Positions 1-64,000 of a DNA stretch of 64,000 nt are shown piece by piece. Source of the DNA: Pyrodictiaceae archaeon (GTDB lineage: Archaea > Thermoproteota > Thermoprotei_A > Sulfolobales > Pyrodictiaceae). The notes beneath the pieces are model-generated. The model was not told the origin of the DNA. It worked only from the letters and a program-made list of their open reading frames with translations, and did not search any database. Numbering within the stretch: position 1 is the stretch's first letter; each line of letters starts with the position of its first letter. The position numbers and the translations under genes were made by a program. Location: assembly GCA_027036135.1 (NCBI GenBank), contig JALVSY010000007.1, positions 562,880 to 626,879 on the forward strand, written 5' to 3'.

Positions 1-1099
1 AACTAGTGAGTATAACAACCCTCTGCCCGGCGCCAGTCTTGTCGCATAGGAGTTCGGCGATGTATTTCATCAGGGGGACTACGGAGGCCTCGTAAGTAGG
101 TGCACCCACTACTAATAAGCTGGAGTCAATAGCGTCGCCGAGGACATCTGATACAAGGGCTCGCTCAGAGTCATTAAAGCCATAGACGCTTACCCGGTAG
201 CCCTTCGAGGCAAGTAGCTCAGCAGCCCTCCTAGCAGCCTTCTCAACGCCGCCATACATGCTGACATATACCACAGTGGCCTTCGTAGCTATTGTGTGCT
301 TCTCTCCCCAGAACCGATAAAGCTCAATAGCCCGGTCAACGTTCTCCTCCAGGACTAGGCCGTGTAGAGGCGCTACCGTGTTGAACAGGTTTCTATAGTC
401 CTCTAGCTTATCCGTGCCCTTGACTACCCAGTCACGATAAGAACCTATAACGGTGGCGAAGTACTTCTTCATAAACCACGCATACTTCTCGAAATCAACG
501 CCCCTATCACTTAGCTGGCTTGGCACCGAGTAGGCTCCGAAGACGTCACCGCTAAAGAGGACACCAAGTGGCTCAAGGATACTCATATATGTATCGGGCC
601 AATGGAGCCAAGGAGTAGCAATGAACTCCAGTACATAGTCTCCTCCAAGCTCTAGCCGGAGCCCATTCCGCAGAGGACGATAATTATTGAGCTTCACGCC
701 ATAAGTCTTCTCAATAATATTCCTAGCAACCGGGTGCGAATGAACAGCTATCTTCTCGTTCCTCTCTAGCAGCCGAGGTATAGCCCCGCTATGGTCAGGC
801 TCGCTATGATGAACAACAAGGTCACTAATAGACCCAATATCAGTAATAGATTCAAGAGCCTCTAGAAAACAGTCAGCAAACCCAGCCTTAACAGTGTCCA
901 GGAGCATAGTCTTCTCGGGCCCAGTAACTAGGTAGGAGTTATACGTTATGCCCTCCGGTATCTCCCACAAAGCCTCAAAGAACCTTATCCCCTTATCATT
1001 GACGCGGAGAACATAGAGATTGTCACGAAGCTTATCAACCAGTACCTCGCCATCATGGCCACAGGGATAGGTCTTCAGCACGGAGCACTCAACCCTCAA
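1..1099 (-). CDS. Flavodiiron protein (FprA/A-type flavoprotein), 3' end outside window
   Basis: The product would reduce O2 (or NO) to water at a non-haem diiron site using FMN electrons, a cytoplasmic oxygen-defence role in anaerobes. Translating the minus strand from TTG at 1099 gives a metallo-beta-lactamase-like domain with all expected iron ligands: HHSEPDHSGA supplies H-x-E-x-D-H, and the later His of PWLHWPDT, Asp of FSGDVFG and His of APLHG are present. The flavodoxin-like domain begins around residue 270 (TVVYVSMYGG) and runs off the left edge, so the C-terminus is not visible. A TATA-like AT run near 1120-1132 places transcription start close to 1099, suggesting a leaderless mRNA. 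Family assignment is firm; preferred substrate (O2 or NO) cannot be told. Confidence 0.9.
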   Translation of the reverse strand, partial: MRVECSVLKTYPCGHDGEVLVDKLRDNLYVLRVNDKGIRFFEALWEIPEGITYNSYLVTGPEKTMLLDTVKAGFADCFLEALESITDIGSISDLVVHHSEPDHSGAIPRLLERNEKIAVHSHPVARNIIEKTYGVKLNNYRPLRNGLRLELGGDYVLEFIATPWLHWPDTYMSILEPLGVLFSGDVFGAYSVPSQLSDRGVDFEKYAWFMKKYFATVIGSYRDWVVKGTDKLEDYRNLFNTVAPLHGLVLEENVDRAIELYRFWGEKHTIATKATVVYVSMYGGVEKAARRAAELLASKGYRVSVYGFNDSERALVSDVLGDAIDSSLLVVGAPTYEASVVPLMKYIAELLCDKTGAGQRVVILTS

Positions 1100-1160
1100 T
1101 TAACAAGAAGGAAGCCCCTGGAAAATTAATACAATACTCCTAGAAACACGCACGAAACCC

Positions 1161-1490
1161 CTAGCCCCCATCATCGCGGCCCTCTGGGTAGAGCCTTACG
1201 CGGTAAACACCATCAGTGACCGTGACATGTCTCTTGCCGCGATAAACCCTTAATCCCTTCTCACGAGCAATCCTAGCAACAACTTCAATATTGCTGCACT
1301 CAAGCTCAACATAATCTGGGTGATAATCTATGAGCAGCAAATGCCCCTTCTCAACAGCCCTACGCGTATAGCCCGTAGGGCGGCAATAATCGAGGAGAAA
1401 TCCCATATACTCGGGAACCGCGATCCCAGGAACAATCACTATCATCCTAGCGCCTAGCGGGCTTGGCTTCCTCTGCTTCTTAGGCGCCAA
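1161..1490 (-). CDS. Small basic protein of unknown function
   Basis: A 109-residue protein with a Lys/Arg-rich start (MAPKKQRKPSP) followed by an alternating hydrophobic/charged region. I do not recognise the family. It starts 11 bp inside the end of the upstream nucleotidyltransferase-like gene on the same strand, so the two are probably translated from one message. The overlap makes a two-gene functional unit (possibly a toxin-antitoxin-like pair) conceivable, but nothing in the sequence proves this. Confidence 0.55.
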   Translation of the reverse strand: MAPKKQRKPSPLGARMIVIVPGIAVPEYMGFLLDYCRPTGYTRRAVEKGHLLLIDYHPDYVELECSNIEVVARIAREKGLRVYRGKRHVTVTDGVYRVRLYPEGRDDGG

Positions 1491-2031
1491 TCCTGACCCC
1501 CATTCTTCTAAGTATCTTTGTTAATTCCTTTTCTAGTCCTGCTTCGCTGGCCCGCTTGAGCAGGTAGTTTAGATCTATGTTTTTCACCTGGGCTATTACT
1601 CTCTTGACATCGCTTATATCCTTCTTTTCGCCTGACATTAGCTTAAGAATTACTAGGTCCTCTAGGCTGGGTAAGTACACGTTATCACATATGTCCTTGG
1701 AGCGCTTAATCCATTCTTCATCGAGAATTAGTGGAGCATAGTTTATGTCAACGTGTATGTCGTCCTCTACTAGTAGTCCCCATTTCCTCCATTGTACTTT
1801 GAACCCCTTACTCCGAAGCACATTAGTGATAGTGTCTCTAACATCCTTTGTGAAGGGCGAAGTTATGGTTAGATTCCAGTCTCGGGTCTCTCTCCCTATA
1901 TTTATGCCGTGTAGAAGTAATGCTCTTGCGCCTATTAGGAAAACTTTCATTCCAATACTTTCAAGTAAGTTTGCTATCTTAATTAGCGTAGATGGTAGGA
2001 TATTACATGATTCATTATGGCTCAAAAGCAT
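1480..2031 (-). CDS. Nucleotidyltransferase-fold protein, AbiEii/MNT-like
   Basis: 183 residues with a nucleotidyltransferase-fold layout: FLIGARALLLHG resembles the G-G/A-x-A-hydrophobic-H-G helix, followed by TRDWNLTI where the family carries Asp-x-Asp, and HVDINYAP that could give the third acidic residue. The C-terminal SLEDLVILKLMSGEKKDISD stretch is typical of AbiEii-like and DUF6036-like proteins. The second Asp of the metal motif is Asn here (D-W-N), so catalysis may be weakened or lost. GGTG lies 5 nt before ATG 2031 and supports the start. It is the first gene of a two-gene leftward unit, divergent from herA. Fold assignment is moderately sure, activity unknown. Confidence 0.6.
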   Translation of the reverse strand: MLLSHNESCNILPSTLIKIANLLESIGMKVFLIGARALLLHGINIGRETRDWNLTITSPFTKDVRDTITNVLRSKGFKVQWRKWGLLVEDDIHVDINYAPLILDEEWIKRSKDICDNVYLPSLEDLVILKLMSGEKKDISDVKRVIAQVKNIDLNYLLKRASEAGLEKELTKILRRMGVRIGA

Positions 2032-2141
2032 ATTTCACCCAGATCGTACAAAGCTTCAATTACCAATAACCTCGCTCCTTTGAAGCCACGGGCCCTATGT
2101 CATAATATAGTAACCAGGGGACGTTATAGTATAAGTCCGTT

Positions 2142-3830
2142 GTGGGTGCTTTCTGGGGACTGGTTTTGCCGGGTAGTAATGTTGTTGGTGTTGTGCTTAG
2201 TGGTGCTACGAGTAGTGAGGCTCGGGCCCAGCTTACGGAGCTTGGTGAGAGGGTTCTCCGTGAAGGTATGCTCGTAGTTGTTGAGGCCAGGCGTGGCGAG
2301 GAGAGCTTGTTGGCCCGTGTTGATGAGTTGAGGCCTGTTCACGAGTTCTATTCTGAGGGTGATGTTTGGACTGAGGCTCGTAGGCGTGGGCTTCGGCCCG
2401 AGGTTCTTGACTCCCTGGCTCGTCGCTATACCGTGGCTTCCTTGACTATTCTTGGCAAGGCTTCGGGGCGTGGCTTGGAGGAGCCTTCTAGGCCTCCGGT
2501 TCCCGGGGATTTTGTCCGGCTCCTCGGCCCCCGGGAGCTTGGCTCGATGCTCGGCCTCAGCCCCGGTGAGCCCGGGATTGTCTACTTCGGGGAGCTTGTC
2601 GGGTATAGTGGTGTCGGTGTACCCCTTGATGTGGAGAATATTACTATGCATGTCGGGGTTTTCGGGGAGACTGGTAGCGGTAAGAGCTACGGTGTCGGCT
2701 ACCTCTTGGAGCTATTGTCCCGTATCCCGGTAGGAGATGGCTACGCAGCACTACCAGCCCTCGTTGTCGACGCTAATGGCGATTATCTTGACTATTACCG
2801 CGCATACGCAGCTGGGGAGCGTGTCGGCGGGTACGGGTTTGTTAAGCGCCTCGTTTTCCCCCGTAGCTCTGCAAGGTACTCTCCGTACACGGTGCCAGTG
2901 AGTATTGCTCTTGACGTGTTCTCTGCCAGGGAGATAGCGGAGTTCATCATAGCCTATAAGTCGGGTGGCGTGGAGCTCAACGAGCTGCAGGTCGCTGGGC
3001 TCGAGAGGGTTCTCAAGGAGTTCGAGGGGGTCTATGGCTTCACTGAGCTGCTTGTGAGCCACTTGGACGAGGTAGTGGAGGAGCTAGGCGAGCTTAGCCG
3101 TGGACGGGAGGCTTTTATTCATGCGCAGACTGCGAGGGCTATTAGGTCGGCTCTCGAGAAGTTCCGCCAAGACCTCGTGGAGAGATACGCTATTGTCTCG
3201 GAGAAACCTGTCCTCGGCCCAGGCTTCGTCGAGGAACTGGTCAACGCGCCGGGGCTGGCGATCCTCGACTTCTCCGCTGAGGGTGCCCCAGGTGTACCTC
3301 TCCCGGTCAAGCAGCTAGTCGTCGCGTATCTCCTTAGGCTCCTCTACAAGGTCTTCACAGAGTACAAGGTCTCTGGCAAGGAGCGCTACATGCTCCTGGT
3401 ACTGGAGGAGGCTCAGAACTATGCCCCGAATCCCCGCACCTACCCGGTCTCGTGGAGCCTTGCACGCGACTACCTCGCATTGATAGCTACCCAGGGGAGG
3501 AAGTTCGGCATAAGCCTCCTCCTTGTCAGCCAGCGCCCAGTGTTCGTTGACCCGGTTGTGGTATCGATGCTCAATACGTGGATAATCTATCGCCTCCCCG
3601 TGGACGATGTCTCCGTTGTCTCGAGGGCTGCCGGGGGGCTACCAAGGAGCATCGAGAAGCGGCTCCCAAGGCTACCAAGGGGAGTAGCGCTGGTTCATGG
3701 ACAGATGAACGTGCTCGGGTTCCCCGTGCTAGTGAGGACTGGGAGGAGGAGAGTAGGCCACGTAATGGGGCGCACAAGGGTCGTTGAGACGCTGCGGAGG
3801 CTATACCACGGGAGGGGAGAGCAGCAATGA
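2142..3830 (+). CDS. herA: HerA bipolar DNA helicase/translocase
   Basis: Hexameric ATP-driven DNA translocase that works with NurA (and Mre11-Rad50) to resect DNA ends for homologous recombination. The 562-residue protein has an N-terminal HAS-barrel-like beta region (about 1-140), Walker A GETGSGKS near residue 175, Walker B LLVLEEAQNYAP near 420 and the sensor region IATQGRKFGISLLLVSQRP. Start is GTG 2142 downstream of a TATA-like element near 2123-2133. Its last 4 bp (ATGA) overlap the start of nurA, the usual coupled arrangement. mre11 and rad50, often in the same operon in other archaea, are not in the window. Confidence 0.93.
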   Translation: MGAFWGLVLPGSNVVGVVLSGATSSEARAQLTELGERVLREGMLVVVEARRGEESLLARVDELRPVHEFYSEGDVWTEARRRGLRPEVLDSLARRYTVASLTILGKASGRGLEEPSRPPVPGDFVRLLGPRELGSMLGLSPGEPGIVYFGELVGYSGVGVPLDVENITMHVGVFGETGSGKSYGVGYLLELLSRIPVGDGYAALPALVVDANGDYLDYYRAYAAGERVGGYGFVKRLVFPRSSARYSPYTVPVSIALDVFSAREIAEFIIAYKSGGVELNELQVAGLERVLKEFEGVYGFTELLVSHLDEVVEELGELSRGREAFIHAQTARAIRSALEKFRQDLVERYAIVSEKPVLGPGFVEELVNAPGLAILDFSAEGAPGVPLPVKQLVVAYLLRLLYKVFTEYKVSGKERYMLLVLEEAQNYAPNPRTYPVSWSLARDYLALIATQGRKFGISLLLVSQRPVFVDPVVVSMLNTWIIYRLPVDDVSVVSRAAGGLPRSIEKRLPRLPRGVALVHGQMNVLGFPVLVRTGRRRVGHVMGRTRVVETLRRLYHGRGEQQ

Positions 3831-4909
3831 GCCTCATGAGCGGCGAGGACGAGGTAGTGAGGAGGCTCGTGGAGAAGACGAGGCAGCACCTAGAGCGCCG
3901 CCTAGGCAGGCTACGGGAGGCCCTCCGGGAAGCCCCCAGGGCTCTTGAGGCCCTGGAGCAGAGCGGCCTCATACACTACGCCAGGGACATGGACAGTGTT
4001 GCTAGTGTTGCTGGGCTTGATGGCTCTAGGCAGGTCATCAGGATGGGTCTTGGACGCTACCTAGTGATAGCCGTGACCGCGCTAGTCCATTTACCCGGGG
4101 GCATGGAGGCACGGGCTGCGAGGCTCTATTACCCCGAGGCAGAGGTCTACGAAGCCTACGACCCCTCCGGAGCAGGGATAGACGCGGCAGCGGAGGCGGG
4201 CATGCTCCTCCTAGAGACAATCTCGCTGGACAAGGTAGCCGAGACCGGGGCAAAGGTGCTCATGCTCGACGGGCCTCTCATTGATCCACCGGGCAGCGTT
4301 GATCCTGGTGTGTGGCGCCTATTATCGGGGGAGATCTTGGACAGGCTGGGCCGCGGCCTAGACTACCACGCGCTGCGAGCCGAGAAGCTGGCCAGGCTGG
4401 CGGAGAGCGGTGTTGAGGCCATAGGGGTCGTTAAGCGGGTATCAGGGTTCATGCTGATAACGAGGAGCGCAGAGGAGCTACCGCCGGGACTCCGAGGGCT
4501 AAGCGACGAAGACCTACTAGTAGTGCTTAGCAGCATTATCCGCGGCAAAGGCGTCGTCATAGGGCCCTTTACACCCCGGCTACCCGGCGGCATAGCCTCG
4601 AGGTACGAGGAGCGAGGAGCACGAATAGTTACCTACTACACCTACTCGCCCTGGACGATGAAGCCCCTCCGAGTAGAGATAATGAGCAAGCCCGGCCAAG
4701 ACTATGTGGAGAAAGCAGTGGAGACGGCTGGCCTCATAGCAGCGCTCACACCGCCCGGGCATAGCTACCCCTTACCAGTGCAGCTAGCCCACGAGAAGTC
4801 CCATTTATCGAGGCAGTTAGCGGGCCTCATATACCGCGAAGCATTGACGAGCCTGCTAAGCAGCGAGGACACAGTACTAATAGCTCCACGGCTCATAGAG
4901 GAAGCCTAG
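3827..4909 (+). CDS. nurA: NurA 5'-3' nuclease
   Basis: Manganese-dependent 5'-3' exo/endonuclease partner of HerA in end resection. The 360-residue protein shows the NurA core: SVAGLDGSRQ (first metal-binding Asp) near residue 65, VLMLDGPLIDPP for the second Asp, and the C-terminal YPLPVQLAHEKSHLSR segment that usually carries a conserved His near the active site. Start ATG overlaps the herA stop by 4 bp, indicating translational coupling and a shared complex. A second, more divergent NurA-domain gene lies at 10102-11454. Assignment is firm. Confidence 0.92.
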   Translation: MSLMSGEDEVVRRLVEKTRQHLERRLGRLREALREAPRALEALEQSGLIHYARDMDSVASVAGLDGSRQVIRMGLGRYLVIAVTALVHLPGGMEARAARLYYPEAEVYEAYDPSGAGIDAAAEAGMLLLETISLDKVAETGAKVLMLDGPLIDPPGSVDPGVWRLLSGEILDRLGRGLDYHALRAEKLARLAESGVEAIGVVKRVSGFMLITRSAEELPPGLRGLSDEDLLVVLSSIIRGKGVVIGPFTPRLPGGIASRYEERGARIVTYYTYSPWTMKPLRVEIMSKPGQDYVEKAVETAGLIAALTPPGHSYPLPVQLAHEKSHLSRQLAGLIYREALTSLLSSEDTVLIAPRLIEEA

Positions 4910-4942
4910 GCCGCTCCTCTGCGCCCCTGGGTGTAGCTTGTC

Positions 4943-5530
4943 GTGGCCCTCACGCGTCTAAGGAGGCAGGCATCCCGGGTATTCAACGCAATCGCTGAGC
5001 CGCTGGCGGTGCTTCCAGCTGATTTCTACACAGTACTCGGCTTAGTAGGCGCACTCCTGTTCCTCTACAGTGTGCGCTACGGCGCCCTTGTGGCCTCCTT
5101 CTTCCTAGCGCTCAGTGGGCTACTAGACGCGCTTGATGGAGCGGTTGCTAGGAAGAGGGGCGAGGCAGGGCCCCGTGGAGCCTTTCTAGACAGTATGCTT
5201 GACCGGGTAGCCGATACAGTTTATGCTCTTGGGTTTTACTGGCTAGGCTACCCGGGCGAGGCAGTGATACTCTTCCTCGGCGCGGCGCTGATAACAAGCT
5301 ATGCCCGGGCCCGGTACGAGGCAGCGATAGGAAAGAGCATGGAGGGGATAGGGCTCCTAGAGAGAGCCGATAGGCTAGTAGCTCAGATAATAGTGCTCCT
5401 TGTACAAGCAAGCCTGGGCATGTGGATAGCGAAGGCGCTCTACTGGTTGCTTGTCGTTCTCGCCTGGGCCACGGTGGCGCAGCGCCTAGCCAGGGGCTAT
5501 CGAGCACTGCCAAGAACAATAGGGAACTAG
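4943..5530 (+). CDS. CDP-alcohol phosphatidyltransferase (archaetidylinositol-phosphate synthase type)
   Basis: Integral membrane enzyme that transfers a polar head group to a CDP-activated lipid. The family signature D-G-x2-A-R-x8-G-x3-D-x3-D is visible across DALDGAVARKRGEAG and GAFLDSMLDRVAD near residues 63-90, with about five to six hydrophobic segments in 195 residues. In archaea this subgroup usually makes archaetidylinositol phosphate from CDP-archaeol and inositol phosphate, but head-group choice cannot be read from the motif. It follows nurA by 33 bp on the same strand, so co-transcription is likely without an obvious functional link. Start is GTG 4943. Confidence 0.85.
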   Translation: MALTRLRRQASRVFNAIAEPLAVLPADFYTVLGLVGALLFLYSVRYGALVASFFLALSGLLDALDGAVARKRGEAGPRGAFLDSMLDRVADTVYALGFYWLGYPGEAVILFLGAALITSYARARYEAAIGKSMEGIGLLERADRLVAQIIVLLVQASLGMWIAKALYWLLVVLAWATVAQRLARGYRALPRTIGN

Positions 5531-5580
5531 TTGCTCCAAGAACGCTAGAAATATCACGGACTAGCCAGTAAGTAGAGTAG

Positions 5581-5660
5581 TGGCCGACGCCCAGGGAGAG
5601 ACCGCCGATGCGGCGCGGCGGGCTGTGACCCTGGGACCGGCTGGAGGCCGCCAGTCCCCA
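5581..5660 (+). ncRNA. Candidate structured GC-rich RNA with K-turn-like loop
   Basis: An isolated, very GC-rich block in the 295-bp gap before the subtilase gene. CCCAGGG (5590-5596) pairs with CCCTGGG (5629-5635). Inside, CCGCC (5602-5606) pairs with GGCGG (5617-5621). The internal loop between them carries AGAGA on one side and GCTGTGA on the other, which fits tandem G-A pairs of a K-turn (L7Ae site). GCCG 5583-5586 can pair with CGGC 5638-5641. A TATA-like AAATATC lies about 30 bp upstream (near 5547). GC-rich islands often mark RNA genes in hyperthermophiles. It could be an H/ACA-type guide or another L7Ae RNA; class and strand are not proven. Confidence 0.4.
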
Positions 5661-5825
5661 TTTTCCTAATCTGGCGTTTATGGCATCTTTCTAGCCACAC
5701 TTTACCTTCTAACTGTTTCCTTGTCTGAACTAATCAGATACATGTAGAAACCGTAACAATTTTATTCTTCCCCGCTGGATTACCCATCCCACGACAGTAA
5801 CCCAGGTAAATAAGGGGAGTATAGC

Positions 5826-7682
5826 ATGGATCCACATATTACGGGAAAGATCCCGGGTCTTCTAGCAGCAGCCTTATTGATAGCAGTATTTGCGATGCAT
5901 GTAGCAGCACTTGGTCTAAGTATTCAACCGGTACCAGTGAAGGAGGTACGAGTACTCATAACGATCGACCCCAAGGTATTCAATATCGCTAACATTAACA
6001 GCCTTGGAGGCCAAGTACTATATAGGGCATCAATAGCGCCAGTAATAGTGCTAGAAGTACCAAGCACGATTACGCCTTATCTCGAAAGGATTCCAGGCGT
6101 GCTTCATGTATCCCTTGACGAGCCTGTCCATGTTTATAGTGATACTGTACCCTGGGGAGTCCAGTACATAGGTGCCCCCAATGCCTGGAACATTACTAAG
6201 GGCCAGGCCGATGTCAATGGAGACGGTATAGGCGATGTACAAGTAGCAGTTATAGATACAGGTGTTGACTACAACCACCCCGACCTAGCTAAGAATATTG
6301 CATGGTGTATCTCGACCCTTAACGGTCAAGTGAGCAATGACTGCTACGACGGCAACGGGCACGGAACCCATGTCATAGGGACAATTGCAGCACTCCTTGA
6401 CGGCTCGGGAGTAGTAGGTGTAGCGCCTGAGGTGAAGATATACGCTATTAAGGCATTAGATGATAACGGTCAGGGCTATATAAGCGACATAATAATGGCT
6501 ATAGACCAGGCGATCAAGGGCCCTGACGGAGTCATAGACAAGGATGGTGACGGCAAGGTCGCGGGAGACCCGGATGACGACGCACCAGAGGTTATTAGCA
6601 TGAGTCTTGGGGGGCCAAGCGATGTGCCAGAGCTACACGAGGTCATACAGAAAGCTTACCAGTATGGAATAGTCGTGGTAGCAGCAGCCGGGAACGAGGG
6701 CTCCAGTAGCCCTGACTACCCAGCAGCTTACCCAGAGGTAATAGCAGTAGGAGCAATAGATAGTAACGAGCAAGTACCTGACTGGAGTAACAGGAATCCG
6801 GAGGTAGCTGCTCCAGGCGTAGATGTTCTAAGCACATGGCCCGGCGGAGGCTACAAGACACTCAGCGGCACAAGCATGGCGACACCTCATGTATCGGCGA
6901 CGGTTGCGCTGATACAGGCAGCGAGGCTATCCCACGGGCTCCCAATACTACCGCCCGGCACAGAGGATGATATGACGAACACAACGGTAAGGGGAATACT
7001 CCATCTTACAGCGAAGAACCTGGGAGCAGCTGGTTACGATAGCCTCTATGGCTACGGAGCAGTACAGGCAGATAAGGCTGTCGAGATGGCGATAGGGGCT
7101 AGCAGCGGCGGCAACGAGGGAGGAGGCAGTGGTGGCGAGACCCCGCAGCCACCCTCGCAGCCAAGCCAGCCCTCACAAGCACAGCTACTAAGCAATCCAG
7201 GCTTTGACACTAGTGCCGATAACTGGAGCTTCTATCCAGGAGACTACATAGACAAGGCCACGTGGCTAGAGAGCTTCAATGGCGCAAACGGTGTCGTAGA
7301 GATATATGGCACGCTGCCAGAATGGGCCTTCAGTGTCTCCGACTACGCGTTCCTGGGACAGACAGTGACGTTCCCGAGTAGCCTATCCAGCGGCGAGATA
7401 GAGATAAAGTACTACGCCGAGTCAAACAGTGCCTCGATGACCGTGGTCGCTGGCATATATGATACGAGTAGCAATAGCTGGGTATGGTACGATACAGTTG
7501 ACGCTACCCAGGGCTCATGGCAGACAATAACAATCAATATACCGAGCGATGTACTATCAAGCATCGGTGGCAAGACATACCTCTTCGTAGTCGGTGTTGG
7601 GGCTAGCGACTATACGCTGTGGTGGAGCAGTAGCGTGTACTTCTACCTAGACCATGTATACCTAACAGTATCAAGCAGCTAG
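5826..7682 (+). CDS. Secreted subtilisin-like serine protease with C-terminal beta-sandwich domain
   Basis: Extracellular S8-family protease of 618 residues. An N-terminal hydrophobic segment (about 9-30) is a signal peptide, followed by a propeptide (about 40-105). The catalytic set is intact: Asp144 (VIDTGVD), His179 (GNGHGTH), Asn290 (AAAGNEG) and Ser350 (SGTSMATPH). Asp-rich loops DVNGDGIGD before the first motif and DKDGDGKVAGDPDDD near 240-252 look like Ca2+ sites as in archaeal Tk-subtilisin. A Gly/Ser/Pro/Gln linker (about 423-450) leads to a domain (about 453-618) starting LLSNPGFDTSADNWSF. A similar domain occurs in the surface protein at 27187-28362. Likely a stand-alone gene in peptide scavenging. 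Confidence 0.92.
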   Translation: MDPHITGKIPGLLAAALLIAVFAMHVAALGLSIQPVPVKEVRVLITIDPKVFNIANINSLGGQVLYRASIAPVIVLEVPSTITPYLERIPGVLHVSLDEPVHVYSDTVPWGVQYIGAPNAWNITKGQADVNGDGIGDVQVAVIDTGVDYNHPDLAKNIAWCISTLNGQVSNDCYDGNGHGTHVIGTIAALLDGSGVVGVAPEVKIYAIKALDDNGQGYISDIIMAIDQAIKGPDGVIDKDGDGKVAGDPDDDAPEVISMSLGGPSDVPELHEVIQKAYQYGIVVVAAAGNEGSSSPDYPAAYPEVIAVGAIDSNEQVPDWSNRNPEVAAPGVDVLSTWPGGGYKTLSGTSMATPHVSATVALIQAARLSHGLPILPPGTEDDMTNTTVRGILHLTAKNLGAAGYDSLYGYGAVQADKAVEMAIGASSGGNEGGGSGGETPQPPSQPSQPSQAQLLSNPGFDTSADNWSFYPGDYIDKATWLESFNGANGVVEIYGTLPEWAFSVSDYAFLGQTVTFPSSLSSGEIEIKYYAESNSASMTVVAGIYDTSSNSWVWYDTVDATQGSWQTITINIPSDVLSSIGGKTYLFVVGVGASDYTLWWSSSVYFYLDHVYLTVSSS

Positions 7683-7865
7683 CAGTAATCCAGTCCACCA
7701 TCCCTAGGTCAAATATTTTTACCAGAAACATGTCGATGACTCGATACTCTTTTTATCGCTAGTCCTCATCTAGTTCCTTCTCAAAGTGCAAGGAAACAAG
7801 GTAGAACAAATATGTATCGAGGTCCACTAGGTATCCTTATTTCGGGAAAATAGGGGTAGAGTGAA

Positions 7866-8867
7866 TCATGCGCTTGACTCCTTTATTGGCTTCTCTGTCG
7901 CGGGTTTGCCCTCGTGTAACCAGCACGCAGCGTAGTGGCCGGGGCCTACCTCGAAATATGGTGGCTGCTCCTTGCGGCACTTGTCCATGACGTGTGGGCA
8001 CCTTGGGTGGAATCTGCACCCTGGTGGCGGGGCTCTTAGGTCTGGCGGCTGCCCAGGTATATAGTTGAGCTTCATTCTTGGGGCTCTTAGCCTCGGTATT
8101 GCCTTGAGTAGCTCCTGTGTGTACGGGTGCTGTGGGTGGTTGTATACTTCCTCGCTTGGGCCGTACTCTACTATTTTCCCCGCATACATTATTGCTACCT
8201 TGTCTGCTAGCTCTGCTATAACGCTTAGGTCGTGGCTTATAAGTATGATGCTCATGTTTAGCTTGTTCTTCAGCTCCTTGAGCAGGTTTAGTATCTGTGC
8301 CTGTATAATCGTGTCGAGCGCAGTGGTCGGCTCATCGGCTATCACTATCGGGGGCTCGAGTATAAGCGCCATCGCTATTACTACGCGCTGCTTCTGGCCA
8401 CCACTCAGCTCGTGGGGATACCTATTAGCTATGTCCTCGCTCAGCCCTACCATGTTGAGGGCCTCTACTACACGCTTGTAGGCCTCTTGCCTACTGTAGC
8501 CCTTGTGTATTATTAGTGGCTCTGCTATCTGCTCCCAGACCTTGTAGACAGGATTAAGCGCGTTCATGGCGCCCTGGAAAACCATGCTTATCTTTTGCCA
8601 GCGTACCCTTCTCCTAACCTCTGCCTCGCTCATACTTGTTATGTCCTCGCCATCGATTATTATCCTTCCCTTAGTTATCCTGCCTGGTGGTGGAACAAGC
8701 TTCAAGAGGGACCAAGCGAGCGTTGATTTGCCGCAGCCGCTCTCGCCTGCTATGCCTAGTACCTCGCCGCGCTCCAGGCTGAAGCTCACGTCCTCAACAG
8801 CTCTCACTATGCCTCGTAGAGTATAGTAGTAGACGTGGAGATTGTGAACCTCGAGTACAGGTGGCAA
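7866..8867 (-). CDS. Oligopeptide/dipeptide ABC transporter ATP-binding protein (OppD/DppD type)
   Basis: Cytoplasmic ATPase subunit for a peptide or oligosaccharide importer. In order: Walker A GESGCGKST (near residue 40), Q-loop VFQGAMNALNP, signature LSGGQKQR, Walker B IVIADEPTTALD, switch His ISHDLSV, and the family's C-terminal extension with CRFHPRCPH and Cys residues. 333 residues is normal length. It is unusual that no permease, binding protein or second ATPase lies beside it. The only other pieces of such a system in the window are the damaged genes at 57300-58239. It may serve a transporter encoded elsewhere. Confidence 0.9.
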   Translation of the reverse strand: MPPVLEVHNLHVYYYTLRGIVRAVEDVSFSLERGEVLGIAGESGCGKSTLAWSLLKLVPPPGRITKGRIIIDGEDITSMSEAEVRRRVRWQKISMVFQGAMNALNPVYKVWEQIAEPLIIHKGYSRQEAYKRVVEALNMVGLSEDIANRYPHELSGGQKQRVVIAMALILEPPIVIADEPTTALDTIIQAQILNLLKELKNKLNMSIILISHDLSVIAELADKVAIMYAGKIVEYGPSEEVYNHPQHPYTQELLKAIPRLRAPRMKLNYIPGQPPDLRAPPPGCRFHPRCPHVMDKCRKEQPPYFEVGPGHYAACWLHEGKPATEKPIKESSA

Positions 8868-8981
8868 GGCCCGGTTGCACCACCATTGCGGCTAGAAGGC
8901 TTCTCCAGCTACTGCTTCACGCGCAGAGGAAGCTTTAAGGTTCCCTCCGGCTTGGCCGAGACCTAGTACTGGGCCAATAAG

Positions 8982-10019
8982 GTGTTGAACAAGGCTCTGA
9001 GCAAGCAAGCGCTGAAGATAATATTGTTGTTCGGAGTGGTTAGCCTCCTAGCTGATGCCAGTTATGAGGGATTCCGCAGCATACTGGCGCCCCTCATAAA
9101 GACTAGCTATGAGCTGGGAGCAGTCGTTGGGATAGGGGAGTTCATTGCATGGGGTCTCCGCCCACTGACTGGGATATTGGCGGATGTAACTGCTAGCTAC
9201 TGGGCCCTGACAATAACCGGGTACAGTCTAGTCCCCGTAGGCATCCTTGTAGCTGTCCAGGGCTGGCCATGGCTAGCAATAGGCTATAGCATTGAGAGAT
9301 TCGGTAAGGCTCTCCGAACACCTGCACGAGACACCCTCATATCAAGCATAGCTGGTAAGAGGAGAGGCCTCGCCTTCGGGCTACACGAGCTACTAGACCA
9401 GGCGGGAGCAGTTCTCGGCCCAGTGATAGCAGCCCTTGGGCTAGCGGGGCTCTACGGCTTATGGGTGCTAGCGGTCCCCGGGGCCCTAGCAGTCCTCGTC
9501 CTAATATACCTCGCAGGGGTTTACCCTGGCTCGGAAGTGCCGCGCCGCTATCACTGGTCACTGAGAGAATCTTTCCGAGGAGGCCTTGGCGCAGCCTTCT
9601 ACGTGCTCGTAGCTGGGACGATAACGGCTAACCCAATAGCAGTGCAGGCTGTGGTTAAGACTCTCTCCCACCTAGGCGAGGAGCAACTAGTCCTCCTCTA
9701 CTCTGTCGCGATGCTGAGCGACGCAGTAGCAGCCCTACCCCTAGGAGCGCTATATGACCGGGACCCACGCTTAGCACAGGTAGTTCCCCCGGTGTTCGGG
9801 GCCCTAGCCGGTGCTGCAGCTCTAGCCCTTGGCCACAGCCTCGTCGGCGCCGTGCTTGCTTCCCTGCTGAGTGGCGTGGCTATAGCGGGCTACGAGACCG
9901 TAGCACGGGCAATGGTCAAGGGCGGTGCCACGGGCTACGGTGTCTTCGGGGTCTCGTATGGCGCGGCCTCAGCTGCATCTATAATCCTTTACGGGTTCCT
10001 GGCCCGCTTAGCCGCCTAG
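8982..10019 (+). CDS. Major facilitator superfamily transporter
   Basis: 345 residues with about ten to eleven hydrophobic membrane segments. The loop after TM2 has RPLTGILADV, a variant of the MFS G-x-x-x-D motif, and IERFGKALRTPARDTLIS resembles motifs of the drug-efflux group. No substrate can be assigned. It starts with TTG 8982, with TTTAAG near 8935 as a possible TATA element for a divergent promoter shared with the ABC ATPase gene. Slightly short for a 12-TM carrier. Confidence 0.8.
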   Translation: MLNKALSKQALKIILLFGVVSLLADASYEGFRSILAPLIKTSYELGAVVGIGEFIAWGLRPLTGILADVTASYWALTITGYSLVPVGILVAVQGWPWLAIGYSIERFGKALRTPARDTLISSIAGKRRGLAFGLHELLDQAGAVLGPVIAALGLAGLYGLWVLAVPGALAVLVLIYLAGVYPGSEVPRRYHWSLRESFRGGLGAAFYVLVAGTITANPIAVQAVVKTLSHLGEEQLVLLYSVAMLSDAVAALPLGALYDRDPRLAQVVPPVFGALAGAAALALGHSLVGAVLASLLSGVAIAGYETVARAMVKGGATGYGVFGVSYGAASAASIILYGFLARLAA

Positions 10020-10101
10020 CTATATACGTGTTTCATTGCTCCCTCCCAGGGCTCTCCCCATAAGGTAATACCGTGGAGGTATTCTTTGTTGGGAGCTTCT
10101 T

Positions 10102-11454
10102 GTGCCACGACTAGCCGGTGACTGGTTCATAGACATGTTTACGAGCGAGGCCGAGAAACTCATCGACCTGATCCGTGAGAGAAAGGAGCCCAGGATACAG
10201 GTAAGCATCCCTACTCATTGGTGGATAAGTGGGCTATCGAGCAGCTCCTATGATAGAACAGTGGCGGCTGTGGATGGCGGTGGTGGGGTACAGCCCCTGG
10301 CCTTTGGCTGGAGTATATACGTCGCGAGAGCCTATGGGTACGTGGAGGGAGCGGAGCCCGAGAGGGGGCTTGAGCTACGCCTCTTCCCGGTAAGGGATAC
10401 CCGTGTCCTAGACGCGCTACGGACGTGGCTAGAGTACCGCGTCGCGACCTCTCTTGCCTCGAGGCTCAGCAACGCAGTAGTACTCATGGATGGGAGCCTC
10501 TGGGTCGGGATAAGCCTCGCCCTAGGCTCGCTAGCAAAGCTAGCCTCGGGCAACGTTGACAGCGTCGCCGCCGTCTATACTGCTCTTTTCAGCGCCTACA
10601 GCTTATCAGAGCTAGTAAGACTCGTAGAAACTGCCCATAGCCGGGGAGTACTAGTAGCGTTCGTATCCAAGGACCATGGGTTCAGAGCATACAAGGAGAA
10701 GGTCCTACTGGGCCTAGTGGCTGAGAAAACACCCGCGCTACGCGACCTCATAGACCGGGCGCTTGAGTGGTACCCGCTGGCTCTCCGAGACCAGCTAATA
10801 ACAGCCCGTAGACTAGTACCCCCCGAGCTAAGACCACTCTACGACGCTGCTCTAGACCCTAGTTACCGGGATCCCCTCTTCCTAGCAGATAGCATTGGTA
10901 CGGCGAGCCAGGGATACACATGGGTACTCAATATGCCCCCGAGTAGGCGCATGGGCCGCATACTCTCGCGTGGTGTCTCGCTGAGAACCCTCGTGGAGAA
11001 AGCAGTGGCCAAGGCAGAGACGCTGCTAGGGGAGGAGCCCGAGGTCGAGGAGCTAAGAGCCCTCGGGGCTAGGCTCCCCGCGGAGCTTGACCGCTTGCCA
11101 CGCGTCCGCCTCTTCTACACCAGGCTCGGGTCAGGGGACTACCCCCTACTAGTGGAGGTGCCGGGGAGCCTCGGCGATTATTACTCGCGTGGAAGACTCC
11201 TAGAGGAGCCGAGCACTGAGACAGAGCAACTAGTAGCGATACTAGCAAGGCACTACGCTGGCCCAGAGTACTACAACATCCCACTAGTAGCGGCCCACAT
11301 TAACGCAACGTTTACCGGGATGCAGCTAGACCAGTACATGGCCCTACTAGAGCAACTAGCCAATGCCCGGGGAGTCCCGCTGCGATTCGCGCGGAGGAGG
11401 GCGATGTGGGGGGCTTTGCGCAGGAAGAAGAGGAGAAGAACCGTGGGCTGGTAA
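10102..11454 (+). CDS. NurA-domain nuclease paralogue
   Basis: A 450-residue protein with NurA-domain features: VAAVDGGGG (first Asp, near residue 55), NAVVLMDGSLW (second Asp), VAFVSKDHGFRAYKEK, and NIPLVAAHINATFT near the C-terminus. The C-terminus is very basic (RRKKRRRTVGW), suggesting nucleic acid binding. It is longer than the herA-linked NurA at 3827-4909 and has no HerA-like partner next to it. Start GTG 10102. It may act in another resection or defence context; the nuclease call rests on motifs only. Confidence 0.75.
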   Translation: MPRLAGDWFIDMFTSEAEKLIDLIRERKEPRIQVSIPTHWWISGLSSSSYDRTVAAVDGGGGVQPLAFGWSIYVARAYGYVEGAEPERGLELRLFPVRDTRVLDALRTWLEYRVATSLASRLSNAVVLMDGSLWVGISLALGSLAKLASGNVDSVAAVYTALFSAYSLSELVRLVETAHSRGVLVAFVSKDHGFRAYKEKVLLGLVAEKTPALRDLIDRALEWYPLALRDQLITARRLVPPELRPLYDAALDPSYRDPLFLADSIGTASQGYTWVLNMPPSRRMGRILSRGVSLRTLVEKAVAKAETLLGEEPEVEELRALGARLPAELDRLPRVRLFYTRLGSGDYPLLVEVPGSLGDYYSRGRLLEEPSTETEQLVAILARHYAGPEYYNIPLVAAHINATFTGMQLDQYMALLEQLANARGVPLRFARRRAMWGALRRKKRRRTVGW

Positions 11455-11475
11455 GGGAGAGACGAGCTTAAAGTC

Positions 11476-11508
11476 TTGTAACACTGTATCTTTGTAACTG
11501 GGTTACAA
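11476..11508. promoter_or_regulatory. Operator-like repeats upstream of vapBC
   Basis: TTGTAAC occurs at 11476-11482 and 11492-11498, and its inverse GTTACAA at 11502-11508, separated from the second copy by only 3 nt. The array ends 4 bp before the antitoxin ATG (11513). This layout fits autorepression by the VapB-like DNA-binding antitoxin. Confidence 0.6.
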
Positions 11509-11512
11509 GGGG

Positions 11513-11803
11513 ATGTACTCGGAAGTTGTACGGGTGAGCCGCGAGGCCAAGAGGGAGCTGGAGAGGCTACAGGCCCGCCTAGTCATAGAGGCGGGTCGCA
11601 AGTACTCCCTACAAGAATTAGTTGATGCTGCTATACGTGTAGCGCTGCGTAGACAGGAGGAGCTTCTCGAAGAGCTCGGTGAGTGGCGCCCCCTCAGCAG
11701 AGAGGAGGCCGAGAAGCTACTAGACATGTATAGTATTGATGTGGATGTAGAGGACGTCGAGAAGGATATGAAAGAGGTGCTATACCCTGAGCATACTGGT
11801 TGA
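11513..11803 (+). CDS. vapB: VapB-like antitoxin
   Basis: 96 residues, highly charged and helical. Its N-terminal part (VSREAKRELERLQARLVIEAG) and SLQELVDAAIRVAL resemble a ribbon-helix-helix DNA-binding fold. The acidic C-terminus (EEAEKLLDMYSIDVDVED) would wrap the toxin. It directly precedes and overlaps the PIN toxin, and its own start sits just behind the TTGTAAC operator repeats, so it likely represses its own operon. Confidence 0.75.
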   Translation: MYSEVVRVSREAKRELERLQARLVIEAGRKYSLQELVDAAIRVALRRQEELLEELGEWRPLSREEAEKLLDMYSIDVDVEDVEKDMKEVLYPEHTG

Positions 11804-12197
11804 CAGCGGAGTCATCCTCGCAGCCTTTATCCGTAAGGAGAAGAGGCATCACTGGGCCCGTCGCCTCCTAGTCTCTGTCCTCGAAGGCGTGTACGGCTCT
11901 CCCTTCGTCACGGACTATATCGTGGACGAGGTTCTCAGCTATGCGAGTGCCAGGCTCGGGAGAGAGCCCTCCATAAAGCTACTAGACTTCTTGGTCAAGA
12001 AGGGCTTGTTCAGAATAATCCCAATAACCCTTGACCTATTTACCCGCGCGGTAAGGGTCTTCGAGGAGAATGCCCCCGTGCTCAGCTTCACTGATGCAGC
12101 CTCGCTCGTAGCGGCGAGGACCTACGGCATAGACTATATAGCTACGCTTGACGAGGCACTGGCCCGGCACTACCCGAGCATATCCCCTAATGAATAG
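11787..12197 (+). CDS. vapC: VapC-type PIN-domain ribonuclease toxin (probable CTG start)
   Basis: PIN-domain RNase toxin. Homology begins at ILVDSGVILAAF, well before the first in-frame ATG/GTG/TTG (11889). In frame upstream only CTG 11787 fits, placed 7 nt after the Shine-Dalgarno GAGGTG (11774-11779). A stop (TGA 11768-11770) bounds the frame. The acidic residues of the active site are present: Asp in LVDSG, Glu in IVDEVL, Asp in LSFTDAA and Asp in ATLDEA, so the toxin looks functional. It overlaps the antitoxin gene by 17 bp. An annotation starting at 11889 would lose the first catalytic Asp. Confidence 0.78.
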   Translation: MSILVDSGVILAAFIRKEKRHHWARRLLVSVLEGVYGSPFVTDYIVDEVLSYASARLGREPSIKLLDFLVKKGLFRIIPITLDLFTRAVRVFEENAPVLSFTDAASLVAARTYGIDYIATLDEALARHYPSISPNE

Positions 12198-12253
12198 ACG
12201 GTGCTAGACTTAGACCCCTCTCCTTCCCCTTCCTAGCTACTGGGTTAGGCGGG

Positions 12254-14242
12254 TTGGCTGAGTCCGCGAGACCTATACCCCTCCTTATACCCCTAGAGGC
12301 CCGTGCGATCGGGGCCCGTGTACCCCGTACAGGGGCTAGGTGGCAGGGAGGGCTCCTAGTAGAGGTTGAGAAGCGCCGAGTACTCCTACTCATGCCCGGT
12401 AGTATTGCTAGGTGGATTCAGCGAGGCGAGCGCCTCAAGCTAGTCTTCCGGGAGGAGCCGGAGCGGGTCGATGGAGGAGTCTATGTTGCTCCAAGGGATA
12501 CCTATGAGCTGTGGCGTTTCTGGCCCGGGGAGAACGGTGTAGAGGAGGTAAAGGTCTGGCCCCCGTGGAGAAGGGAGGCTAGGCTTAGCAGGGAGAGCAT
12601 TGTCGGCGAGAAGGTGTACGAGTACCACGTCGTGGCGCGGGAGGCGGTGACCGAGGACGATTACAAGGAGATCGTGGGCCTAGAGCAATATCACTATGCC
12701 AGCAAGGAGGAGATAGTAGCTATTTGGCGATGCCCTGTCTGCGGCGCCTACGCGGAGTCCAATATACAGCCCATCTGCCCCAGGGACAAGGTGCCGATGA
12801 AGCTCCAGGAGATACGCGGGAGCCTCCCCTCGAGCAGGTTCCTCGTACTAGAGCTAGTCACTAGGGAGCCCTATGAGCCGAGAATAGTGGCCTACGTTAG
12901 GGTCGATACACCGATACCATTGATGCATCGCAGGATAAGGCTCCCGAGCGGCGAGGAACGAGTCGAGAGAATGATAAGGGAGAAGGTGTTCCCCCGGGAC
13001 TGGTTCCACCCAACCTTCTGGCCACTAGCCTTCTCGAGGAGAGCGGAGATCCGTAAAAGGTTCCGCGAGCTAGCAGACCTTTACGGCTCCAAGAGAATAG
13101 CTAGGGCAGCGGTGGGCGAGGAGATAGCTGACGAGGCCCTCCGCTACGCCAACACAGCGGCGGCACGCATAGCAAGGGTCGTGGTGCACCCCGACTACCG
13201 GGGCGACGGCCTGGGAGTCCTCGCCGTAAAGATGGCTGTTGAGTGGATAGCCGAGCGCAGAATACCCGAGATGAAGAAGAGGAAACACGTTGTCGAGACT
13301 ATTGCCCAGATGGCTCGCTATAACCCGTTCTTCGAGAAAGCAGGCTTCTACTACATGTGGGACACTGCTAGTGGTAGACCCGTCCTCATGTACTCCTTGA
13401 CCCAGGAGGCCCGGGAGAGAATCGAGAAGTTCCTACGCGAAGACCCCTACGCGAGGCTCCACGGAGGCCGCTTGTTTAGGCCGAGGTACCGTGTAGAAGA
13501 GAAGCTGAACGGCTCCATAGAGCTGGTAAAGGTTACTAAGATCTATAGGAGCGAGCTAGACGTCTCTAGGCTCCCACCAGAGCTACAGGACGTGCTGAGA
13601 GCCTTTGGCGCAGAGAGGAGGCTTGTTGAGAGATACGTGCTACGAGACGTCTCGCTCAGCATAGAGCCAGGCGAGGTAGTAGCCGTGGTCGGTGCGAGCG
13701 GGGCTGGGAAGACAACCTTCCTCAGAATGATAATAGGCGCAGCCCTAGGCCTAGGCGACGAGAAGTATAAGCCGAGTAGCGGAGAGGTAAGGGTACCAAG
13801 CAACGCGAGGCTAGCCGCTCTCCTACCCGGCGAGATGGAGCCAGTGTTCCGGGACGAGACCCTCCTAGAACACGTAGCCAAGAAGCTGGGAGACGCCGCG
13901 GCGGCAGTAGAGGTGTTGTCAGCAGTGGGGCTGAGCGATGCGATATTCTATCGCGCTAGGTTCGATGAGTTATCCACGGGGCAGAAGGAGAGAGCAAAGC
14001 TAGCAAGCCTCCTAGCCGAGAAGCCAAACCTGCTAGTAATCGATGAGTTCACCGCCCACCTGGACAGGCTAACTGCTCAGCGGGTGGCGAGGAAGCTCGG
14101 GACGCTCGCCCGGAGAAACGGTATAACACTGATAGTCTCGACGAATAGGCCGGAGATACTGAGGGCATTAGCACCTGACAAGACTGTATTAGTGGGCTAT
14201 GGCACAGCCACGGTGATAGAGACCCGGGAGAAGAACAAGTAA
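12254..14242 (+). CDS. COG2401-type fusion: zinc ribbon + GNAT acetyltransferase + ABC ATPase
   Basis: 662 residues carrying three modules. Cys160, Cys163 and Cys175 (CPVC ... CPRD) form a zinc-ribbon-like insert with one ligand less obvious. A GNAT domain follows with motif A VVVHPDYRGDGLGVLAV near 310-326. A soluble ABC ATPase occupies about 440-655: Walker A GASGAGKTT, signature LSTGQKER, Walker B LLVIDEFTAHLD, and a switch residue in VSTNRP where many ABC ATPases have His. No membrane segment is present, so this is not a transporter. The fusion is known as an archaeal family (COG2401), but its substrate is undescribed. Start TTG 12254. Confidence 0.82.
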   Translation: MAESARPIPLLIPLEARAIGARVPRTGARWQGGLLVEVEKRRVLLLMPGSIARWIQRGERLKLVFREEPERVDGGVYVAPRDTYELWRFWPGENGVEEVKVWPPWRREARLSRESIVGEKVYEYHVVAREAVTEDDYKEIVGLEQYHYASKEEIVAIWRCPVCGAYAESNIQPICPRDKVPMKLQEIRGSLPSSRFLVLELVTREPYEPRIVAYVRVDTPIPLMHRRIRLPSGEERVERMIREKVFPRDWFHPTFWPLAFSRRAEIRKRFRELADLYGSKRIARAAVGEEIADEALRYANTAAARIARVVVHPDYRGDGLGVLAVKMAVEWIAERRIPEMKKRKHVVETIAQMARYNPFFEKAGFYYMWDTASGRPVLMYSLTQEARERIEKFLREDPYARLHGGRLFRPRYRVEEKLNGSIELVKVTKIYRSELDVSRLPPELQDVLRAFGAERRLVERYVLRDVSLSIEPGEVVAVVGASGAGKTTFLRMIIGAALGLGDEKYKPSSGEVRVPSNARLAALLPGEMEPVFRDETLLEHVAKKLGDAAAAVEVLSAVGLSDAIFYRARFDELSTGQKERAKLASLLAEKPNLLVIDEFTAHLDRLTAQRVARKLGTLARRNGITLIVSTNRPEILRALAPDKTVLVGYGTATVIETREKNK

Positions 14243-14262
14243 CGGGGAGGGAGCAAAGGAGG

Positions 14263-15489
14263 ATGCCTCTCAAACGAGTAGTGTTCCTAATGGGTATCTC
14301 GGGGCTCGACCTAGGCAAGGTACTTGAGCTAGCCCAGGGCCTCGGGGCAGCGACTGCGAAGTACGAGGACTTTGTAGAGGAGGAGTTCAAGGCCCCGATA
14401 TATCATGTCTCGGAGCTACTTCTGGTAAGGTATAGTGGTGTGAGGGATCGGTTCGACAAGGCCTTCGACAAGATGATGGAGTACCTGGAGGCAAGCGGCA
14501 AAGAGGCGGCTGTGGTCGCGGCGCATGCAGCCTATTATCGTAGGAACAACGTTGTCGCGAGCCCGGTCGTGGCAAGGATAGCTATGCTAGCGAGCAGGGG
14601 CCTAGAGGTCTCAGTAATAGACTACGTAGACGACTACTACCACGTATTGTACCGTGTCGCGAAGAGAATAGAGCGCGGCGAGACCCCGGGCGTGGCAGGC
14701 TTCCAGGTCCTGGACCCACTAGGCCTACTCTACTGGAGAAGCACCCATCACAGCATAGCACAGGTACTAACCCTCTTCGGGGCACGCCTCTACCTATACG
14801 CCTCCAAGCACAGCCAGGAGAGCCACCGCCGCCTCCTAGCAATGCTAATAGGCCAGGAATCAGAGACAGGGCCGTACCGCACCGCCTACATATCCCACCC
14901 AATAACCCTTGTGCGCAAGAAGGCGGAGGAGCAGGGAGAGCCACTAGACCGGTTTCCCGACGCGCTCGAGATAGAGGAGTTCAAGAAGAGCCTCGAGAAA
15001 GAGTGCCCAAGCCTAGTACTCTTCTCCCCCACGACCATAGACGAGCTAATAACGAGACCAGGCACAGAGGAGCTAGAAACCAGGATAACCAGGGAGAACC
15101 GCTGGCCCCACGAAGAAAACGGGCTACACGACTACCCCTACCCCGTGGACCTAGGCAGCGAGTTCTTCGACAAATACCTCTACCCGGTGAAGCAGACAAC
15201 GAAGAACCCAGGCTACCTAGCCCAGCTAAGAAGCAGCATAGAAGCAAGCATAGAGAGAAGAGACCTCGGATACGTATCCCAAGCAGACATGATAATAGCC
15301 TACCGCCCAACAATGTACCTAGCAACACACATGGGAGTAGAAACAGAGATCAAAACAGCAATAGCAATGGGCAAACCCGTCTACAGCGTCATGCCACCAG
15401 AGGAGAGAAGCACAGCCTACAAGCTCTTCCGCTTCGAATACCCACTCTACAGCACACAAGAGCTACTAAACATACTAAAATGCAAATAA
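14263..15489 (+). CDS. Two-domain protein with C-terminal deoxyribosyltransferase-like fold
   Basis: 408 residues. The N-terminus (VVFLMGISGLDLGKVLELA) looks like a P-loop kinase fold in which the usual GKS/T is not present, followed by a helical region. The C-terminal part resembles nucleoside 2-deoxyribosyltransferase/DNP-like folds: AYISHPIT (strand 1 loop), ADMIIAYRP, and MGVETEIKTAIAMGKPVYSV, where a Glu follows G-V-E/x-x-E as in the catalytic helix. It could hydrolyse or transfer nucleotide bases, but no function is established. It lies 20 bp after the COG2401 gene, so the two probably form an operon. Confidence 0.6.
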   Translation: MPLKRVVFLMGISGLDLGKVLELAQGLGAATAKYEDFVEEEFKAPIYHVSELLLVRYSGVRDRFDKAFDKMMEYLEASGKEAAVVAAHAAYYRRNNVVASPVVARIAMLASRGLEVSVIDYVDDYYHVLYRVAKRIERGETPGVAGFQVLDPLGLLYWRSTHHSIAQVLTLFGARLYLYASKHSQESHRRLLAMLIGQESETGPYRTAYISHPITLVRKKAEEQGEPLDRFPDALEIEEFKKSLEKECPSLVLFSPTTIDELITRPGTEELETRITRENRWPHEENGLHDYPYPVDLGSEFFDKYLYPVKQTTKNPGYLAQLRSSIEASIERRDLGYVSQADMIIAYRPTMYLATHMGVETEIKTAIAMGKPVYSVMPPEERSTAYKLFRFEYPLYSTQELLNILKCK

Positions 15490-15563
15490 ACCCGCATCAA
15501 CACCGCCGAGAAACTAATCACTCACACCCTCTGCCCAGAGAACCCTTTTCCCGGATCCAACGC

Positions 15564-16175
15564 CTAACCAATACTTTCTAAAACCTGCCCCACCCTAACT
15601 ATATTGTCCACGAGCTCGTCACTGAGACCCCTAAACTTCTCCTTACCCTGTATAACCGCCTGTATCTCCTCATGCATCTTGGTAAATACCTCCCCAAGAC
15701 CCTGGAGCACCTCGCCGCTCGGCAGATCCTTGCAACTAAAATTCCCATAACCAATCATGCTGAAATAATACCTCTGGGAAACACGCATAAGATAATCACT
15801 TATCTCGTCGAGAGCAAGTAGTAGGCTCGTTGGCATCTGGTGCCCAGAAGCCTCATAGGCAATGACAAGGCTATCCTCCAAGTGCCTTACATGAATAGAA
15901 TAGATGTAGGGAACATAGTAGCTAAACATAGCCTTACCAGGCTCGGTACGCCTAAGAAGCATGGGACTACAATGATACTGCTCCAGATCAGCCCTAATCA
16001 AGCGAAGAGTATCAGGAAGGTCCCGTAGATATACAAGCTCCCCATCAGCGCTCAGAAGAGCTAAGCGAGATACCCTACCCGAGCGCTCATTACACTTATA
16101 ATAAACAACACCAAGCCCTATAGACAGGGCAACAATAACCAATAAGAACACAAGCACTAAGCGCCTAGAAGTCAA
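15564..16175 (-). CDS. Membrane-anchored protein of unknown function
   Basis: 203 residues with one N-terminal hydrophobic segment (about 6-26) that is a signal anchor or signal peptide, then a mostly helical soluble part with several Cys residues (YYKCNE, QYHCSP, NFSCKD). The cysteines could form disulfides outside the cell. No family recognised. It converges on the preceding gene, and the 190 bp upstream of its start hold only AT-rich promoter-like sequence before the CRISPR array. Confidence 0.6.
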   Translation of the reverse strand: MTSRRLVLVFLLVIVALSIGLGVVYYKCNERSGRVSRLALLSADGELVYLRDLPDTLRLIRADLEQYHCSPMLLRRTEPGKAMFSYYVPYIYSIHVRHLEDSLVIAYEASGHQMPTSLLLALDEISDYLMRVSQRYYFSMIGYGNFSCKDLPSGEVLQGLGEVFTKMHEEIQAVIQGKEKFRGLSDELVDNIVRVGQVLESIG

Positions 16176-16367
16176 GGTGACAAGAACACCCCCTCATTAT
16201 ACAAAGAGCGCAGGGCTCAAATCAAATAGAATACCACGTAGCCCTAAATAGAGTAGAACACCGTTATAACAACTATCCCCGTTACAAGCCCGTACAGCGT
16301 ATCCTCCTTACCCTAGACAAGACCACATAACAAACCTTCACAAAAACACAACACATCACAGAACTGT

Positions 16368-16756
16368 CTAACAATTCTCTATCGAGTTAAGCGACAAGCC
16401 TAGGACACTGCACTTCAGGGTAAGCGGCATCAATGACCTTACAATTCTCTATTGAGTATTTGCGGGAGGAGCGGGGCCCGAGACCCGGCGCCCCGGCCCC
16501 GCCCGACTTTCAGTTCTTACAATTCTCTTTTGAGTTAAGCCAAGTGTTTTTCAAGTTCCTTGTTAATCCGAGGCATGCAGAAAGCGACCTAACTTACAAT
16601 TCTCTTTTGAGTTAAGCTCATCATACCCTACCGCTACGCGACAATATGGGCCAAGGAAGCCACTTACAATTCTCTTTTGAGTATTGCTAGGATTAGCACG
16701 TATACCAAAGAATCTCTCAACTATATTAGCTCTTACAATTCTCTTTTGAGTATTGC
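16368..16756 (-). CRISPR. Small orphan CRISPR array, six repeats
   Basis: Six 25-bp repeats start at 16368, 16438, 16516, 16593, 16663 and 16732. The shared core on the plus strand is CTTACAATTCTCTTTTGAGT, followed by TAAGC or ATTGC. Spacers are about 45, 53, 52, 45 and 44 bp. On the minus strand the repeat ends in ATTGTAAG, close to the ATTGAAAG handle of crenarchaeal repeats, so transcription should run leftward. The repeat farthest left (16368, CTAAC...CTATCGAGT) is the most degenerate, as expected for the leader-distal end. A TATA-like CATAAATA on the minus strand near 16805-16813 sits in the right-hand leader. No cas gene is present in the window. Confidence 0.8.
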
Positions 16757-17018
16757 TGGTATGGTTTCCTTTTGGATCCGAATAGTAACTGGTTTGAGGC
16801 AATTATTTATGCTTGCCGGAACAACTCTAATTCCTATACAATAAGTGCTCCGAGGCCCTGGGGGCTGTTCCCATGGATTCGCATGGATTCGAATCGTTGT
16901 TCCCAAGAACAAATTCAACTCCACCCACGATGTGTTCCCAAGGGAACCGAAAGAGGAGTTTAAAGAGCAAGAGGATTAGGGCAAACAAGTAATCGGAGAG
17001 AAAGGCGAAGGTTTTTTG
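16757..17018. promoter_or_regulatory. CRISPR leader and GTTCCCA repeat cluster next to xerA
   Basis: Gene-free stretch between the array and the recombinase gene. The part near the array has the minus-strand TATA-like element for the CRISPR transcript. Further right, GTTCCCA appears three times (16867, 16899 and 16934). One copy is an exact inverted repeat, GTTCCC-AA-GGGAAC (16934-16947), and ATGGATTCG is directly repeated at 16873-16881 and 16883-16891. These could be protein-binding or recombination sites, possibly for the adjacent XerA-like enzyme, but no core site could be defined. Confidence 0.45.
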
Positions 17019-18242
17019 CTATGTTTGTGCTGTTTGTCTCTCTTTGTTTGCTTGTGGCGGGGTTGGTGCAGGGGGTGTTGGTTGTGGTGTGTAGGGCGGG
17101 TATTGTGGGTATGGTGGTGGGTACGAGGGGTATTGTGTCTGTGGTTGTTGTGTTGTTTGTGGATATTGTGGTGGTGCTTGGTGTATTGGCTGGGTGTTTT
17201 GCTGGGGGGTTGGCTGTATTGGTTGCTGTGCTGGGTACGGGTTGTAGGTTGGTGCTGGGTAGGGGTATAGTGGCGGGGTTGGCGCAGGGTACATGGGGTA
17301 CTGTGGCTGCTGCGCGGGGGCTGCGAAGGCTCTCTGGTAGGCGGTTCTTATGTCCTCGTCTAGTAGGTGGAGGTAGATCTGTGTTACTTTGATGTCGTGG
17401 TGGCCTAGTAGGCGCTGGACTGCTGGTAGAGGGATGCCGCGTCTCAATGCCTCGGTTGCGAAGGTGTGTCTTAGTACGTGTGGTCTTACTTTTCGTGGGT
17501 CTATTCCTGCTCTCTTGGCTAGTGTCTTGAGGCGCTTGTAGAGCGCGCTGTAGCTTATCCCAAGCAGGTTGTCGTCTGGGCCTAGGCCGGGGTTCCTTGC
17601 TAGCCATGCCTCGAGGGCTTGCTGGGTAAGTGCTCCGTAGTAAACGGTTCTCTCCTCGCCGTACTTCGCGTTCCTTACCCTTATCTCGCGCCTGGCCGGG
17701 TCTATGTCTCGTAGCCGTAGCGAGACCGCCTCCTGTGCTCGTAGCCCCGTCTCGAACAATAGGGCAACTATTAGGAGGTCTAGGGGGTCCCTTGCAGCTG
17801 CTACTAGGCGCTCTACCTCCTCTGGGCGAAGAGCCTCCACTCTCGTGTTTCTGGGCTTCTTTACAACGGGTACCCGGACTCCTAGGCCTAGCCACTCGAA
17901 GAACCCGCGGAGGAATAGTGTGTAGTAGTGCATTGTTACTTGTCGCTCCCTCCTCTCCTCGAAGAAGTCCCTCTTCTTCGTCCTCGGTCTCTTTACCCCG
18001 TTGCTCAGCCTGTCATATATCCACGCGGCGACGTCGCTGTCGCTAACCTCTCTCAGAGGCTTACCGCCTATATAGGAGAGGAAATCAGTTATGGCTGCAC
18101 GGTAAGCCTTAATCGTCTTAGGGCTAGCGCCCCCAGCTGCTAGCGCGGCTAGGAATGCCTCAAGGATCTCACTGTTGCTCCTCTTCAGGATATCCCGTGG
18201 AGGCGGTGGTAGCTCGAAGCGAACCAATGCACCTACTCCCAA
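17019..18242 (-). CDS. xerA: XerA-type tyrosine recombinase with Pro/Gln/Tyr-rich C-terminal tail
   Basis: Site-specific tyrosine recombinase: N-terminal SAM-like core-binding domain (about 20-130) and catalytic domain with Arg in ETGLRAQEA, H-x-x-R in RPHVLRHTFA, His in LLGHHDIKVT and nucleophile Tyr in TQIYLHLL. Archaeal XerA is normally about 290 residues and resolves chromosome dimers at dif. Here residues 308-407 (17019-17321) add a tail made almost only of Pro, Gln, Tyr, Thr and Ala with P-x-Y and Y-P repeats, giving a strongly G/T-rich plus strand. The annotated TTG may be too early: TATAAT-like sequence at 18245-18252 would put transcription start near 18222. Role could also be mobile-element integration. 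Confidence 0.85.
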   Translation of the reverse strand: MGVGALVRFELPPPPRDILKRSNSEILEAFLAALAAGGASPKTIKAYRAAITDFLSYIGGKPLREVSDSDVAAWIYDRLSNGVKRPRTKKRDFFEERRERQVTMHYYTLFLRGFFEWLGLGVRVPVVKKPRNTRVEALRPEEVERLVAAARDPLDLLIVALLFETGLRAQEAVSLRLRDIDPARREIRVRNAKYGEERTVYYGALTQQALEAWLARNPGLGPDDNLLGISYSALYKRLKTLAKRAGIDPRKVRPHVLRHTFATEALRRGIPLPAVQRLLGHHDIKVTQIYLHLLDEDIRTAYQRAFAAPAQQPQYPMYPAPTPPLYPYPAPTYNPYPAQQPIQPTPQQNTQPIHQAPPQYPQTTQQPQTQYPSYPPPYPQYPPYTPQPTPPAPTPPQANKERQTAQT

Positions 18243-18284
18243 GAATTATAATAAGATAGCGGGGTAGGCAAGAGGCCTGGGACG

Positions 18285-18300
18285 CCTAATATACCAGGGT
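18285..18300 (-). promoter_or_regulatory. Promoter-like motif shared with 45107-45122
   Basis: CCTAATATACCAGGGT here is identical to 45107-45122 and nearly so to 45144-45159. On the minus strand it reads ACCCTGGTATATTAGG, upstream of xerA here and upstream of the surface-protein gene there. It may be a TATA/BRE with a bound regulator. Confidence 0.35.
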
Positions 18301-18318
18301 AATACTCTTCCCATAGAC

Positions 18319-18771
18319 CTAGGCTAGACGGATGAGCCTAGATCTTCTCCGGTACCGCTCGAACTCCCCGTAGCCCACCACGTGTATATCGAAGGGGTAG
18401 TGTGCTAGCCCTATCTTCTCAAGCTCCTCCCATACCTTGGCGAGTACCTGGATCCGCTTCTCTGGCGCGATGCTCTCCTCGGGGAACACGACTAGGATGT
18501 CTATGTCGCTTAGCACTGTTAAGCGGTTCTCAGCAGCTCCCCCGAATAGGTAGACCTGGGCACTGGGGTAGAGTCTCCTGAGTATTTCTACGAGCTTGTT
18601 AACGGCTTGTCTCCACTCGCTGAGGAGCTGGAGCCTTGTCCTAGAATTCTCCCCAGTAGTTCCTCTAGGGCTTTGAGAACTCGGTGAGCGGTGTCTAGGA
18701 CTAGGCTTGCCCCCTTCTCGTTGTACTCTATGGACCCGTATGCCGCGCGTATATGTGCTTCGCTCAGCCAT
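18319..18771 (-). CDS. MNT-type nucleotidyltransferase (HEPN partner), start unclear
   Basis: The C-terminal two thirds match minimal nucleotidyltransferases that AMPylate and neutralise HEPN toxins: VYLFGGAAENRLTVLSDIDI gives the G-G/S and Asp-x-Asp motif, and PFDIHVVGYGEF supplies the third acidic residue. Recognisable sequence starts near 18633 (LQLLSEWRQAVNKL), but the only ordinary start codon in frame is ATG 18771. The first 45 residues from there are out-of-frame HEPN sequence. The gene may use a non-standard start or may have been fused or damaged together with the broken HEPN gene. Confidence 0.65.
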   Translation of the reverse strand: MAERSTYTRGIRVHRVQREGGKPSPRHRSPSSQSPRGTTGENSRTRLQLLSEWRQAVNKLVEILRRLYPSAQVYLFGGAAENRLTVLSDIDILVVFPEESIAPEKRIQVLAKVWEELEKIGLAHYPFDIHVVGYGEFERYRRRSRLIRLA

Positions 18772-19056
18772 GTTAATGCTGTCCTGTTGCGCCTAACGAA
18801 CTCTGCTAGCCGCTCAGCCTCCTCGCGGAGGCCTTGCTCGATGAGAGGATACTAGGAGGCCGAGTAATCCGGGTATATCGTGTCCATGTACCTCCTCGCC
18901 AAGGATGCGGTAAAGCACGGAGCTTGTTGCCAGCTGGGCAGCGTACTCGGCCTCGCGTGCACAGGTATCATAGTCTCTCTCGGCGCAGGCCTCCTCGGCC
19001 CAGCGCAGAGCGTTCTGAGCACGTCTCCACAGCAGTGCTGCGTATTCCCCGCTCAT
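18588..19056 (-). pseudogene. HEPN-domain toxin gene, frameshifted
   Basis: From ATG 19056 the reading frame encodes a HEPN start (EYAALLWRRAQNALRWAEEA, DYDTCAREAEYAAQLATSS) and stops near 18814. The domain continues in another frame from about 18842: EQGLREEAERLAEFVRRNRT, then ALTWLSEAHIRAAYG and GASLVLDTAHRVLKALEELL, to a TAG at 18588-18590. One frameshift near 18835-18850 therefore splits it. It precedes and overlaps the MNT-like gene, the normal HEPN/MNT order. A sequencing error could mimic this, but neighbouring metabolic genes are intact. Confidence 0.7.
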
Positions 19057-19088
19057 AGCAGAGCACCTCCCCCTAGTAGCAGGGATGA

Positions 19089-19823
19089 CTAGCCCTGAGC
19101 TTGCTCGACGAGTAGCTCCTCTGCCTTCCTCTCTTCTTGCTTCTTCTCCTTCTTGGAGCGCTCCGCTAGCTTCATCACTATTCCTATGAAGCGTAGAGGG
19201 TCTATCGAGACTACGCCGAGTGTCTCCGCGAACCTCCTCGCTCCCTCATCGTTGCTCACGAGTATTGCTTGGAGCTCCACGGCTAGGAGAACAGCGTCCA
19301 AGTCCTCGACGCTATCCAGTACCCCGTGCCTTGTGGCTTGGCGGTAGCGCTCGCGAAGCCCCCTTATCAGAGTGCCTAGCTTCTCGTTCCTCTCCTCCCT
19401 GCTCATAGTCTCCCGGGGATACATGCCCCCCATCTCGAAGGCGCGGCGGACATGCTCCTCCGCCACCCTTAGGCCCTTGGTTAGCCTCGTCCTCATCTCC
19501 TCAACGTAGTCCCTTATCACGCTAGCAGGTATCCTTATCTCGTGCCTCGCAGGCGGCTTAATCGTTATCCACGTAGCTAGCTCCTCGAAGGAGCGGAGAC
19601 TAACACCGTTGGAGAGGAGGAAGCGACGAGCCTCCTCATAGACACTAGGCGGCATATATACCTCGAGGCCGTAGCCGAGACGAGCCTCGGCCACTAGCTC
19701 TGCTAGCCTCCTAATAGCTTCGTCGATGTCACGGGCCCCGAGCACCCCCCTTATACGGGGATCGGTGAGAGCACTAGTATCGAGCACATAGACCCTCAAC
19801 ACTCTCTGTAAGCGCTTCTCCAC
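19089..19823 (-). CDS. RNA ligase partner protein (PIN-like, UPF0278 type)
   Basis: 244 residues resembling the 'RNA ligase partner' family, which is usually encoded beside Rnl3-type RNA ligases in archaea. Features are RVYVLDTSALTDPRIRG at the N-terminus (PIN-like Asp), MPPSVYEEARRFL, a middle acidic segment SVEDLDAVLLAVEL and AILVSNDEGARRFAETLG (Asp of the PIN active site). The Lys/Glu-rich tail is disordered. The matching ligase lies at 20934-22106, on the same strand but separated by two membrane-protein genes on the other strand. It probably supplies RNA-processing activity to the ligase. Confidence 0.8.
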   Translation of the reverse strand: MEKRLQRVLRVYVLDTSALTDPRIRGVLGARDIDEAIRRLAELVAEARLGYGLEVYMPPSVYEEARRFLLSNGVSLRSFEELATWITIKPPARHEIRIPASVIRDYVEEMRTRLTKGLRVAEEHVRRAFEMGGMYPRETMSREERNEKLGTLIRGLRERYRQATRHGVLDSVEDLDAVLLAVELQAILVSNDEGARRFAETLGVVSIDPLRFIGIVMKLAERSKKEKKQEERKAEELLVEQAQG

Positions 19824-20101
19824 CGTGCATCACCTCCCTCTTAGCAATGCTTCCCCGGGCCCAAGGGGTGCCTCGGGGCCCCCTTGCCCCGCCTCGTGGA
19901 GGGATGCCCTCTCCGTGCACAGAGCCATTTGCGCTGAATAGCTCTACCTAGTTATTTCTCCGAGGATGCGCGGAGAGTCTCCATAGTAATTGTTCTAGCC
20001 TTCTCGCTGAAAATAATATTTTCCTAGACGAGGCGCCACATATACGAGGCACTAGCCAGGCTTTATCGTGAGTGGCTCCTGGTCTCGGCGGGGGGTAGTC
20101 T
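19824..20101. other. Intergenic region with GC-rich hairpin
   Basis: 278 bp without a gene. CAAGGGG (19862-19868) can pair with CCCCTTG (19880-19886) within a run of G/C-rich sequence reaching 19900. This could be a structured RNA, a leader element of the RNA ligase partner gene, or only a local hairpin. The right half is AT-rich (GAAAATAATATTTTCC near 20009) and suits promoters for the rightward membrane genes. Confidence 0.3.
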
Positions 20102-20740
20102 TTGTTGAGTAGCGCTGATGAAGTAAGGGTTCCTGGGCTTGAGCCGGGGCTGGTCTCGGCGGCGGTCACTGTCTGGGGCTTGTTGTTCTTTGTCTCGCTG
20201 TTCAGCCTGGGTCTCTTCCTCAGTGATCCTGGCTCCTGGCTTGGCTTCGCTGCGAGGTATTGGTTTGCTGCGGCTGTGCTTTCAGGGGCTAGCACTTTCG
20301 CCGTGGGGCGCTTGCTCGCCGACTACTACTCCGAGGCCCTGCTAGTAGCGGAGGAGTATGCGCCAGGGCTCCAGCCTAGCTGCAAGGAGCCACGCGTATA
20401 CGACGCGGCCGCTGATGTCGCGCAGGCTGTGGCTGGGCTAGAGCAGCTCTCCTCGCTATGGCCGCTTGCAGCTGCTAGCTTTGGGCTTCTAGGCCTCTAT
20501 AGCGGTGTCCTCCTCTACTACCTTGTGCGCCTAGCTACTAGGGGGCTAAGGGGCCTCGGCTACAGCGTCTCCGACGAGGCCCCGGCCACGAGGAGCATCG
20601 CTGCCCTCGCTGTAGCAACCCTTGGTGTAGGACTATTAGTTGGAGCTTACTACGTCTCACGCATCCTCAGCGACACTGTTACGAGTGTTAGGAGCCTCGT
20701 CGAGGAGGCTGAGACTACTTGGATACCAAGTGTAGATTAG
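20102..20740 (+). CDS. Membrane protein of unknown function
   Basis: 212 residues with four hydrophobic segments: about 20-45, 55-75, 118-145 and 160-185. The soluble loop between TM2 and TM3 is acidic with one Cys, and the C-terminus is soluble (VTSVRSLVEEAETTWI). It overlaps the next small membrane gene by 22 bp, so the two are likely co-translated. The pair sits between an RNA ligase and its partner gene, on the opposite strand. Family not recognised. Confidence 0.55.
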   Translation: MLSSADEVRVPGLEPGLVSAAVTVWGLLFFVSLFSLGLFLSDPGSWLGFAARYWFAAAVLSGASTFAVGRLLADYYSEALLVAEEYAPGLQPSCKEPRVYDAAADVAQAVAGLEQLSSLWPLAAASFGLLGLYSGVLLYYLVRLATRGLRGLGYSVSDEAPATRSIAALAVATLGVGLLVGAYYVSRILSDTVTSVRSLVEEAETTWIPSVD

Positions 20741-20937
20741 TCATAGCAATGGTTGTACTCGGCTACATTGCTTACGTTGTTGCGTTGTTCTCTCCAAGGC
20801 TCGGAGACTATGTCGCGAAGGCCTCCTTAGCGGTACTAGTCGGTATCCTAGCCTACCTATACGCAAGGTACAGGGCAGCACAGTGTAGCAGGGTAAGGGG
20901 CGGGGGAGAGGAGATAACGCGTACACCGGTGGGCTAA
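20719..20937 (+). CDS. Small two-TM membrane protein
   Basis: 72 residues with hydrophobic segments at about 8-26 and 33-48, and a basic, Gly-rich tail. It starts inside the end of the preceding membrane gene and its stop overlaps the stop of the convergent RNA ligase by 4 bp. Such tight packing supports a real gene. No family recognised. Confidence 0.5.
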   Translation: MDTKCRLVIAMVVLGYIAYVVALFSPRLGDYVAKASLAVLVGILAYLYARYRAAQCSRVRGGGEEITRTPVG

Positions 20938-22106
20938 TCTATCGGGGTCAGTCCCGTCTCTAGTATCTTCCTGACCTCTATCCACGTATCCTTGGGCTTC
21001 TTTATCCTCGCCCTTAGGTAGCCGTTTTCCTCCCAGGTCTTCTCCACTATGAGGTCTATGCCGAGGCTCGCCATGTAGTCCAGGAACTCGTTCAGTTCAT
21101 CAGCGTTGGCGAACTCTAGCTCAAACTCCTCCGCAACCATCTCGCCCCTCGCGATCTGCTTAACGGTCTCTATAGCTGGCCTTAGTATCGCTGAGCCGAG
21201 CTCCAGGGCTAGGCTATCAAGCTTGGGGCCCTCCAAGCCCTCCTCATAGGCCCGGAATATCTCGCGGAGTATCCTTGAGAAGAGGAAGCTCCTCCCCTCC
21301 TCCATGAAGAACCTCATGCCTATCCGCAAATCCCCTATATTGGTGGCAGGCGTCGTGTACTTCAATGGATTCACCCTGTACTCCGGGTCCTTGAGCACCA
21401 CTCCCTCTCTCCCCTCTCGGTGAAGCTTAGCGATGATGCCGCGTATCTCGTCAACATTATCCTTATCCACTATGCCTAGGACGGGTACATGTGGCACACC
21501 GTGCTTCTCCGTAACCTCGTCTCTCCGCCTCGGAGGCAGGGGCTTGCCTTCACGGAACACGTCGAACACGAAGTAACCGAACCTGGGCGCCTCGGGGTAG
21601 AAGTACCTCGTATACGGATTCTCTAGCCCAATAACCTCTCCTGCTAAGTAGTGCTCCTCTGGCCCAAGCTCCCTCAGCGCCTCTCTTAGCTTGGGGCCTA
21701 GGAGCCTATTCAGCCTAGCAGTAGTATAGGGGCATATGAGGCCCCCACGAGTAATAGCCACTACCCGGTCATCTATGAGGGCGACTCTCACGTTGTACCC
21801 ATTAAGCTTCTCCTCAACAACAACCCTGTCTATGAAGTGCCTCGGCACAGCTACGCGGAGCAATACAGCCCTCTGTATAGGCGGGTAGCCATGGATAACC
21901 CTGCTCCAGTCACGCCCAAAGATAACCACGGTTCCCTCAGGGTAGCCAGCAAGCTCTCTACGCAGAGAAGCATAGAGCAAGCCACGGTAGCCCCGGATCC
22001 GGATAACCCTACTCCTAACAAGCCCCTCAACGCGCTCCCGGTCAAGGCCAAGACTATCAGCAATAACATCCAGCATCCAGGGCTCCGGGCCAAACTGCTC
22101 AGCCAA
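20934..22106 (-). CDS. ATP-dependent RNA ligase, Rnl3 family
   Basis: Archaeal homodimeric RNA ligase that seals or circularises RNA. Motif I is VVEEKLNGYNVR with the adenylated Lys near residue 97. Other nucleotidyltransferase motifs are visible: AITRGG (III), YLAGEVIGLENPY with the motif IIIa/IV Glu, EGVVLKDPEYRV (IV) and VNPLKYTTP (V). A helical C-terminal dimerisation domain of about 120 residues follows. Length (390) is normal. Start TTG 22106. The partner protein gene is downstream at 19089-19823, interrupted by two opposite-strand membrane genes. Confidence 0.9.
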   Translation of the reverse strand: MAEQFGPEPWMLDVIADSLGLDRERVEGLVRSRVIRIRGYRGLLYASLRRELAGYPEGTVVIFGRDWSRVIHGYPPIQRAVLLRVAVPRHFIDRVVVEEKLNGYNVRVALIDDRVVAITRGGLICPYTTARLNRLLGPKLREALRELGPEEHYLAGEVIGLENPYTRYFYPEAPRFGYFVFDVFREGKPLPPRRRDEVTEKHGVPHVPVLGIVDKDNVDEIRGIIAKLHREGREGVVLKDPEYRVNPLKYTTPATNIGDLRIGMRFFMEEGRSFLFSRILREIFRAYEEGLEGPKLDSLALELGSAILRPAIETVKQIARGEMVAEEFELEFANADELNEFLDYMASLGIDLIVEKTWEENGYLRARIKKPKDTWIEVRKILETGLTPID

Positions 22107-22215
22107 CCTTCCAGCACCCAGAATAAAGCAATACTATGAAAGCCATTATACAAAGATGACCCCTATTTTTACATTAGCTCTTGTGCATTCCGCTAATGCC
22201 GGTGCCGATGAGAGA

Positions 22216-22237
22216 ACGTGATTTTATACATTCACGT
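22216..22237. promoter_or_regulatory. TATA box inside an inverted repeat, antitoxin operator
   Basis: ACGTGA (22216-22221) and TCACGT (22232-22237) flank TTTTATACAT, a good TATA box about 40 bp before the antitoxin ATG. A repressor binding the inverted repeat would cover the TATA box, consistent with autoregulation by the ribbon-helix-helix antitoxin. Confidence 0.6.
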
Positions 22238-22269
22238 AATACAATGACGTATTCTAGGTGCTGGCTAGG

Positions 22270-22533
22270 ATGGCTAGAGTAGTGCCACTACGCCTCAGCA
22301 AGGAAGTCCTTGAAACTATAGATATGTTGATAGAGCTTGGAGTCTTTAGTTCACGAAGCGAGGCACTAAGAGAACTCATTGAGGCAGGACTAGATAGTTA
22401 CAAGAGCATCGCTAGAATAGCTAAAGCAGTAGAAAAGCTATTCGAGCTGGAGAAAGAAAAGGGAGATATCCCCATAAAGCTGAATGGTGCCCTAAAACAA
22501 CTCCTTGAGGGAGGGGAGGCCTATAGGCCTTGA
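22270..22533 (+). CDS. Ribbon-helix-helix antitoxin (VapB/CopG type)
   Basis: 87 residues starting at ATG 22270, with AGGTG 10 nt upstream; an earlier GTG at 22258 is in frame but overlaps that ribosome site. MARVVPLRLSKEVLETIDML followed by GVFSSRSEALRELIEAGL is a clear ribbon-helix-helix pattern. The C-terminal part is charged and would hold the toxin. Its stop overlaps the toxin's TTG start. The partner toxin gene is frameshifted, so this may now be an orphan antitoxin. Confidence 0.8.
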   Translation: MARVVPLRLSKEVLETIDMLIELGVFSSRSEALRELIEAGLDSYKSIARIAKAVEKLFELEKEKGDIPIKLNGALKQLLEGGEAYRP

Positions 22534-23002
22534 GCTATGTTGATACTAGTGTCATAGTTGCAGCGCTTGACCAGCTAGATTCAAGTCGTCAACAAGCTCG
22601 CGCTCTCCTCGAGAAAGGTGAGTACAAGGTCGTATCGGAACCAGTTATCGCTGAGCTAGCAAGCGTGTTGTCAAGGAGACACGGGATGGTATCGGATATG
22701 GCTAAGGAGCTAGGCTTGTTGCCTGGAGAAGCCGTAATAGCGCTGCTGATTTATGTGCTTAGAAGGTTTAGTTTAAGATACAAAAGTATAGAGGAATATG
22801 CAAGGTTTCCCTCTATAGGTAGAATGCATAGAGCGGTACTAACTGCTGCAACACTAGCGCCAGTCTTGGGCTCAGGACACTAGACATGTTACACGTCGCA
22901 TATACGAAAACCCTAAAGGAGGATGGAGAGCCATTATCAAGGATAATTACTGCTGATAGAGGCTTTGAAAAAGCACGAGATAATCTGCTAAACTTGGCCT
23001 AG
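22530..23002 (+). pseudogene. VapC PIN toxin, frameshifted near its C-terminus
   Basis: The frame from TTG 22530 gives PIN sequence (SYVDTSVIVAALDQL, Asp; SEPVIAELASVL, Glu) and stops at a TAG ending 22883, after VLGSGH. Shifting frame near 22866 restores the missing end: GLRTLDMLHVAY (conserved Asp and His-Val-Ala) and RIITADRGFEKAR (last Asp), stopping at 23000-23002. Without the second frame the nuclease lacks two catalytic residues. Natural frameshift or base error; the locus is otherwise a normal VapBC. Confidence 0.75.
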
Positions 23003-23015
23003 AACTAGTCGTGAT

Positions 23016-23327
23016 TTAGAGAATTGTCTTGTATCTTTTCCTCCCCAGTCTCCCCACTAATGCTTCGTACTCTTTTCTGCGAAGCACCGTGACTATCTCG
23101 GCGTAGCTTACCCGGTTAGCCACCACTACCGCTACGTCGTTACTTCCTAGGACTAGGTAGACATCGTTGCCCCTATCGTAGAGTATTTGTAGGGGCTCGC
23201 GGAGAGCCTCCTCAACCTCAGCATGGCTTATACCTCTCTCCCTCATCCTCTCCTCGGCGTGCCTTGTATAGACTAGTCTCCGCCACGTATACCCAAGCCA
23301 CCCGGGCTCCAAGGAGAAACCTACCAC
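23016..23327 (-). CDS. DUF4258-type small protein
   Basis: 103 residues with the DUF4258 pattern: VYTRHAEERMRERGISHAEV (H-A-x-x-R-M-x-E-R-G-I) followed by EALREPLQILYDRGNDVYLV and VVVANRVSYAEIVTVLRR. DUF4258 proteins are RelE-like in fold and often behave as toxins, so a toxin role is possible, but no antitoxin is adjacent. It overlaps the upstream gene by 7 bp on the same strand. Confidence 0.75.
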   Translation of the reverse strand: MVGFSLEPGWLGYTWRRLVYTRHAEERMRERGISHAEVEEALREPLQILYDRGNDVYLVLGSNDVAVVVANRVSYAEIVTVLRRKEYEALVGRLGRKRYKTIL

Positions 23328-23791
23328 CCAAGTGGGGACACGAATATAGCTATGAGGGCGAGGAGGGACAAGACCTCAATAACCATGTTTGCTAACCGGT
23401 TATTGGAGCGTAGCTTCGCCAACCTATAGTACTTTTTGCTAAACGGGTAAAGAAGAGCCACACCCCGCACAGTCAATGCGTCGAGAAACAAGTGGCCGAG
23501 GAAACCAGCAACAAAGCTAGCTCCTACGAGCACTCCGAGGCCCTGAGAGTAAAGGGAAGCAACATAGTAGGCCAAGAGCCCCAGCAATACACAGGCAAAG
23601 AGGTTATGGAGAGCAGCCCTATGCCTATAGCCGAGGTCGAGGTCGGGAAAGACACCCGCAACAATAGCCACTACAAGGCCAACATAGACACTGCTCACAG
23701 TGCCGGCCAAGAGCTTAGCCACTAGCACCCCAAGCATAGCAGAGAAAGCAACATGAGCCCTACGCTGCACGCCCCGGACCCCTGTCTCCAA
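23321..23791 (-). CDS. YdjM/DUF457 family membrane-bound metal-dependent hydrolase
   Basis: 156 residues with about four membrane segments. Family motifs are present: the N-terminal HVAFSAMLGV, VFPDLDLGYRHRAALHNL (D-x-D and H-R-x-x-x-H) and GHLFLDALTVRG. Members are thought to be metal-dependent phosphohydrolases acting at the membrane, but the true substrate is not known. First gene of a two-gene leftward unit with the DUF4258 gene. Confidence 0.8.
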   Translation of the reverse strand: METGVRGVQRRAHVAFSAMLGVLVAKLLAGTVSSVYVGLVVAIVAGVFPDLDLGYRHRAALHNLFACVLLGLLAYYVASLYSQGLGVLVGASFVAGFLGHLFLDALTVRGVALLYPFSKKYYRLAKLRSNNRLANMVIEVLSLLALIAIFVSPLGW

Positions 23792-23842
23792 GAGTATAGT
23801 GCTGGACTAGCCAGGGAGCACTACTAGAGCGGTGCATCAGTC

Positions 23843-24328
23843 CTATCTAGTCCTTGTTATTCTAGCTTTTACCTCTTGGACTAGTTTCTCTATTCTCTTT
23901 AGAGCATCTCTTACATCCTCTTCGCTGCATCAGCCCTCGTAGAAGCATGTATGCATGCCATTAGCGCTCATCCATGCATCATGCACCCATTCTCCTAGCT
24001 CGTGCTTAACCTTGTTCTTGTACATCCATAGCTCGCTATGACTCGTTAGCCTTTTGCCGTCTCTCCAAGAAGCATATGCTTTGACGGCTAGCGCTGCTGT
24101 GCCCCACAGCTTCTCAGCAGCTTGGCGGACATCGCCTTTTTCAAGCTCTTGCTCGGCTTGCGTCAGCAGCTCCTCGGCTGCCTCAATGTATTCCCTTGCT
24201 CTCTCCGGTGGATCCGGGCTGCCAAGAACTGCTTCTATCACTAGCTCTTCTGGTGATGCTCCCTGCTTCTCGGCTTCTTGTCGAAGTCTCTCAGCTATTC
24301 GTCGAGGGGGTACAATAGTCACTGGCAT
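23843..24328 (-). pseudogene. PaREP1-family (HEPN-like) gene with in-frame TGA
   Basis: ATG 24328 follows a strong Shine-Dalgarno (GAGGAGG). The sequence is PaREP1-like: PERAREYIEAAEELLTQAEQ, QAAEKLWGTAALAVKAYA, SHSELWMYKN. Translation stops at TGA after HTCFYEG (stop at 23930-23932), yet the same frame continues CSEEDVRDALKRIEKLVQEV and ends at TAG 23843-23845. Family members usually continue past this point, so a Trp codon (TGG) probably became TGA. The product may be a shortened but partly working protein. No selenocysteine machinery is expected in this lineage. Confidence 0.7.
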
Positions 24329-24496
24329 GGGCTTGTCCTCCTCGTGGAGAGTCAGGCTCTTATCCTGGGTACTGTGTTCTCCGCGGGGAACCGTATAAGG
24401 TGTGTGAACGCCTATGCAAGGAACCTGGCAGAGATACTTGAGCTTATCTCTATGGAGTCCTCTATACAAGTAATGAGGAAAGGGGTGGCGTCTTGT

Positions 24497-25252
24497 ATGA
24501 GTGTCGCGGGCTACGTCCTTGTCACTGGGTCTAGTAGGGGGATTGGTAGGGCTATTGCTCTACGGTTTGCCTCCGAGGGCTACGCGGTAGCCATTACTTA
24601 TCATGGTAGACGTGACTTGGCGGAGAAGGTGGCTGAGGAGGCTCGTAGGCGTGGAGCGCCCGACGTACTAGTACTGGGTCTCGATGTCGCGAGCCCGGAG
24701 AGCGTTGAGGAGGCTAGGAAGAGGGTCGAGGAGAAGTGGCCCTATCTCAACGTCCTCGTGAACAATGCTGGCATACTTCATGTAGGCTCGACGGAGGAGA
24801 CGAGCCTCGAGCAATGGGAACAAGTAATAAGGGTTAACCTAACCGGTGTATTCCTTGTGACCAAGACCTTTCTACCCCTCTTGAAGAAGGCGCCATGGGC
24901 TAGCATAGTCAACCTCGCCAGCATTGCTGGGCAGACAGGAAACATAGTAGCCTCAACAGCCTACGCCGCCTCAAAGGCTGGTGTAATAGGGTTCACGCGC
25001 CGACTAGCAGTAGAGCTAGCACCCCTAGGCATAAGAGTAAACGCGGTAGCACCGAGCTTCGTTGAGACGGACATGGTGAGAGACTTCATCGATACACCGG
25101 AGAAGAGGAGGAAGATAGAGGAGCTACACCCGCTCCGAATGATAATACAGCCAGAAGACGTAGCAGAGACCGTGTTCTTCCTAGCAACGCCGAGGTCACG
25201 GGCAATAACAGGCCAAGTGATAGGAATCAATGCCGGCAGACTAACCTGCTAA
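24497..25252 (+). CDS. Short-chain dehydrogenase/reductase, FabG-like
   Basis: NAD(P)-dependent oxidoreductase of 251 residues from ATG 24497 (GGGGTGG about 10 nt upstream). Classical SDR motifs: cofactor loop TGSSRGIGRAIA, NNAG (LVNNAGILH), Ser in NLASIAGQTG, catalytic Y-x-x-x-K in AYAASKAG, and the PSFVETDM loop. Arg after TYHG suggests NADP preference. It diverges from the PaREP1 gene with a shared TATA-containing gap. Substrate unknown; 3-oxoacyl reductase-type naming is by similarity only. Confidence 0.88.
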   Translation: MSVAGYVLVTGSSRGIGRAIALRFASEGYAVAITYHGRRDLAEKVAEEARRRGAPDVLVLGLDVASPESVEEARKRVEEKWPYLNVLVNNAGILHVGSTEETSLEQWEQVIRVNLTGVFLVTKTFLPLLKKAPWASIVNLASIAGQTGNIVASTAYAASKAGVIGFTRRLAVELAPLGIRVNAVAPSFVETDMVRDFIDTPEKRRKIEELHPLRMIIQPEDVAETVFFLATPRSRAITGQVIGINAGRLTC

Positions 25253-25291
25253 GCTGCTAAGGGAACATAAGAGGCTGTATCGGTAAACCCC

Positions 25292-25361
25292 GCCACACCT
25301 CACAGCCCTAGGGGCTCGGTCCCCGTAGGCCCTGGTGGCTCCTCACCCAGCTACTGTTTTT
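25292..25361 (+). ncRNA. Structured element, small RNA or terminator
   Basis: Between two convergent genes. GCCAC (25292-25296) pairs with GTGGC (25335-25339); inside, CCTAGGGG (25307-25314) pairs with CCCC-G-TAGG (25321-25329) around a CTCGGT loop. A T-run (25357-25361) follows on the plus strand. It could be the SDR terminator or a stable small RNA. Confidence 0.3.
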
Positions 25362-25399
25362 AGAAAGCATAGAGGGTGGAAGAAGTCTCCCCTCATGGA

Positions 25400-26017
25400 T
25401 TATTTCCTTGCTACTTCGTAGAGGAAGTACTCGTGTATTCTTGTATCGCTTGTTAGCTCTGGGTGAAACGTGGTTGCTAGCATGTTGCCCTGCCTAGCCA
25501 TTATTATTGCCTCGTCTAGCCTGGCCAGGGGCTCTGCTTCTCCCCATGTCTTGGTTATTGCTGGTGCTCGTATGAAGACCGCCCTGAAAGGCCCCTTGCC
25601 CACTGCTGGGATCTCTACGTCTATCTCAAAGCTCTCGCGCTGCCGGCCATAGTAGTTGCGCACAACCTCTATGTTCATTAGGCCTAGGAGTGGCTGCTTA
25701 GTCTCACCGACGCGTCTATCCCTAACACTCTTGGCTAGGAGTATTGCGCCGGCACAGACACCCATTACTGGGAGGCCATCCTCTATAGCTTCTCGTAGCT
25801 CTCCTAGTAGCCCTGTGTGCTCTGCTACAACACCTATCGTTGTACTCTCGCCGCCAGGTATTATGATAGCGTCTAGGCCTCTGAGCTGACTAGGCCTCTT
25901 AACAAACACAACGTCTATACTTGTCTCCCTCTTATCAACTACTTGCTTAAGCATATAGGCGTGTTCGTAGACCCCTCCCTGGAGAGCAAGTATACCGACG
26001 CGCACTGAGTTACTCAC
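25400..26017 (-). CDS. pdxT: Pyridoxal 5'-phosphate synthase glutaminase subunit
   Basis: Glutamine amidotransferase that feeds ammonia to PdxS for vitamin B6 synthesis. 205 residues with the class I triad: Cys in [10 protein letters not shown] near residue 83, and His-x-Glu in [10 protein letters not shown] near the C-terminus. The PGGESTT oxyanion-region motif and [13 protein letters not shown] start are diagnostic. It begins 8 bp inside the end of pdxS, a coupled operon. Confidence 0.95.
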
Positions 26018-27044
26018 CCCGGACTTGTAGTAGTTCCTCGGGCTTGAGCCTCTTGATATCTATCCCCATCATGCTCTTCTGCTCACTAATCATAGCCTGT
26101 GCCTCCGCAACGGTCTCCGGGTCATCCCACATACTGGTAGCGAGCACTATTGCCCTAGCCCTCTCCGCGGGATCCTTGCTCTTGAATATCCCCGACCCGA
26201 CAAAGACACCATCGGCTCCGAGCCACATCATTAGAGCGGCGTCAGCTGGTGTAGCAATACCTCCCGCAGCGAAGTTTACCACGGGGAGCCTACCAAGCCT
26301 TGCTGTTAGCTCTACCAGCTGGTACGGGACACCGTACTCGCGGGCCTTTCTCACCCTCTCCTCTGGGGTCATTGAGCGGAGGCTCCATATCTCCTGCATT
26401 ATTGCCTTCATGTGCCTAACAGCCTCAGCCACATTCCCGGTGCCAGCCTCTCCCTTAGTCCTTATCATTGCAGCGCCTTCGGTTATCCTGCGCAGCGCCT
26501 CTCCGAGGCTACGAGCCCCATTGACGAAGGGGATGCGGAATAGCCACTTATTGATATGGTGCTTCTCGTCGACTGGTGTCAAGACCTCGCTCTCATCAAT
26601 CATATCAACTCCAATAGTTTGGAGGATCAATGCCTCGTAGTAGTGCCCGATCCTCACCTTAGCCATAACAGGTATCGTGACAGTATCCATGACTGCCTGT
26701 ATAACCTTCACGTCAGCCATCCTAGCAACTCCACCCTGGACACGGACATCATAGGGAAGCTTGTCGAGAACCATAACCGAGGCAGCCCCAGCATCCTCGG
26801 CGATACTGGCTTGCTCGGTGTTCGTAACGTCCATGCACACCCCGCCCTTCTGGAACACTGGGAACCCGTATTTTACGCGGAGAGTACCCCTCTCTGGGAT
26901 AGTGATTCTCTCTGGTAGCTTCTCGGGGCCGTAGAGAAACCAGTCACCCTCCTCCCTGAGCCTATCAGCAGCCTCTGCTAAGCGGTAGAAGAAGTCGACA
27001 ATGTTGCTAAACCCGACCTCGTAGAGACGAACACTACTGGACAA
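26010..27044 (-). CDS. pdxS: Pyridoxal 5'-phosphate synthase lyase subunit
   Basis: (beta/alpha)8 enzyme building PLP from ribose 5-phosphate, glyceraldehyde 3-phosphate and ammonia. Clear family blocks: [60 protein letters not shown] (catalytic Lys) and [20 protein letters not shown]. The frame stays open to TTG 27074, but GGAGGTG lies inside that extension (27062-27068), so TTG 27044 is the better start. A TATA box (TTTATAATTT on the minus strand) is near 27120-27130. Confidence 0.93.
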
Positions 27045-27147
27045 ATAGCTATAAGAAGGTACACCTCCAGTCAAGTGGCCTCGCCAATAAATTGGTAATC
27101 TAGCAAGTTAGAACCAAATTATAAATTACGCGGCTCTTTACAGAGGA

Positions 27148-27169
27148 GCTATCTCGATCACGAGATAGC
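27148..27169. promoter_or_regulatory. Perfect 9-bp inverted repeat upstream of pdxS
   Basis: GCTATCTCG (27148-27156), spacer ATCA, CGAGATAGC (27161-27169). It lies just upstream of the pdxS TATA box and 18 bp after the end of the surface-protein gene. It could be an operator for pdxST or a terminator hairpin; no T-run follows. Confidence 0.5.
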
Positions 27170-27186
27170 GTTGATAGCAGGCACAG

Positions 27187-28362
27187 CTACTTGCGGAGAC
27201 CAATAGGAGTGGCATAATGTACATGTATATGAAGTTTTATTGGCTTAGCGACGAGTACTGAATGGTGTAAACACCTAAGTGGATCAATGGTGACGCTTAA
27301 CGGATAGTACGTGCATGCCCCTGCTCCGGGCCCGCCATAACATAGTTCGAGCAATAAGTATATAGTGGAGTTAGTGGGGCTTGTTTTTGAAGTCTCGAGC
27401 ATCACGTAACCGCTGGTATATCCCGGCGGAGGCGGGCCAAGGATAACCCAGTTAGTTGACACATTCTGCACTATACCATCGAGCACGACGAGTTTTCCCG
27501 ACGAGGCACCTGTAGCATTAAATAGCTCTAGCGAGGCATTTAGCCCACTCTGACTACTCATCTGAGAGAACACCAAGCGCCCCCAGGCAGTAGCATTGGT
27601 AGTATTTATGCCTATTACCGCGCCAGAGAATGTATAAGTGCTAGTATTTACGTAGAGATAGACACTATCAATACTTAACTGAATATAGGCTGAGAGAGAT
27701 ATTGGAAGCCATGACGAGAGATTATAACTCGTAGCATTGATTCCTACAAGGGCGTAATAGGTTCTACCTGGTACAATAGAGCCTGTCAAGTTCACTGCTA
27801 TATCGGTATAAGTTGGGTTCAAGTTTGTACTATTCACGGCGCCGTAGAAAATACCGGTCTCGGGATCGTAGAGCCCTAGGTACCAAGTATAATTCGCCAC
27901 AAATAAGGAAAAAGCCTTCATCCTAGCCTCAATGATAATGCTCTGTGCGGTTGTTGGTATAGTGACGCTTTGCACTATGAAAGCAGCGTCGCTGGTACCA
28001 TTAAGTGGGATATAGCCCTCGATTTGAACAACTCTTCCACTAGCGTCAATATCGCTGCTAGACCAGTTGCATGAGAGATAATTACCCGGTATACATAGCC
28101 AGTAGTCAGGGCTTGAGTAGAAGTCGGGGTTCTGGAGAAGCTGAAGCCTATTAGATGTAATCACGGTTACATTTGCGCTAGTCTCGTTGGAGCCAAGGAC
28201 AACAGTAACATTAGGTGTAGTGGGTGCTAGTAAGATGTGACTTGGCGCTATCGGTATCAAGTCCAGAGCTATGGGATAATGCAGTATGGTGTGAGCTATC
28301 GCAACAAGCTCGATAACTACAAGCCCTAGCAATACTATCGCTAATTCCCAGCGCTGCATCAA
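27187..28362 (-). CDS. Secreted/anchored surface protein with protease-like accessory domain
   Basis: 391 residues, N-terminal hydrophobic segment (about 6-28), then many N-x-S/T sites expected of an exported, glycosylated protein. Residues about 75-240 (LLQNPDFYSSPDYW, VQIEGYIPLNG, IDSVYLYV) match the order and spacing of the C-terminal domain of the subtilase at 5826-7682, including the N-P-x-F start and the D-x-V-Y-L end. The rest is beta-rich with no recognised fold. There is no clear C-terminal anchor. It may bind the cell surface or share a substrate with the protease. Confidence 0.65.
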   Translation of the reverse strand: MMQRWELAIVLLGLVVIELVAIAHTILHYPIALDLIPIAPSHILLAPTTPNVTVVLGSNETSANVTVITSNRLQLLQNPDFYSSPDYWLCIPGNYLSCNWSSSDIDASGRVVQIEGYIPLNGTSDAAFIVQSVTIPTTAQSIIIEARMKAFSLFVANYTWYLGLYDPETGIFYGAVNSTNLNPTYTDIAVNLTGSIVPGRTYYALVGINATSYNLSSWLPISLSAYIQLSIDSVYLYVNTSTYTFSGAVIGINTTNATAWGRLVFSQMSSQSGLNASLELFNATGASSGKLVVLDGIVQNVSTNWVILGPPPPGYTSGYVMLETSKTSPTNSTIYLLLELCYGGPGAGACTYYPLSVTIDPLRCLHHSVLVAKPIKLHIHVHYATPIGLRK

Positions 28363-28496
28363 GACAGCCCTCTCTTACCTAAAAACTCACTAAGAGATTT
28401 ACTCTAGGCATCAACGTATATTTCTTTAGGGGAATGAATCTCTTTCAGAGTTCATTATGAGAGAAGACCCTCTCACATTCACCGAAGGCACTAAGG

Positions 28497-28508
28497 GACA
28501 CATGTGTC
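28497..28508. promoter_or_regulatory. 12-bp palindrome in the gap upstream of the surface protein
   Basis: GACACATGTGTC is a perfect palindrome in the 193-bp gap between the CBS-RAM gene and the surface-protein gene. Possible regulator site; nothing else is recognisable in that gap beyond AT-rich promoter-like sequence near 28410-28440. Confidence 0.3.
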
Positions 28509-28555
28509 TCCATAAAAAGAACAGTATGTTAGAGACAAAACATCCTTGTTCGTAG

Positions 28556-29599
28556 CTATGTCTGTCTCTTTATCATTTCTGGCGTTGCTATTAGTGTTAG
28601 TGTGTCTCTTATCTCTCTCATTGAGCGTATGTGCTCTGTTACTATCCTTGCTAGCTCGTCAACGGTCTCGGCCTCTATCCTTGCTACTAGGTCGTATATT
28701 CCTGGCACTGATAGTATCTCGGTGACGTTCTCCACCTTTATGAGTCTCTCCGCTACTTCTTTCTCCCTTCCCGGCTCAACGTTCATGAGTACTAGTGCTA
28801 CTGCTCGTGGCTCGGTCTTCTCGAGTGCTTCTAGCGCTGTGAAGGCTAGGTCGGTTACCGTTACTACCTTGGCCGCTCTTGTCTCGGGATCCACGGCTAT
28901 TAGTCTCATTACCTCGTTTTCCTCCATTAGCTCCACCGCTGCTCTCGCATCAAAGCTTATGGGTACTCGTAGTGCTGCCTTCCTAGCATAGCTGCCTACC
29001 TTAGCATTGAGCGGGTCTTCTTCCCGTGTTAGGGCTTCTAGGAAGTCCCATTCGCGTAGCACCTTGAGCTCTTCGCCTTCGCGTATGAAGACCTCTGTTA
29101 CGCCGTTAGCCTCCATGGCCTTGGCGGCTGCTAGTAGCGTTGCATCGCTTGGCAGTATCACTGGGTTCCTCGCCCTAGCCTCTATCATTGATACCCCGAA
29201 CGGTATCTGCTTCCATAGCTTGAACGCGATGTGCCTCGGCTCCACTACGCCCTGTATCTTGTTGCGGTAATCAACTACTGGTAGGAAGCGTACGCTCTCC
29301 TTCTTCATTGCACGGAGTGCTTCCTCCACAGTGTCATCGATCCTTATTACTACGGGGTCTGTGACCGCGTACTCTGCCAGCGTTGTCTTATCAAGGTTTA
29401 CTCCCTCGGCTATAGCCTTTACTAGTCTACGGAAGCTTAGTACTAGTGCTGGTCTTCTCTCAGCATCAGTTGTTACTACTCCGAGTAGCTTGTTTGCTAG
29501 CATCACCTCTGCTGCTTTCCGTAGCGTCTGGTCAGCAGCCATGAGTGGGAGGTGCTTAGCCTCCATCACGTCTTTTACGAGGAGCGCCACTGGTCTCAC
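28556..29599 (-). CDS. CBS-domain protein with C-terminal Lrp/AsnC-type RAM domain
   Basis: 347 residues. Four CBS repeats fill about 1-260 (for example VKDVMEAKHLPLMAADQTLR, EYAVTDPVVIRIDDTVEEAL, RARNPVILPSDATLLAAA), which normally bind adenine nucleotides. The last 80 residues (ALVLMNVEPGREKEVAERLI, then VTEILSVPGIYDLVARIEA) have the ligand-binding RAM fold of Lrp regulators without a helix-turn-helix. The combination suggests an energy- and amino-acid-sensing regulator that works through a protein partner. A 122-bp gap separates it from the divergent ArsA-like gene. Confidence 0.82.
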   Translation of the reverse strand: MRPVALLVKDVMEAKHLPLMAADQTLRKAAEVMLANKLLGVVTTDAERRPALVLSFRRLVKAIAEGVNLDKTTLAEYAVTDPVVIRIDDTVEEALRAMKKESVRFLPVVDYRNKIQGVVEPRHIAFKLWKQIPFGVSMIEARARNPVILPSDATLLAAAKAMEANGVTEVFIREGEELKVLREWDFLEALTREEDPLNAKVGSYARKAALRVPISFDARAAVELMEENEVMRLIAVDPETRAAKVVTVTDLAFTALEALEKTEPRAVALVLMNVEPGREKEVAERLIKVENVTEILSVPGIYDLVARIEAETVDELARIVTEHIRSMREIRDTLTLIATPEMIKRQT

Positions 29600-29721
29600 C
29601 CGTGTAGAACTAGTTTAGAGAAACTTAGTATAGGGAGCTGCTTCTACAAAAACCTTGCCCACTTCACTTCCTCGAGGAAAACAATAATGATAAATAAATC
29701 CTTGATTAATATAGTAGCCGC

Positions 29722-30699
29722 TTGGTAGCGATAGAACACCAAACAACCCTTTACCGGGAAAGGCTAAGGCCTCCTGGAGGGAGACGGGGCACGACAGGAA
29801 CAATCCTCCTAAGCGTGTGGGGTAAGGGAGGAGTAGGTAAATCAACAATAGCGGCTGCACTGGCCTCGCTAGTAAGGCAGAGCTATCAAAGAGTAGTATT
29901 AGTCTCAACGGATCCTACTCCCTCAGCTCGGCAACTCCTATGCAAAGACAACGAGTGCGGAGGCATAGAGGTCAGGGAACTATGCGAGAACGAGGTCAAG
30001 CGACTCTGGGTCAAGCGATTCGGGGACGAGGTCTACGAAGTAATATCCTCCTTTCTCCCAGTCGAGCGCTGGATAATAGACTACGTGGCCGGTGCCCCGG
30101 GGATAAGCGACCAATTCATGCTCTACTACATCTACGAGCTAGCCAGGAGCAACAACTACGACGCCATAGTATGGGATACCGTGGCGGCAGGCGCTAGCCT
30201 CCGCCTACTACGCCTAGAGAAAGAGTTCTACACCCACATGGGTGACGCTGCACGCCTCTATCTCCGGGTCCGCTCAGCCCTCGAGAAGCTAAGGAGAGGG
30301 AAGAGAGACCCCCTGGAACTAATAAACTCGTGGAGAGAGCTAGCAGAGAACATACTCTCCATGCTCTCATCGAGTTCTCATAGAGCTGTTATTGTCTCCG
30401 AGCCCTCAAGGCTCTCGCTAGCAGTCACCAAGAGCATCCTGGGAGAGCTGAGACTACACGGCATAGAGCCAAGGTTACTGGTAGCGAACAAGCTTGTTGA
30501 GGAGAACCCTTGCCCAGGCTGCAGCCTCGTAGAAGACGTGGTGCGCGAGACACAAGAGCATCTATTGGGCATCGAGGAGCTAGGTCTGAGCGCTGTACAC
30601 GTCCCCTATGTGCCGGGCGAGCCTAGGGAAAGAGTCGAGAAAGTAGCGAGGATATTAGAGAAAGAAGGCGTTCTCAGGAGGCTTGGGCTACTTCCCTAG
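29722..30699 (+). CDS. ArsA/Get3/MinD-like deviant Walker ATPase
   Basis: 325 residues with the deviant P-loop GKGGVGKST near residue 38, switch-I-like [12 protein letters not shown] and Walker [13 protein letters not shown]. The arrangement resembles ArsA/Get3 (D-P followed by switch I), and CPGC in [12 protein letters not shown] could bind zinc. In archaea such ATPases are linked to tail-anchored protein targeting or unknown roles. TATA-like ATTAATATAG lies about 20 bp before TTG 29722, suggesting a leaderless message. Its last 12 bp overlap the end of the convergent ppsA. Confidence 0.8.
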
Positions 30700-33075
30700 C
30701 TTCTCTAGTAGCTTCTCGAGCCTCTCTAGCCTCTTAAGCATGACCTTCCTCTCTATGCTTGCTACGAGCCTCCTAGTCGCTATCACGGCGTCCGGGTTCA
30801 CGCTAATGCTATCGATGCCCGCCTCAACGAGGAACTCCACTATCTCCGGGTAGACGCTGGGCGCCTGCCCACATATCGAGACTGTCCTGCCGTGGCGGTG
30901 AGCACCCTCTATTAGCATCTTTATTGCCCGTAGCACTGCTGGGTCGCGTTCATCGAAGTACCCCATCTCCGCTAATAGCTGGGAGTCGCGATCAACTCCT
31001 AGGACTAGCTGGGTTAGGTCATTGCTGCCTATGCTGAAGCCGTCCACTAGCTTTGAGAACTCGTCCACGAGCAATACCACGCTGGGAACCTCGGCCATTA
31101 TCCATACCTTGAAGTCCTTGCCCCTACCTAGATCCTCCTCGTTCATAATGCCTAGGACCTTCTCTACCTCCCAGGTGGTTCTCACGAAGGGCAGCATTAC
31201 CCAGACGTTCTTCAGCCCCATCTCCTCCCTTACTTTCTTGATTGCTCTTACTTCTAGGCGGAAAGCCTTCTCATACATCGGGTGAATGTAGCGCGATACT
31301 CCCCTCCAGCCCAGCATTGGGTTACGCTCTTCTGGCTCATACTTCTCTCCTCCCCTGAGGCCTCGGTACTCGTTTGTCTTGAAGTCGCTGAACCTCACTA
31401 CAACTGGTCTCGGATAGATAGCGCTCGCTACTTTCGCTATGCCCTCTGCTAGCTTGTTTACAAAGAAGTCTGGCTTACCCTCGGCTATGAGGTAGAGTGG
31501 GTGATAGCCTATCCAGTCGCTTAGTATGAACTCTATCCTCATTAAGCCTATGCCGTCGAACGGGAGGTCGACGTACTTGTCTATGGCCTCGGGCTGGCCA
31601 AGGTTCATGTATATCTTGGTAGCTGTTACTGGGTATAGCTCCCTCATAGCCTCTGGCGCTATTGCCCCGGTGGTAGCTTCTTCCTTCTTCTTTACTATCT
31701 CCACTTTGCCTTCGTAGACAACACCCCTACTACCATCAACGGTTACCAGCATGCCGTTCCTTATCGTTGTCGTAGCGTCCCCTGTCCCAACAACAGCTGG
31801 TATCCCTAGCTCGCGTGAGACTATGGCAGCGTGGCTAGTCATACCGCCCTCATCGGTCACTATCGCGGCAGCCTTCTTCATCAATGGCACCCAGTCCGGG
31901 TCAGTCATGCGCGTGACGAGTACGTCTCCTTCGCGGAACTCCTCTGCCTCAGGGCTATGCGGGTCAAGGATTACCCTTGCAACACCGGTCGCTACACCGG
32001 GGCTCGCTGGGAGACCAGTGACGAGTATCTTTAGGCCCTCTGTTGGCTTCTCCTCCTCCTTGACCTTCTCTGGCTTCCTCCTACTCCACACCGTCTCGTA
32101 CCTAGCTTGGACTATGAAGATGTTGTTCGGCGCTGGTATGTCTTTGTCTATCGCCCACTCTATGTCCATTGGGTGGTTGTAGTGGTTCTCTATCATTACC
32201 CCGTACTTTGCCAGCTCCTTTGCCTCCTCATCACTTAAGCTAGGCTCTAGGGCCTTCTCCTTGGGCAACTCGACCACTATGTTCTGGCCGGACTCCGGGT
32301 CATAGGTTATCATTATGTGCTTCGGGTTGATCCTCTTCTCGATAATCTCTAGGGTCTTCTTATCAACTATGAACTCGTCGGGCGTCACCTTGCCCCCTGC
32401 GACGGCCTCGCCTAGGCCCCATGCCGACTCTATGACTACTACGCTCCTATCGCCGGTTGCGGGATGTAGGGTGAACATTACTCCCGCTGAGCGCGCATTA
32501 ACCATTTTCTGGACAACAACGGCCATGTAGGCCCTGAAGTGATCTATGCCCATCTGTGTCCTATAGAATATTGCTCTTGGGGTGAATACGCTAGCCCAGC
32601 AAGCCTTTACACGCTCGACAACGCTATCCTCGCCCCTAACGTTTAGATAAGTGTCTTGTTGCCCAGCGAAGCTTGCCTCTGGGAGATCTTCTGAGACTGC
32701 ACTGCTACGCACAGCCACGAGCGGATCCTTAACACCTATCTTCTTCGATAACTCTCGGTAAGCTCTCCGAATAGCATCCTCTATGTCCACTGGCATCGGC
32801 GTGTCCATTATTAGGCGCCGGATCTCGTTACTAACCCTCTCGAGCTCGGCTGTGTTATTCACGTTGAGGGCTTTGAGGAGCTTTTCTATCTTAGCCCTTA
32901 GCCCGCTACTCTCTATGAACCTCTTATACGCCTCGGAGGTAACGACGAAGCCTGGTGGAACTGGTACACCTGCTGACACTAGCTCGCCTAGGTTTGCTCC
33001 CTTGCCTCCTGCAAGGGCCGTATCCTTGGCTCTTAGCTCTTCTATCCATATAATTAGGGGAGGATTATTCGACAA
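30688..33075 (-). CDS. ppsA: Phosphoenolpyruvate synthase
   Basis: Converts pyruvate, ATP and water to PEP, AMP and phosphate, feeding gluconeogenesis. 795 residues, the normal length. Order: ATP-grasp domain ([40 protein letters not shown]), swivelling phospho-His domain ([20 protein letters not shown] with His near 415), and PEP-binding barrel ([42 protein letters not shown] with catalytic Cys). TATA-like TATAAACACTTTTAT on the minus strand lies near 33112-33128. Divergent from RuBisCO. Confidence 0.96.
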
Positions 33076-33129
33076 AGATAACCCGCGCTAAGCCACTCTG
33101 CCTTGTCTGGATAAAAGTGTTTATACGGC

Positions 33130-33159
33130 AATAGTCGATTAGGAGGTTCTACGACTATT
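33130..33159. promoter_or_regulatory. Inverted repeat between ppsA and rbcL
   Basis: AATAGTCG (33130-33137) and CGACTATT (33152-33159) are a perfect 8-bp inverted repeat around a 14-nt loop that contains AGGAGGT. It sits in the divergent gap 12-40 bp upstream of the ppsA TATA region. It may be an operator acting on one or both carbon genes, or a leader hairpin. Confidence 0.4.
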
Positions 33160-33309
33160 CGGCGATAAGCTTCTTGATAGCAACTAGTCAGTGGTAACCA
33201 AAACATTTAGCTAGCAAAACAAGAGGAAAGCGACGACCTTAAAGCAGGAGCTAATCTCTACCTAACAACAGCAGCCCAGCCAGAAACCAATAACTAGCTA
33301 AGAAAAGGG

Positions 33310-34647
33310 TTGATAGTCTTGACCAGTTTTGAGCCTTATCACGCCTTCGTGGACGAGTCCTTTAAACCAAGCCCCGAGGAGCACATCATAGTTACTTATC
33401 GCGCAATCCCTGCTCCCGGCTTCACAGCCAAGGACGTGGCCGGGGCCATAGCTGCTGAGAGCAGTGTCGGTACCTGGACAACACTATATGAGTGGTATTC
33501 GCGGGAGAGAGTTGAGAGGCTCAAGGGCAGGGCTTACGAGATAAGAGATCTCGGCGACGGTAGCTACTTGATAAGGGTAGCCTATCCCGTCGAGTTATTT
33601 GAGGAGGGAAACATACCTGGGTTCATAGCATCGGTGGCGGGCAACGTCTATGGCATGAAGAGGATCAAGAAGCTAAGAGTAGAGGATATCTACCTGCCCA
33701 AGAACTTCCTAGAGCGTTTCAAAGGCCCCTTCCGAGGGCTTCCCGGCGTCCGCGAGATTTTCCGCGTATATGACCGCCCAATAGTCGGTACAGTCCCCAA
33801 GCCCAAGGTGGGGTACTCACCCGAGGAGGCGGAGAAGATAGCATACGAGATACTCGTGGGTGGAATGGATTACATAAAGGACGACGAGAACCTAACAAGC
33901 CCCAGCTATTGCCGCTTCGAGGCCAGGGCAAGGGCCATCATGAGGGCTATAGACCGTGCCGAGAAGGAGACCGGGGAGCGCAAAGCCTGGTTCGCTAACA
34001 TTACTAGCGATGTACGCGAGATGGAGAAGAGGCTCAAACTAGTAGCAGACTACGGCAACCCATACGTAATGGTTGACGTCGTCATAGCTGGGTGGAGTAC
34101 CCTCAGCTACATAAGAGACCTAGCAGAGGAACACGGCCTAGCAATACACGGGCACCGGGCATTCCACGCAGCCTTCACAAGGGACCCGTACCACGGCATG
34201 TCTATGTTCGTACTAGCCAAGTTGATGAGGATAATAGGCATAGACCAGCTCCACATAGGGGTACCAGGCGTGGGCAAAATGGAGGCCAAGACAATAGAGG
34301 TACTAAGCAATGCAGCCGTACTGAGAGAGAAGGAGTTCAAGCCCCTAGAGGGAGACAATATCCGCCTACCACAGAGCTTCCATCACATAAAGCCCGGGGT
34401 CCCCGTCTCCTCTGGAGGCCTCCATCCAGGAAACCTACCCGAGGTAATCAAGGCCCTCGGAGTAGACCTAGTCATACAGGTAGGGGGAGGAGTACTAGGC
34501 CACCCAGACGGGCCACGAGCAGGAGCAGCAGCAGTAAGACAATCAATAGAGGCAACACTCAAGGGAATAAGCCTAGAAGAATACGCAGAAACCCACAAGG
34601 AGCTCAAACGAGCACTAGAGAAATGGGGCAGAGCGAAACCAGCCTAG
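33310..34647 (+). CDS. rbcL: Form III ribulose-1,5-bisphosphate carboxylase/oxygenase
   Basis: Archaeal RuBisCO that carboxylates ribulose 1,5-bisphosphate derived from AMP/nucleoside breakdown. 445 residues. The activation/metal site GGMDYIKDDENLTSP is intact (carbamylated Lys190, Asp192, Glu193). HGHRAFHAAFTRDP, loop-6-like HIGVPGVGKMEAKT with its Lys, SSGGLHPGNLPEVI and QVGGGVLGHPDGP complete the active site. Start TTG 33310, with another TTG three codons later. AMP phosphorylase and R15P isomerase, its usual partners, are not in the window. Confidence 0.95.
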   Translation: MIVLTSFEPYHAFVDESFKPSPEEHIIVTYRAIPAPGFTAKDVAGAIAAESSVGTWTTLYEWYSRERVERLKGRAYEIRDLGDGSYLIRVAYPVELFEEGNIPGFIASVAGNVYGMKRIKKLRVEDIYLPKNFLERFKGPFRGLPGVREIFRVYDRPIVGTVPKPKVGYSPEEAEKIAYEILVGGMDYIKDDENLTSPSYCRFEARARAIMRAIDRAEKETGERKAWFANITSDVREMEKRLKLVADYGNPYVMVDVVIAGWSTLSYIRDLAEEHGLAIHGHRAFHAAFTRDPYHGMSMFVLAKLMRIIGIDQLHIGVPGVGKMEAKTIEVLSNAAVLREKEFKPLEGDNIRLPQSFHHIKPGVPVSSGGLHPGNLPEVIKALGVDLVIQVGGGVLGHPDGPRAGAAAVRQSIEATLKGISLEEYAETHKELKRALEKWGRAKPA

Positions 34648-34814
34648 GCCTAGCTTTTTATCTTGGCTTATTCCTATGTAGTTGCCAAGGCCGGTCTCTC
34701 CATCGTGTAGCACTCGTAGTCTAGTTAGTAACAACGCTAATAACTGGATTAGGATAACCGTCATTATTAGGTGAAGCCCGCTAGAATACATGGATATTCA
34801 TGTTTGGTTTTTAG

Positions 34815-35048
34815 GTGATGCGTGTGAGGAGCAAAGTTGCAGCAATTAATGTACCGCTACCTAAAGAAGTCGTAGAACTTGCACGTTCTAGAGGGCTTAG
34901 TCCAGAGGAATTAGCCGAAGCTGCAAGAAGGCTCCTAATCCTCGAAATAGTTGCTATGGAGTCTAAGCTAGCTATGGAGGATGCGCTCGAGATAAGTGAA
35001 AAGGTGACAACAAGAGCTTGGCAAAGGTTACGAAAGGAGAAGAAATAG
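34815..35048 (+). CDS. VapB-like antitoxin, toxin broken
   Basis: 77 residues, helical and charged: KVAAINVPLPKEVVELARSR then GLSPEELAEAARRLLILEIV, resembling antitoxins paired with PIN toxins. It overlaps a PIN toxin start at TTG 35018, but that toxin is scrambled by frameshifts. Probably an orphan antitoxin now. Confidence 0.65.
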   Translation: MMRVRSKVAAINVPLPKEVVELARSRGLSPEELAEAARRLLILEIVAMESKLAMEDALEISEKVTTRAWQRLRKEKK

Positions 35049-35220
35049 CAATAGTACTTGACGCAAACGTTGTAATAGCTTGCTCAGTGCTCAGCCCCTC
35101 TTCACACCCCTCCTCTTATCGTTGCTCGGGAGGGGTCCGTGGGGTTCGTCTTCTCAGCACACAGTTATCCCCGAGTCCTTGGAGGCTAGTCTAGGTTTTA
35201 GGGAAGAGCTTTCGCCTAAT
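35018..35220 (+). pseudogene. VapC PIN toxin remnant with several frameshifts
   Basis: From TTG 35018 the frame gives EEIAIVLDANVVIACSVLS, a PIN start, then nonsense up to TAG 35192-35194. The expected continuation is found in other frames: TPLLLSLLGRG about 35105-35135 and GFVFSAHSYPRVLGG about 35137-35185. At least two frameshifts are needed, and the middle and end of the domain are missing. The gene is clearly dead. Confidence 0.65.
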
Positions 35221-35221
35221 T

Positions 35222-35503
35222 ATGCTACCGGGTATGGTGTTGCCTAGTTCCCGGCCCAACACTAATATCAGGGAAAGCAGTGCGGAATTAACCGATTTGC
35301 TCGAGGAAATAGTCAGACTCGGTCTTGCTAACAGCCGCGACCAAGCTATTAGTCTTGTACTTGAGGCAGGGCTTGAGAAAGCTAGGGAAATGGTTAGGAG
35401 AAGGAGGAAGGCTAGGAACATCCTTCGCGAGTTCCTAGAGACGGGTCTCCCCTATCGCGTCTTGCCTCGTGCAGCAGATGTTGAGAGAGACCGTGAACGC
35501 TAG
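35222..35503 (+). CDS. Orphan antitoxin-like protein
   Basis: 93 residues; ELTDLLEEIVRLGLANSRDQ followed by AISLVLEAGLEKAREMVRRR resembles a ribbon-helix-helix antitoxin with a basic middle. Start is ATG 35222 or GTG 35234. No toxin follows: the stop overlaps the convergent lysK. It is the second antitoxin in a row without a working toxin. Confidence 0.5.
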   Translation: MLPGMVLPSSRPNTNIRESSAELTDLLEEIVRLGLANSRDQAISLVLEAGLEKAREMVRRRRKARNILREFLETGLPYRVLPRAADVERDRER

Positions 35504-36579
35504 TACCTAGTAAGTTGCTTAATTGTCTCGGTGTATACCTTTATTGCTAGCTTGATTTCGCTGAGGGATAGTTTCTCGTCTCTTGTGTGGGCTAGCCCGG
35601 GGTCGCCGGGGCCATAGGCTGCTATGCTCTCTGTGAGCCTCACTAGGTAGTTCATGTCGCTTGTACCGGCCTTTATCACTGGTATTGGTTTCTTCCCGGC
35701 TAGGAGTATTGCTCTTATCAGTGCTCTCGGCACTGGCTTGTTCAGAGAGACCTTTACTGGCTCAACGTACTCGCCTACGGGTCTTGCTTCGCAGCTGCTG
35801 GGTAGTAGCTCTTCTAACTCTCTTAGCGCGTCGTCTAGGTTCTTTCCCGGAGGTATCCTCGTGTCTAGTAGCATCTCGGCCCTCATAGGGACGATGTTGG
35901 AGCCGTCGCCCGCCACTAGCTGCACGGGGGTGAACGAGGTCTCGGCCACGCTCCTACCCCTGCTCCCCAGCTCTAGTACCAGCTTAGCTGCCTTCTCTAG
36001 GGCAGAGGAGCCTGGCTCCGGGGAAGCGCTGTGGCCTCCTCGTCCCCTGCATACTACCCTTATCTTAGCTGAGCCCCGGTAGCCTATTGCTACCCTTGTA
36101 CAGCCAGTTGGCTCGCCTATGACTATATGCTTGAGGCTACGCGGAGCCGTTCTTAGGAAGTATTTGGCCCCAGGGCTATCCGCTTCCTCTCCTACGAGGC
36201 CAGCAACCATTACTGGCGCCTCTGGCTCCGTTGCCGCGACTAGGGCGAGGCTTATGAGCATAGAGACCAAGGGGCCCTTGGCGTCAACGGCTCCCCTGCC
36301 ATAGACTGTGTCTCCCTCTAGCCTTGCGGGGTACCAGTCTCTCACCGTGTCGACGTGGCTGACAAGGGCTACTACTGGGCTCTGTGAGCGCGGGGCTGTG
36401 GCGTAGAAGCTCCCAGCCCTATCGACCCATGCTTCTAGTCCCAGCTCGTCAGCGGCTCGGAGCAAGTACTTTACAGCCTTGCCTTCCTTTCCTGAAGGGC
36501 TCGGTATAGAGACTAGCTCGTAGAGTACCCTGAGCCCCCGGTTAGCTAGCTCTGTTAGCGAGGCATTCTCGGAGCGCAT
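35500..36579 (-). CDS. lysK: LysW-lysine/ornithine hydrolase
   Basis: Zinc M20-family carboxypeptidase that releases lysine (or ornithine) from the LysW carrier protein. 359 residues: ALVSHVDTVRDW (His/Asp ligands), YGRGAVDAKGPLVSM (bridging Asp), GLVGEEADSPGAKY (Glu-Glu) and IGEPTGC, with GGHSASPEPGS for the dimerisation domain and GPGDPGLAHTRDEKLS for the last His. It overlaps the end of lysJ by 38 bp, and is last in the lysW-X-J-K operon. Confidence 0.93.
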   Translation of the reverse strand: MRSENASLTELANRGLRVLYELVSIPSPSGKEGKAVKYLLRAADELGLEAWVDRAGSFYATAPRSQSPVVALVSHVDTVRDWYPARLEGDTVYGRGAVDAKGPLVSMLISLALVAATEPEAPVMVAGLVGEEADSPGAKYFLRTAPRSLKHIVIGEPTGCTRVAIGYRGSAKIRVVCRGRGGHSASPEPGSSALEKAAKLVLELGSRGRSVAETSFTPVQLVAGDGSNIVPMRAEMLLDTRIPPGKNLDDALRELEELLPSSCEARPVGEYVEPVKVSLNKPVPRALIRAILLAGKKPIPVIKAGTSDMNYLVRLTESIAAYGPGDPGLAHTRDEKLSLSEIKLAIKVYTETIKQLTRY

Positions 36580-37699
36580 TACTCGCCTCCTCCATGTCCT
36601 CCTCGGTAACCATGTAGGGTGCTAGGAACCTGACAACAGTAACCCCAGCGCGTAGAGCAAGGACACCACGAGCTTGGAGGCACTTGAGGACAGGTAATGG
36701 GTTGAACCTGGTATCAACGCCTATCATTAATCCCCTGCCCCTTACTTCCCTAACGCTGCGAACACCACTAAGCCTATCAGAGAGAAGCTCCATGAACACA
36801 CTGCCACGCTCCCCGGCTAAGCGAGGAACATCCTCCTCTAGGAGGACAGAGACAGCAGCCGAGACAGCAGCGAGCGCCAACGGGTTAGCAGCATAGGTTG
36901 AGCCATGCCTACCGCCACGGAGCACACTGGCTAGCTCGCGGCGAGTAAACACAGCCGAGACAGGGAACCCGCCACCCAGAGCCTTCCCCGCGACAACAAT
37001 GTCTGGCTTGATACCGTAGTGCTCATAGGCCCATACGCGCCCGGTACGGCCAAACCCGGCCTGCACCTCATCCACTATTAGCAGCGCATTCCTCTCCCTC
37101 GCTATGCTCTCAAGAGCCTTCAAGAAATCCTCTTTGGCGGGGATGACGCCGCCCTCGCCCTGCACGGGCTCAACGATAACAGCTGCAGCGTCCTCCGGGA
37201 ACATCTTCTCGAGCACAGCTGGCTCGGCATTAAACGGGAGAAACACAACATCCTCCAAGACGGGGAACCCGCGGCGATAACTAGGGCCCCAGGTGACGCT
37301 GAGCGCGCCGAGCGTCCGTCCGTGAAAGGAGCCCCGGAAAGTAACAATCCTCCTACGCCCAGTATAAGCCCATGCTATCTTCAGCGCTGCTTCAACGGCC
37401 TCGGCGCCACTATTAGCAAAGAGAACGGTATCAGCGCCACTAGGGGCAATAGCAGATAATTTCTCGAGAGCCTCTTCCTGGACACTGCACCCGAAAGACG
37501 GGTTACAAACTACGAGTTCGTCAAGCTGTGCCTTGAGGCGCTCAACTACGCGTGGATTATTATGGCCTAGGAAGGCGACACCGTGCTCTGTGTGGAGGTC
37601 TATGTAGCGGCGGCCACCAGTGTCCCATATGTACTGCATATGGGCCTTTGCTACCCTAAGGCCCCTAGAGCCATAGTAGCGTAGAAGCTCTAGGACCAA
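36542..37699 (-). CDS. lysJ: LysW-gamma-aminoadipate/ornithine semialdehyde aminotransferase
   Basis: PLP-dependent class III aminotransferase making LysW-lysine (or LysW-ornithine). 385 residues: LFANSGAEAVEAALKIA, FHGRTLGALSVT, VDEVQAGFGRTGRVWAYEHY (Asp binding the PLP ring) and IVVAGKALGGGFPVSA with the Schiff-base Lys. Third gene of the leftward lysine cluster, 20 bp after lysX. Confidence 0.94.
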   Translation of the reverse strand: MVLELLRYYGSRGLRVAKAHMQYIWDTGGRRYIDLHTEHGVAFLGHNNPRVVERLKAQLDELVVCNPSFGCSVQEEALEKLSAIAPSGADTVLFANSGAEAVEAALKIAWAYTGRRRIVTFRGSFHGRTLGALSVTWGPSYRRGFPVLEDVVFLPFNAEPAVLEKMFPEDAAAVIVEPVQGEGGVIPAKEDFLKALESIARERNALLIVDEVQAGFGRTGRVWAYEHYGIKPDIVVAGKALGGGFPVSAVFTRRELASVLRGGRHGSTYAANPLALAAVSAAVSVLLEEDVPRLAGERGSVFMELLSDRLSGVRSVREVRGRGLMIGVDTRFNPLPVLKCLQARGVLALRAGVTVVRFLAPYMVTEEDMEEASNALRECLANRAS

Positions 37700-37719
37700 G
37701 AGAAAGCCCTCAGCCCTGG

Positions 37720-38568
37720 TTACTTCCTAGCCTGCTCCACGACGTACCTGGCTATGAGCCCGGCCACGTCTACCCCGGTGACCCTGGCTATGTTCTTGTA
37801 CTCCGGTACAGCGTTAACCTCTAGAACAAGGTAGCCTCGCTCCGGGTCCTCGACCACGTCAACACCACCTATCTCCACTCCGAGGGCGTGGCAGGAGCGC
37901 AGCACCAGGTCCTCGAGAATCGGGTCTACCCGTGCTGGTTCTGCTCTCCCGCCCCTCGCGGTATTGGTTATCCAGTGCTCGCTGACCCGGTAAATAGCGG
38001 CTGGGACCTCGTCGCCAATACACATTGCACGGATATCCCTCCCAGGCTTATCAATATACTCTTGCACGTAGTGCACGCGATACATGCTACCAAGCATCTC
38101 GCGGTGCTCCGCAATAGCTCTCGCGGCCTCCTCGTCGCTCGCGAGCGCTGCTAAGCGCCCCCAGCTACCCATAACAGGCTTCATGACGACAGGGTAGCCT
38201 AGTTTACGAGAAGCCTCAACAACACCCTCAATGCTATAGGCTAGGAGCGTACGAGGCACCGGGATCTTGTTACGATAAAGCACAGAGAGGCTCCAAGCCT
38301 TATCCTCGGCCAACGCGAGGGCGAGGCTACTATTGATAACCCTCACGCCCCAGGACTCAACGGCAGCAGTAGAGGACATGGCGCGGTAGAAGCTAATGGA
38401 GCGCTGAAGAGCTATATCCGCCTCCGCGTACCCGCCTATCTCGAGAATACTAGAGGACACATGGATAGGCTCGACCTCTGCTAGGCCGCGGAGGCGCTCG
38501 AGAATCATCTTCTCGTCGAGGCGAAGCACATCATAGAGGAAAAACACGCGCGTCAAGACACCGGGCAC
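37720..38568 (-). CDS. lysX: LysW:alpha-aminoadipate (or glutamate) ligase
   Basis: ATP-grasp ligase that attaches aminoadipate (lysine route) or glutamate (arginine route) to the C-terminal Glu of LysW. 282 residues with KLGYPVVMKPVMGSWGR, IDKPGRDIRAMCIG and VDVVEDPERGYLVLEVNAVP ending EYKNIARVTG. In some crenarchaea separate LysX and ArgX exist; which substrate this one prefers cannot be told. It lies 14 bp after lysW. Confidence 0.92.
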   Translation of the reverse strand: MPGVLTRVFFLYDVLRLDEKMILERLRGLAEVEPIHVSSSILEIGGYAEADIALQRSISFYRAMSSTAAVESWGVRVINSSLALALAEDKAWSLSVLYRNKIPVPRTLLAYSIEGVVEASRKLGYPVVMKPVMGSWGRLAALASDEEAARAIAEHREMLGSMYRVHYVQEYIDKPGRDIRAMCIGDEVPAAIYRVSEHWITNTARGGRAEPARVDPILEDLVLRSCHALGVEIGGVDVVEDPERGYLVLEVNAVPEYKNIARVTGVDVAGLIARYVVEQARK

Positions 38569-38582
38569 CTCCTCCAGGGAAT

Positions 38583-38765
38583 TTACTCTCCCCAGTCCTC
38601 CTGGACTCCCTCGAATGGGCGGAGTGCTAGGTTACCATTCGAGTCCCTGTAGACCTCTAGCACTACTCCACAGTCATGCTCGATTAGCTCGCCCGGCATA
38701 GCGTCGTCCGGGACCTCTACCGGGTTACCACAGACCGGGCACTTGAGCACTGGCACCCTCTTCAC
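38583..38765 (-). CDS. lysW: LysW amino-group carrier protein
   Basis: 60-residue acidic carrier whose C-terminal Glu carries the pathway intermediates. The zinc-ribbon start KCPVCGNPVEVPDD, HDCG and the invariant end EDWGE are all present. Start GTG 38765. First gene of the leftward operon; the inverted repeat at 38789-38810 lies 24 bp upstream. Confidence 0.95.
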   Translation of the reverse strand: MKRVPVLKCPVCGNPVEVPDDAMPGELIEHDCGVVLEVYRDSNGNLALRPFEGVQEDWGE

Positions 38766-38788
38766 ACCCCTCTACGGTACTGATTCAT

Positions 38789-38810
38789 GTACCCAGCGGT
38801 ACTTGGGTAC
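38789..38810. promoter_or_regulatory. Operator-like inverted repeat in lysW/lysY control region
   Basis: GTACCCA (38789-38795) and TGGGTAC (38804-38810) with an 8-nt spacer; GGTAC also occurs at 38776-38780, 38798-38802 and 38811-38815. The site lies right upstream of lysW in the divergent lys gap. It fits an Lrp-type (LysM-like) regulator site, though the protein is not shown here. Confidence 0.6.
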
Positions 38811-38998
38811 GGTACAGTGTTTAAGCACATTCCCTCAATAAATGGTTCGGTTCCAGTACCCTCGTCTACTAGGTGGGCCACCCCCTATTCTCCCCCACTT
38901 TGTTAAATCCGTGCACAGCGAGGGCGAATGGAATCGGAGCACCAAATACATAGTGTTGCTCCAGCTAGTGCAGCTGCCGAAGAGGTGCGCCACAAGCC

Positions 38999-40045
38999 AT
39001 GATACGTGTAGCGATACTAGGGGGCTCAGGCTATACTGGTGGAGAACTCTTACGCATCCTAGCTGCCCACCCCTATGTCGAGGTAGTCTATGTCACAAGC
39101 CGCGAGTACGCGGGAGCCCCCATATACTTCGCTCACCCCAACCTGAGAGGCTATTACCAGGGGCTCCGATTCGAGAAACTAGTTCTCGACAAGGCCCTCG
39201 AGGCAGACACAGTGTTCTCCGCGCTACCCCACGGGGTAGGATTAGAGACGACAGCTAAGCTCCTCGAGAGCGGCGTACAAGTCGTGGACCTGAGTGCTGA
39301 TTATAGGCTCAAGGACCCCGGGGCCTATCGGGAATGGTATGGCTTCGAGCACCCCTACCCCGATCTACTCGAGAAAGCCGTCTATGGTCTCCCCGAGCTA
39401 CACCGAGACGAGCTACCAGGAGCAAGGCTCATAGCGAGCCCTGGCTGCAACGCTACAGCAGCGATACTAGCCTCAGCCCCCCTCGTGAAGCACCGGCTAC
39501 TAGCAACCAATAGGATAATAGTGGACGTGAAGGCGGGGAGCAGTGAACGGGGCTCCAAGCCCAGCCGCTCATCCCATCACCCAGAGCGAGAGGGCGCTAT
39601 GCGCCCCTACTCGCCAAGCGGGCACCGCCACGCAGCCGAGGCCGAGCAAGAGCTGAGCAGGTTAGCTGACGGAGAGGTGAGGGTCTCCCTAATCCCTCAC
39701 GCTGTGTCCTCGATACGAGGCGTACTCGCCTCGGCTCACGGATGGCTAAGAGACGGGGTAACAGGCACCGATGTTGCCAGGGCATATGCGGAGACTTATC
39801 GAGGCCAGCGCTTCATACGGGTAATAGCCCTCGGCAAGCACGGCACCGTTGACCCCAAGTTCGTGCAGGGAAGCAACTACGCCGACATAGGCTACGCTGT
39901 GGAGAAGCGGGTCGCGAGAGTCACGGGATTCGCGGCCATAGATAACCTAGTCAGAGGCGCGGCGGGCCAAGCAGTCCAGGCCTTCAACATATCGAGGGGC
40001 TTGCCCGAGGACGCTGGGCTAGCCTATCCCCCACTCCACCCCTAG
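38999..40045 (+). CDS. lysY: LysW-aminoadipyl/glutamyl phosphate reductase
   Basis: NADPH-dependent ArgC-type reductase of the LysW pathway, 348 residues. GGSGYTGGELLRIL is the nucleotide loop, ASPGCNATAAI holds the catalytic Cys near residue 148, and GHRHAAEAEQEL carries the conserved His. GAGGTG lies about 13 nt before ATG 38999. Divergent from lysW with a 233-bp gap; most of that gap (38815-38998) is a leader with TATA-like AATACATAG near 38945. Confidence 0.93.
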   Translation: MIRVAILGGSGYTGGELLRILAAHPYVEVVYVTSREYAGAPIYFAHPNLRGYYQGLRFEKLVLDKALEADTVFSALPHGVGLETTAKLLESGVQVVDLSADYRLKDPGAYREWYGFEHPYPDLLEKAVYGLPELHRDELPGARLIASPGCNATAAILASAPLVKHRLLATNRIIVDVKAGSSERGSKPSRSSHHPEREGAMRPYSPSGHRHAAEAEQELSRLADGEVRVSLIPHAVSSIRGVLASAHGWLRDGVTGTDVARAYAETYRGQRFIRVIALGKHGTVDPKFVQGSNYADIGYAVEKRVARVTGFAAIDNLVRGAAGQAVQAFNISRGLPEDAGLAYPPLHP

Positions 40046-40073
40046 GCAGTACGGCGGCGAGGAGACCCGAGCC

Positions 40074-40886
40074 TTGGTCATAGTGGTAAAGGCTGGTGGC
40101 AGGCTCATAGCGAGCCCCGAGACCCGTTCAAGGATACTAAGCGATATAGCGCGGCTAGCGGATAGCGGCGAGAAAATAGTCTTCGTCCACGGAGGAGGCG
40201 ACATAGTAACAGAGTACTCCAGGAAGATGGGTATAGAGCCTAGGTTCGTTGTCTCGCCGAGCGGTATTAGGAGCAGGTACACGGGGCCAGAGGAGCTAGA
40301 AGTCTACGTAATGGTCATGGCTGGTAAGCTGAACAAAGAGATAGTCGCGGGCCTAAACCATGGAGCCAACCGCGCAATAGGCGTAACCGGGGCGGACTGC
40401 TCCATGCTCTTGGCTGAGAGGAAGAAGAGAATAATCATATTGAACGAGAAGGGTAGGAAGCAAGTCATACCCGGGGGCTACACTGGGAAGATAAAAAGCG
40501 TGAACAAAGAGTGCCTCGACAAGCTCCTAGAACAGGTAAACATAGTCGTCGTATCGCCACTAGCACTCGGCACAGAGGGCGAACTACTAAACGTAGACGG
40601 GGATCAAGCAGCAGCAAGCATCGCTACAGCACTCCAAGCAAAGACACTAGTCCTATTAACCGATGTACCCGGGGTAATCCTGGGCGACAAGGTACTAGAG
40701 AAAATACCACTAAGCCAAGCAGAGACAATAGCGAAGAAGACAGGCTACGGAATGAACCGCAAAATACTCATGGCCGCGAAAGCCATCGAGAACGGCGTAG
40801 GAGCAGCAATCATAGCACCCGGGAACACAGAGAACCCAGTAACAAGGGCGCTACGAGGAGAGACCGGGACAAGAATCGAGCCCTAA
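40074..40886 (+). CDS. lysZ: LysW-aminoadipate/glutamate kinase
   Basis: Amino-acid kinase family (ArgB-like) enzyme phosphorylating the side-chain carboxylate of the LysW adduct. 270 residues: VVKAGGRLI, VFVHGGGDIVTEYSRKMG, GVTGADCSMLLAE, NVDGDQAAASIATAL and LTDVPGVI for the ATP site. Start TTG 40074 with GGAG upstream. It follows lysY by 28 bp in the same operon. Confidence 0.93.
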   Translation: MVIVVKAGGRLIASPETRSRILSDIARLADSGEKIVFVHGGGDIVTEYSRKMGIEPRFVVSPSGIRSRYTGPEELEVYVMVMAGKLNKEIVAGLNHGANRAIGVTGADCSMLLAERKKRIIILNEKGRKQVIPGGYTGKIKSVNKECLDKLLEQVNIVVVSPLALGTEGELLNVDGDQAAASIATALQAKTLVLLTDVPGVILGDKVLEKIPLSQAETIAKKTGYGMNRKILMAAKAIENGVGAAIIAPGNTENPVTRALRGETGTRIEP

Positions 40887-40929
40887 CAACGATGCAGATG
40901 CAACCAGTGCAGCAACATCCTAAGCCCAT

Positions 40930-41064
40930 CTAGCCATTATCCCGATCCTCTCTCACAGAGCGTGCAGCAAATCCCTTCGGCGCCTTTATATCAATGCTCT
41001 TGAGCCTCCTAATAATTGCTTCGAGATTCTCCTCGGCACTAAGCCTGTTAGCCTTTTTCCTCAT
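40930..41064 (-). CDS. Small charged protein, possible antitoxin
   Basis: 44 residues: MRKKANRLSAEENLEAIIRR then LKSIDIKAPKGFAARSVRED and RDNG. The end (GFAARSVREDRD) resembles the C-termini of some VapB antitoxins. No toxin is beside it. Small size makes this call weak. Confidence 0.35.
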   Translation of the reverse strand: MRKKANRLSAEENLEAIIRRLKSIDIKAPKGFAARSVREDRDNG

Positions 41065-41260
41065 CTTGTATCCATCTCCAGGGAGCTTGCCTAGCCAAGA
41101 AGATAGTTGTACTGGGTCTCAATAAAGCTGCTGGACTCATTAAGCAAGCTAGCTTTACCATAGGAACTTAGAAACCCTAGCCTAATGAGTAGCGTGGATC
41201 GCTACATTATATGAACCCGGTATACTGGCTACGCGTCTCGGGACTAGAGGGCTGCGCGTC

Positions 41261-41719
41261 ATGGAGCTTGTTCTTATCGCGGGCGAGGGCAGGGATGTCG
41301 GCAAGACTCTTCTCGGCGAGCGCCTAGTCGCTGCGCTGAGGAATAGGGGGCTCCGAGTAGGCGTTGTCAAGCACGTACACCATGGTGTCGACTACCGTGT
41401 CAAGGATACTGGCCGCTACCTCGGCGCGGGAGCCGAGCGCGTAGTAGCAGTCGGGCCAAGCGAGTACATGGTGGTTGAGAAGAAGAGGCTAGGATTCTGG
41501 GAAGCAATACAACTACTAAATGGCCCCGACGCAGTCATAGTAGAAGGATTCAGGGAGCATATAGACAGCGTCATAGAGAAGGGGGGATGTACGGCCTACA
41601 TACACAGAGACGGCACCATAGACATTAACCCGGGGAACAAGGAGGTTCACAATATAGACGAAGTACTACATGTTCTCACAGAACTAGTAGCAGCTAAGAA
41701 ATGTACAATCACGGCCTAA
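41261..41719 (+). CDS. mobB: MobB-like GTPase for molybdopterin guanine dinucleotide
   Basis: 152-residue P-loop protein. GEGRDVGKTLLGERLVAAL is a Walker A variant, followed by VGVVKHVHHGVDYRVKDTGR (MobB-like H-H and D-x-x-x-D-T), and DAVIVEGFREH for the second nucleotide motif. MobB binds MobA and helps make the molybdenum or tungsten cofactor. TATA-like TTATATGAA is near 41208-41215. No other cofactor genes are adjacent. Confidence 0.85.
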   Translation: MELVLIAGEGRDVGKTLLGERLVAALRNRGLRVGVVKHVHHGVDYRVKDTGRYLGAGAERVVAVGPSEYMVVEKKRLGFWEAIQLLNGPDAVIVEGFREHIDSVIEKGGCTAYIHRDGTIDINPGNKEVHNIDEVLHVLTELVAAKKCTITA

Positions 41720-41812
41720 TTGGAGTTTAACTAGGGTGATTTATGGAGCGTTTCCTTCCACAGACCTAGCTTAGCGTTGTTCCCTTGAAGGCTTCTAGTA
41801 CTCAATTAATAA

Positions 41813-42217
41813 TTATCTAATCCACAGTCTTTTTACTTCTCTTATTTTATCGAATTCTTTATCCTCGGTCGCTATTAGCTCTATATTATTGTTGAGCATT
41901 ACAGCCACGTGGAGAGCATCAGACGGCTTAATACCGTAATCAGATATGAGCTTAGCTGCTTCTCTATATTCTTCTTCGCCAAGGCTAAGAACCAATACAT
42001 AGGGGAGTACATTAGCTTCTATGAATTTTATAGAGACGTTGTATGGTACATGGTATTTTCTTTTAGAGACAAAGATGGTCTCATCAAGCATTAATGCATC
42101 TGTGTAGAGTTCATGATTATCTATTAAGTCAAAATAGAACCTTTCGTATATAGATCTGGTTGAACTAGTTATTGTATTAAGATATATGAAGAGCGTAGCA
42201 TCTATAAATATTTTCAA
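41813..42217 (-). CDS. vapC: VapC-type PIN toxin
   Basis: 134 residues, apparently intact: MKIFIDATLFIYLN (first Asp), DALMLDETIFVSKRKY (Glu), GIKPSDALHVAVMLNN (Asp) and LIATEDKEFDKI (last Asp). It overlaps the upstream AbrB-type antitoxin by 4 bp. More AT-rich than the neighbours, which fits an accessory gene. Confidence 0.85.
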   Translation of the reverse strand: MKIFIDATLFIYLNTITSSTRSIYERFYFDLIDNHELYTDALMLDETIFVSKRKYHVPYNVSIKFIEANVLPYVLVLSLGEEEYREAAKLISDYGIKPSDALHVAVMLNNNIELIATEDKEFDKIREVKRLWIR

Positions 42218-42525
42218 TCCTCGAACTCCTCTTCGAGATAAACCTCTGCAAGCTCACCGGGTTTTGGCTCCCTTCTACCCTGTATCTTCTTAAGTCTTTC
42301 AACATGCTCTCTCATGGACTCCTTATGCCTTTCTATATCGGGTTTAGGTGATTTTCTCACAGGCCTAAGTACTATTTCTCCGTCATTCCTTACCTCAACG
42401 ACGAGTTCGTCTCCTTCATTAAGGCCGAGCTGTTCACGTATCGCTTTTGGCAACGATATGTATCCTTCATTTCTTTCATTCTTAACTCTTAGCCTCGTCT
42501 GTCGTGTCCTCAGTCGAAGAGCCAA
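42214..42525 (-). CDS. AbrB-family antitoxin
   Basis: 103 residues. NEGYISLPKAIREQLGLNEG followed by DELVVEVRNDGEIVLRPV is the swapped-hairpin AbrB DNA-binding fold. The charged C-terminus likely wraps the PIN toxin that follows with a 4-bp overlap. TTG 42525 has GGAGGGGG about 8 nt upstream and a TATA box near 42541-42548. Confidence 0.85.
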   Translation of the reverse strand: MALRLRTRQTRLRVKNERNEGYISLPKAIREQLGLNEGDELVVEVRNDGEIVLRPVRKSPKPDIERHKESMREHVERLKKIQGRREPKPGELAEVYLEEEFED

Positions 42526-42550
42526 CCAAGCCCCCTCCTACTACATATAA

Positions 42551-42839
42551 GAGGGATACGGCAGTGTTAAGCCTAACTAGCTATGCTATATACAGCTACC
42601 TTATACTTATCAATACTTATACCATTCTCAAACACTGGATACGAGGTCAGACGATATTATAGCTTATAAACAATATCTAGGTATCCTCTCATCTTCTTTA
42701 CAAACAATTCTTTATAAAAACCTCACAAAAAGTTACTACAGTCCTAAATAATTGCGAAGGACCAATCACGAAAAGAACCCCTAGGTCTCCGTGGCAGATC
42801 GCTAATGAGCGAAATATTTCGCTACTAGCTAATAGCTCC
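42551..42839. other. AT-rich gap with a 14-bp palindrome
   Basis: No gene seen. GCGAAATATTTCGC (42809-42822) is a perfect palindrome 18 bp after the end of the small membrane gene on the minus strand. It may be a terminator hairpin or protein site. The rest is AT-rich with several TATA-like strings and no clear reading frame. Confidence 0.4.
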
Positions 42840-43187
42840 CTATTCATAGCGACGCTTTCTCGCCGCTATTGCTCCTCCTATTGCTCCGCCTAGGGCTGAG
42901 AGGCATAGGCCGCAAGCACTGATTAGGAGCAGTGTCATCCCGAGCCCCCATCCGAGTATAGCACCTGGCCAGCCTAGCAGCGAAGCGCTAACGATTATCG
43001 CTATTATGCTCCACGCGACGACTGCTGCGAGCGAGGCAACGAATCCAGCCAGTGCTCCCTTGGCGGGGCCTTGGCGGGTTAGATAGCCAGCCACAAAGCC
43101 TGCCACCAAGTAACCGAACACTATGCCGAAGGGAAGCGGCGTCGAGAGAAAAGCAATAATTGCCCCAATAATAATGCCCAGCAGCAC
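42840..43187 (-). CDS. Small Gly/Ala-rich membrane protein
   Basis: 115 residues with about four hydrophobic segments and a basic end (AARKRRYE). The pattern GYLVAGFVAGYLTRQGPAKG followed by ALAGFVASLAAVVAW is like DUF5518-type archaeal membrane proteins. Function unknown. Confidence 0.65.
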   Translation of the reverse strand: MLLGIIIGAIIAFLSTPLPFGIVFGYLVAGFVAGYLTRQGPAKGALAGFVASLAAVVAWSIIAIIVSASLLGWPGAILGWGLGMTLLLISACGLCLSALGGAIGGAIAARKRRYE

Positions 43188-43325
43188 GGCTTAGCCCCAC
43201 GAGCTATTAGGGGATGCGTCTACGTAATTATTCCTATTGCAGGTACTTCGTCTTTCGAAAGTCTAGGACTTGTACAAACATGGATAATAACCGGAAAAGA
43301 GTTACGAGGTACGGGCCTTGCTTCC

Positions 43326-45035
43326 CTAATCCCATCTCCTTACATAGGCGTAGAGAGCAGCAGCGATAACAGCAGCAACTAATGCGATTAGCGCGAGCCA
43401 TAGGAAGCCATTGCTGTGCTTAGAGACTGTCTTAGCAGTGCCCGTGTATCGTTGATTCTTGTTCTCTGCTTGCGTCTTGGACATTACTGAGGTGCCTAGG
43501 TTCTTGGCCTCTTTATTGCTGGCCTCGTTCTTCTCGGTGAGAGATGTTGTTGTCTTTGTAGCTAGGAGTTCTTTGCTCTTATTGAGCAACGTTGTCTCTA
43601 GGTTCTTGAGCCCGGCTATACTGGTCTCTGAGGACGGGTTCACTACTTTGTTGAATATTTGCTCGGGTAGGCTTGGTTCCTTGCTCCATGCTTGCTGTGC
43701 TCGTAGCAGTATTGGTGCTACTGTTTCCCCGTAGTAGGTGCACATGTAGTCTGTCCCGTTGAGGTCGCGTGGCCATAGATAAATCGTTACTATGGGTGAG
43801 CTGTTAGCTGAGAAGACCCTTAGGACACCTACTGGGATCCCGTTAATCACTCTCTCCTCGTACCTGACAGTCGCGTTGTCGGGTATCTTTGTCGGTGATT
43901 TCCTTACCTGGTCGCTGATCGTCTCTAGGCCGAGGTTGGGGCCCCGCACTACTAGCATGACCGCGTCGAGGCCGTTGACGCGGACTGGTGCATAGAATAC
44001 TGCGAAGTCCCTGGGCTCTCTGGGCACGAGTGCACGGAACTGTAGGGCTACGACGGCGCCGTGTGTTATGTTGGTGAGGCTGAACCTCTTTATGGCTATC
44101 ACCTTGCTCAATAGTTTCTCGAGCCTCTGTGTATCACCGTTCTTTGCCGCAGCGTAGAGGGCCTTGGCGAGGCCTGGTTCCCGTAGCGCTGTATAGTTTA
44201 TCTCAGCAACGTTATAGCTCCTATTGGTTACGAGGCGACAAGTCTCTGATAAGCCTTTCTCAACTGGCTCGAGGCTACACGTGGAGCCCAGATAGGCATA
44301 GGACGGGATAATACTGCCACGGAGTGTTGCCAGCGAGCCGCTTACGCTCTGATTCGCTTGCTTCTGTAGCTCCTCGAGTATCTTGAGAACATTGTGCACT
44401 AGGACGTAGGCGTAGGCATCGGGGCTCAGTGTAAGATTATATGGGAATAACGGGGAAGCGCCAACACGGACAAGCTTCTCACCAATCTTGAGGAATGTCT
44501 CGCCATCCTTAGTGTTTATTAGGAATACCGTTGATATGTTCATCCACGCTGGTACCAGGTTCTCGGCCTTTATCTCGCCGAGGTACTTGAGGAGGTCTAG
44601 GTCATACTCTGCGGCTAGGTTGGTTGGTCTTAGTTCTACGCTGAGCCAGGTCTCGTTAATCCTCCTCACGGAGATGCTTATATTACCATCTACGATATAG
44701 TCTAGCGTCGCAGCGACGTCCCTACCAGATACCTCTACGTAGACGAAGTAGTCATTGCCAATCCTTTCAACCCTCGTCACGTGTATACTTGGCTCCTTTG
44801 ACTCGTTGTGAACGAGGCTCAGCACTGCATAGACGCGGGCAACACTATTATTTGTGTAAACGTGTGTCAACGGCTTGATAACTGAGCCATTGAGCCAGAC
44901 CATCGTTACCAAGTAGTCTCTATGAACTGGTACACAGCTAGCAAAGCCATGGCTAGACGCGGTAGCCGTTGCAACAGATACTAACACTACACCTAGGAAC
45001 AAGGCTACAGGTAACCAGTACGCCTTCATGCCCAT
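43326..45035 (-). CDS. Large surface protein, signal peptide and C-terminal membrane anchor
   Basis: 569 residues: signal sequence (about 5-25), long beta-rich ectodomain with many N-x-S/T sites and several Cys, a Lys/Ser/Thr/Asn-rich stalk (about 495-535), and a C-terminal TM (LWLALIALVAAVIAAALYAY) followed by RRWD. The plan is the same as the protein at 62080-63702, though the ectodomains are not obviously similar. The 189-bp gap upstream contains the repeated CCTGGTATAT motif. Substrate or partner unknown. Confidence 0.7.
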   Translation of the reverse strand: MGMKAYWLPVALFLGVVLVSVATATASSHGFASCVPVHRDYLVTMVWLNGSVIKPLTHVYTNNSVARVYAVLSLVHNESKEPSIHVTRVERIGNDYFVYVEVSGRDVAATLDYIVDGNISISVRRINETWLSVELRPTNLAAEYDLDLLKYLGEIKAENLVPAWMNISTVFLINTKDGETFLKIGEKLVRVGASPLFPYNLTLSPDAYAYVLVHNVLKILEELQKQANQSVSGSLATLRGSIIPSYAYLGSTCSLEPVEKGLSETCRLVTNRSYNVAEINYTALREPGLAKALYAAAKNGDTQRLEKLLSKVIAIKRFSLTNITHGAVVALQFRALVPREPRDFAVFYAPVRVNGLDAVMLVVRGPNLGLETISDQVRKSPTKIPDNATVRYEERVINGIPVGVLRVFSANSSPIVTIYLWPRDLNGTDYMCTYYGETVAPILLRAQQAWSKEPSLPEQIFNKVVNPSSETSIAGLKNLETTLLNKSKELLATKTTTSLTEKNEASNKEAKNLGTSVMSKTQAENKNQRYTGTAKTVSKHSNGFLWLALIALVAAVIAAALYAYVRRWD

Positions 45036-45106
45036 CCCTCCTCCGAGAAAACAATCAAAGGACTTAGAGGCACGGTGTCCAGTGAAGAAGGAGACAAGCC
45101 CCTGTT

Positions 45107-45159
45107 CCTAATATACCAGGGTTTAGATGCGATGTAAAACAAGCCTTATATACCAGGGG
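45107..45159 (-). promoter_or_regulatory. Two CCTGGTATAT promoter-like repeats
   Basis: CCTAATATACCAGGGT (45107-45122) and CCTTATATACCAGGGG (45144-45159) are spaced 37 bp apart upstream of the surface-protein gene. CCTGTTCC also recurs (45101-45108 and 45171-45178). Identical 16-bp copy upstream of xerA at 18285-18300. Likely TATA/regulator sites. Confidence 0.4.
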
Positions 45160-45224
45160 AGACGAGGGCCCTGTTCCTTCTTCACGGCTAGTAAGCAGCA
45201 TATTGTCTAGGGAAGAGAAAGGGG

Positions 45225-46145
45225 CTACTGGGGCTTGTCGGGTACTACGGGGTTTATGAGGCAGCCTATGCCCTCGACGCAGACCTCCACTATGTCGCCG
45301 GGGCGTAGAAAGCGTGGCGGGTTACGGGCAAAGCCCACTCCAGGAGGCGTGCCCGTGGAGACTATGTCTCCGGGTTCTAGGAATGTGCCACGACTAGCAT
45401 AGGATACCAGGGCCTTCACGTCATGTATCATGTCGCTGGTGCTCCCCCTTTGCAACTCCTCACCGGAAATCCTCAGCGTCAATGTTAGGCCCTTCCAGGG
45501 GTTAAGCAGGGTCCTAGGAACAATGACGGGGCCTATGGGCGCGTAGGTGTCCCTGCTCTTCCCCCTCCACCACTGAGAAGCACCCGCCATGTGCTGCTCG
45601 TAGCGCGCCGAGACATCGTTGAAGCAAGTATAGCCCCAGATATTCTCCACGGCTTCCTCTAGGCTTAGGCTCCTACCAGGGAGCCCGATAACAGCGGCGA
45701 GCTCGGCCTCAGCGTCAACACGTAGCTCAGGGTCGTGGAGCACGATGGGGTCCCCGGGGCCGACAACAGCGTTAACGGTCTTGACAAAGAGATCCGGCAC
45801 CCGTGGCGGCTCCCTGCCCGTCTCGGCAGCGTGGGCGCGGTAGTTCAGCCCAACAGCAATGACCTTCGAGGGCTTCTCGACCGGTGCCAGGAACCTCACA
45901 CCACCCAATGGGAGCCCCTTGTCACTAGCACTAACCATCCTAGCAAGATGCTCCACATCCTCCGGGGGATACTCGAGCATAACCTCCCTTACATCACTAT
46001 AGCCCCAAGCCCCAAGTGGGTAAACCCTGCCACGATAAACAAGCGCAGGCTCAGCACCACCACCAGGAGCAGCTATACGGGCAAGTCCAACCAAGCCCCA
46101 AACCTCATAACCAAGCAACAACCTAAGATCCCTAAGCGATGCCAC
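45225..46145 (-). CDS. Fumarylacetoacetate hydrolase-family protein
   Basis: 306 residues. FAH-domain signs: VIAVGLNYRAHAAETG, VDAEAELAAVIG (metal-binding E-x-E), TCFNDVSARYEQ, RGKSRDTYAPIGPVIV and IVSTGTPPGVG. Members split C-C bonds, decarboxylate or isomerise 2-oxo acids; the exact substrate is not evident. It stands alone. Confidence 0.85.
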   Translation of the reverse strand: MASLRDLRLLLGYEVWGLVGLARIAAPGGGAEPALVYRGRVYPLGAWGYSDVREVMLEYPPEDVEHLARMVSASDKGLPLGGVRFLAPVEKPSKVIAVGLNYRAHAAETGREPPRVPDLFVKTVNAVVGPGDPIVLHDPELRVDAEAELAAVIGLPGRSLSLEEAVENIWGYTCFNDVSARYEQHMAGASQWWRGKSRDTYAPIGPVIVPRTLLNPWKGLTLTLRISGEELQRGSTSDMIHDVKALVSYASRGTFLEPGDIVSTGTPPGVGFARNPPRFLRPGDIVEVCVEGIGCLINPVVPDKPQ

Positions 46146-46199
46146 GCCCCATCACAGCCCTCTCACAAGCCCAAGAGCAAGAGGGGGGAATAGTAATAC

Positions 46200-46424
46200 G
46201 TGGAAATAGCATTCGACAAAGACACAGCACCACTACCAGAGCCTTTCCGCACCCCGCCCGCTACAAGGAGAACTATAGAAGATATGTCTGGTCGACCATG
46301 CGCAGACTTTACTACAAGAATCAAGGCCCCATGGCCGGGACAAAAGCGAGACAAAAGAGACGATGACCTAGGGCAGCAAGGTACGCAGTTACTGGCTAGG
46401 CTCTTCTTCAGTGCAAGAGGCTAA
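46200..46424 (+). CDS. Doubtful small open frame
   Basis: GTG 46200 opens a 74-codon frame, rich in Arg, Pro and Asp (RTIEDMSGRPCADFTTRIKA). It is divergent from the FAH gene and no family is recognised. It fills an otherwise empty 260-bp gap, but may be chance. Confidence 0.25.
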   Translation: MEIAFDKDTAPLPEPFRTPPATRRTIEDMSGRPCADFTTRIKAPWPGQKRDKRDDDLGQQGTQLLARLFFSARG

Positions 46425-46632
46425 AAAGGAAATACACGGTTATAGCGATGTTATATACCAAGAGGAATACGGAGAGATATCTCAGCTGCTGCCCAAGAAG
46501 CTCACGTAACGGCTTATACCTCTTGCCGAGCCTTTGGAGAAGCTGCCTCCTCATATCTAGCACTTTCTCCTTCATATCACCGCCGAGAATGCACTCAATC
46601 AATACGTTATCAATCCTCTCTCGTACTTCCAT
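46408..46632 (-). CDS. Small C-terminally anchored protein
   Basis: 74 residues from ATG 46632: charged helical part (MEVRERIDNVLIECILGGDM, KEKVLDMRRQLLQRLGKRYK) and a C-terminal hydrophobic helix (YLSVFLLVYNIAITVYFLFS). The frame extends to 46704, but a TATA box (CTATAAATGG on the minus strand, near 46707-46716) would place transcription start inside that extension. It resembles tail-anchored proteins. Function unknown. Confidence 0.5.
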   Translation of the reverse strand: MEVRERIDNVLIECILGGDMKEKVLDMRRQLLQRLGKRYKPLRELLGQQLRYLSVFLLVYNIAITVYFLFSLLH

Positions 46633-46834
46633 CCTCCTAACACGGAGATATAGAACTAACCAGTTATGAAATAATATAAACCGCTTACATATATCAATTA
46701 CCATTTATAGCGCCCAAGCACTATAAACTAGCTTTATTACAGAACTTTAGGAAAGCTGATTAATCAAGAGAATAACCCTGTATGCGAAGATTCCAAAAAT
46801 CTCGTTTCGCTTCACGTATCAATGCCCTAGTGTA

Positions 46835-46906
46835 TAGCCTATGTCAGGATAGGGCGCCGGCCTTCGGAGCCGGAGGTCCCGGGTTCAAATCCCGGCGGCT
46901 CCGCCA
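46835..46906 (+). tRNA. tRNA-Arg(TCG) lacking the 5' acceptor strand
   Basis: D stem GCCT/GGGC (46837-46840, 46852-46855), anticodon stem CCGGC/GCCGG with loop CTTCGGA (anticodon TCG at 46864-46866), T arm CCGGG-TTCAAAT-CCCGG, acceptor 3' strand CGGCTCC, discriminator G and encoded CCA (46904-46906) are all there. The expected 5' strand GGAGCCG is absent; the seven bases at 46828-46834 are TAGTGTA and do not pair, and no GGAGCCG lies in the preceding 130 bp. This is a partial tRNA: an attachment-site copy, a degraded gene, or the 3' part of a split tRNA. Confidence 0.7.
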
Positions 46907-47028
46907 CATATAAACCCCTATATAAGTCTTTCCCTTCTTCCAAGGCAAGGCTGTGGCTTCTAGTTCAGATAAGAACCAGGATGGTTCTAGCTTCATCAAT
47001 GATAATCTCAGCGGATAATCTTGACTGA

Positions 47029-47481
47029 CTAGGGCGCAACTTTTAGCCAGGGAACTCTCTTAAAGTCTTCATCGAAGGTTATGACGGTGTCTATGTTATT
47101 GCGTTTACATGTCAGGGCTATGATTGCATCGCTTGGCAGGAGTTTTATTTGCCTAGCGGTCTCTATCATGTCTTGGTATTCCACGTTTTCTACTAGGACT
47201 TCTACCTCAAGGTCTTCCAGTAACTTCCTTATACCATTGGCTATGAATTTTGGGTATCCCTTGTTCGCTATTAGTTTTCTTAGGCTGTATGGTCCTTTGA
47301 GTTCTTCCGTGGCCTGGTAATATTTCCTTGTGGATATGTAGAGTAGTTCGTTTACCACTGTTAGACTGGTGTAGAACTTGTTTTCCTCGTAATCCTCTAG
47401 CAGCTTCCGGGCTTTGCGTGTGAGGTTTGTCTCGAATAATATATTGTAGAATATATTAGTGTCTATAAAGACTTTGTTCAC
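47029..47481 (-). CDS. PIN-domain toxin paired with DUF104-like antitoxin
   Basis: 150 residues, intact PIN domain: KVFIDTNIFYNILFE (Asp), SLTVVNELLYISTRKY (Glu), KLLPSDAIIALTCKRN (Asp) and DTVITFDEDFKRVPWL (Asp). GTG start overlaps the antitoxin stop by 4 bp. A frameshifted relative is at 49888-50335. Confidence 0.85.
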   Translation of the reverse strand: MNKVFIDTNIFYNILFETNLTRKARKLLEDYEENKFYTSLTVVNELLYISTRKYYQATEELKGPYSLRKLIANKGYPKFIANGIRKLLEDLEVEVLVENVEYQDMIETARQIKLLPSDAIIALTCKRNNIDTVITFDEDFKRVPWLKVAP

Positions 47482-47678
47482 TGTGCTTGAGCCTCCTCTT
47501 CATATTCCCTGAGCTCCTCTACAGAGGCCTTACCGAATAATCCAACATATTTGTCGAGCACTTCGCTCACTCTGCGCTTGCGTATGAAGACTACTAGCTC
47601 CTCTCCCTCGTGAAGTTCCACTGGCTCCAAAGGCTTCAGCACGCCTCTTTCATATCTAACCCGTATAACCTTAGACAC
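47478..47678 (-). CDS. DUF104/AF2212-like antitoxin
   Basis: 66 residues: SKVIRVRYERGVLKPLEPVE followed by LHEGEELVVFI is the beta-rich AF2212-like DNA-binding fold, and the acidic tail EELREYEEEAQAQ would bind the PIN toxin. It is closely similar to 49694-49891, showing the two modules are related. A 22-bp palindrome sits 7 bp upstream. Confidence 0.82.
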   Translation of the reverse strand: MSKVIRVRYERGVLKPLEPVELHEGEELVVFIRKRRVSEVLDKYVGLFGKASVEELREYEEEAQAQ

Positions 47679-47684
47679 TTCCTA

Positions 47685-47706
47685 GCCCCAAGCATATGCT
47701 TAGGGC
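47685..47706. promoter_or_regulatory. 22-bp near-perfect palindrome upstream of the antitoxin
   Basis: AAGCATATGCTT is perfect and is extended by GCCC/GGGC with one mismatched pair. It lies 7 bp before the antitoxin start and includes TATA-like CATATG, so it may be the autoregulatory operator. Confidence 0.55.
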
Positions 47707-47878
47707 ATCGAGGCAATTAGCCTTTCCTGTAAGCTGAGTGCTTCCAGATTATCATCATAGGTATCATGTATGATTATCATTATTGAAACATGTTTTCAGT
47801 TCATGGTTTCTATCGGAAACGTTGTTTTTATATTACTGGCTCCACTAAATACCTCAACAGAACAATGTCATACTAGTG

Positions 47879-48250
47879 TTAAGGATCTTTGACTAATGAT
47901 TTAAGTTCTTCGATAAAGGCGTCTACCGAGGGATCGGGGAGTGGTACTACTTTATCGCGCTCGTGCTTATGATGCGGAAAGGTCTCGATATAAGGGTGAT
48001 GGGGTGCATTGTCGTATCTAAGGACGAGTTTTTCGCCGTGCAGCAGCGTGTATGAGTATTTAGCAATAAAGCCTCTAAGAATGAGCTCAGATATAAATAC
48101 CTTAAAATCGTGTTTTACTGCCCACAACCTATAGTAGCCGTCCATGCTCGTGGAACCAGGCTTATATGCTGCGGGAGTGATACTCTGGAATCCCAGGGCC
48201 CGTAGCTTGCTAGTAACATAAGTCACTCCATCGGCGAGTTTAACTCGCAT
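47879..48250 (-). CDS. TumE-type toxin (DUF6516)
   Basis: 123 residues. The stretch YDNAPHHPYIETFPHHKH followed by ERDKVVPLPDPSVDAFIEEL is typical of the TumE family, which pairs with TumA antitoxins. The upstream gene fits TumA and is 12 bp away, so the module looks intact. Mode of action is not established from sequence. Confidence 0.78.
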   Translation of the reverse strand: MRVKLADGVTYVTSKLRALGFQSITPAAYKPGSTSMDGYYRLWAVKHDFKVFISELILRGFIAKYSYTLLHGEKLVLRYDNAPHHPYIETFPHHKHERDKVVPLPDPSVDAFIEELKSLVKDP

Positions 48251-48262
48251 GTTTGCGCCCTT

Positions 48263-48511
48263 TTAGACGTGTTTAAGCTTCTTCTCGAGCTCCTTCTCAA
48301 CGTTGTTTAACTCCTCTACGAGTCCATACCATATCATAAAATCTCCATGGGTCTCCGGGTCCAGAGGTTCAGGGAGTAGCCCCTTGCTCCACTTTTCATA
48401 GAAGTCTTTACTGTTAATGCCATACTTTCTCTCAAATTTCTTAATCTCCTTTATGAGCCATCTTCTCCTTAAGACAAGCTTCTCAACAGCACTTATTGTA
48501 GTAGATTCCAC
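48263..48511 (-). CDS. TumA-like antitoxin
   Basis: 82 residues, strongly helical and charged; RRRWLIKEIKKFERKYGI and FYEKWSKGLLPEPLDPETHG followed by DFMIWYGLVEEL match the small helical partner seen beside TumE toxins. The 200-bp gap on the other side of the toxin (47707-47878) holds only AT-rich sequence. Confidence 0.7.
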   Translation of the reverse strand: MESTTISAVEKLVLRRRWLIKEIKKFERKYGINSKDFYEKWSKGLLPEPLDPETHGDFMIWYGLVEELNNVEKELEKKLKHV

Positions 48512-49021
48512 TGTTGATCCCCTTGTAGTAGATGTGGCCCGTAGAATCTTAAATACATCAATTTCGTTATATTGTCTAGGACAATCCGTGACAATCTATG
48601 CAAGCCTCTAGAAAATTCACGGCATCCTATCTGAGGTGCGGCTTGTCAGTCACGGCTAGCTCTCGTCTCGGAGTAGGGATGATGTAGGAGACCCAGTTAG
48701 TATGCAGCTATTTATATCATTCTATGAGGGTGGTTCTTAGACCCGGTTCTTGCCGCCATATTTCTTTTGTGAGATTCTTGTTCTTGTGGAGCTGGTAGGT
48801 AGCTCCTCCTTCTCTACTAGGCTCGTGGCTGGCTGTTTCTATGTCCCCAACCAGGCTCTACTATCCCGAGGAACTCATCCAAGCCCAGATAGACCCATAG
48901 CCCTAATCATGCCCAAAGTACCGCAGCCCTAATCCTTGCCGTAAGCCCTTAATGCCTCTTTAGGAGCAAGCCCAGAGGCTTAATAGTTATGTAGATACGT
49001 GTATACGTAGGTAGGTATGCC
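48512..49021. other. 510-bp gap, no gene recognised
   Basis: Holds promoters for the divergent TA modules. TACGTGTATACGTA (48996-49009) is a nearly symmetric TATA-containing site just before the vapB start at 49022. I see no intact gene or clear RNA; short frames here have no recognisable family. Confidence 0.4.
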
Positions 49022-49315
49022 GTGAGGAAAAGGAGGGTGACTCTGAGCATTGAGGAGGTTCTCAGGGAGGCTAAGCTAGTGGCCGGTCTCGAGGGTAGAA
49101 GTCTCAGCAGCCTTGTTGAGGAGTATCTGGAGAGCCTAGTGGCGTCGCGGTGGCTAGAAAGGCTTGCTGCCAGTATAGGTGTAGAGAGGCTAGAGCCAAC
49201 CTCCGAGGATGAAATCCCGAGTCAGCGGCCAGGGGGTTTTGACGCTGCCCAAGCTGTTAGAGAGGTTAGGAGGTCCCGTGAGGAGAGGATAACCCATGGC
49301 CTCGGCGGGCAGTGA
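49022..49315 (+). CDS. VapB-like antitoxin, toxin split
   Basis: 97 residues: KRRVTLSIEEVLREAKLVAG followed by LEGRSLSSLVEEYLESLVAS is a ribbon-helix-helix pattern, then an acidic middle and basic end. Start GTG 49022. It overlaps the N-terminal half of a broken VapC gene by 20 bp. Confidence 0.72.
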   Translation: MRKRRVTLSIEEVLREAKLVAGLEGRSLSSLVEEYLESLVASRWLERLAASIGVERLEPTSEDEIPSQRPGGFDAAQAVREVRRSREERITHGLGGQ

Positions 49316-49600
49316 ATGCTACTACCTGGATACCAGCGCCCTTGTGAAACGCTACGTTAAGGAGCCGGGTAGTGAGGTAGTCGACAAGATTTATGCCAAA
49401 GCCTACAGGGGGATAGCAGTTATAGCTATCTCCTACTGGAACATAGCAGAGGCGGCTGTGGTCTTCCGACAAGTATGAGAAAAGGTTGAGACTTAGTGCG
49501 AGGCGCTTGTTGGAAGCCCTCCCACATGAGTCACGCACCCTTGTAGAACTACTGGGCTGAAGCCATAGTACAGAAGCATTCTTCAGCAGTGATGATCATT
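49296..49600 (+). pseudogene. VapC N-terminal half, frameshifted
   Basis: ATG 49296 opens a PIN start: CYYLDTSALVKRYVKEPGSE (Asp) and ISYWNIAEAAVVF (Glu), stopping at TGA near 49476. The next frame continues KYEKRLRLSARRLLEALPHE then SRTLVELLG (to 49558). After that, AAGCAT-N7-CAGTGATGAT (49574-49596) resembles the DNA for the PIN third motif region found intact at 50416-50439. The C-terminal catalytic part is lost here. Confidence 0.7.
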
Positions 49601-49693
49601 TAGGATGACATCTATGGAGATAATCTAGGGACATGTGTGGAAACGAAGAGCTAATTGCCCCAATGCACCTAATGTATAAAGCGGGAGCTAGGG

Positions 49694-49891
49694 TTGTCTA
49701 AGGTTATACGTGTGAGGTACGGGAAGGGCGTGCTGAAGCCGTTGAGTAGCGTAGACCTTGAGGAGGGCAAGGAGTACAGAGTCATAGTGGGAGAGGATAT
49801 AGATGAGCTAATTAAGAAGTACAGGGGAGTTCTCGGGAAATCCTCTGTCAAGGAGTTCCGGGAGCTTGAGGAGGAGGCCCAGACTCAATGA
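49694..49891 (+). CDS. DUF104/AF2212-like antitoxin, second copy
   Basis: 65 residues: SKVIRVRYGKGVLKPLSSVD followed by LEEGKEYRVIVGEDIDELIK, and an acidic end (FRELEEEAQTQ). It is clearly paralogous to 47478-47678. Start TTG 49694; TATA-like GTATAAAG near 49674-49681. It overlaps the toxin start by 4 bp, but the toxin is frameshifted. Confidence 0.8.
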   Translation: MSKVIRVRYGKGVLKPLSSVDLEEGKEYRVIVGEDIDELIKKYRGVLGKSSVKEFRELEEEAQTQ

Positions 49892-50335
49892 TATGCCTCG
49901 ACACAAACATAGTCTATCACTTCCTCTCCGAGACAGAGCTAACTAGCGTCTCAGAGAAGGTTATCAGGGAAGCAATCATAGAAGGCCTAGCTATCCCCAT
50001 GATAGTATACAACGAGCTACTCTACACTACAGGCGCGAAGATTGCCCGGATAAAGTATGGCGTTAAGGGAAAATACTCATTCCGGGAGGCGTATAGCCAA
50101 ATATGGATTCCCTAAAGAAGCCATAGAGAAGGTTAACAGTTTCATCAAGGACTTCAAAATAACCATACTAAGGGATCACCAGGACCCAGACGAACTCGTT
50201 GAGGCAATCAAGGCTTATAGACTAGCGCCAAACGATGCCCAAATAGCCTTAACCTGCAAGCATAGAGACATAGGAAAGCTAGCAACATTCGACAAGGACT
50301 TCAAGCAAGTTCCATGGCTCAACCTAATTCCGTAA
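49888..50335 (+). pseudogene. PIN toxin of second DUF104-like module, frameshifted
   Basis: Frame one gives ICLDTNIVYHFLSETELTSV, IVYNELLYTTGAKIARIKYG and stops at 50115. The rest is in the next frame from about 50085: RRIAKYGFPKEAIEKVNSFI, AYRLAPNDAQIALTCKHRD and LATFDKDFKQVPWLNLIP. Aligned with the intact relative at 47029-47481, one frameshift near TTCCGGGAGG separates the halves. Confidence 0.78.
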
Positions 50336-50364
50336 CTCTTGAGAGATTATCAACTAGGGTGATC

Positions 50365-50583
50365 TAGTATCAATATTCCTTAATCCTGATCCACGAGACC
50401 ACCGAGCCCGTGCTAAAGCATCATATATACAGTGATGATGCTCTACAAATAGCCTCAGCACGTCATACGAATTGTAAGCACTTAGTTACAGCCAATAAGA
50501 AGCTCGCTAAAGTGACGGCTGTCGAAAACCAGCGGTCATCACGGCGGGAGACGAAGCAATATAGGGCCGGAGTAGTCCAGTAG
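50365..50583 (+). pseudogene. VapC C-terminal fragment
   Basis: One frame reads LILIHETTEPVLKHHIYSDD then ALQIASARHTNCKHLVTANK and KLAKVTAVE. This is the C-terminal third of a PIN toxin, with D-D-A-L-Q-I-A-S and the final catalytic position (TANKK where D is usual). No N-terminal half precedes it directly; a fitting one lies at 49296-49600 across the DUF104-like/PIN cassette. Confidence 0.7.
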
Positions 50584-50984
50584 TTAGACATAATCATCCC
50601 TAAGTAGTCTCGTCGAGTAGTCACTCCGAGCCTTAGTCTCTTGGCTTGGAGGCAAGCTTCACGGTCGTCGATTAGAAGCAGGCTGGCATTAATCTCTAGA
50701 GCTAGTACCATTACCTCTGCTCTGCCCTCGTCCAGCATAAATTGGAGAATTCTCTTCAAGCGTTCATCCTTTATTCCTACTACCTTGATCCAAGAGGCTT
50801 CCCTTACCTCTCTTGAGCCTGGCCGTCCCCGTCCCTCCACTACGACCTCGCGATACACCGCAGGAGGGATTAGGAGCTCGCCGAAGAACTCTCTTAGTAG
50901 GCTGAGGCGCCCTATCTGTGAGAGGCGTATCAAGGGACTAGAGTTAGACACTACTGTCCTGCTCTTCCGCGAAGGCGATGTCAT
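50463..50984 (-). CDS. DUF3368 PIN-type toxin with altered C-terminus
   Basis: 173 residues. The first 130 match DUF3368 PIN proteins: VVSNSSPLIRLSQIGRLSLL, IPPAVYREVVVEGRGRPG, LDEGRAEVMVLALEINASLL and LIDDREACLQAKRLRLGV. From about residue 132 the family pattern is lost, and the tail is the antisense of the VapC fragment on the plus strand. A recombination near 50590 probably replaced the normal end. Activity uncertain. Paired with the UPF0175 gene upstream. Confidence 0.7.
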   Translation of the reverse strand: MTSPSRKSRTVVSNSSPLIRLSQIGRLSLLREFFGELLIPPAVYREVVVEGRGRPGSREVREASWIKVVGIKDERLKRILQFMLDEGRAEVMVLALEINASLLLIDDREACLQAKRLRLGVTTRRDYLGMIMSNYWTTPALYCFVSRRDDRWFSTAVTLASFLLAVTKCLQFV

Positions 50985-51225
50985 CCTCCAGCTCCTCCCT
51001 TGTATAATGTCTCTCGATACCCCTCTTGGCTAGCTCCTCTAGGAACTCCCACTTGGATAGCCCAGCAAGGCGACGGGCCTGACCAAGACTAAGTACTCCC
51101 CGAGCATAGAGAGCTATCGCTAGCTCTATCCTGGCAACCCTCTCGAACTCCTCTTCTGGGACACGAGCACCCTCAACAATATCCCTTGGGACGCGTATCA
51201 CAACAAACTTGCTCTTTGATGACAC
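50944..51225 (-). CDS. UPF0175-family antitoxin
   Basis: 93 residues: VVIRVPRDIVEGARVPEEEF followed by ARIELAIALYARGVLSLGQA and RRLAGLSKWEFLEELAKRGI is the UPF0175 pattern, a helix-turn-helix protein commonly encoded with DUF3368 toxins. It overlaps the toxin gene by 41 bp. Confidence 0.85.
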   Translation of the reverse strand: MSSKSKFVVIRVPRDIVEGARVPEEEFERVARIELAIALYARGVLSLGQARRLAGLSKWEFLEELAKRGIERHYTREELEDDIAFAEEQDSSV

Positions 51226-51586
51226 CCGGATACCCTATTTGCTAGAACAATCATAATGAATTATAAGTCTTTAAGGAATCAGTATCTTCTAACAGCGTGC
51301 CGAAGAACGCTGCCTAGGCAAGCTGAGGACGGAATATCATCCCTTAAAAGCTCATGTATTTAGCAATGCCGCATTATACTATACCGTAAAGACGTGGAGA
51401 TACGGGGAGACTAGCGAGCTTTAGCATACTCAATAGCAGGCATTAGATAATCAGACTCATCACTATGTTTCGGTCCGTATCCTACCCTAAAGCGTCTGCT
51501 TCTAAGTCTAGGGTCTTCGGGCTGAATGGAGCTTATGGGTCTTCAAGACCCCTTACGCATTTTCTTAATACCTGGCCCTCATTATT
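51226..51586. other. Gap without recognisable gene
   Basis: About 360 bp of AT-rich sequence between the UPF0175 antitoxin and a PIN remnant. TATA-like elements near 51255-51270 fit the antitoxin promoter. I see no reading frame with family features, repeat or RNA structure I can support. Confidence 0.4.
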
Positions 51587-51715
51587 CTAACGTTTACTAA
51601 TCAGTATCGCTACATGCTTGGTTGTTGCTATGCAGTATGCGTCGTCTGCTCTACAGCCAGTAAGCAAGGCTACCTCTGCCGCCTTATCGTGGACGAGTTC
51701 CTCGTCTATATACAT
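51587..51715 (-). pseudogene. PIN-domain C-terminal remnant
   Basis: ATG 51715 to TAG 51587-51589 encodes 42 residues: DKAAEVALLTGCRADDAYCI and ATTKHVAILISKR. The D-D-A-Y-x-I-A-T pattern and the following I-L-I-S are the end of a PIN toxin, and a final N-D is replaced by a stop. The N-terminal part is missing. Confidence 0.55.
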
Positions 51716-51748
51716 TGATGTGCCTAAGCACTATTTTTAGCAGTATAT

Positions 51749-52489
51749 CTAGATTGTTAGTATTGATAAATCGTTTGGCACTATTATTCCCCGCCCTTGT
51801 GTCTTTTTTGCCTCGTTTATGCTCTGTATTGTTAGGTGTACTAGGGCTAGTAGCGCGTCCCTCCTCATATGCGTCTTGTAGCTTGTTGCCTGGGTGACTG
51901 TTTGGTGCCCTGTCCCTCTCGCTACTTCCTCCATCCCGGTGGGCATTGTGGCCTCTGTTATCATTAGATCTATCTCTCTGGCTAGTTCCTGATAGGCAGT
52001 GGTTAGCCTCGTGTCTGATGTGTAGAGGAGTCTTGCCCCGTTTTTCTCCTCTACTATGGCTCCGTAGCAGGGAATGCTGTGGCTAGATGTGGTTATCCTG
52101 AGCACTGTGTCTCCGAGTCTTAGTTCTTCGTGGAGCCTGGCGGCTATGATGCTTATTCTTGGCTGGGCGCTGCGTGGCATCAGTCGTAGTGCTATGTCTT
52201 TCGCGCTCTCTACTAGGGGCTCTGGGATCACTATGCCTGGGGGATTGGTGTTCTCTGCGGCTGCGTAGACTGTTAGCTCGAATAGCCCCGACCAGTGATC
52301 GAGGTGAAGATGGGACAGGTAGACATAGTCTATGTCGTGGACGCTGTAGCCTGCCTCGTAGAGGCGCTGGCCGCACCCTGGCCCACAGTCTAGCAAGACC
52401 CTGGTATCGCTGGTCTCGATGAGTATGCTGTTCTCTGCCCTGCCCGGAGGCGCGCCAGCACCCCCTGTGCCGAGGAACACGATGCGCAA
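51749..52489 (-). CDS. Metallo-beta-lactamase-fold hydrolase, RNase Z-like
   Basis: 246 residues: MRIVFLGTGGAGAPPGRAEN start, LSHLHLDHWSGLFEL (H-x-H-x-D-H), SSHSIPCYG, LLYTSDTRLT (bridging Asp) and a final His in LLALVHLT. The layout is that of RNase Z/arylsulfatase-like MBL proteins, but the long exosite arm of tRNase Z is not visible, so the substrate is open. Located at the right edge of the TA island. Confidence 0.82.
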   Translation of the reverse strand: MRIVFLGTGGAGAPPGRAENSILIETSDTRVLLDCGPGCGQRLYEAGYSVHDIDYVYLSHLHLDHWSGLFELTVYAAAENTNPPGIVIPEPLVESAKDIALRLMPRSAQPRISIIAARLHEELRLGDTVLRITTSSHSIPCYGAIVEEKNGARLLYTSDTRLTTAYQELAREIDLMITEATMPTGMEEVARGTGHQTVTQATSYKTHMRRDALLALVHLTIQSINEAKKTQGRGIIVPNDLSILTI

Positions 52490-52545
52490 AGAAGGAGCAC
52501 CCGCTAGGAATGTTCTAAGCGTGACTTGTAGCCTCGGCTAGGTAT

Positions 52546-52896
52546 TTATTGTTGCTCTTGTAGCGTTGTTGCTTCTCTTAGCTCGTTTAGGTAGCTAATT
52601 GTCTCCTTTACCCCCTTGTCTGTCGGCTCTATTACTAGTCGTGGGCCTAGTGGTGTGAACCTGTATCGTTGCCTGATGTACCCGTGCTCTTCTAGGCGTT
52701 GGAGGTGTGACCAGAGGTTACCCGGGGTCATTTCGAGGGCTTTTTGTAGCGCGGTGAAGTCTAGGCCTCCCCTGGCTACTAGGAGCAGCATTATTGCTAG
52801 CCTAGCTGGGGCTGCGAGTACGTGGCCTCGTAGCCTTAGTAGCTTCTTTGCCTTCTCCTCTGCACTGGTCAAGAGGGACCTAGCTCCACGTGCCAA
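52546..52896 (-). CDS. Winged-helix transcriptional regulator
   Basis: 116 residues: LAAPARLAIMLLLVARGGLD followed by FTALQKALEMTPGNLWSHLQ and RLEEHGYIRQRYRF is a winged helix of the ArsR/PadR-like group (DUF7342/PF13601-like). It lies 27 bp after the membrane protein gene on the same strand, an arrangement common for regulator-membrane sensor pairs in archaea. Confidence 0.82.
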   Translation of the reverse strand: MARGARSLLTSAEEKAKKLLRLRGHVLAAPARLAIMLLLVARGGLDFTALQKALEMTPGNLWSHLQRLEEHGYIRQRYRFTPLGPRLVIEPTDKGVKETISYLNELREATTLQEQQ

Positions 52897-52923
52897 TATA
52901 GAGCCTTATTGCTACGGGGTGCC

Positions 52924-53553
52924 CTAGGCTAGTTTCTTGAGGGCTTGGTAGACGTAGGCGAGGGCTGTGGCTGTGTAGGCCAGCATTATGAGTACGGCTG
53001 CGTATCCCCAGCCCGCGAGGAGCGCTAGCGGCGACCCGGCTAGCAGTAGTAGTGCCGATATCATGGGCGGGTTCGCTGCCTCCTCGCCATAGCACTTCTC
53101 CATCAACGCGTTGCCCAGGTTACCGGCCCCGAGCGCGACTAGCACCGAGAAGGATGCTGCGTAGCCTCCGCCGCGGCCAGCGAGGTCTGCGAGCACCCAG
53201 GCAGCGTACATCACTAGGGGGAAGGAGGCCCACGCGACTAGTGAGAACTTGTTGCACTTCCTCCTAGTAGTTCTCTCTCCGAGCCTTGCCTCGAGCTGGG
53301 CTAGGTAGCTCCTAGCATACCTATTGGTAGCGTAGATAACGAGTATAGCTGCTATAACCCAGTAAGTGATACTGGTAACTGCTTGGCCTCCACTGCTCAG
53401 CCCCCGGTACCACGGAGTCATGGCGATGAGTAGGAAGAGGTTAATCGCTACACCGTATGATAGATAAATTATTGCGCCGTAGAGCTTGTACCCCGTGTAG
53501 AGCTTCTCTAGGAGCTTCTCGAGCGTAGCCACTAGTTCTCTTTGCCCAGCCAC
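52924..53553 (-). CDS. Membrane protein linked to winged-helix regulator
   Basis: 209 residues with about five to six membrane segments (for example AIIYLSYGVAINLFLLIAMT, YWVIAAILVIYATNRYARSY, LALLAGWGYAAVLIMLAYTA). The family is unknown to me. Being the first gene of the unit with the regulator, it may sense or transport the signal. Confidence 0.6.
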   Translation of the reverse strand: MAGQRELVATLEKLLEKLYTGYKLYGAIIYLSYGVAINLFLLIAMTPWYRGLSSGGQAVTSITYWVIAAILVIYATNRYARSYLAQLEARLGERTTRRKCNKFSLVAWASFPLVMYAAWVLADLAGRGGGYAASFSVLVALGAGNLGNALMEKCYGEEAANPPMISALLLLAGSPLALLAGWGYAAVLIMLAYTATALAYVYQALKKLA

Positions 53554-53748
53554 TGTTCCTCCACGCTCCCTGGGGTATTCTGGCGCGTTCCGGGGCTAAG
53601 CCTTGTCTAGGGGCTTTGCACGACAGAGTACTTGTGAGAGGACTAAGCCGTGCCTACTTACTAGGGTAACGTTTTTATACCATGCCAGGGAGCACTTGGT
53701 TCACAGCCGAAGAGACCCTTATGTATAGAGCTTTGTGGAGGGGGACCG

Positions 53749-54609
53749 CTTGGATTCGCATGGCTACTAGATAGCGAGACATGTCTACAATGCCTCTTTG
53801 GTAGCAGGGAGAAGCTCGGACTAGGCCACGAAAAGATACAGGAAATCCTGGCAAAGTATCGTGGCTCTCGTACCCGCGTCTTCGTTGAGACGTACCGCGT
53901 TCTACGAGTAGATGGTATGGATCCGCTGCGTAGTGCTAAGCAGAAGCTAAATAACCAAGCACTAGGCGCCCTAGAGGAACTAGCCCCTAGGATCCTGGAG
54001 GAGCAAGACTTCCTCAACGTTCTCGGGGCAGCTGCTCTAGCTAATAGCGTGGATATATGGTTGCCGGGTAGGAGCGAGACCGGGCTAGTCCTAGAGGGCA
54101 GGGTCAGGTTCGTCAATGCTGAGAGGGCTAGGAGGATACTAGGCAATGCGGGCCTCGTTGCCTATCTCTTGGATAATTCCGGGGAAGCCGTGGTAGATAT
54201 TGTGGCTGCCCTGAGGCTAGCCATGGAGGGGAAGGAGGTAGTCCTTGTCGCTCGGGGAGAACCCTACGAGCTCGACGTGACGGCTGAGGAGGCTCAGAGG
54301 CTCCTAGTAGAGGTTGCAAGGAGGCTCCGGATGAGCACCAAGAGGGTAAGGGTAGTGAGCACGGGGAGTGCTTACCCCGGGTTCGCCACGGGCCTTGTCT
54401 CCAGCAGGGTAGCATACCTATTGGTTGACGCGGATGCTGTCGTGTCAAAGGGTATTGCTAACTACGAGGCACTAGTGGAGTACTGTAGCACAGTCCCCGA
54501 GAAAACAATTGTGGCTCTGCGGGCGAAGTGCGCCCCGATAGCACGCATACTTGGAGCCGAGAGAGATGAGGCGGTTGTAGCTGCTGGGTATAGGTGCATG
54601 AGGCCATGA
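53749..54609 (+). CDS. DUF89 metal-dependent phosphatase (ARMT1-like), start unclear
   Basis: DUF89 proteins are metal-dependent phosphatases thought to repair or remove damaged sugar phosphates. Family signs: CLQCLFGSREKLGL (N-terminal C-x-x-C), YLLDNSGEAVVDIV (metal Asp/Asn), VSTGSAYPGF, ADAVVSKGIANYEAL and ALRAKCAPIAR. The first in-frame ATG (53917) would remove the C-x-x-C. A strong Shine-Dalgarno (GGAGGGGG, 53737-53744) precedes TTG 53750, which is one base out of frame. So there is either a frameshift at the very start or an unusual start codon. The end overlaps serA by 4 bp. Confidence 0.78.
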   Translation, partial: LGFAWLLDSETCLQCLFGSREKLGLGHEKIQEILAKYRGSRTRVFVETYRVLRVDGMDPLRSAKQKLNNQALGALEELAPRILEEQDFLNVLGAAALANSVDIWLPGRSETGLVLEGRVRFVNAERARRILGNAGLVAYLLDNSGEAVVDIVAALRLAMEGKEVVLVARGEPYELDVTAEEAQRLLVEVARRLRMSTKRVRVVSTGSAYPGFATGLVSSRVAYLLVDADAVVSKGIANYEALVEYCSTVPEKTIVALRAKCAPIARILGAERDEAVVAAGYRCMRP

Positions 54610-55601
54610 AGCCCCGCATCCTGGTAACGGATAGCCTCCACCGGGTCTTCTGGGAGGCACTAGGCGGCTGCGCTGATATCGAGCAGAGAAGGGGCCTAGG
54701 CAAAGAGGAGCTAGTGAAACTAGTACCGGGCTACGATGTCCTCGTGGTGAGGAGCCGTACGAGAGTTGACCGCGACGTACTGGCTGCTGGTAGGCAGGGC
54801 AGGCTACGCCTCGTGGTACGAGCAGGCGTCGGCCTAGACAACATAGACCTGGAGGCAGCCAAGCAATACGAGATAGAGGTTGCCAACACCCCGACTGCTT
54901 CTAGCCAGAGCGTAGCAGAGCTAGCAATAGGGCTAATGATAGCAGCTGCAAGGGGCATCGCGTGGCTCAACCACCGAGCAAGACAAGGGGCTTGGAGCAA
55001 GGAGAGAGGCCTAGAGCTCTACGGCAAGACCCTGCTCGTCGTGGGGTTCGGTAGGATTGGTAGAAGGGTAGCAATGCTCGCCAAGGCCCTCGGGCTCATA
55101 GTAAAAGCATACGACGTGATAGACATAACGAGTGCTGCGAGGAACCTCGGCGTAGAGCCAGTCAAGGATCTCTGCGAGGCGCTTGGAGAAGCAGACCTTG
55201 TCTCCATACACGTGCCGCTAACCAAGCACACCTACCACCTATTCAGCGACAAGCTACTCGGCTGCCTCAAGCCAGGAGCAATACTAGTCAACACATCAAG
55301 AGGCGCAGTAGTTGACCCCGAGGCTCTCCTAAGAGCCCTCGAGACCGGCAGAGTATACGCTGCTGGGCTCGATGTCCTGGAGCACGAGCCGCCAATTACT
55401 GATGCTGAGAGGAAGCTATTGGAGCACCCCAGGGTAGTGATAACACCACACATAGGCGCCTCAACCGAGGAGGCACAGTACCGGGTAGCAGTACTAGCAG
55501 CAGCTAAGATAGCTGAGAAGCTGGGACTAGTGTGCCCAGAGACCCGCAGCATAGTAGCCAGGGTGTGCAAGGAGCTAGACTCAATGGGCCTAGGCTGCTA
55601 A
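54606..55601 (+). CDS. serA: D-3-phosphoglycerate dehydrogenase
   Basis: First enzyme of serine synthesis. 331 residues from ATG 54606: VVRAGVGLDNIDLEAA, Rossmann loop VVGFGRIGRRVAMLAKALG, VSIHVPLTKHTYHLF, NTSRGAVVDPEAL (catalytic Arg), GLDVLEHEPP (Glu) and TPHIGASTEEAQ (His). It lacks a C-terminal ACT domain, so serine feedback through ACT is not expected. It starts with ATGA overlap on the DUF89 gene and is followed by a class V aminotransferase, forming a probable serine operon. Confidence 0.92.
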   Translation: MKPRILVTDSLHRVFWEALGGCADIEQRRGLGKEELVKLVPGYDVLVVRSRTRVDRDVLAAGRQGRLRLVVRAGVGLDNIDLEAAKQYEIEVANTPTASSQSVAELAIGLMIAAARGIAWLNHRARQGAWSKERGLELYGKTLLVVGFGRIGRRVAMLAKALGLIVKAYDVIDITSAARNLGVEPVKDLCEALGEADLVSIHVPLTKHTYHLFSDKLLGCLKPGAILVNTSRGAVVDPEALLRALETGRVYAAGLDVLEHEPPITDAERKLLEHPRVVITPHIGASTEEAQYRVAVLAAAKIAEKLGLVCPETRSIVARVCKELDSMGLGC

Positions 55602-55636
55602 GAACCGAGAACAGAGACAAAGGGGATGAACAGGCC

Positions 55637-56725
55637 GTGGTCCTCCTTACTCCCGGACCAGTTGAGGTCGCTGAGAGAGTTCGCAGAGCAGCTGCACGGG
55701 AAATGATTAGTCACAGGGGCCCAGAGTTCCGAGAACTACTCGAGGAAACGACAACACTGCTAGCAAGACTAGGCGACGCAGACGAGGCTCTCCTCCTCGC
55801 TGGCTCCGGGACAACAGCCGTTGATGCGATGACGTGGAGCCTGGTGCCCCGGGGCACGCGGGTCCTAGCCCTCGTCTGGGGCGAGTTCGGTGAACGCTTC
55901 GCCCAGTCAGCGATGCTGCGAGGAGCAGATGTCGAGGCCAAGGAGTACAGATGGGGAGAAGCACCCGGCCCAGAGGAGGTAGCAGCACTGCTAGAGGAGG
56001 ACAACTACGAGTACGTCCTCCTAGTCCACAACGAGACCAGTACCGGGCTAGCCTATAGAGACGTAGAGGAGATAGCCAGGACCGCTAAGAGGCATGGAGC
56101 CAAGCTACTAGTCGACAGTGTCTCCGGGTTCCCCGTGGAGGAGCTAAGCCTAGGCAACGGAGTATACGCCGTGGCAACCGCTAGTCACAAGGCGTTAGCA
56201 GCGCCACCTGGTGTAGCAATAGTGCTGCTGAGCCACGAAGCAGTGGAGGAGCTGGAGCAGAGGGGGAAGCAGAGCAAGGACGTCCCACCAGTCCTCGACC
56301 TTGCCAGGTATCATTGGTTCCTAGAGAGTCGCCGCGAAACACCATTCACCCCACCAGTCCCAACCATCTATGCCCTAAGAGAGACTCTCCTAGCGATAAC
56401 CGAGAAAGGGGTTGAGGAGCTGAGAAGGGAGCATATGGAACGCGCCAAAGTACTCTACGAGGAGCTACCGCGCAGCGGCTACAAGCCCCTAGTTAGGAAC
56501 AAGAGCTACAGGAGCAACACGGTGACCGCCTTCAGGGTACCGGGCTGCCTAGACGCAGTAATAATCAAGAAGGAGCTAGGCCGCAGAGGCTACACTATAG
56601 CCACGGGGATGGGCGAGCTAAAGAAGAGAGTCATACGCATAGGAGTAATGGGTGACATCGGTAAAAGAGACGTGGAGAACGCGGCAACGATACTAAGCAA
56701 CCTGGCAGAGAAGTGCAAGGACTAA
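55637..56725 (+). CDS. Class V PLP aminotransferase (serine-glyoxylate/phosphoserine type)
   Basis: 362 residues from GTG 55637. VLLTPGPVEVAERVRRAAAR, ISHRGPEFRELLEET, LLAGSGTTAVDAMTWSL, LVDSVSGFPVEEL (PLP-binding Asp) and TASHKALAAPPG with the Schiff-base Lys near residue 184. By position after serA it probably forms phosphoserine or serine, or else links glyoxylate and alanine; family similarity alone cannot decide. It starts 36 bp after serA. Confidence 0.88.
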   Translation: MVLLTPGPVEVAERVRRAAAREMISHRGPEFRELLEETTTLLARLGDADEALLLAGSGTTAVDAMTWSLVPRGTRVLALVWGEFGERFAQSAMLRGADVEAKEYRWGEAPGPEEVAALLEEDNYEYVLLVHNETSTGLAYRDVEEIARTAKRHGAKLLVDSVSGFPVEELSLGNGVYAVATASHKALAAPPGVAIVLLSHEAVEELEQRGKQSKDVPPVLDLARYHWFLESRRETPFTPPVPTIYALRETLLAITEKGVEELRREHMERAKVLYEELPRSGYKPLVRNKSYRSNTVTAFRVPGCLDAVIIKKELGRRGYTIATGMGELKKRVIRIGVMGDIGKRDVENAATILSNLAEKCKD

Positions 56726-56741
56726 GGGGCAGGGAGGCCCC

Positions 56742-57176
56742 CTAGTACGAGCGGAGCACTATCATCGTATAGGTTCCCTGGACACCGTCTATGGAGCGTA
56801 TATAGTCAATGATGTTGTTTATGTCCTGGGATGATCGAGCCCTCGCAATAACAAGTATATCGTACTCCCCAGTAACCTCGTACACCTTCTCAACCATCTT
56901 GTTCTGCATAATCTTCCTAGAGACCTCTGGTGTCTGCACTGGTGGCCTAGTCTTCACAAGTATCAATGCCACAACTTCGCCGGGGACATCATAGTCGATA
57001 GTGAACTTCTTTATAACCCCGAGCTTCCTCAGCTTCATAATCCTCTTACGCACAGCCGACTCAGATATACCGAGCTGGGCAGCCAGCGCTGCGTACGACT
57101 CTCTAGCATTCTGGCGCAATAACTCAAGGAGCTTATAGTCCTTCTGATCAAGCTTGTCCCCTACATCCCTCGGCAC
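56742..57176 (-). CDS. Lrp/AsnC-family transcriptional regulator
   Basis: 144 residues: helix-turn-helix ARESYAALAAQLGISESAVR and KRIMKLRKLGVIKKFTIDYD, then the RAM domain ALILVKTRPPVQTPEVSRKI, VYEVTGEYDILVIARARSSQ and SIDGVQGTYTMIVL. It converges on the serine operon, and may regulate amino-acid genes such as that operon or lys. TATA-like CTTATATTG lies near 57203-57215 on the minus strand. Confidence 0.92.
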   Translation of the reverse strand: MPRDVGDKLDQKDYKLLELLRQNARESYAALAAQLGISESAVRKRIMKLRKLGVIKKFTIDYDVPGEVVALILVKTRPPVQTPEVSRKIMQNKMVEKVYEVTGEYDILVIARARSSQDINNIIDYIRSIDGVQGTYTMIVLRSY

Positions 57177-57272
57177 TCTTGAACCCCTAGCGTTCTACAA
57201 TAAGAACACAATATAAGCTTATATGAAGAGGTAGCTATAAGAGGACGCCTAAATAATTAAGTAGTAGCAAAA

Positions 57273-57294
57273 GCCCGTGCTTCTACGGGGGCTA
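57273..57294. terminator. Hairpin at the end of the oppF remnant
   Basis: GCCCGT (57273-57278), loop GCTTCT, ACGGG (57285-57289). It lies just after the stop of the leftward oppF remnant. No strong T-run, so terminator function is only possible. Confidence 0.3.
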
Positions 57295-57299
57295 GGTCT

Positions 57300-57905
57300 C
57301 TATCGGCCTGGTTTCTCGTAGCTTAGTGAGTGGTAGCAGGCTACGTAGTGGCCCGGTGCTACTTCTCTGAGCCCTGGTTCCCTTGTCCTGCACTCTTGTG
57401 TCGCGAAGGGGCATCTGGGGTGCAGTCTACACCCGCTTGGTATCCTTGAGGGGTCTGGTACTTCTCCCCGTAGCTCTACCTGTATTGGCGGCTTCTTCCC
57501 GGATATGCGGGGTATCGCTGTCAATAGGGCGGCTGTGTAGGGGTGCCGGGGCTGCTTCATTATCTCGTTGGCTGGGCCTAGCTCGATTATCTTGCCTAGG
57601 TACATTACTGCTACGCGGTCTGCTACGAGCTTCGCTGTCGCTAAGTCATGTGTTATGAAGAGCATTGAGCTCCCTAGCTTGTCCTTGTAGTCCTTGAGCA
57701 GCTTCAGTATACCTGCCTTGACCGATACGTCTAGGCTAGAGGTCGGCTCATCCGCGACGATGAAGTCTGGCCCGAGGAGCATCGCTCTAATAATTGCTGC
57801 TCTTTGTAGCTGGCCACCGCTTAGCTGGTGAGGGTAGCGCCTAGCAAGGTTCCTTGGCGAGCCAACGCTCTCTAATAGCTCCCGACTCTCGTCCTTGCTA
57901 CGCAA
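57300..57905 (-). pseudogene. Oligopeptide ABC ATPase (OppF-like), N-terminal half deleted
   Basis: The frame is open from 57300 to 58124, but only the part below about 57905 is homologous: ESRELLESVGSPRNLARRYP, QLSGGQLQRAAIIRAML, FIVADEPTSSLDVSV, LFITHDLATAKLVAD and the OppF-type end CRLHPRCPFATQECRTREPG. Walker A and the Q-loop are missing, and the 75 residues before ESRELL are the antisense of a binding-protein gene. The ATPase cannot bind ATP and is dead. Confidence 0.85.
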
Positions 57906-57912
57906 GAGCCAG

Positions 57913-58239
57913 ATAATGTTAGTCCTTCTAGGATGACATCCAGACTGCATAAACCCAGAGGACTTCCTAGTTCCTCCACAGCGGGGCCAACAAGAGGACT
58001 GGCAGCGGTTACAACAGCCCAGAGGTAGACAAACTACTAGATGAGGCAGTACAGCTAACCAATAGGCAGCAGAGAGGAAAGCTCTACGAGAAGGTACAAG
58101 AGATACTCGCAGAGGACGTACCAATAATACCGCTGCTACAGGGCAAGCTCTTCATAGCGACACAGAAGAACGTGCACGGCGTAAAAGTAGCCCAACAATG
58201 TTGCTACCGTACTACACGCTATATAAGACAACGAGCTAA
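57913..58239 (+). pseudogene. Peptide-binding protein (SBP family 5) C-terminal remnant
   Basis: Reading in three frames: IMLVLLG, TGA (57934-57936) where Trp is expected, HPDCINPEDFLV; then from 57971 FLHSGANKRTGSGYNSPEVD, KLLDEAVQLTNRQQRGKLYE, DVPIIPLLQGKLFI; then from 58198 MLLPYYTLYKTTS and stop at 58237-58239. This is the end of an ABC solute-binding protein with one stop and two frameshifts. It abuts the oppF remnant head to head, as if the divergent starts of both genes had been deleted together. Confidence 0.78.
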
Positions 58240-58267
58240 TAGCTCAGCATAAACCCCCATATCGGTA

Positions 58268-58852
58268 TCACCGTGTTTTTTGCTTGGTCAATAGCTTCTC
58301 GTATTTCTTGAGGGCCTCCTTGACGTTCTCTATGACTTCTTCTTCGCTGGGCTCGTCGCTTTCCTCGCCGCTAGTGCTCTCCACGTAGCGCCTATAGGAG
58401 TGAATATAGGTCTCCATGTAGTAGTCTACGAAGCCTCTTAGCCTCTCTAGGTGAGCCTTTGCATTCTCGTTGAGCATGCCGCACCGCTTGTACATGGTCT
58501 CGAGCTCCGCTACGGTGCTAGAGAACGTCATTGCTAATCCCCTTAGATCGTTTATTACGTCCCGTAGCCTGAGCCTACAATTGAGGTAAGCGGCCTCGAC
58601 GCGGAAGTAGTACCATCGCTTATCCCATACCTCTCTATGAGTAGAGGGATCACCGTACATGGTCTCTAGCTCGTGGTAGCGGTACCCTTTCTTCACGAGC
58701 TCGCGTAGAGCCTGCTCAAGGCTGGTCTCGCGCTTCTCCGCGTAGCGGCGTAGCTGCTCGTACTCATCGCCCAGCATTGTTTGGAGGAGGCTCTCTAGCT
58801 CTTTCCGGGACAATTGTTTCTTGCCGCGTCTACCGCCTAGGCCTCTGAACAA
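58268..58852 (-). CDS. Helical protein of unknown function
   Basis: 194 residues, predicted almost all helix with coiled-coil potential: basic start (GGRRGKKQLSRKELESLL), EQLRRYAEKRETSLEQALRE, KAHLERLRGFVDYYMETYIH and acidic then basic end (SEEEVIENVKEALKKYEKLL). No family recognised, no signal or TM. It overlaps no functional gene and is divergent from the MFS gene. Confidence 0.55.
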   Translation of the reverse strand: MFRGLGGRRGKKQLSRKELESLLQTMLGDEYEQLRRYAEKRETSLEQALRELVKKGYRYHELETMYGDPSTHREVWDKRWYYFRVEAAYLNCRLRLRDVINDLRGLAMTFSSTVAELETMYKRCGMLNENAKAHLERLRGFVDYYMETYIHSYRRYVESTSGEESDEPSEEEVIENVKEALKKYEKLLTKQKTR

Positions 58853-59015
58853 CTATGCCCCCATAGTGCTCGTTGCTTATACCTCTGCGAGGAAATACGG
58901 CTTGCCCCAGTCACCGGTCAGCCCGTATCATGCCCTGGGCGGAGGCGACGACCAGCCGCTACACCAGGGGGTACCATTTTATGTCCCAGGTGTGTTTGTA
59001 GCCCGCACCCCTCGT

Positions 59016-60215
59016 ATGGGGGCTTCTGGCGGGGCTTTGCAGCGACCACTCCTACGCAATGTGAGGGCGCTGGTACTGTTTAGCTTGTTTAGAGGCTTTA
59101 GTGTTAGTGGGTACCAGGCGCTCTTCGCGGCATATATGAAGACTGTTGGCTACGACATGGCCAGTATAGGCGGGGTAGTGACAGCCTCCTCGCTTATGGG
59201 CGCACTCATAGCCCCCGGCTTCGGCGCAGTAATAGACTGTGTCGGCGCAAGAATCATAACGACGCTCACCGGGCTACTACTCGTAGCCAGTCTAGGTCTC
59301 CTAGAGCTGTCCCCGGGTCTCCCAGTGCTAGTAGCGTCCTATACCCTGTTCATGCTCGGCTTCCTCCTAGGCCAGCCAGCGCGCTCCGCGCTAATGGCCC
59401 GCAGTGTTCCAAGAGAGTCACTAGGCTACTACATATCGCTCACAACCACTGCCTTCGCTGTCTCGAGGATAGCGGGTCCCTATCTCTCAGGTCTCATAGT
59501 GGTAAAGAGGAGCTACGTGCTAGCCTTCGCTGTTCTCACCCTAGTAGCGCTCCTAGGCACGATAGTGTTCCACGTACTGTCGGTCGAGGCTGGTAAGAGG
59601 AGGTGCACCAGCCTAGGCAGGGACATTGTAGCCGCCTATAAGAGGTCTCTCCGACCGCACCGTGCTCTGAGGAAGTTCTACCTATTCCTAGTGATTGATC
59701 GTAATTCTTGGAGCCTATGGTTCCCGCTTCTAAGCGCCCAGCTAAAGGCAGCGGGGTACCGCGAGGACATGATAGGCTTATTCTATACATCATCCTCGGT
59801 AATGATGAGTGCCACGAGCATTGCCTGGGGCAAGCTAGCTGATAAGCTGGGCTCAAAGATACTGGCGGTATCGGAGCTACTAGGCCTATTAGCGGTGGTC
59901 TTCGTAGCGGCTATGAAGCCGTGGTACTATCCCCTCCTCGGGCTAAGCTTCGCGGGCCTAAGCATAGCGGCATGGGTACCAGCATATAATCGTGCAATAG
60001 CACTGCTAGCAAGCAGGGAGAACATCGGAGAAGCCTATGCGAGTGCAAACGCTGTACGCAGCCTAGCCGGGGCCCCTACACCGATAATAGGGGGAGCCAT
60101 ATACGACTCCTTTGGAGCGAGAGCCCTCTACACGGTCTCCGGGGCACTACTCCTCTTAGCAGGTATATACGCGTACTACTTCGCGGAGAAGATAGAACAG
60201 GGAGCTAAGGAATAG
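59016..60215 (+). CDS. Major facilitator superfamily transporter
   Basis: About 399 residues from ATG 59016 with twelve hydrophobic segments. The loop sequence GFGAVIDCVGARIITTLTGL and, in the second half, WGKLADKLGSKILAVSELLG are MFS G-x-x-x-D-x-x-G-x-R/K motifs. An earlier open frame to 58821 is unlikely because a TATA-like CATTTTATG lies near 58976-58984. Substrate unknown. A small membrane protein gene follows by 15 bp. Confidence 0.85.
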   Translation: MGASGGALQRPLLRNVRALVLFSLFRGFSVSGYQALFAAYMKTVGYDMASIGGVVTASSLMGALIAPGFGAVIDCVGARIITTLTGLLLVASLGLLELSPGLPVLVASYTLFMLGFLLGQPARSALMARSVPRESLGYYISLTTTAFAVSRIAGPYLSGLIVVKRSYVLAFAVLTLVALLGTIVFHVLSVEAGKRRCTSLGRDIVAAYKRSLRPHRALRKFYLFLVIDRNSWSLWFPLLSAQLKAAGYREDMIGLFYTSSSVMMSATSIAWGKLADKLGSKILAVSELLGLLAVVFVAAMKPWYYPLLGLSFAGLSIAAWVPAYNRAIALLASRENIGEAYASANAVRSLAGAPTPIIGGAIYDSFGARALYTVSGALLLLAGIYAYYFAEKIEQGAKE

Positions 60216-60230
60216 CACGGCCTGGTAGCG

Positions 60231-60644
60231 ATGCATAGGCTCACAAGGATGCACATAGCTCTAGTGGCTCTGGCCCCGGCCTATGCCCTGCTATGCCGCT
60301 ACATCTATACACACGTAGCGGCTACAAGCAACACGGTTTACGTTGTTCTCGTATCAGTGCTCTCTTTCCTATACCTAGTAGAAACAGTGATAGCTATTCT
60401 AAGCCTTATAGTCACGCTCGCTGCCAGGGCGTTCGCGGACCTAGTAATAGTGATAATTTATTCTCTCTACTCGCTCTCCGTGCTAAAACAAGCAACTAGC
60501 CTAAGCCTAACCGGAGCCCTCACAGCCCTAGTCTTCCTAGCCGGGTTCTCATCATCCCTCTACAGCGTGATAGATGCCGGCAAAATGCTGTTCACAGATA
60601 CGCGTAGAAGGAAGAGACAACTAGACTTCTTCGTAAGAACCTAG
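60231..60644 (+). CDS. Small four-TM membrane protein
   Basis: 137 residues with hydrophobic segments at about 8-24, 36-62, 66-88 and 95-115, and a basic cytoplasmic end (DTRRRKRQLDFFVRT). No known family. Probably co-transcribed with the MFS gene. Confidence 0.55.
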   Translation: MHRLTRMHIALVALAPAYALLCRYIYTHVAATSNTVYVVLVSVLSFLYLVETVIAILSLIVTLAARAFADLVIVIIYSLYSLSVLKQATSLSLTGALTALVFLAGFSSSLYSVIDAGKMLFTDTRRRKRQLDFFVRT

Positions 60645-60688
60645 GTCTATAAAAAGTAGGGTATATTAAATTGTGTAGAAATAGGGGC

Positions 60689-61045
60689 TTAGGCCTCCTT
60701 TAAGAGACCTTTTTCCTTTGCCTTCTCAACGACTATTCTTGCCAACTGCTCTTTCTCCATGTTATCGGCGTTGTCAACGCCTAGCTTCTTTGCTAGCGCT
60801 TTTAGAGTTTCCTCGTCAATATCGTTAGTTGGCTTAACCTTTTCTTCTTTTTTCTTTTCTTCCTCTTCTATTAGTCCCTGTGATGCTCTGCGGAACTCGA
60901 ATACTGCTTGTCCCAGGCCTCTCGCTAGCTGTGGTAGTTTTGATGGACCGAATATTAGCAGTATTATGAACAGTAGTATTATCCACTCAAACCCGTTGAG
61001 GAAGTCGAACTGCGCCTTATAGACAGGATAGTGGAGCGGGAGCAT
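60689..61045 (-). CDS. tatA: Sec-independent translocase TatA/E-type protein
   Basis: 118 residues. One N-terminal TM (GFEWIILLFIILLI) followed by the TatA hinge FGPSKLPQLARGLGQAVFEF, then an amphipathic helix and charged tail (EEEEKKKEEKVKP). The tail ends in a small SAP-like helical stretch (ETLKALAKKLGVDNADNMEK). TatC is not in the window. TatA oligomers form the pore for folded proteins. Confidence 0.9.
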   Translation of the reverse strand: MLPLHYPVYKAQFDFLNGFEWIILLFIILLIFGPSKLPQLARGLGQAVFEFRRASQGLIEEEEKKKEEKVKPTNDIDEETLKALAKKLGVDNADNMEKEQLARIVVEKAKEKGLLKEA

Positions 61046-61125
61046 TGGTTCTCATCTCTGTCTTTCTTATATTTTTGAAGATACCTGCCCCGTTTTATCA
61101 AGGTACTCGTAGAGAGAGCGCTTAA

Positions 61126-62001
61126 TTACTTTTTCGTAGAACTCTTATTATTCGCTCCCTTTTGTAGCCACGGTCTCGAATACTCAACGTGTATTACTAC
61201 ATCGCATCCTCTTTTATGTAGCTCATCCATGACCTCGTCAGCCAATATATCCGCTATATCTGGTGTTAAGCCTTTTCGAGGCTCTACAATCATGTCACCG
61301 GAGCAGTGCTGCTCATCAATCATTCTTAGCCTAATAATTGTGGGTATAAGGCCTCGTAGCTCTGCCTCGCGGGCAACCTCTTCATAGACGCGTTGGGGAG
61401 GACTTGTATCCGCGATTGCTCTTACCAAGTGTTGATGCGTCTCGATGGCCTCGTAGAACAAGTATAGGAGTATTATTATGGCGCCTACTAGGTCGAAGAC
61501 GTAGCCTTTCGTGTAGCCTAGCCAAGTGCTCGGAATAACTACGCCTGCCTCTATTAGCTCGCCAGCGGTGAAGCCGGCATAGACCCTTATGCTCTCATCA
61601 AGGTTCCTCGAGAAAGCTATGGCTACGGCATAGAATGCTGCACCCGTGATTGCTGCGTAAGCGCTTCCCTCCTCTACACGGTACCCGTGGGAGCTATAGC
61701 AGAGTGTTGCGGCGGAGAACCCGGCTATAAACATGTAAATTGAGAGAATCGCGGCTATGCCGCCATATCTGAGCCTCATGTGCCCGAAGGGGTGATCCGT
61801 GTCAGGCGGCTTCATTGACTCTGAGAGATAGTATAGTACTACGAAGAGAGATGCGAGATTAGCAATGCTGGTCAATGCGTCTACGAAGAGGGCCCGGCTA
61901 CCATAGAGTAGCGAGCCGAGTATCTTGGAGAGAGCGCCTAGCAGGGCAAAAACCGTGACGAGTAAGAGCCTTCCGCGGAGGATGTATCGTAGCCTATTCA
62001 T
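61126..62001 (-). CDS. Cation diffusion facilitator-family transporter
   Basis: 291 residues, six TMs and a cytoplasmic tail. ALFVDALTSIANLASLFVVL and DTDHPFGHMRLRYGGIAAI are CDF hallmarks. The usual second Asp in TM2 is Asn here (D-A-L-T-S-I-A-N), and TM5 shows GELIEAGVV in place of H-x-x-x-D, so the metal site differs from Zn-type CDFs. The C-terminal domain has His/Cys residues (DEQHCSGDMI, KRGCDVVIHVEYS). Metal unknown; possibly a different ion. Confidence 0.82.
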   Translation of the reverse strand: MNRLRYILRGRLLLVTVFALLGALSKILGSLLYGSRALFVDALTSIANLASLFVVLYYLSESMKPPDTDHPFGHMRLRYGGIAAILSIYMFIAGFSAATLCYSSHGYRVEEGSAYAAITGAAFYAVAIAFSRNLDESIRVYAGFTAGELIEAGVVIPSTWLGYTKGYVFDLVGAIIILLYLFYEAIETHQHLVRAIADTSPPQRVYEEVAREAELRGLIPTIIRLRMIDEQHCSGDMIVEPRKGLTPDIADILADEVMDELHKRGCDVVIHVEYSRPWLQKGANNKSSTKK

Positions 62002-62079
62002 GCTTCTAGCCGCTCCTCTTTGTGTCTCTAGCCGCTTAGCCTCTCCATGCGTACTCTATTATTAATCATTAATCCCGGT

Positions 62080-63702
62080 CTACTTTCTCTTCGCAACTAG
62101 TATCGCTGCTACTATTATCACTATAGCGGCTATTATCGAGCCCACTACTATGCCGCTAGCCTTCTTGGCGCCCTGCTTTGTCGTAGTTGCTCCTGTCGCC
62201 GTTGTTGCGGATGTGGATGAGGTTGTTGCACTAGTTTTCGTCCCTGTTGCCTGCGCCGTGGTTGTTGTGCTCGTTGTACTTGTTGTCTTTGTCCGCGTCG
62301 TTGTGGATAACGGGCTAGTAGTTTTGGTTATCCTTGGCATCGTGGTAGATGGTGGCGCTAGCTGTTTTATCTCGACTTTTAGTGCTGGTAGCTCGGAGAT
62401 CGTTGCCACCGTCTTGGATACCTTTACGTTGCTAGTTGCTGGTTCTATCTCAACCATGTTTGGTACTAGGTTCTCTGCTCCAGGGAGTACTGGTTCGAGT
62501 CTTTTTAGCTGGCTTCTTAGCTGGACTAGCTGGGCTGAGAGCAGAGTAAGCATCTTCTCAGCATCGGTTGACGGGTTACCGCTACTAGGCGTTATTCTCT
62601 GCCTAGGTCCCTCGTAGTAAACATCTATCACTACCTTGTCGCCACTGGTATAGATGTGTACCTCTGCCTCGGACTTTGTGGGCGGCACTGCTACTACTGG
62701 CAGGCTTGGCTGCTCCGCTCTAGTCATGGAGCTTACTAGGAGTATTTGTAATAGTTGCTGGTTCCCTGTCGCCTGCGCTATTCTCCGCATTAGTGCCGTT
62801 ACTAGCTCGTTCACTAGAGGGGCTGCCTCCTTGTAGACTTTCTCTGCCTTGGCTATATCCCCTTTGGTCTTGCTGTCATAGCTTAGCGTGAAAGCTATCT
62901 TTGTCTTTGTTGTCTCGGCTTTAAGTACCAGCTCGGTCTCGGACTTTATGCTCAGCCTTGTCTCGAGGAGCTTCTTGAGCTTAGCTGCATCCGCGGAGGG
63001 CATACCAGCCGCTACGGCGTCCTCTAGCATCTTGTCGATATCTATTACACCGCTTACAGTTATCTTTGTTTTTCTACCCTCCTCTAGCATTGCTCCAATT
63101 GACTTGATCTCTACGAAGTCAATTCCCTTTGCCGCTAGCTCCTTGTTTATCTTGTCGACGCTAGGCACCTTACTAGTAGTGGTCTCGCTAGGCTTGACCC
63201 CCTTTGCCTCAAGCTCTAGGTGGAACAGTGCCTTAGAAGAGTTCGTAGCCCTTATAGAGGCGTCATCGATCTTAATCGTTACCTCGCTTGTCTCGTTACT
63301 AAACATTATCGTGCCGCTTAGCTCTGCTACAACATTGGTGTCTTTCTGGCTGGTCTTAGCCTTTATATCCACGAATAGTTTGCTATTGCTCGTGTTCAGG
63401 CTCGGAGACTCAATTGTGCCGCTTAGCTCTGCTTTACTAGAGCTACTCGTGTTCTCGTAGCTGCTCCTATAGTCAAGGCTAATATCTATCTTTGAGTTAT
63501 TGAGGGAGCCTGGCGGTAGAGCTATAGAGGCCTTGAGAACGTATATTGGCTTAACAGAGCCGTCAGGATAGACTTTGAGCTTTAGCTCCGACTTCTCTAT
63601 GTTGAAGCTTAGCCCGGTGACTTGCTGAGCGGCCACGCTCTGAGCGATGAGCGGCAAGAGGAATAGTACCAGCACGGATAAGCCTAGGACTCTGCGCGTC
63701 AT
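62080..63702 (-). CDS. Surface protein with Thr-rich stalk and C-terminal anchor
   Basis: About 540 residues from ATG 63702: signal peptide (RRVLGLSVLVLFLLPLIAQS), a long beta-rich ectodomain with many N-x-S/T sites, a Thr/Ser-rich stalk (about 455-520) suited to O-glycans, and a C-terminal TM (VVGSIIAAIVIIVAAILVA) with KRK end. The same plan as 43326-45035. The frame extends to 63750, but the later Met fits the signal peptide better. Confidence 0.75.
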   Translation of the reverse strand: MTRRVLGLSVLVLFLLPLIAQSVAAQQVTGLSFNIEKSELKLKVYPDGSVKPIYVLKASIALPPGSLNNSKIDISLDYRSSYENTSSSSKAELSGTIESPSLNTSNSKLFVDIKAKTSQKDTNVVAELSGTIMFSNETSEVTIKIDDASIRATNSSKALFHLELEAKGVKPSETTTSKVPSVDKINKELAAKGIDFVEIKSIGAMLEEGRKTKITVSGVIDIDKMLEDAVAAGMPSADAAKLKKLLETRLSIKSETELVLKAETTKTKIAFTLSYDSKTKGDIAKAEKVYKEAAPLVNELVTALMRRIAQATGNQQLLQILLVSSMTRAEQPSLPVVAVPPTKSEAEVHIYTSGDKVVIDVYYEGPRQRITPSSGNPSTDAEKMLTLLSAQLVQLRSQLKRLEPVLPGAENLVPNMVEIEPATSNVKVSKTVATISELPALKVEIKQLAPPSTTMPRITKTTSPLSTTTRTKTTSTTSTTTTAQATGTKTSATTSSTSATTATGATTTKQGAKKASGIVVGSIIAAIVIIVAAILVAKRK

Positions 63703-63918
63703 AACCAAACCTAACCCCACTACTCTCATACAGCTAGGAATAAACAACACAGTATTATATCTATATAATGTTCTTCGGCGCAGAGCTTATCGTCTACCCT
63801 TCTTTAAGGGAGTATCGCTAGGCCCTTAGAGCCCCGGAGCCCATATACTAGCCTAGAGGGCTGGGAAGAGTTGCCGCGCATACCCGCCAAGAGCTATGAG
63901 TGCGAGGAACCACCCTGC

Positions 63919-64000
63919 CTACACGTAGTTGTTGATTATCCTCGCAAGCTCTTCGCAGTCTTTCTCGAGACTAGTGACGGCGAGGTAGTCTACGTTCCCT
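63919..64000 (-). CDS. C-terminal end of an unidentified protein
   Basis: A leftward frame enters from the right edge and stops at TAG 63919-63921, giving NVDYLAVTSLEKDCEELARI and INNYV. Too short for a family call. The gap 63751-63918 holds GC-rich and promoter-like sequence only. Confidence 0.4.
   Translation of the reverse strand, partial: GNVDYLAVTSLEKDCEELARIINNYV

Follow-up and report, generated by a model that had tools for sequence, protein, structure and literature searches.

The window analysed here is a stretch of 64,000 nucleotides from a Pyrodictiaceae archaeon of the order Sulfolobales (GenBank assembly GCA_027036135.1, contig JALVSY010000007.1). Its minus strand carries a gene for a tyrosine recombinase whose C-terminus continues beyond the catalytic domain into a long tail rich in proline, glutamine and tyrosine (Table 1). 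Translation probably begins at the second TTG of the open frame, because relatives begin there with the pattern M-V/T-R/K-F-D/E-L-P-P-P-P and GGGAG lies just upstream. Pfam searches recovered two SAM-like N-terminal domains (PF13495, PF02899) and a Phage_integrase domain (PF00589, 112 bits), all above cut-off, and the closest solved structure, XerA 5hxy, matches residues 22-303. The six catalytic residues R168, K193, H255, R258, H281 and Y290 (numbered in the 407-aa frame) are present and invariant in the alignment of relatives, so that the initial annotation of the gene as XerA-like is borne out by domains, structure and active site alike. Among NCBIfam models the archaeal XerA model NF040815 (recomb_XerA_Arch) is best by about 90 bits, scoring 214-215.5 bits where the cut-off lies at 220.

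In a profile search of the genome to which the window belongs XerA gave the single PF00589 match and was the sole tyrosine recombinase found, and across the order XerA is matched in 111 of 118 good genomes. A hand-composed, consensus-like XerA probe served solely for locating genomes. The protein is best explained as the predicted housekeeping recombinase of chromosome resolution, XerA. An origin as a mobile-element integrase is unsupported, given that XerA is an orthologue present in one copy whose flanking genes are not shared. The xerA loci compared likewise offered no conserved neighbour as a candidate partner, and a search for dif-like sites with one pattern yielded no credible site, the pattern matching less often than its reversed control.

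Several other features were noticed around the gene. Just upstream lie genes for an NTP_transf_2 nucleotidyltransferase and a HEPN-domain protein, which by their domains are a possible HEPN/MNT toxin-antitoxin-like pair, and beyond these one for a PIN_5 domain protein. Just downstream is a CRISPR-like array of 6 repeats (CTTACAATTCTCTTTTGAGT...) spaced at 69-78 bases, whose repeat recurs on the same contig in two further clusters (C7:15861-16495 and C7:1089340-1089637), followed by an ORF that encodes a hydrophobic stretch at its N-terminus and is matched by no Pfam family.

Table 1. Positions, within the window, of the parts of xerA and of the features surrounding it
Feature	Position	Strand	Basis or remark
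ORF, 203 aa	15564-16175	minus	beyond the repeat array
CRISPR-like array	16368-16762		6 repeats
Open frame containing xerA	17019-18242	minus	407 aa/codons from first TTG
xerA ORF (probable)	17019-18227	minus	402 aa from TTG at 18227
xerA stop codon	17019..17021	minus	sequence
Pro/Gln/Tyr-rich C-terminal tail, 101 residues	17022..17324	minus	composition, relatives, frame-specific selection, outlier status
XerA core: SAM-like N-terminal and Phage_integrase domains through αN helix	17325..18227	minus	Pfam, NCBIfam, 5hxy, alignment
Probable xerA TTG start codon	18225..18227	minus	start alignment and GGGAG just upstream
NTP_transf_2 and HEPN-domain genes	18319-19056		
PIN_5 domain protein	19089-19823		matches 'RNA ligase partner protein' TIGR03875

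Composition and evolution of the C-terminal tail

The tail begins directly after the sequence AYQRAF, 16 residues past the catalytic Tyr290, at the point where the catalytic domain ends. It consists of 34% Pro, 21% Gln, 12% Tyr+Trp and 13% Thr+Ser and lacks cysteine. The initial annotation had described about 100 residues of this kind; the length and place hold (the tail proper, 17022-17324, as against the interval 17019-17321 noted earlier), while its figure of roughly 40 percent Pro was slightly high. None of the first 87 residues is charged, and charge is confined to a tip formed by the last 14, which ends in ..QANKERQTAQT. The best 60-residue segment of the tail contains 63% P+Q. In a sample of the genome made up of the window and twenty further stretches, 464 kb in all, the protein ranked second reaches 32%, out of 434 filtered ORFs at least 100 aa long. 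As the tail is the sole one of its kind in this sample, a genome-wide Pro/Gln habit is ruled out, and the richness is a trait of XerA and not of the proteome as sampled. The tail matches no Pfam family or PDB chain. It is predicted to be disordered from its composition, from a propensity scale and from this absence of family and structure matches; the short tail of one Pyrodictiaceae relative (L010) is not scored as disordered on that scale.

Tails of similar kind, which the initial annotation had proposed to look for, were found in 13 of 14 Pyrodictiaceae XerA genes as extensions of 49-170 residues rich in P and Q. They are present in all members with closed or near-complete genomes that were examined, the one XerA without a tail being that of G005. 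The anatomy seen in the window recurs throughout these 13 tails: bodies of 35-156 residues contain 0-3 charged residues and the last 14 residues contain 3-8, with 44 K/R observed in the tips against 6.7 expected when each tail is shuffled. As the net charge of the tip spans -1 to +4, we prefer to speak of a charged tip rather than of a basic one. No strong linear motif shared by the 13 tails was seen, with QP, QQP, P-x-Y and [YW]xxP moderately enriched in them, and none of the 13 contains a cysteine, so that all lack the CxxC...CxxC signature of a zinc ribbon.

Six pairs of relatives show a deficit of non-synonymous differences in the XerA frame of the tail (pN/pS 0.45-0.68, p 1e-7 to 6e-3), from alignments made at the protein level, which somewhat favours the true frame; no significant deficit was found for these pairs in the other two frames. 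The closest pair (L004/L005), aligned at the nucleotide level, is 68% identical in the tail and 41% past the stop codon, with tail indels occurring mostly in threes and the last residues, DRRRE, unchanged. Where it could be estimated, dN/dS is about 0.24-0.43 in the tail as compared to 0.03-0.15 in the core, i.e. the tail changes faster. Together these comparisons indicate that the tail is real and evolves as translated sequence in the XerA frame. The initial annotation had named an earlier true stop reached by frameshift, or a tail lacking relatives, as outcomes that would overturn its reading; neither was encountered, and a frameshift, missed stop or assembly error is ruled out by the in-frame relatives, the frame-specific selection and the drop in identity past the stop.

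A zinc ribbon at the same position in related families

Comparison of the C-termini of 124 XerA genes of the order revealed a linker followed by a zinc ribbon behind the αN helix in 48 of them, and representative extensions score far above the Pfam cut-off for the PF13240 zinc ribbon. The tail described initially proved to be real; that description had missed the ribbon, which occupies the same position in related families. A linker followed by a CxxC-CxxC ribbon is found in f4 (27/27), f5 (6/6), f7 (11/12), f10, f11 and part of f2 (2/4). Seven of the linkers, in f7, f10 and f11, are themselves Pro/Gln-rich; in f10 the linker contains Pro/Gln and then leads into the ribbon, and one linker of f7 (L033, ALAQQYPVYTPQLAPPQQPMYAPAPYPYPYAAPQQQYP...), rich in Pro/Gln/Tyr, resembles the tail in the window with a ribbon attached. 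The XerA proteins of f8 and f9 end shortly past αN, and f3 is mixed, with 14/35 classed as Pro/Gln-rich ribbonless tails, often with basic residues at the end. Both outgroup XerA, taken from other orders of the class, carry a ribbon immediately after αN. Of the XerA from outside the class, those matching a ribbon-bearing query best mostly stop aligning at about its residue 300-308.

Two further observations concern the C-termini of these enzymes. Some distant tyrosine recombinases of the phylum (e.g. those of G394, G462, G239 and G318; weaker matches) align through the ribbon of a ribbon-bearing XerA query, and C-terminal ribbons on archaeal tyrosine recombinases may be commoner than has been described. 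In family f6 the XerA frame (L045 533-2464; also L047 and L049, and partly L048) extends beyond the catalytic Tyr by about 330-340 residues, and its last part overlaps a gene for a CTP-dependent riboflavin kinase (PF01982) that lies on the same strand in a different frame; this long overlap may be either used or a mere absence of stops.

We investigated the origin of the tail using quick maximum-likelihood trees with SH-aLRT support only. A sister grouping of Pyrodictiaceae and f10 received a support of 99 in one tree and 96 in a rooted tree from which two long-branch rows were left out. With the outgroups included, parsimony reconstructs a ribbon at the root and needs six changes, the same number as a scenario of a single early gain and then six losses. 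For the common node of Pyrodictiaceae and f10 it leaves the state ambiguous, and it is also compatible with separate gains of the ribbon in individual families. On the simplest account of these distributions the arm with a ribbon is ancestral and underwent several losses, the tether being retained and enlarged in Pyrodictiaceae and part of f3. Under this scenario the ancestral arm would have combined a tether with a ribbon; the ribbon would have been lost in Pyrodictiaceae, and the tether retained and lengthened to a disordered chain of Pro, Gln and aromatic residues with a short charged tip.

What the arm may do

Bacterial XerC/D end near αN. The P. abyssi XerA (PMC2958812, PMC3646895) and 5hxy are, like the protein in the window, two-domain tyrosine recombinases with the R-K-H-R-H-Y constellation, but in P. 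abyssi αN is described as the extreme C-terminus (PMC3646895) and 5hxy aligns only up to this helix, whereas the protein in the window has 101 residues beyond it. The zinc-ribbon XerA proteins of f4, f5, f7, f10 and f11 (PF13240) are orthologous and carry their extension at the same position, several with Pro/Gln/Tyr-rich linkers, yet they end in a CxxC-CxxC ribbon whereas the Pyrodictiaceae tails lack cysteine. A zinc ribbon has likewise been added to the XerC/D-like tyrosine recombinase of the ALOG/DIRS1 group (PMC3537659). In the open papers searched, no description of a zinc ribbon of XerA or of the tail of Pyrodictiaceae was found.

In bacterial SSB, too, a domain that acts on DNA is followed by a C-terminal arm made of a disordered Pro/Gln-rich linker and a short tip of charged residues. 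The resemblance to the XerA tail is one of layout, with no homology, and serves as a lead only; SSB has an acidic, conserved tip, whereas that of XerA is mixed to basic and variable.

We consider it probable that the Pyrodictiaceae protein is a XerA whose C-terminal arm, a ribbonless descendant of the ancestral tether with its ribbon, acts as a flexible tether. Anchored at the end of αN, such an arm would be in a good position to keep a partner protein, DNA or an adjacent XerA subunit close to the synapse. For Pyrococcus XerA it has been proposed that αN changes its packing from cis to trans when recombination takes place; P. abyssi XerA lacking αN still cleaves but no longer recombines, and its higher-order assembly is weakened (PMC3646895). 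Given this proposed switch, a tether on the end of αN could contribute to the assembly or the timing of the tetramer where FtsK is lacking. Archaea, unlike the hosts of bacterial XerC/XerD, have no FtsK homologue (PMC8371274, PMC5357621), XerA is thought to act without it (PMC2958812, PMC8371274, PMC5357621), and what sets the time and place of archaeal XerA action is an open question (PMC8371274, PMC5357621). In the bacterial system FtsK-γ is involved, and contacts close to the recombinase's C-terminal helices control recombination (PMC5052618). Against the flexible tether count the fast evolution of the tail, the lack of a strong shared motif, the tailless XerA of G005, the ambiguous ancestral node and the ability of P. 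abyssi XerA to recombine dif in vitro with no partner present (PMC2958812).

The strongest rival holds that the arm is a tolerated leftover: with the ribbon lost, the linker would drift in sequence and length under weak selection to stay soluble and unstructured and would do nothing specific. The rapid change of the tail, its lack of a strong motif, its absence in G005 and much of f3, and short imperfect repeats in the coding DNA suggestive of growth by slippage are all as expected of such a remnant. However, 13 of 14 family members have retained the tail, its Pro/Gln make-up is held while the sequence changes, selection operates in the XerA frame, the charged tip is non-random and nothing alike is seen elsewhere in the genome sample; hence we regard a mere leftover as possible but not probable.

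A more specific proposal is that the arm is a lineage-specific docking device, a ribbon on a tether in some families and a disordered sticky arm in Pyrodictiaceae and f3, which would recruit a partner from chromosome segregation or division and so do for XerA what FtsK does for bacterial Xer. We hold this proposal to be unlikely.

The initial annotation had mentioned protein binding and condensation as possible roles of such tails. The idea of self-association, in which a prion-like sticker-and-spacer tail would condense XerA, or XerA with DNA, around dif, appears quite unlikely to us. An uncharged Pro/Gln body with 6-13 aromatic residues fits it in composition, and the aromatic residues of the tails are spaced slightly more evenly than in shuffled sequences (pooled p = 0.02); but this signal is weak, being one of several statistics looked at and significant alone in 1/13 tails, the tail in the window is not rich in N or G, and growth near 100 C would make weak contacts doubtful.

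Highly improbable is the notion, foreshadowed in the initial annotation, that the G/T-rich strand forms unusual DNA structures of which the tail is a by-product: in the plus strand at 17019-17321 G indeed makes up 47% and T 37%, and GGG occurs in 17 runs, but this strand contains no canonical G-quadruplex (four runs of three or more G, loops of 1-7 bases), third-position C is lower in the tail than in the core, the constraint tracks codon position and protein frame and ends at the stop codon, and the strand asymmetry follows from the protein, because Pro codons favour CCA (21/34) over C-runs.

The flexible tether that we favour would make Pyrodictiaceae XerA look like a clear case in which, among proteins of extreme thermophiles, a tether lost its folded module but itself persisted and grew. 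More generally, the comparisons suggest that the C-terminal arm of the XerA family is changeable and may serve to recruit partners or DNA. As this arm is widespread in one archaeal order and lies behind a putative switch helix, it offers a concrete part of the enzyme to delete, to swap or to use as bait.

Follow-up and report, generated by a model that had tools for sequence, protein, structure and literature searches.

The truncated tRNA copy and its toxin-antitoxin island

A copy of tRNA-Arg(TCG) that runs from tRNA position 8 to the CCA end and lacks its 5' acceptor strand occupies positions 46835-46906(+) of the window, the whole 64-kb stretch of DNA analyzed here (C7:562880-626879 of genome G000; 2.2 Mb, 40 contigs, 99.6% complete). 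This 72-nt copy was not called as a tRNA by ARAGORN, and it is the sole RNA family match that Rfam gives across the window (RF00005, 46835-46895(+), 37.4 bits with a cut-off of 29 bits, model positions 8-63 of 71); an att-half HMM matched it as well (E = 4.5e-15). The sequence-only reading of this DNA had described all arms and the CCA as intact, which holds, within the stretch from the anticodon arm to the CCA (46857-46906), for the anticodon stem-loop CCGGC-CTTCGGA-GCCGG with anticodon TCG, the T arm and the genomic CCA (46904-46906). The D loop, however, reads TATGTCAGG instead of the TAG-CCAGG of complete relatives, and the 3' acceptor reads CGGCTCCG as opposed to CGGGCCCG in the complete tRNA-Arg(TCG) genes examined, so that the copy is drifted in both parts. 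Likewise, the 5' acceptor strand, said to be a GGAGCCG replaced by TAGTGTA, is indeed absent, but GGAGCCG had been derived from the mutated 3' strand of the copy and fits no complete relative, and the pattern applied to GTDB contigs yielded no tRNA-Arg(TCG) whose acceptor reads CGGCTCC. TAGTGTA may either replace the acceptor strand or be an insertion before a remnant of it; 88 of 1000 shuffles aligned as well as the supposed remnant did.

The suggestion that the copy is the 3' piece of a trans-spliced tRNA-Arg(TCG) could draw on its start near a stem junction, but a complete tRNA-Arg(TCG) gene is present in the same genome (C7:348892-348966(-)), directly adjoining argS as in G007 and G017 (argS identified by eye from the translation), and the acceptor and D loop of the copy have drifted away from relatives. 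Within the window, 18 matches to GGAGCCG were counted (12.8 expected), none of which is placed to pair as an orphan 5' piece. Since the complete gene exists elsewhere in the genome, the split-tRNA reading was rejected and keeps practically no probability. Further 3' parts of tRNA-Arg(TCG) were located in the genome at C7:346576-346622, a half copy 2.3 kb from the intact tRNA with vapBC in between, at C7:1118296-1118356, directly followed by vapBC as is the window copy, and at C30:268974-269018 and C30:269991-270047, a pair that encloses vapBC. The vapC of this enclosed cassette (C30:268974-270047) carries a stop, so part of the family is decaying.

The window copy opens a cassette of about 1 kb that consists, in order, of the tRNA-Arg 3' part, a left end with GATAATC repeats, vapC, vapB and a conserved arm of about 105 nt (ARM), the copy itself forming an attL-like left boundary. 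The left end (46907-47028(+)) carries CATATAAACCCCTATATAAGTCTTTCC, followed by GATAATC at 47001-47007 and 47014-47020, and relatives as well as an integrase-encoding element show the same ends behind tRNA-Arg. An alternative assignment of this sequence as old chromosomal flank was rejected, as it is the cassette's own left end. The vapC toxin gene, an open frame of 150 aa with a PIN domain (47029-47481(-); PF01850, 3.2e-18), has its stop at 47029, bearing out the earlier statement that the toxin-antitoxin (TA) island starts right after the copy, and it is accompanied by an AF2212-like vapB antitoxin gene of 66 aa (47478-47678(-); PF01954, 8.8e-23). The type-1 ARM (47742-47841(+)) reads TTCCAGATTATC...GATTATCATT...GTTTTCA..ATGGTTTC....GGAAAC....TTTTATA and was matched by R1, a sequence-only model of the type-1 ARM whose seed included this very copy (81 bits, E = 1.4e-22), and by nhmmer (1.2e-21). 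At the expected place of the right tRNA-Arg half (47842-47870(+)), assigned by position only, no more than TGGCTCCACTAAATACC is left, unrecognisable by itself, and the att-half HMM gave no match after the window ARM, the right half being too decayed to detect.

The island (46146-51748) is missing from the complete genome of the same genus, G007, in which homologues of its flanking genes, FAH (45225-46145) and MBL (51749-52489), are 88 nt apart; the difference could stem from an insertion in the window lineage or from a deletion in G007. The island holds a second, inverted and decayed cassette (about 49555-50351) with a decayed ARM (49555-49631(-); R1 E = 6.6e-5, nhmmer 2.8e-5), vapB (49694-49891(+); PF01954, 9.3e-20), a vapC broken into two overlapping open reading frames (49888-50335(+)) and a left-end GATAATC at 50345-50351(-). 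The other TA genes of the island (a TumE-like gene, DUF6364 with a short PIN-like frame, and UPF0175 with a possible PIN) have no recognisable att. Outside the island, a further PIN-type toxin gene with an AbrB-like partner, recognized by eye, lies at 41813-42525(-) of the window and is likewise unmatched in the G007 region.

Over 987 nt, the window cassette (46845-47830) shares 92% identity with a cassette in an Acidilobaceae MAG, where a complete tRNA-Arg(TCG) serves as the first att. This match spans the tRNA part, the left end and vapBC as well as most of the arm, and such near-identity in another family argues for arrival by transfer, of at least the window cassette. The last ~90 nt of the match, within the ARM, are less alike than the remainder, and cassettes may therefore also recombine internally.

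A family of cassettes at tRNA-Arg parts

The ARM consensus from aligned loci of the window's genome is TTCCAGATTATC...GATAATCATT..TGAA...GTTTCCA.TT.ATGGTTTC...TGGAAAC....TTTATA..TC, followed by a tRNA half starting at GGCCTTCGG. Outside its seed, R1 matched copies in the same family and in MAGs named Acidilobaceae and Desulfurococcales, and altogether it placed the ARM in 55 of 214 genomes of the order (27 genera). The anatomy of the cassettes is repeated from locus to locus: a tRNA-Arg 3' half stands within 40 nt after 63 of 87 ARMs (39 genomes), in 67 of 68 cases vapB precedes the ARM by 55-84 nt, vapC mostly ends 118-159 nt after the preceding tRNA half, and the cassette period is mostly 940-1040 nt. 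The displaced half copies examined start at the anticodon loop. GATAATC was found in 32 of 50 left ends (1.4 expected) and in 60 of 87 ARMs (3.0 expected), and this enrichment on both sides of the core looks like what would be seen for the arm-type sites of a lambda-like integrase.

The cargo is mostly vapBC, antisense to the tRNA and probably with a promoter of its own, and other units between tRNA-Arg parts hold HEPN/MNT, HicAB, PemK, TumE or DUF5615/DUF433 genes. In addition, a 6.5-kb unit on contig C325 of G010, flanked by an intact tRNA-Arg(TCG) on one side and by a half copy that has a type-1 arm on the other, carries a GmrSD-like restriction gene and not vapBC. No matches to the patterns searched were obtained in viral contigs, and no published description of the cassette family as such was found in a literature search that reached few subscription journals.

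Cassettes stand singly or as tandem arrays, often behind an intact tRNA-Arg(TCG); ARAGORN placed an intact tRNA-Arg, mostly TCG, at the array head in 11 of the 20 array regions that were inspected. Each of the 44 cassette VapC proteins had its closest relative (up to 97% identity) in another genome and never in the same array, within which VapC identity had a median of 36% (range 32-44%), and neither the ARMs nor the att halves were more alike within arrays than between genomes. Array neighbours are of independent ancestry. In the lack of closer similarity among att copies within arrays, the cassettes differ from archaeal integrons, the attC sites of which were reported to be more alike within arrays (PMC9668308).

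Proposed mobilization in trans and alternative explanations

No integrase gene was detected inside the cassettes, as no PF16795 match lies near any cassette listed for the window's genome, and among the 17 good-quality array-bearing genomes five (G034, G127, G074, G170, and G043) have no PF16795 match, so that their arrays may be immobile or served by another enzyme. Integrase-encoding elements with similar ends do occur at tRNA-Arg. A PF16795 integrase element at tRNA-Arg in G056 has the same left end as the cassettes, and another at tRNA-Arg(TCG) in G015 has a left end with GTTTCAG...CTGAAAC and GATAATC, which makes its integrase a candidate for the type-1 enzyme. None of the integrase-encoding elements found ends on the right in a complete type-1 arm. 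Elements at tRNA-Arg(CCG) in G056 and G132 carry GTCCCA...TGGGACA at the left end, a repeat that also precedes half copies in some of the TA units. At loci L199, L235, L242, L241, L174, and L206, the tRNA-Arg halves are preceded by a second class of arm (TGTCCCA...TGGGACA), which matches the repeats of these integrase elements. The only PF00589 match of the window's genome is XerA-like (window 17019-18242(-)). With 407 aa, this recombinase is longer than archaeal XerA usually is, and its C-terminal tail is long and Pro/Gln-rich.

We consider it likely that the truncated tRNA is the attL-like, tRNA-side junction of a non-autonomous TA cassette belonging to a family that is moved in trans by a tyrosine integrase. 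The suggestion of the sequence-only reading that a tRNA-targeting element had left an att remnant is supported and can be extended, as the copy forms the attL-like end of a TA cassette; yet the copy reaches position 8, and displaced halves start at the anticodon loop, so it is not a displaced half but the tRNA-side junction with its 5' end lost. We infer movement, a circular form and the enzyme, with mobilization in trans as the most likely route, from the repeated anatomy, the tandem arrays behind intact tRNA-Arg, the independent ancestry of neighbours, the near-identical cassettes in different families, the empty site of the island and the similar ends of integrase-encoding elements. A circular DNA of about 1 kb would carry one TA operon and an attP core matching the tRNA-Arg 3' half, with arm sites to its left and right. 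At the anticodon loop, a tyrosine integrase provided in trans would recombine this core either with tRNA-Arg(TCG) or with the half copy that ends an existing cassette. One side would thereby regain a full tRNA while the other kept a half copy that could receive a further cassette, and arrays would grow as each cassette inserts at the half copy of its predecessor. In the window, the anchor tRNA has lost its 5' end and the right half has decayed, and the copy is for these reasons probably a fossil that is no longer mobile. The presence of a truncated tRNA with its cassette at a non-tRNA locus is not accounted for by simple integration.

Each TA pair could instead be all that remains of a larger virus or plasmid, decayed since its integration in tRNA-Arg, with the TA genes kept because their loss kills the cell. 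Integrase-encoding elements do use tRNA-Arg, and TA genes are able to stabilise integrated elements (PMC2654960); independent decay, however, should not leave dozens of loci with identical order, orientation and gaps and a common ~1-kb period, nor would nearly identical ~1-kb cassettes be expected in different families, and we regard such an origin as unlikely. That the arrays were built without site-specific integration, through tandem duplication by homologous recombination between tRNA-Arg halves, is very unlikely: the halves do form direct repeats of about 50 nt, but the unrelated neighbours, with their low VapC identities and nearest relatives always outside the array, contradict this as the main cause, and ARMs and halves are likewise no more alike within arrays. 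Homologous recombination may still delete or rearrange cassettes. A tRNA pseudogene that came to lie beside TA genes by chance might well be drifted and truncated like the window copy, but chance would hardly produce one 987-nt match to another family that runs from the tRNA part through vapBC into the arm, or repeat the association in dozens of loci, and this explanation is extremely unlikely.

Among known systems, the cassettes come close to archaeal tyrosine-integrase elements of the SSV and pNOB8 types (PMC8371274), which also use a tRNA 3' part as att core, rebuild the tRNA and displace a half copy, the integrase of SSV1 being reported to cleave the anticodon loop at its borders. A half copy at the far end was found for 63 of 87 arms, though it is unrecognisable in the window itself, and an empty site in a relative was found for the whole window island (G007). 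In contrast to these elements, the cassettes have no integrase gene inside, measure only about 1 kb, carry almost exclusively TA or defence cargo and form tandem arrays in one tRNA gene. With integrons, including archaeal ones (PMC9668308), they share the lining up of single-operon cassettes in rows, with a recombination site at the end of each cassette, the independent ancestry of neighbours, as in the arrays described above, and frequent TA cargo; they differ in that the site is a tRNA-Arg half and not a known attC, the platform is a tRNA gene and not attI, vapBC is antisense to the tRNA, and no IntI was seen by an array in the PF00589 search of the window's genome. The cis-mobilizable elements and ICE/IME accretions of bacteria (PMC5704250) likewise consist of non-autonomous segments between att sites that pile up in tandem at one site, but the cassettes are far smaller and have a uniform period, TA cargo, an archaeal tRNA-Arg as site and many host families. 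In its workings the family resembles a non-autonomous integrative element and, where cassettes form arrays, an integron, but where tested it lacks the enzyme that defines each of the two. The pdif modules of Acinetobacter plasmids are likewise small, carry TA or resistance genes and are bounded by sites of a recombinase encoded elsewhere, these being Xer dif sites on plasmids as opposed to tRNA halves on chromosomes.

With even chances, we further propose an archaeal analogue of the integron, in which tRNA-Arg(TCG) would be the capture platform and tRNA halves the cassette sites, and in which TA and defence cassettes would be gathered, rearranged and disseminated through the order by the integrases of resident viruses or plasmids. 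Units of about 1 kb that each bring along a tRNA-derived site, pass from family to family and stack up behind a single tRNA gene would offer hyperthermophilic archaea a concrete route to gain so many TA pairs, and would amount to an integron-like gene-collecting system built from ordinary integrase sites.

Elements in other tRNA genes of the genome

An 8.3-kb integrase-encoding element in tRNA-Asp(GTC) (C30:228364-236668) has GTTGCA repeats at both ends, a layout that it shares with the cassettes. A primase-like gene was recognized inside it by eye. Contig C28 has at its end a tRNA-Glu(CTC) half, with the same GTTGCA-type arm in front of it, and contig C2 starts with tRNA-Ser(GGA) and an integrase. 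Finally, a 35-kb element in tRNA-Asn(GTT) (C7:886317-921716) has the intact tRNA at one end and a half copy at the other, with a Phage_integr_3 integrase directly before the tRNA-Asn half.

What the first reader, a model, noticed from the sequence alone, without database searches (positions are those of the whole stretch)
49296..50583. VapC gene apparently split by a DUF104-like/PIN toxin-antitoxin cassette
An N-terminal half of a VapC (LDTSALVKRYV to about 49600) and a C-terminal third (HHIYSDDALQIASA, 50365-50583) lie on the same strand on either side of a complete antitoxin plus PIN cassette (49694-50335). The two VapC pieces are complementary. An imperfect direct repeat brackets the cassette: AAGCAT-N7-CAGTGATGAT (49574-49596) and AAGCAT-N8-CAGTGATGAT (50416-50439). 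One TA system inserted into another, using the toxin gene as target, would be an uncommon form of TA island growth.
Basis: partly seen in the sequence, partly recalled or inferred. Interest (0 to 1): 0.7.

Follow-up and report, generated by a model that had tools for sequence, protein, structure and literature searches.

The report
Toxin-antitoxin cassettes stacked at tRNA-Arg
A broken toxin gene in a heat-loving archaeon really does have another, also decayed, toxin-antitoxin pair sitting inside it, and that pair belongs to a family of one-kilobase toxin-antitoxin cassettes that pile up behind arginine tRNA genes, each closed by a copy of the tRNA's second half, which points to a little-explored way in which such genes may travel.

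Summary
A vapBC operon (DUF6364 antitoxin 49022-49315, PIN toxin from 49296) is interrupted by a DUF104/PIN cassette; the toxin's C-terminal part resumes near 50368. Both toxin pieces match the same intact VapC homologues and complementary parts of one profile (positions 10-59 and 104-151 of 156). Two details are wrong: the cassette's PIN gene is frameshifted, and the 'direct repeat' is no target-site duplication, because its left arm is cassette sequence found beside cassettes elsewhere. The wider finding is larger. The 5.6-kb TA island is absent from a same-genus genome, where its two neighbour genes lie 79 bp apart. It begins with a pseudo-tRNA-Arg. In related archaea such cassettes form arrays on the 3' side of tRNA-Arg genes, antisense to them; each ~1-kb unit is closed by a tRNA-Arg 3' half about 160 bp before the antitoxin. 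26 of 127 DUF104 antitoxins in 39 genomes, and 44 of 74 in a similarity-selected set, have it; 49 distinct fragments lie on the 3' side of intact tRNA-Arg, 2 on the 5' side. PF16795 integrases sit directly behind tRNA-Arg in three genomes. Best reading: minimal integrative TA cassettes mobilised in trans. Mobility is inferred, not shown.

The parts
46146..51748 (.). TA island lying between an MBL-fold hydrolase gene (51749-52489, -) and an FAA-hydrolase-family gene (45225-46145, -)
   Evidence: In G004 (one contig, same genus) the two genes are adjacent, L244 651-1394 and 1474-2424, 79 bp apart; Pfam Lactamase_B_2 and FAA_hydrolase
46835..46906 (+). pseudo-tRNA-Arg (TCG letters) with a mismatched acceptor stem; start of the island's first cassette
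   Evidence: 91.8% identity to positions 8-79 of the G024 tRNA-Arg; not found by ARAGORN and (introns to 300) 28, though a permissive intron setting listed a tRNA-Arg(TCG) among ten intron-bearing candidates; no Rfam match over a gathering score (where one same-clan match was left out of the table); five full-length matches to tRNA-Arg (84-95%) lie elsewhere in the genome
47029..47481 (-). PIN toxin of the first cassette (open)
   Evidence: PIN E 3.2e-18
47478..47678 (-). DUF104 (AF2212-like) antitoxin of the first cassette, starting 772 bp from the pseudo-tRNA 3' end
   Evidence: PF01954 E 8.8e-23; the corresponding distance to a full tRNA-Arg is 770-797 in 7 of 13 loci
47679..47835 (-). conserved 'head' of the first cassette (TATA-like box, GTTTCC, GAAACCAT, decayed GGAAAC, GATAATC, GGCTAATTG); no tRNA half seen beside it
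   Evidence: sequence; compare
47879..48511 (-). TumE-family toxin (47879-48250) and a small upstream partner gene (48263-48511)
   Evidence: PF20126 E 4.5e-17; partner without Pfam match
49022..49315 (+). DUF6364 antitoxin (vapB) of the interrupted operon
   Evidence: PF19891 E 4.3e-8
49296..49478 (+). N-terminal piece of the interrupted vapC
   Evidence: profile positions 10-59, E 1.3e-19
49474..49557 (+). possible frameshifted continuation of vapC up to the left junction (uncertain)
   Evidence: open in the +1 frame; profile score about zero
49560..49693 (+). truncated head of the inserted cassette; tRNA half, TATA box and first half-site not seen
   Evidence: 49573-49626 aligns with L072, 49645-49675 with L009 and L007, all above 200 shuffles; 49560-49597 against L009 only a weak blastn hit (E 0.53)
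49694..49891 (+). DUF104 (AF2212-like) antitoxin of the inserted cassette
   Evidence: PF01954 E 9.3e-20
49888..50335 (+). PIN toxin of the inserted cassette, frameshifted (ORFs 49888-50115 and 50057-50335)
50336..50366 (+). 3' tail of the inserted cassette; right junction probably between 50355 and 50386
   Evidence: 14 nt (50341-50354) shared with L009 above shuffles; the same test with L006, L007, L008 and L010 did not exceed shuffles
50368..50583 (+). C-terminal piece of the interrupted vapC
   Evidence: profile positions 104-151, E 1.7e-12
50463..51225 (-). UPF0175 antitoxin (50944-51225) and PIN-like toxin (ORF 50463-50984)
   Evidence: PF03683 E 3.6e-27; weak, below-cut-off PIN-like match E 9.8e-4

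Best explanation
The window shows a decayed vapBC operon with a DUF104/PIN toxin-antitoxin cassette inside its toxin gene. The cassette belongs to a family of ~1-kb TA cassettes, many of which lie in arrays on the 3' side of tRNA-Arg genes. Unit plan, read in the TA direction: [antisense tRNA-Arg 3' half, from the anticodon stem-loop to the 3' end] - TATA-like box - head with three copies of a 6-bp site (the first inverted) and GATTATC/GATAATC - antitoxin - toxin - 3' flank with GATTATC - [next tRNA half or the intact tRNA]. This is the layout left by integration into a tRNA gene at the anticodon loop: the incoming unit restores the tRNA and pushes the old 3' half outward. Most likely the units are non-autonomous integrative cassettes, minimal relatives of larger tRNA-Arg-targeting elements that carry a PF16795 (archaeal phage) integrase, mobilised in trans and then kept by addiction. 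The window island is a transplanted relic of such an array (pseudo-tRNA-Arg plus a first cassette at the usual distance), and the copy in vapC is a truncated one that entered imprecisely. Shown: the gene interruption, the unit layout, the polarity, anticodon matching, the island's absence in G004, integrases behind tRNA-Arg. Inferred: integration as the mechanism, action in trans, addiction, transplantation of the island, the order of events.
For: Interruption; cassette homology 49632-50354 and 49573-49626. Empty site. tRNA association: 127 PF01954 hits in 23 of 39 genomes; 29 of 127 lie within 6 kb of one of 85 tRNA-Arg rows that I took from the capped list, 29 of 29 on the 3' side, 26 antisense (two of the 29 are the window's own, beside its pseudo-tRNA). 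26 of 127 have a tRNA-Arg half antisense 149-171 bp before the start codon; 0 fragment hits in Markov-shuffled loci. Of 80 similarity-selected loci, 44 of the 74 with enough upstream DNA have it, at 104-185 bp. 49 distinct fragments on the 3' side of intact tRNA-Arg on its strand, 1 on the other strand, 2 on the 5' side, with 219 and 141 kb of DNA available. In 50 fragment-tRNA pairs the anticodon letters are readable in 36 and equal in 26 (10,000 label shuffles: mean 13.2, best 23). Head repeats in fixed windows in 80 of 144 heads against 207 of 4320 shuffles. Strict head motif: 8 hits in 39 genomes, 8 of 8 just upstream of a PF01954 hit by coordinates, 0 in the reversed control. Not tandem duplication: units in one array carry different TA families. 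Transfer: the cassette is 83% identical in DNA to G024 and G034 of another family while the FAA-hydrolase gene is 73% to same-genus G004. Integrase: 4 of 38 PF16795 hits lie 811-886 bp behind tRNA-Arg, same strand; in L258 the order is tRNA-Arg, integrase, cargo, PIN/DUF104, tRNA half, second PIN, second (weak) tRNA half.
Against: No excision, circle or polymorphic unit was observed. No PF16795 hit lies in the window, and G025 (one contig, with a four-cassette array) has none; its single PF00589 recombinase is probably XerA (name recalled). 101 of 127 PF01954 hits in the relatives, and 30 of 74 in the selected set, show no half at the expected place. 10 of 36 readable anticodons do not match the neighbouring tRNA, three of them in one array. 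64 of 144 heads lack the triple repeat. Three of the four elements with an integrase behind tRNA-Arg show no downstream tRNA-Arg half in the stretch taken. The copy in vapC has no tRNA half and its ends are not unit ends. Stretch 49474-49557 is unassigned, so the left junction is uncertain by tens of bases.
Confidence: 0.7

Rival explanations
1. The tRNA-Arg halves are not attachment sites but regulatory parts of the TA units (promoter-upstream elements, insulators, or transcribed decoys or targets of the PIN ribonuclease); arrays grow by homologous recombination between similar heads.
For: The half sits just before a TATA-like box at a nearly constant distance from the antitoxin; heads contain dyad and triple repeats; GATTATC is enriched on both sides of the half. 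VapC toxins that cut tRNA anticodon loops are known (recalled).
Against: Fragments carry the anticodon letters of the neighbouring tRNA more often than shuffles and lie 49:2 on its 3' side. Related DUF104/PIN genes occur with different heads (L008 against L007 and L009), and UPF0175 and DUF433 antitoxins share one head type. Integrases sit at tRNA-Arg in the same set of genomes.
Confidence: 0.2
2. The two vapC pieces are relics of two different vapC genes brought together by deletions; the cassette was never inserted into a gene.
For: The middle of vapC (profile positions 60-103) is not recognisable; the region is rich in TA remnants.
Against: Both pieces match the same relatives, lie on the same strand, do not overlap, and little coding length is missing once the cassette's length is subtracted.
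Confidence: 0.15
3. One reading: insertion at a target site duplicated as AAGCAT-N7/8-CAGTGATGAT.
For: The two stretches exist at the stated coordinates.
Against: The left arm is inside the cassette's head and the right arm inside vapC; both are displaced from the junctions; the match is within chance by my estimate.
Confidence: 0.04
4. Arrays are tandem duplications of one tRNA-TA segment.
For: Many units are about 1 kb.
Against: Units in one array (L104) carry different families: DUF104/PIN, DUF433 with DUF5615, DUF3368-type and other PIN genes; the aligned fragments lack the tRNA 5' half.
Confidence: 0.04

Closest known systems
Type II VapBC and DUF104 (COG2880, AF2212-like)/PIN toxin-antitoxin systems
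   Same: Gene content of the cassettes; DUF104 among PIN-associated antitoxins, TA clustering and possible transfer of TA 'cassettes' are described in PMC2701414 (passages read).
   Different: In that paper a word search for tRNA gave one passage, on another subject; tRNA-Arg halves, heads and arrays do not appear in the passages read.
Archaeal integrative elements in tRNA genes (SSV- and pNOB8-type; names recalled)
   Same: Insertion at the 3' part of a tRNA gene with direct repeats of tRNA sequence; PF16795 integrase next to tRNA-Arg in L258-L261. PMC4158269 describes an element in a tRNA-Ser gene flanked by 55-nt repeats (passages read).
   Different: The cassettes are ~1 kb with a TA pair and no recognised integrase, and stack in arrays.
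CIMEs and tandem accretion of ICE/IME in tRNA genes (recalled)
   Same: att-flanked segments without their own recombinase, stacked at one tRNA.
   Different: Known examples are larger and bacterial; here a typical unit is a single TA pair with a shared head (recalled comparison).
Integron cassette arrays with TA cassettes (recalled)
   Same: Array of single-function ~1-kb cassettes, many of them TA.
   Different: No integron integrase or attC site was looked for; the boundary is a tRNA half and cassettes carry their own head.

Membership tests
VapBC (PIN) toxin, the interrupted gene | PIN domain with N- and C-terminal conserved motifs in one reading frame | tested here: not met
   PIN N part and C part present but separated and frameshifted: a pseudogene of the family
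VapBC (PIN) toxin, the interrupted gene | antitoxin gene directly upstream | tested here: met
   DUF6364 antitoxin 49022-49315 overlapping the toxin start
DUF104/PIN TA cassette, 49694-50335 | AF2212-like antitoxin followed by an intact PIN gene | tested here: not met
   antitoxin open, PIN frameshifted
tRNA-targeting integrative element (arrays in relatives) | direct repeats of a tRNA 3' part flanking the units | tested here: met
   for the part of the DUF104 loci counted there
tRNA-targeting integrative element (arrays in relatives) | own integrase | tested here: not met
   by coordinates no PF00589 hit and no PF16795 hit over its cut-off lies in the arrays of G024:C17, G025, G034:C2 or G034:C3; a below-cut-off PF16795 hit (E 0.002) lies on the array contig at G024:C17:36779-36910
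tRNA-targeting integrative element (arrays in relatives) | excision and circular form | not testable with these tools
   needs reads or experiments
CIME (cis-mobilisable element) | att-flanked segment without recombinase, related to an element with one at the same site | tested here: inconclusive
   integrase elements occur at tRNA-Arg in G013, G021 and G022 and one (L258) ends in a cassette and tRNA half; mobilisation not shown
Integron | IntI integrase and attC sites | not tested
   PF00589 is one copy in 28 of the 31 genomes with a hit; IntI type and attC not searched

The most novel reading that the evidence does not exclude
Hyperthermophilic archaea of this order keep an integron-like system at tRNA-Arg genes: single TA pairs of several families travel as ~1-kb att-flanked cassettes with a shared, exchangeable head that works as promoter and recombination module, are inserted in trans by PF16795 integrases at the anticodon loop, and stack in order behind the tRNA.
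Probability: 0.5. Interest if true: 0.85.

Novelty: new variant of a known kind. Interest (0 to 1): 0.74.

Why it matters
TA loci are often called mobile, but how single chromosomal TA pairs move is mostly unknown. A ~1-kb unit with a tRNA-half boundary, a shared head and integrases acting at the same tRNA would give a concrete, testable route, and would help to explain the dense TA islands of hyperthermophiles and their graveyards, such as this interrupted vapC.

Tried and rejected
Target-site duplication: rejected, the left arm is cassette head. Tandem duplication: rejected on unit content. Viral carriers: one viral-contig scan with the DUF104 alignment A1 gave 40 pattern matches but no relative. 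XerA as helper: PF00589 is one copy in 28 of the 31 genomes with a hit, including genomes without a DUF104 hit, so uninformative. A head specific to one antitoxin family: not supported, DUF104 occurs with three head types and UPF0175 and DUF433 share one. The direct test of 49474-49557 as vapC did not decide. RNA against DNA role of the head repeats: not separable by covariation, not pursued. A tRNA pattern with 3 mismatches was too strict (6 hits). A first, loose test of the head triple gave 74 of 165 against 323 of 3300 shuffles; the positional test replaced it. L104 8126-8650, which looks like a nucleotidyltransferase by eye, has no Pfam match at E 0.01. The ORF at window 51590-51715 has no Pfam match at E 0.05. 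Literature: eight full-text searches, of which I saw listings and abstract starts; passages only in PMC2701414, PMC4158269 and PMC13140500. Nothing seen on tRNA halves between TA cassettes; most subscription papers are not held, so this is weak evidence of novelty.

Full report
What was claimed. A VapC gene split by a complete DUF104/PIN cassette, bracketed by a direct repeat (49296-50583).

What is there. A DUF6364 antitoxin (49022-49315) overlaps the start of a PIN toxin whose first frame ends at 49478. A DUF104 antitoxin (PF01954, E 9.3e-20) and a PIN gene follow at 49694-50335, the PIN gene broken by a frameshift. A PIN C-terminal piece follows from about 50368. Intact VapC homologues (L026, L027, L028, L031) match both vapC pieces (L028 and L031). 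A profile of these four finds the N piece at positions 10-59 (E 1.3e-19) and the C piece at 104-151 (E 1.7e-12). The stretch 49474-49557 is undecided. So a toxin gene of one TA system is interrupted by another TA cassette, and both toxin genes are now broken.

Junctions. The cassette recurs at 79-86% DNA identity in G002, G014, G024, G025 and G034; the match with G002 covers window 49632-50305 and that with G014 49645-50354. Upstream, 49573-49626 aligns with L072 2303-2353 (score 48, best shuffle 24). By eye the resemblance to L009's head begins at about 49560, but blastn gives it only E 0.53, and L009 and L007 exceed shuffles only from 49645 and 49650 while L010 does not exceed them. On the right, 14 nt shared with L009 end at 50354; four other cassettes tested did not exceed shuffles there.

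The island. In G004, a one-contig genome of the same genus, a metallo-beta-lactamase-fold gene (L244 651-1394) and an FAA-hydrolase gene (L244 1474-2424) are 79 bp apart on one strand. In the window they flank a 5.6-kb block (46146-51748). The block holds a pseudo-tRNA-Arg (46835-46906), a DUF104/PIN cassette with a full head, a TumE-type pair, the interrupted vapBC, and a UPF0175/PIN-like pair. The G004 interval is read in full and holds no tRNA. In G005, G011 and G014 the two genes are 3-6 kb apart in another orientation, and no tRNA-Arg in the capped lists lies there.

Arrays in relatives. In L066, L067, L068 and L071 an intact tRNA-Arg is followed on its 3' side by DUF104/PIN and other TA units running antisense, separated by tRNA-Arg 3' halves beginning near the anticodon stem. 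Over 39 genomes, PF01954 gives 127 hits in 23 genomes. 29 of 127 lie within 6 kb of a listed tRNA-Arg, 29 of 29 on the 3' side, 26 antisense. I then fetched DNA around the 127. A search with the last 48 nt of nine distinct intact tRNA-Arg gave 54 fragments (the window's pseudo-tRNA among them) and none in a Markov-shuffled control; 45 are antisense to the nearest PF01954 hit and nine in its orientation, several of the nine beside tRNA-Val or tRNA-Pro genes. 26 of 127 antitoxins have a half 149-171 bp upstream, antisense. A second set of 80 loci, chosen by similarity to these antitoxins and so biased to them, gave 44 of 74; 30 of 74 lack it and six had too little upstream DNA.

Polarity and identity. 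On the union of both sets, 49 distinct fragments lie on the 3' side of an intact tRNA-Arg on its strand, 1 on the other strand, and 2 (both in L197) on the 5' side; the loci offer 219 kb on the 3' and 141 kb on the 5' side of 40 tRNA-Arg. In the 50 fragment-tRNA pairs, anticodon letters could be read in 36 and equal those of the neighbouring tRNA in 26 (shuffled labels: mean 13.2, maximum 23 of 10,000). One fragment (L173) is paired with two tRNAs there.

The head. Between tRNA half and antitoxin lies a conserved segment: TATA-like box, then three copies of one 6-bp site (the first inverted relative to the others), with GATTATC/GATAATC between. Three site versions were seen: GTTTCC, GTTGCA and GTCCCA. 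80 of 144 heads carry the triple within fixed windows (one mismatch allowed), against 207 of 4320 shuffled. GATTATC/GATAATC occurs 44 times in 146 heads (3.7 expected; in 36 of 146) and 43 times in the preceding 3' flanks (5.2 expected; in 38 of 146); in coding stretches 21 times (9.5 expected). Head type and antitoxin family are only loosely linked: GTTTCC 35 DUF104; GTTGCA 12 DUF104; GTCCCA 3 UPF0175, 2 DUF433, 3 DUF104; the rest unassigned (the UPF0175 and DUF433 query proteins confirmed by Pfam). Related TA genes carry a GTTGCA head in L008 but GTTTCC heads in L007 and L009.

Who moves them. PF16795 integrases occur in 18 of 39 genomes. Four of 38 hits sit 811-886 bp behind a tRNA-Arg on the same strand, in G013, G021 and G022 (two). 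In L258 the order is tRNA-Arg, integrase of 434 aa (PF16795 E 2.3e-18), cargo, PIN/DUF104, tRNA half (87% over 45 nt), a second PIN, and a weak second tRNA half (69%). In L259, L260 and L261 no downstream tRNA-Arg half was found in the stretch taken. G025 has an array but no PF16795 hit; a below-cut-off hit lies on the array contig of G024. Transfer is supported by identity: the window's cassette is 83% identical to copies in G024 and G034, which belong to another family, while the FAA-hydrolase gene is 73% identical to same-genus G004 and 66-71% to the four other family members with a match.

Verdict. The more interesting result is a class of ~1-kb TA cassettes bounded by tRNA-Arg 3' halves. 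That they integrate through these halves is the best explanation (0.7), not a demonstrated fact.

Noticed in passing
L157, L159, L161, L162: 3' halves next to tRNA-Val genes, with ATGCAT-type repeats, occur near weak PF01954 hits; one in L161 precedes a DUF433 gene (Pfam E 5.2e-24), so tRNAs other than tRNA-Arg may anchor similar units (origin of the halves by eye).
   Followed up: partly
window 17358-17834 (-): The genome's single PF00589 tyrosine recombinase hit, probably XerA (name recalled), lies in this window (G000:C7:580237-580713).
   Followed up: no
L073 around 10040-10455 (G014:C1:1660037-1660451): A relative of the same DUF6364/VapC pair is also truncated in G014; the C-terminal piece found no credible match in that locus.
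   Followed up: partly
L135 4281-5354 (own genome, G000:C30): A unit in the own genome with tRNA half, GTTTCC head, DUF104 and a further tRNA half; the toxin gene was not tested.
   Followed up: partly
window 51587-51715 (-): Short ORF with a PIN-like C-terminal motif (DDAYCIA) by eye, without a Pfam match; perhaps another toxin remnant.
   Followed up: partly
L186: Three fragments with TCT letters behind a tRNA-Arg with GCG anticodon, a consistent exception to the anticodon match.
   Followed up: no
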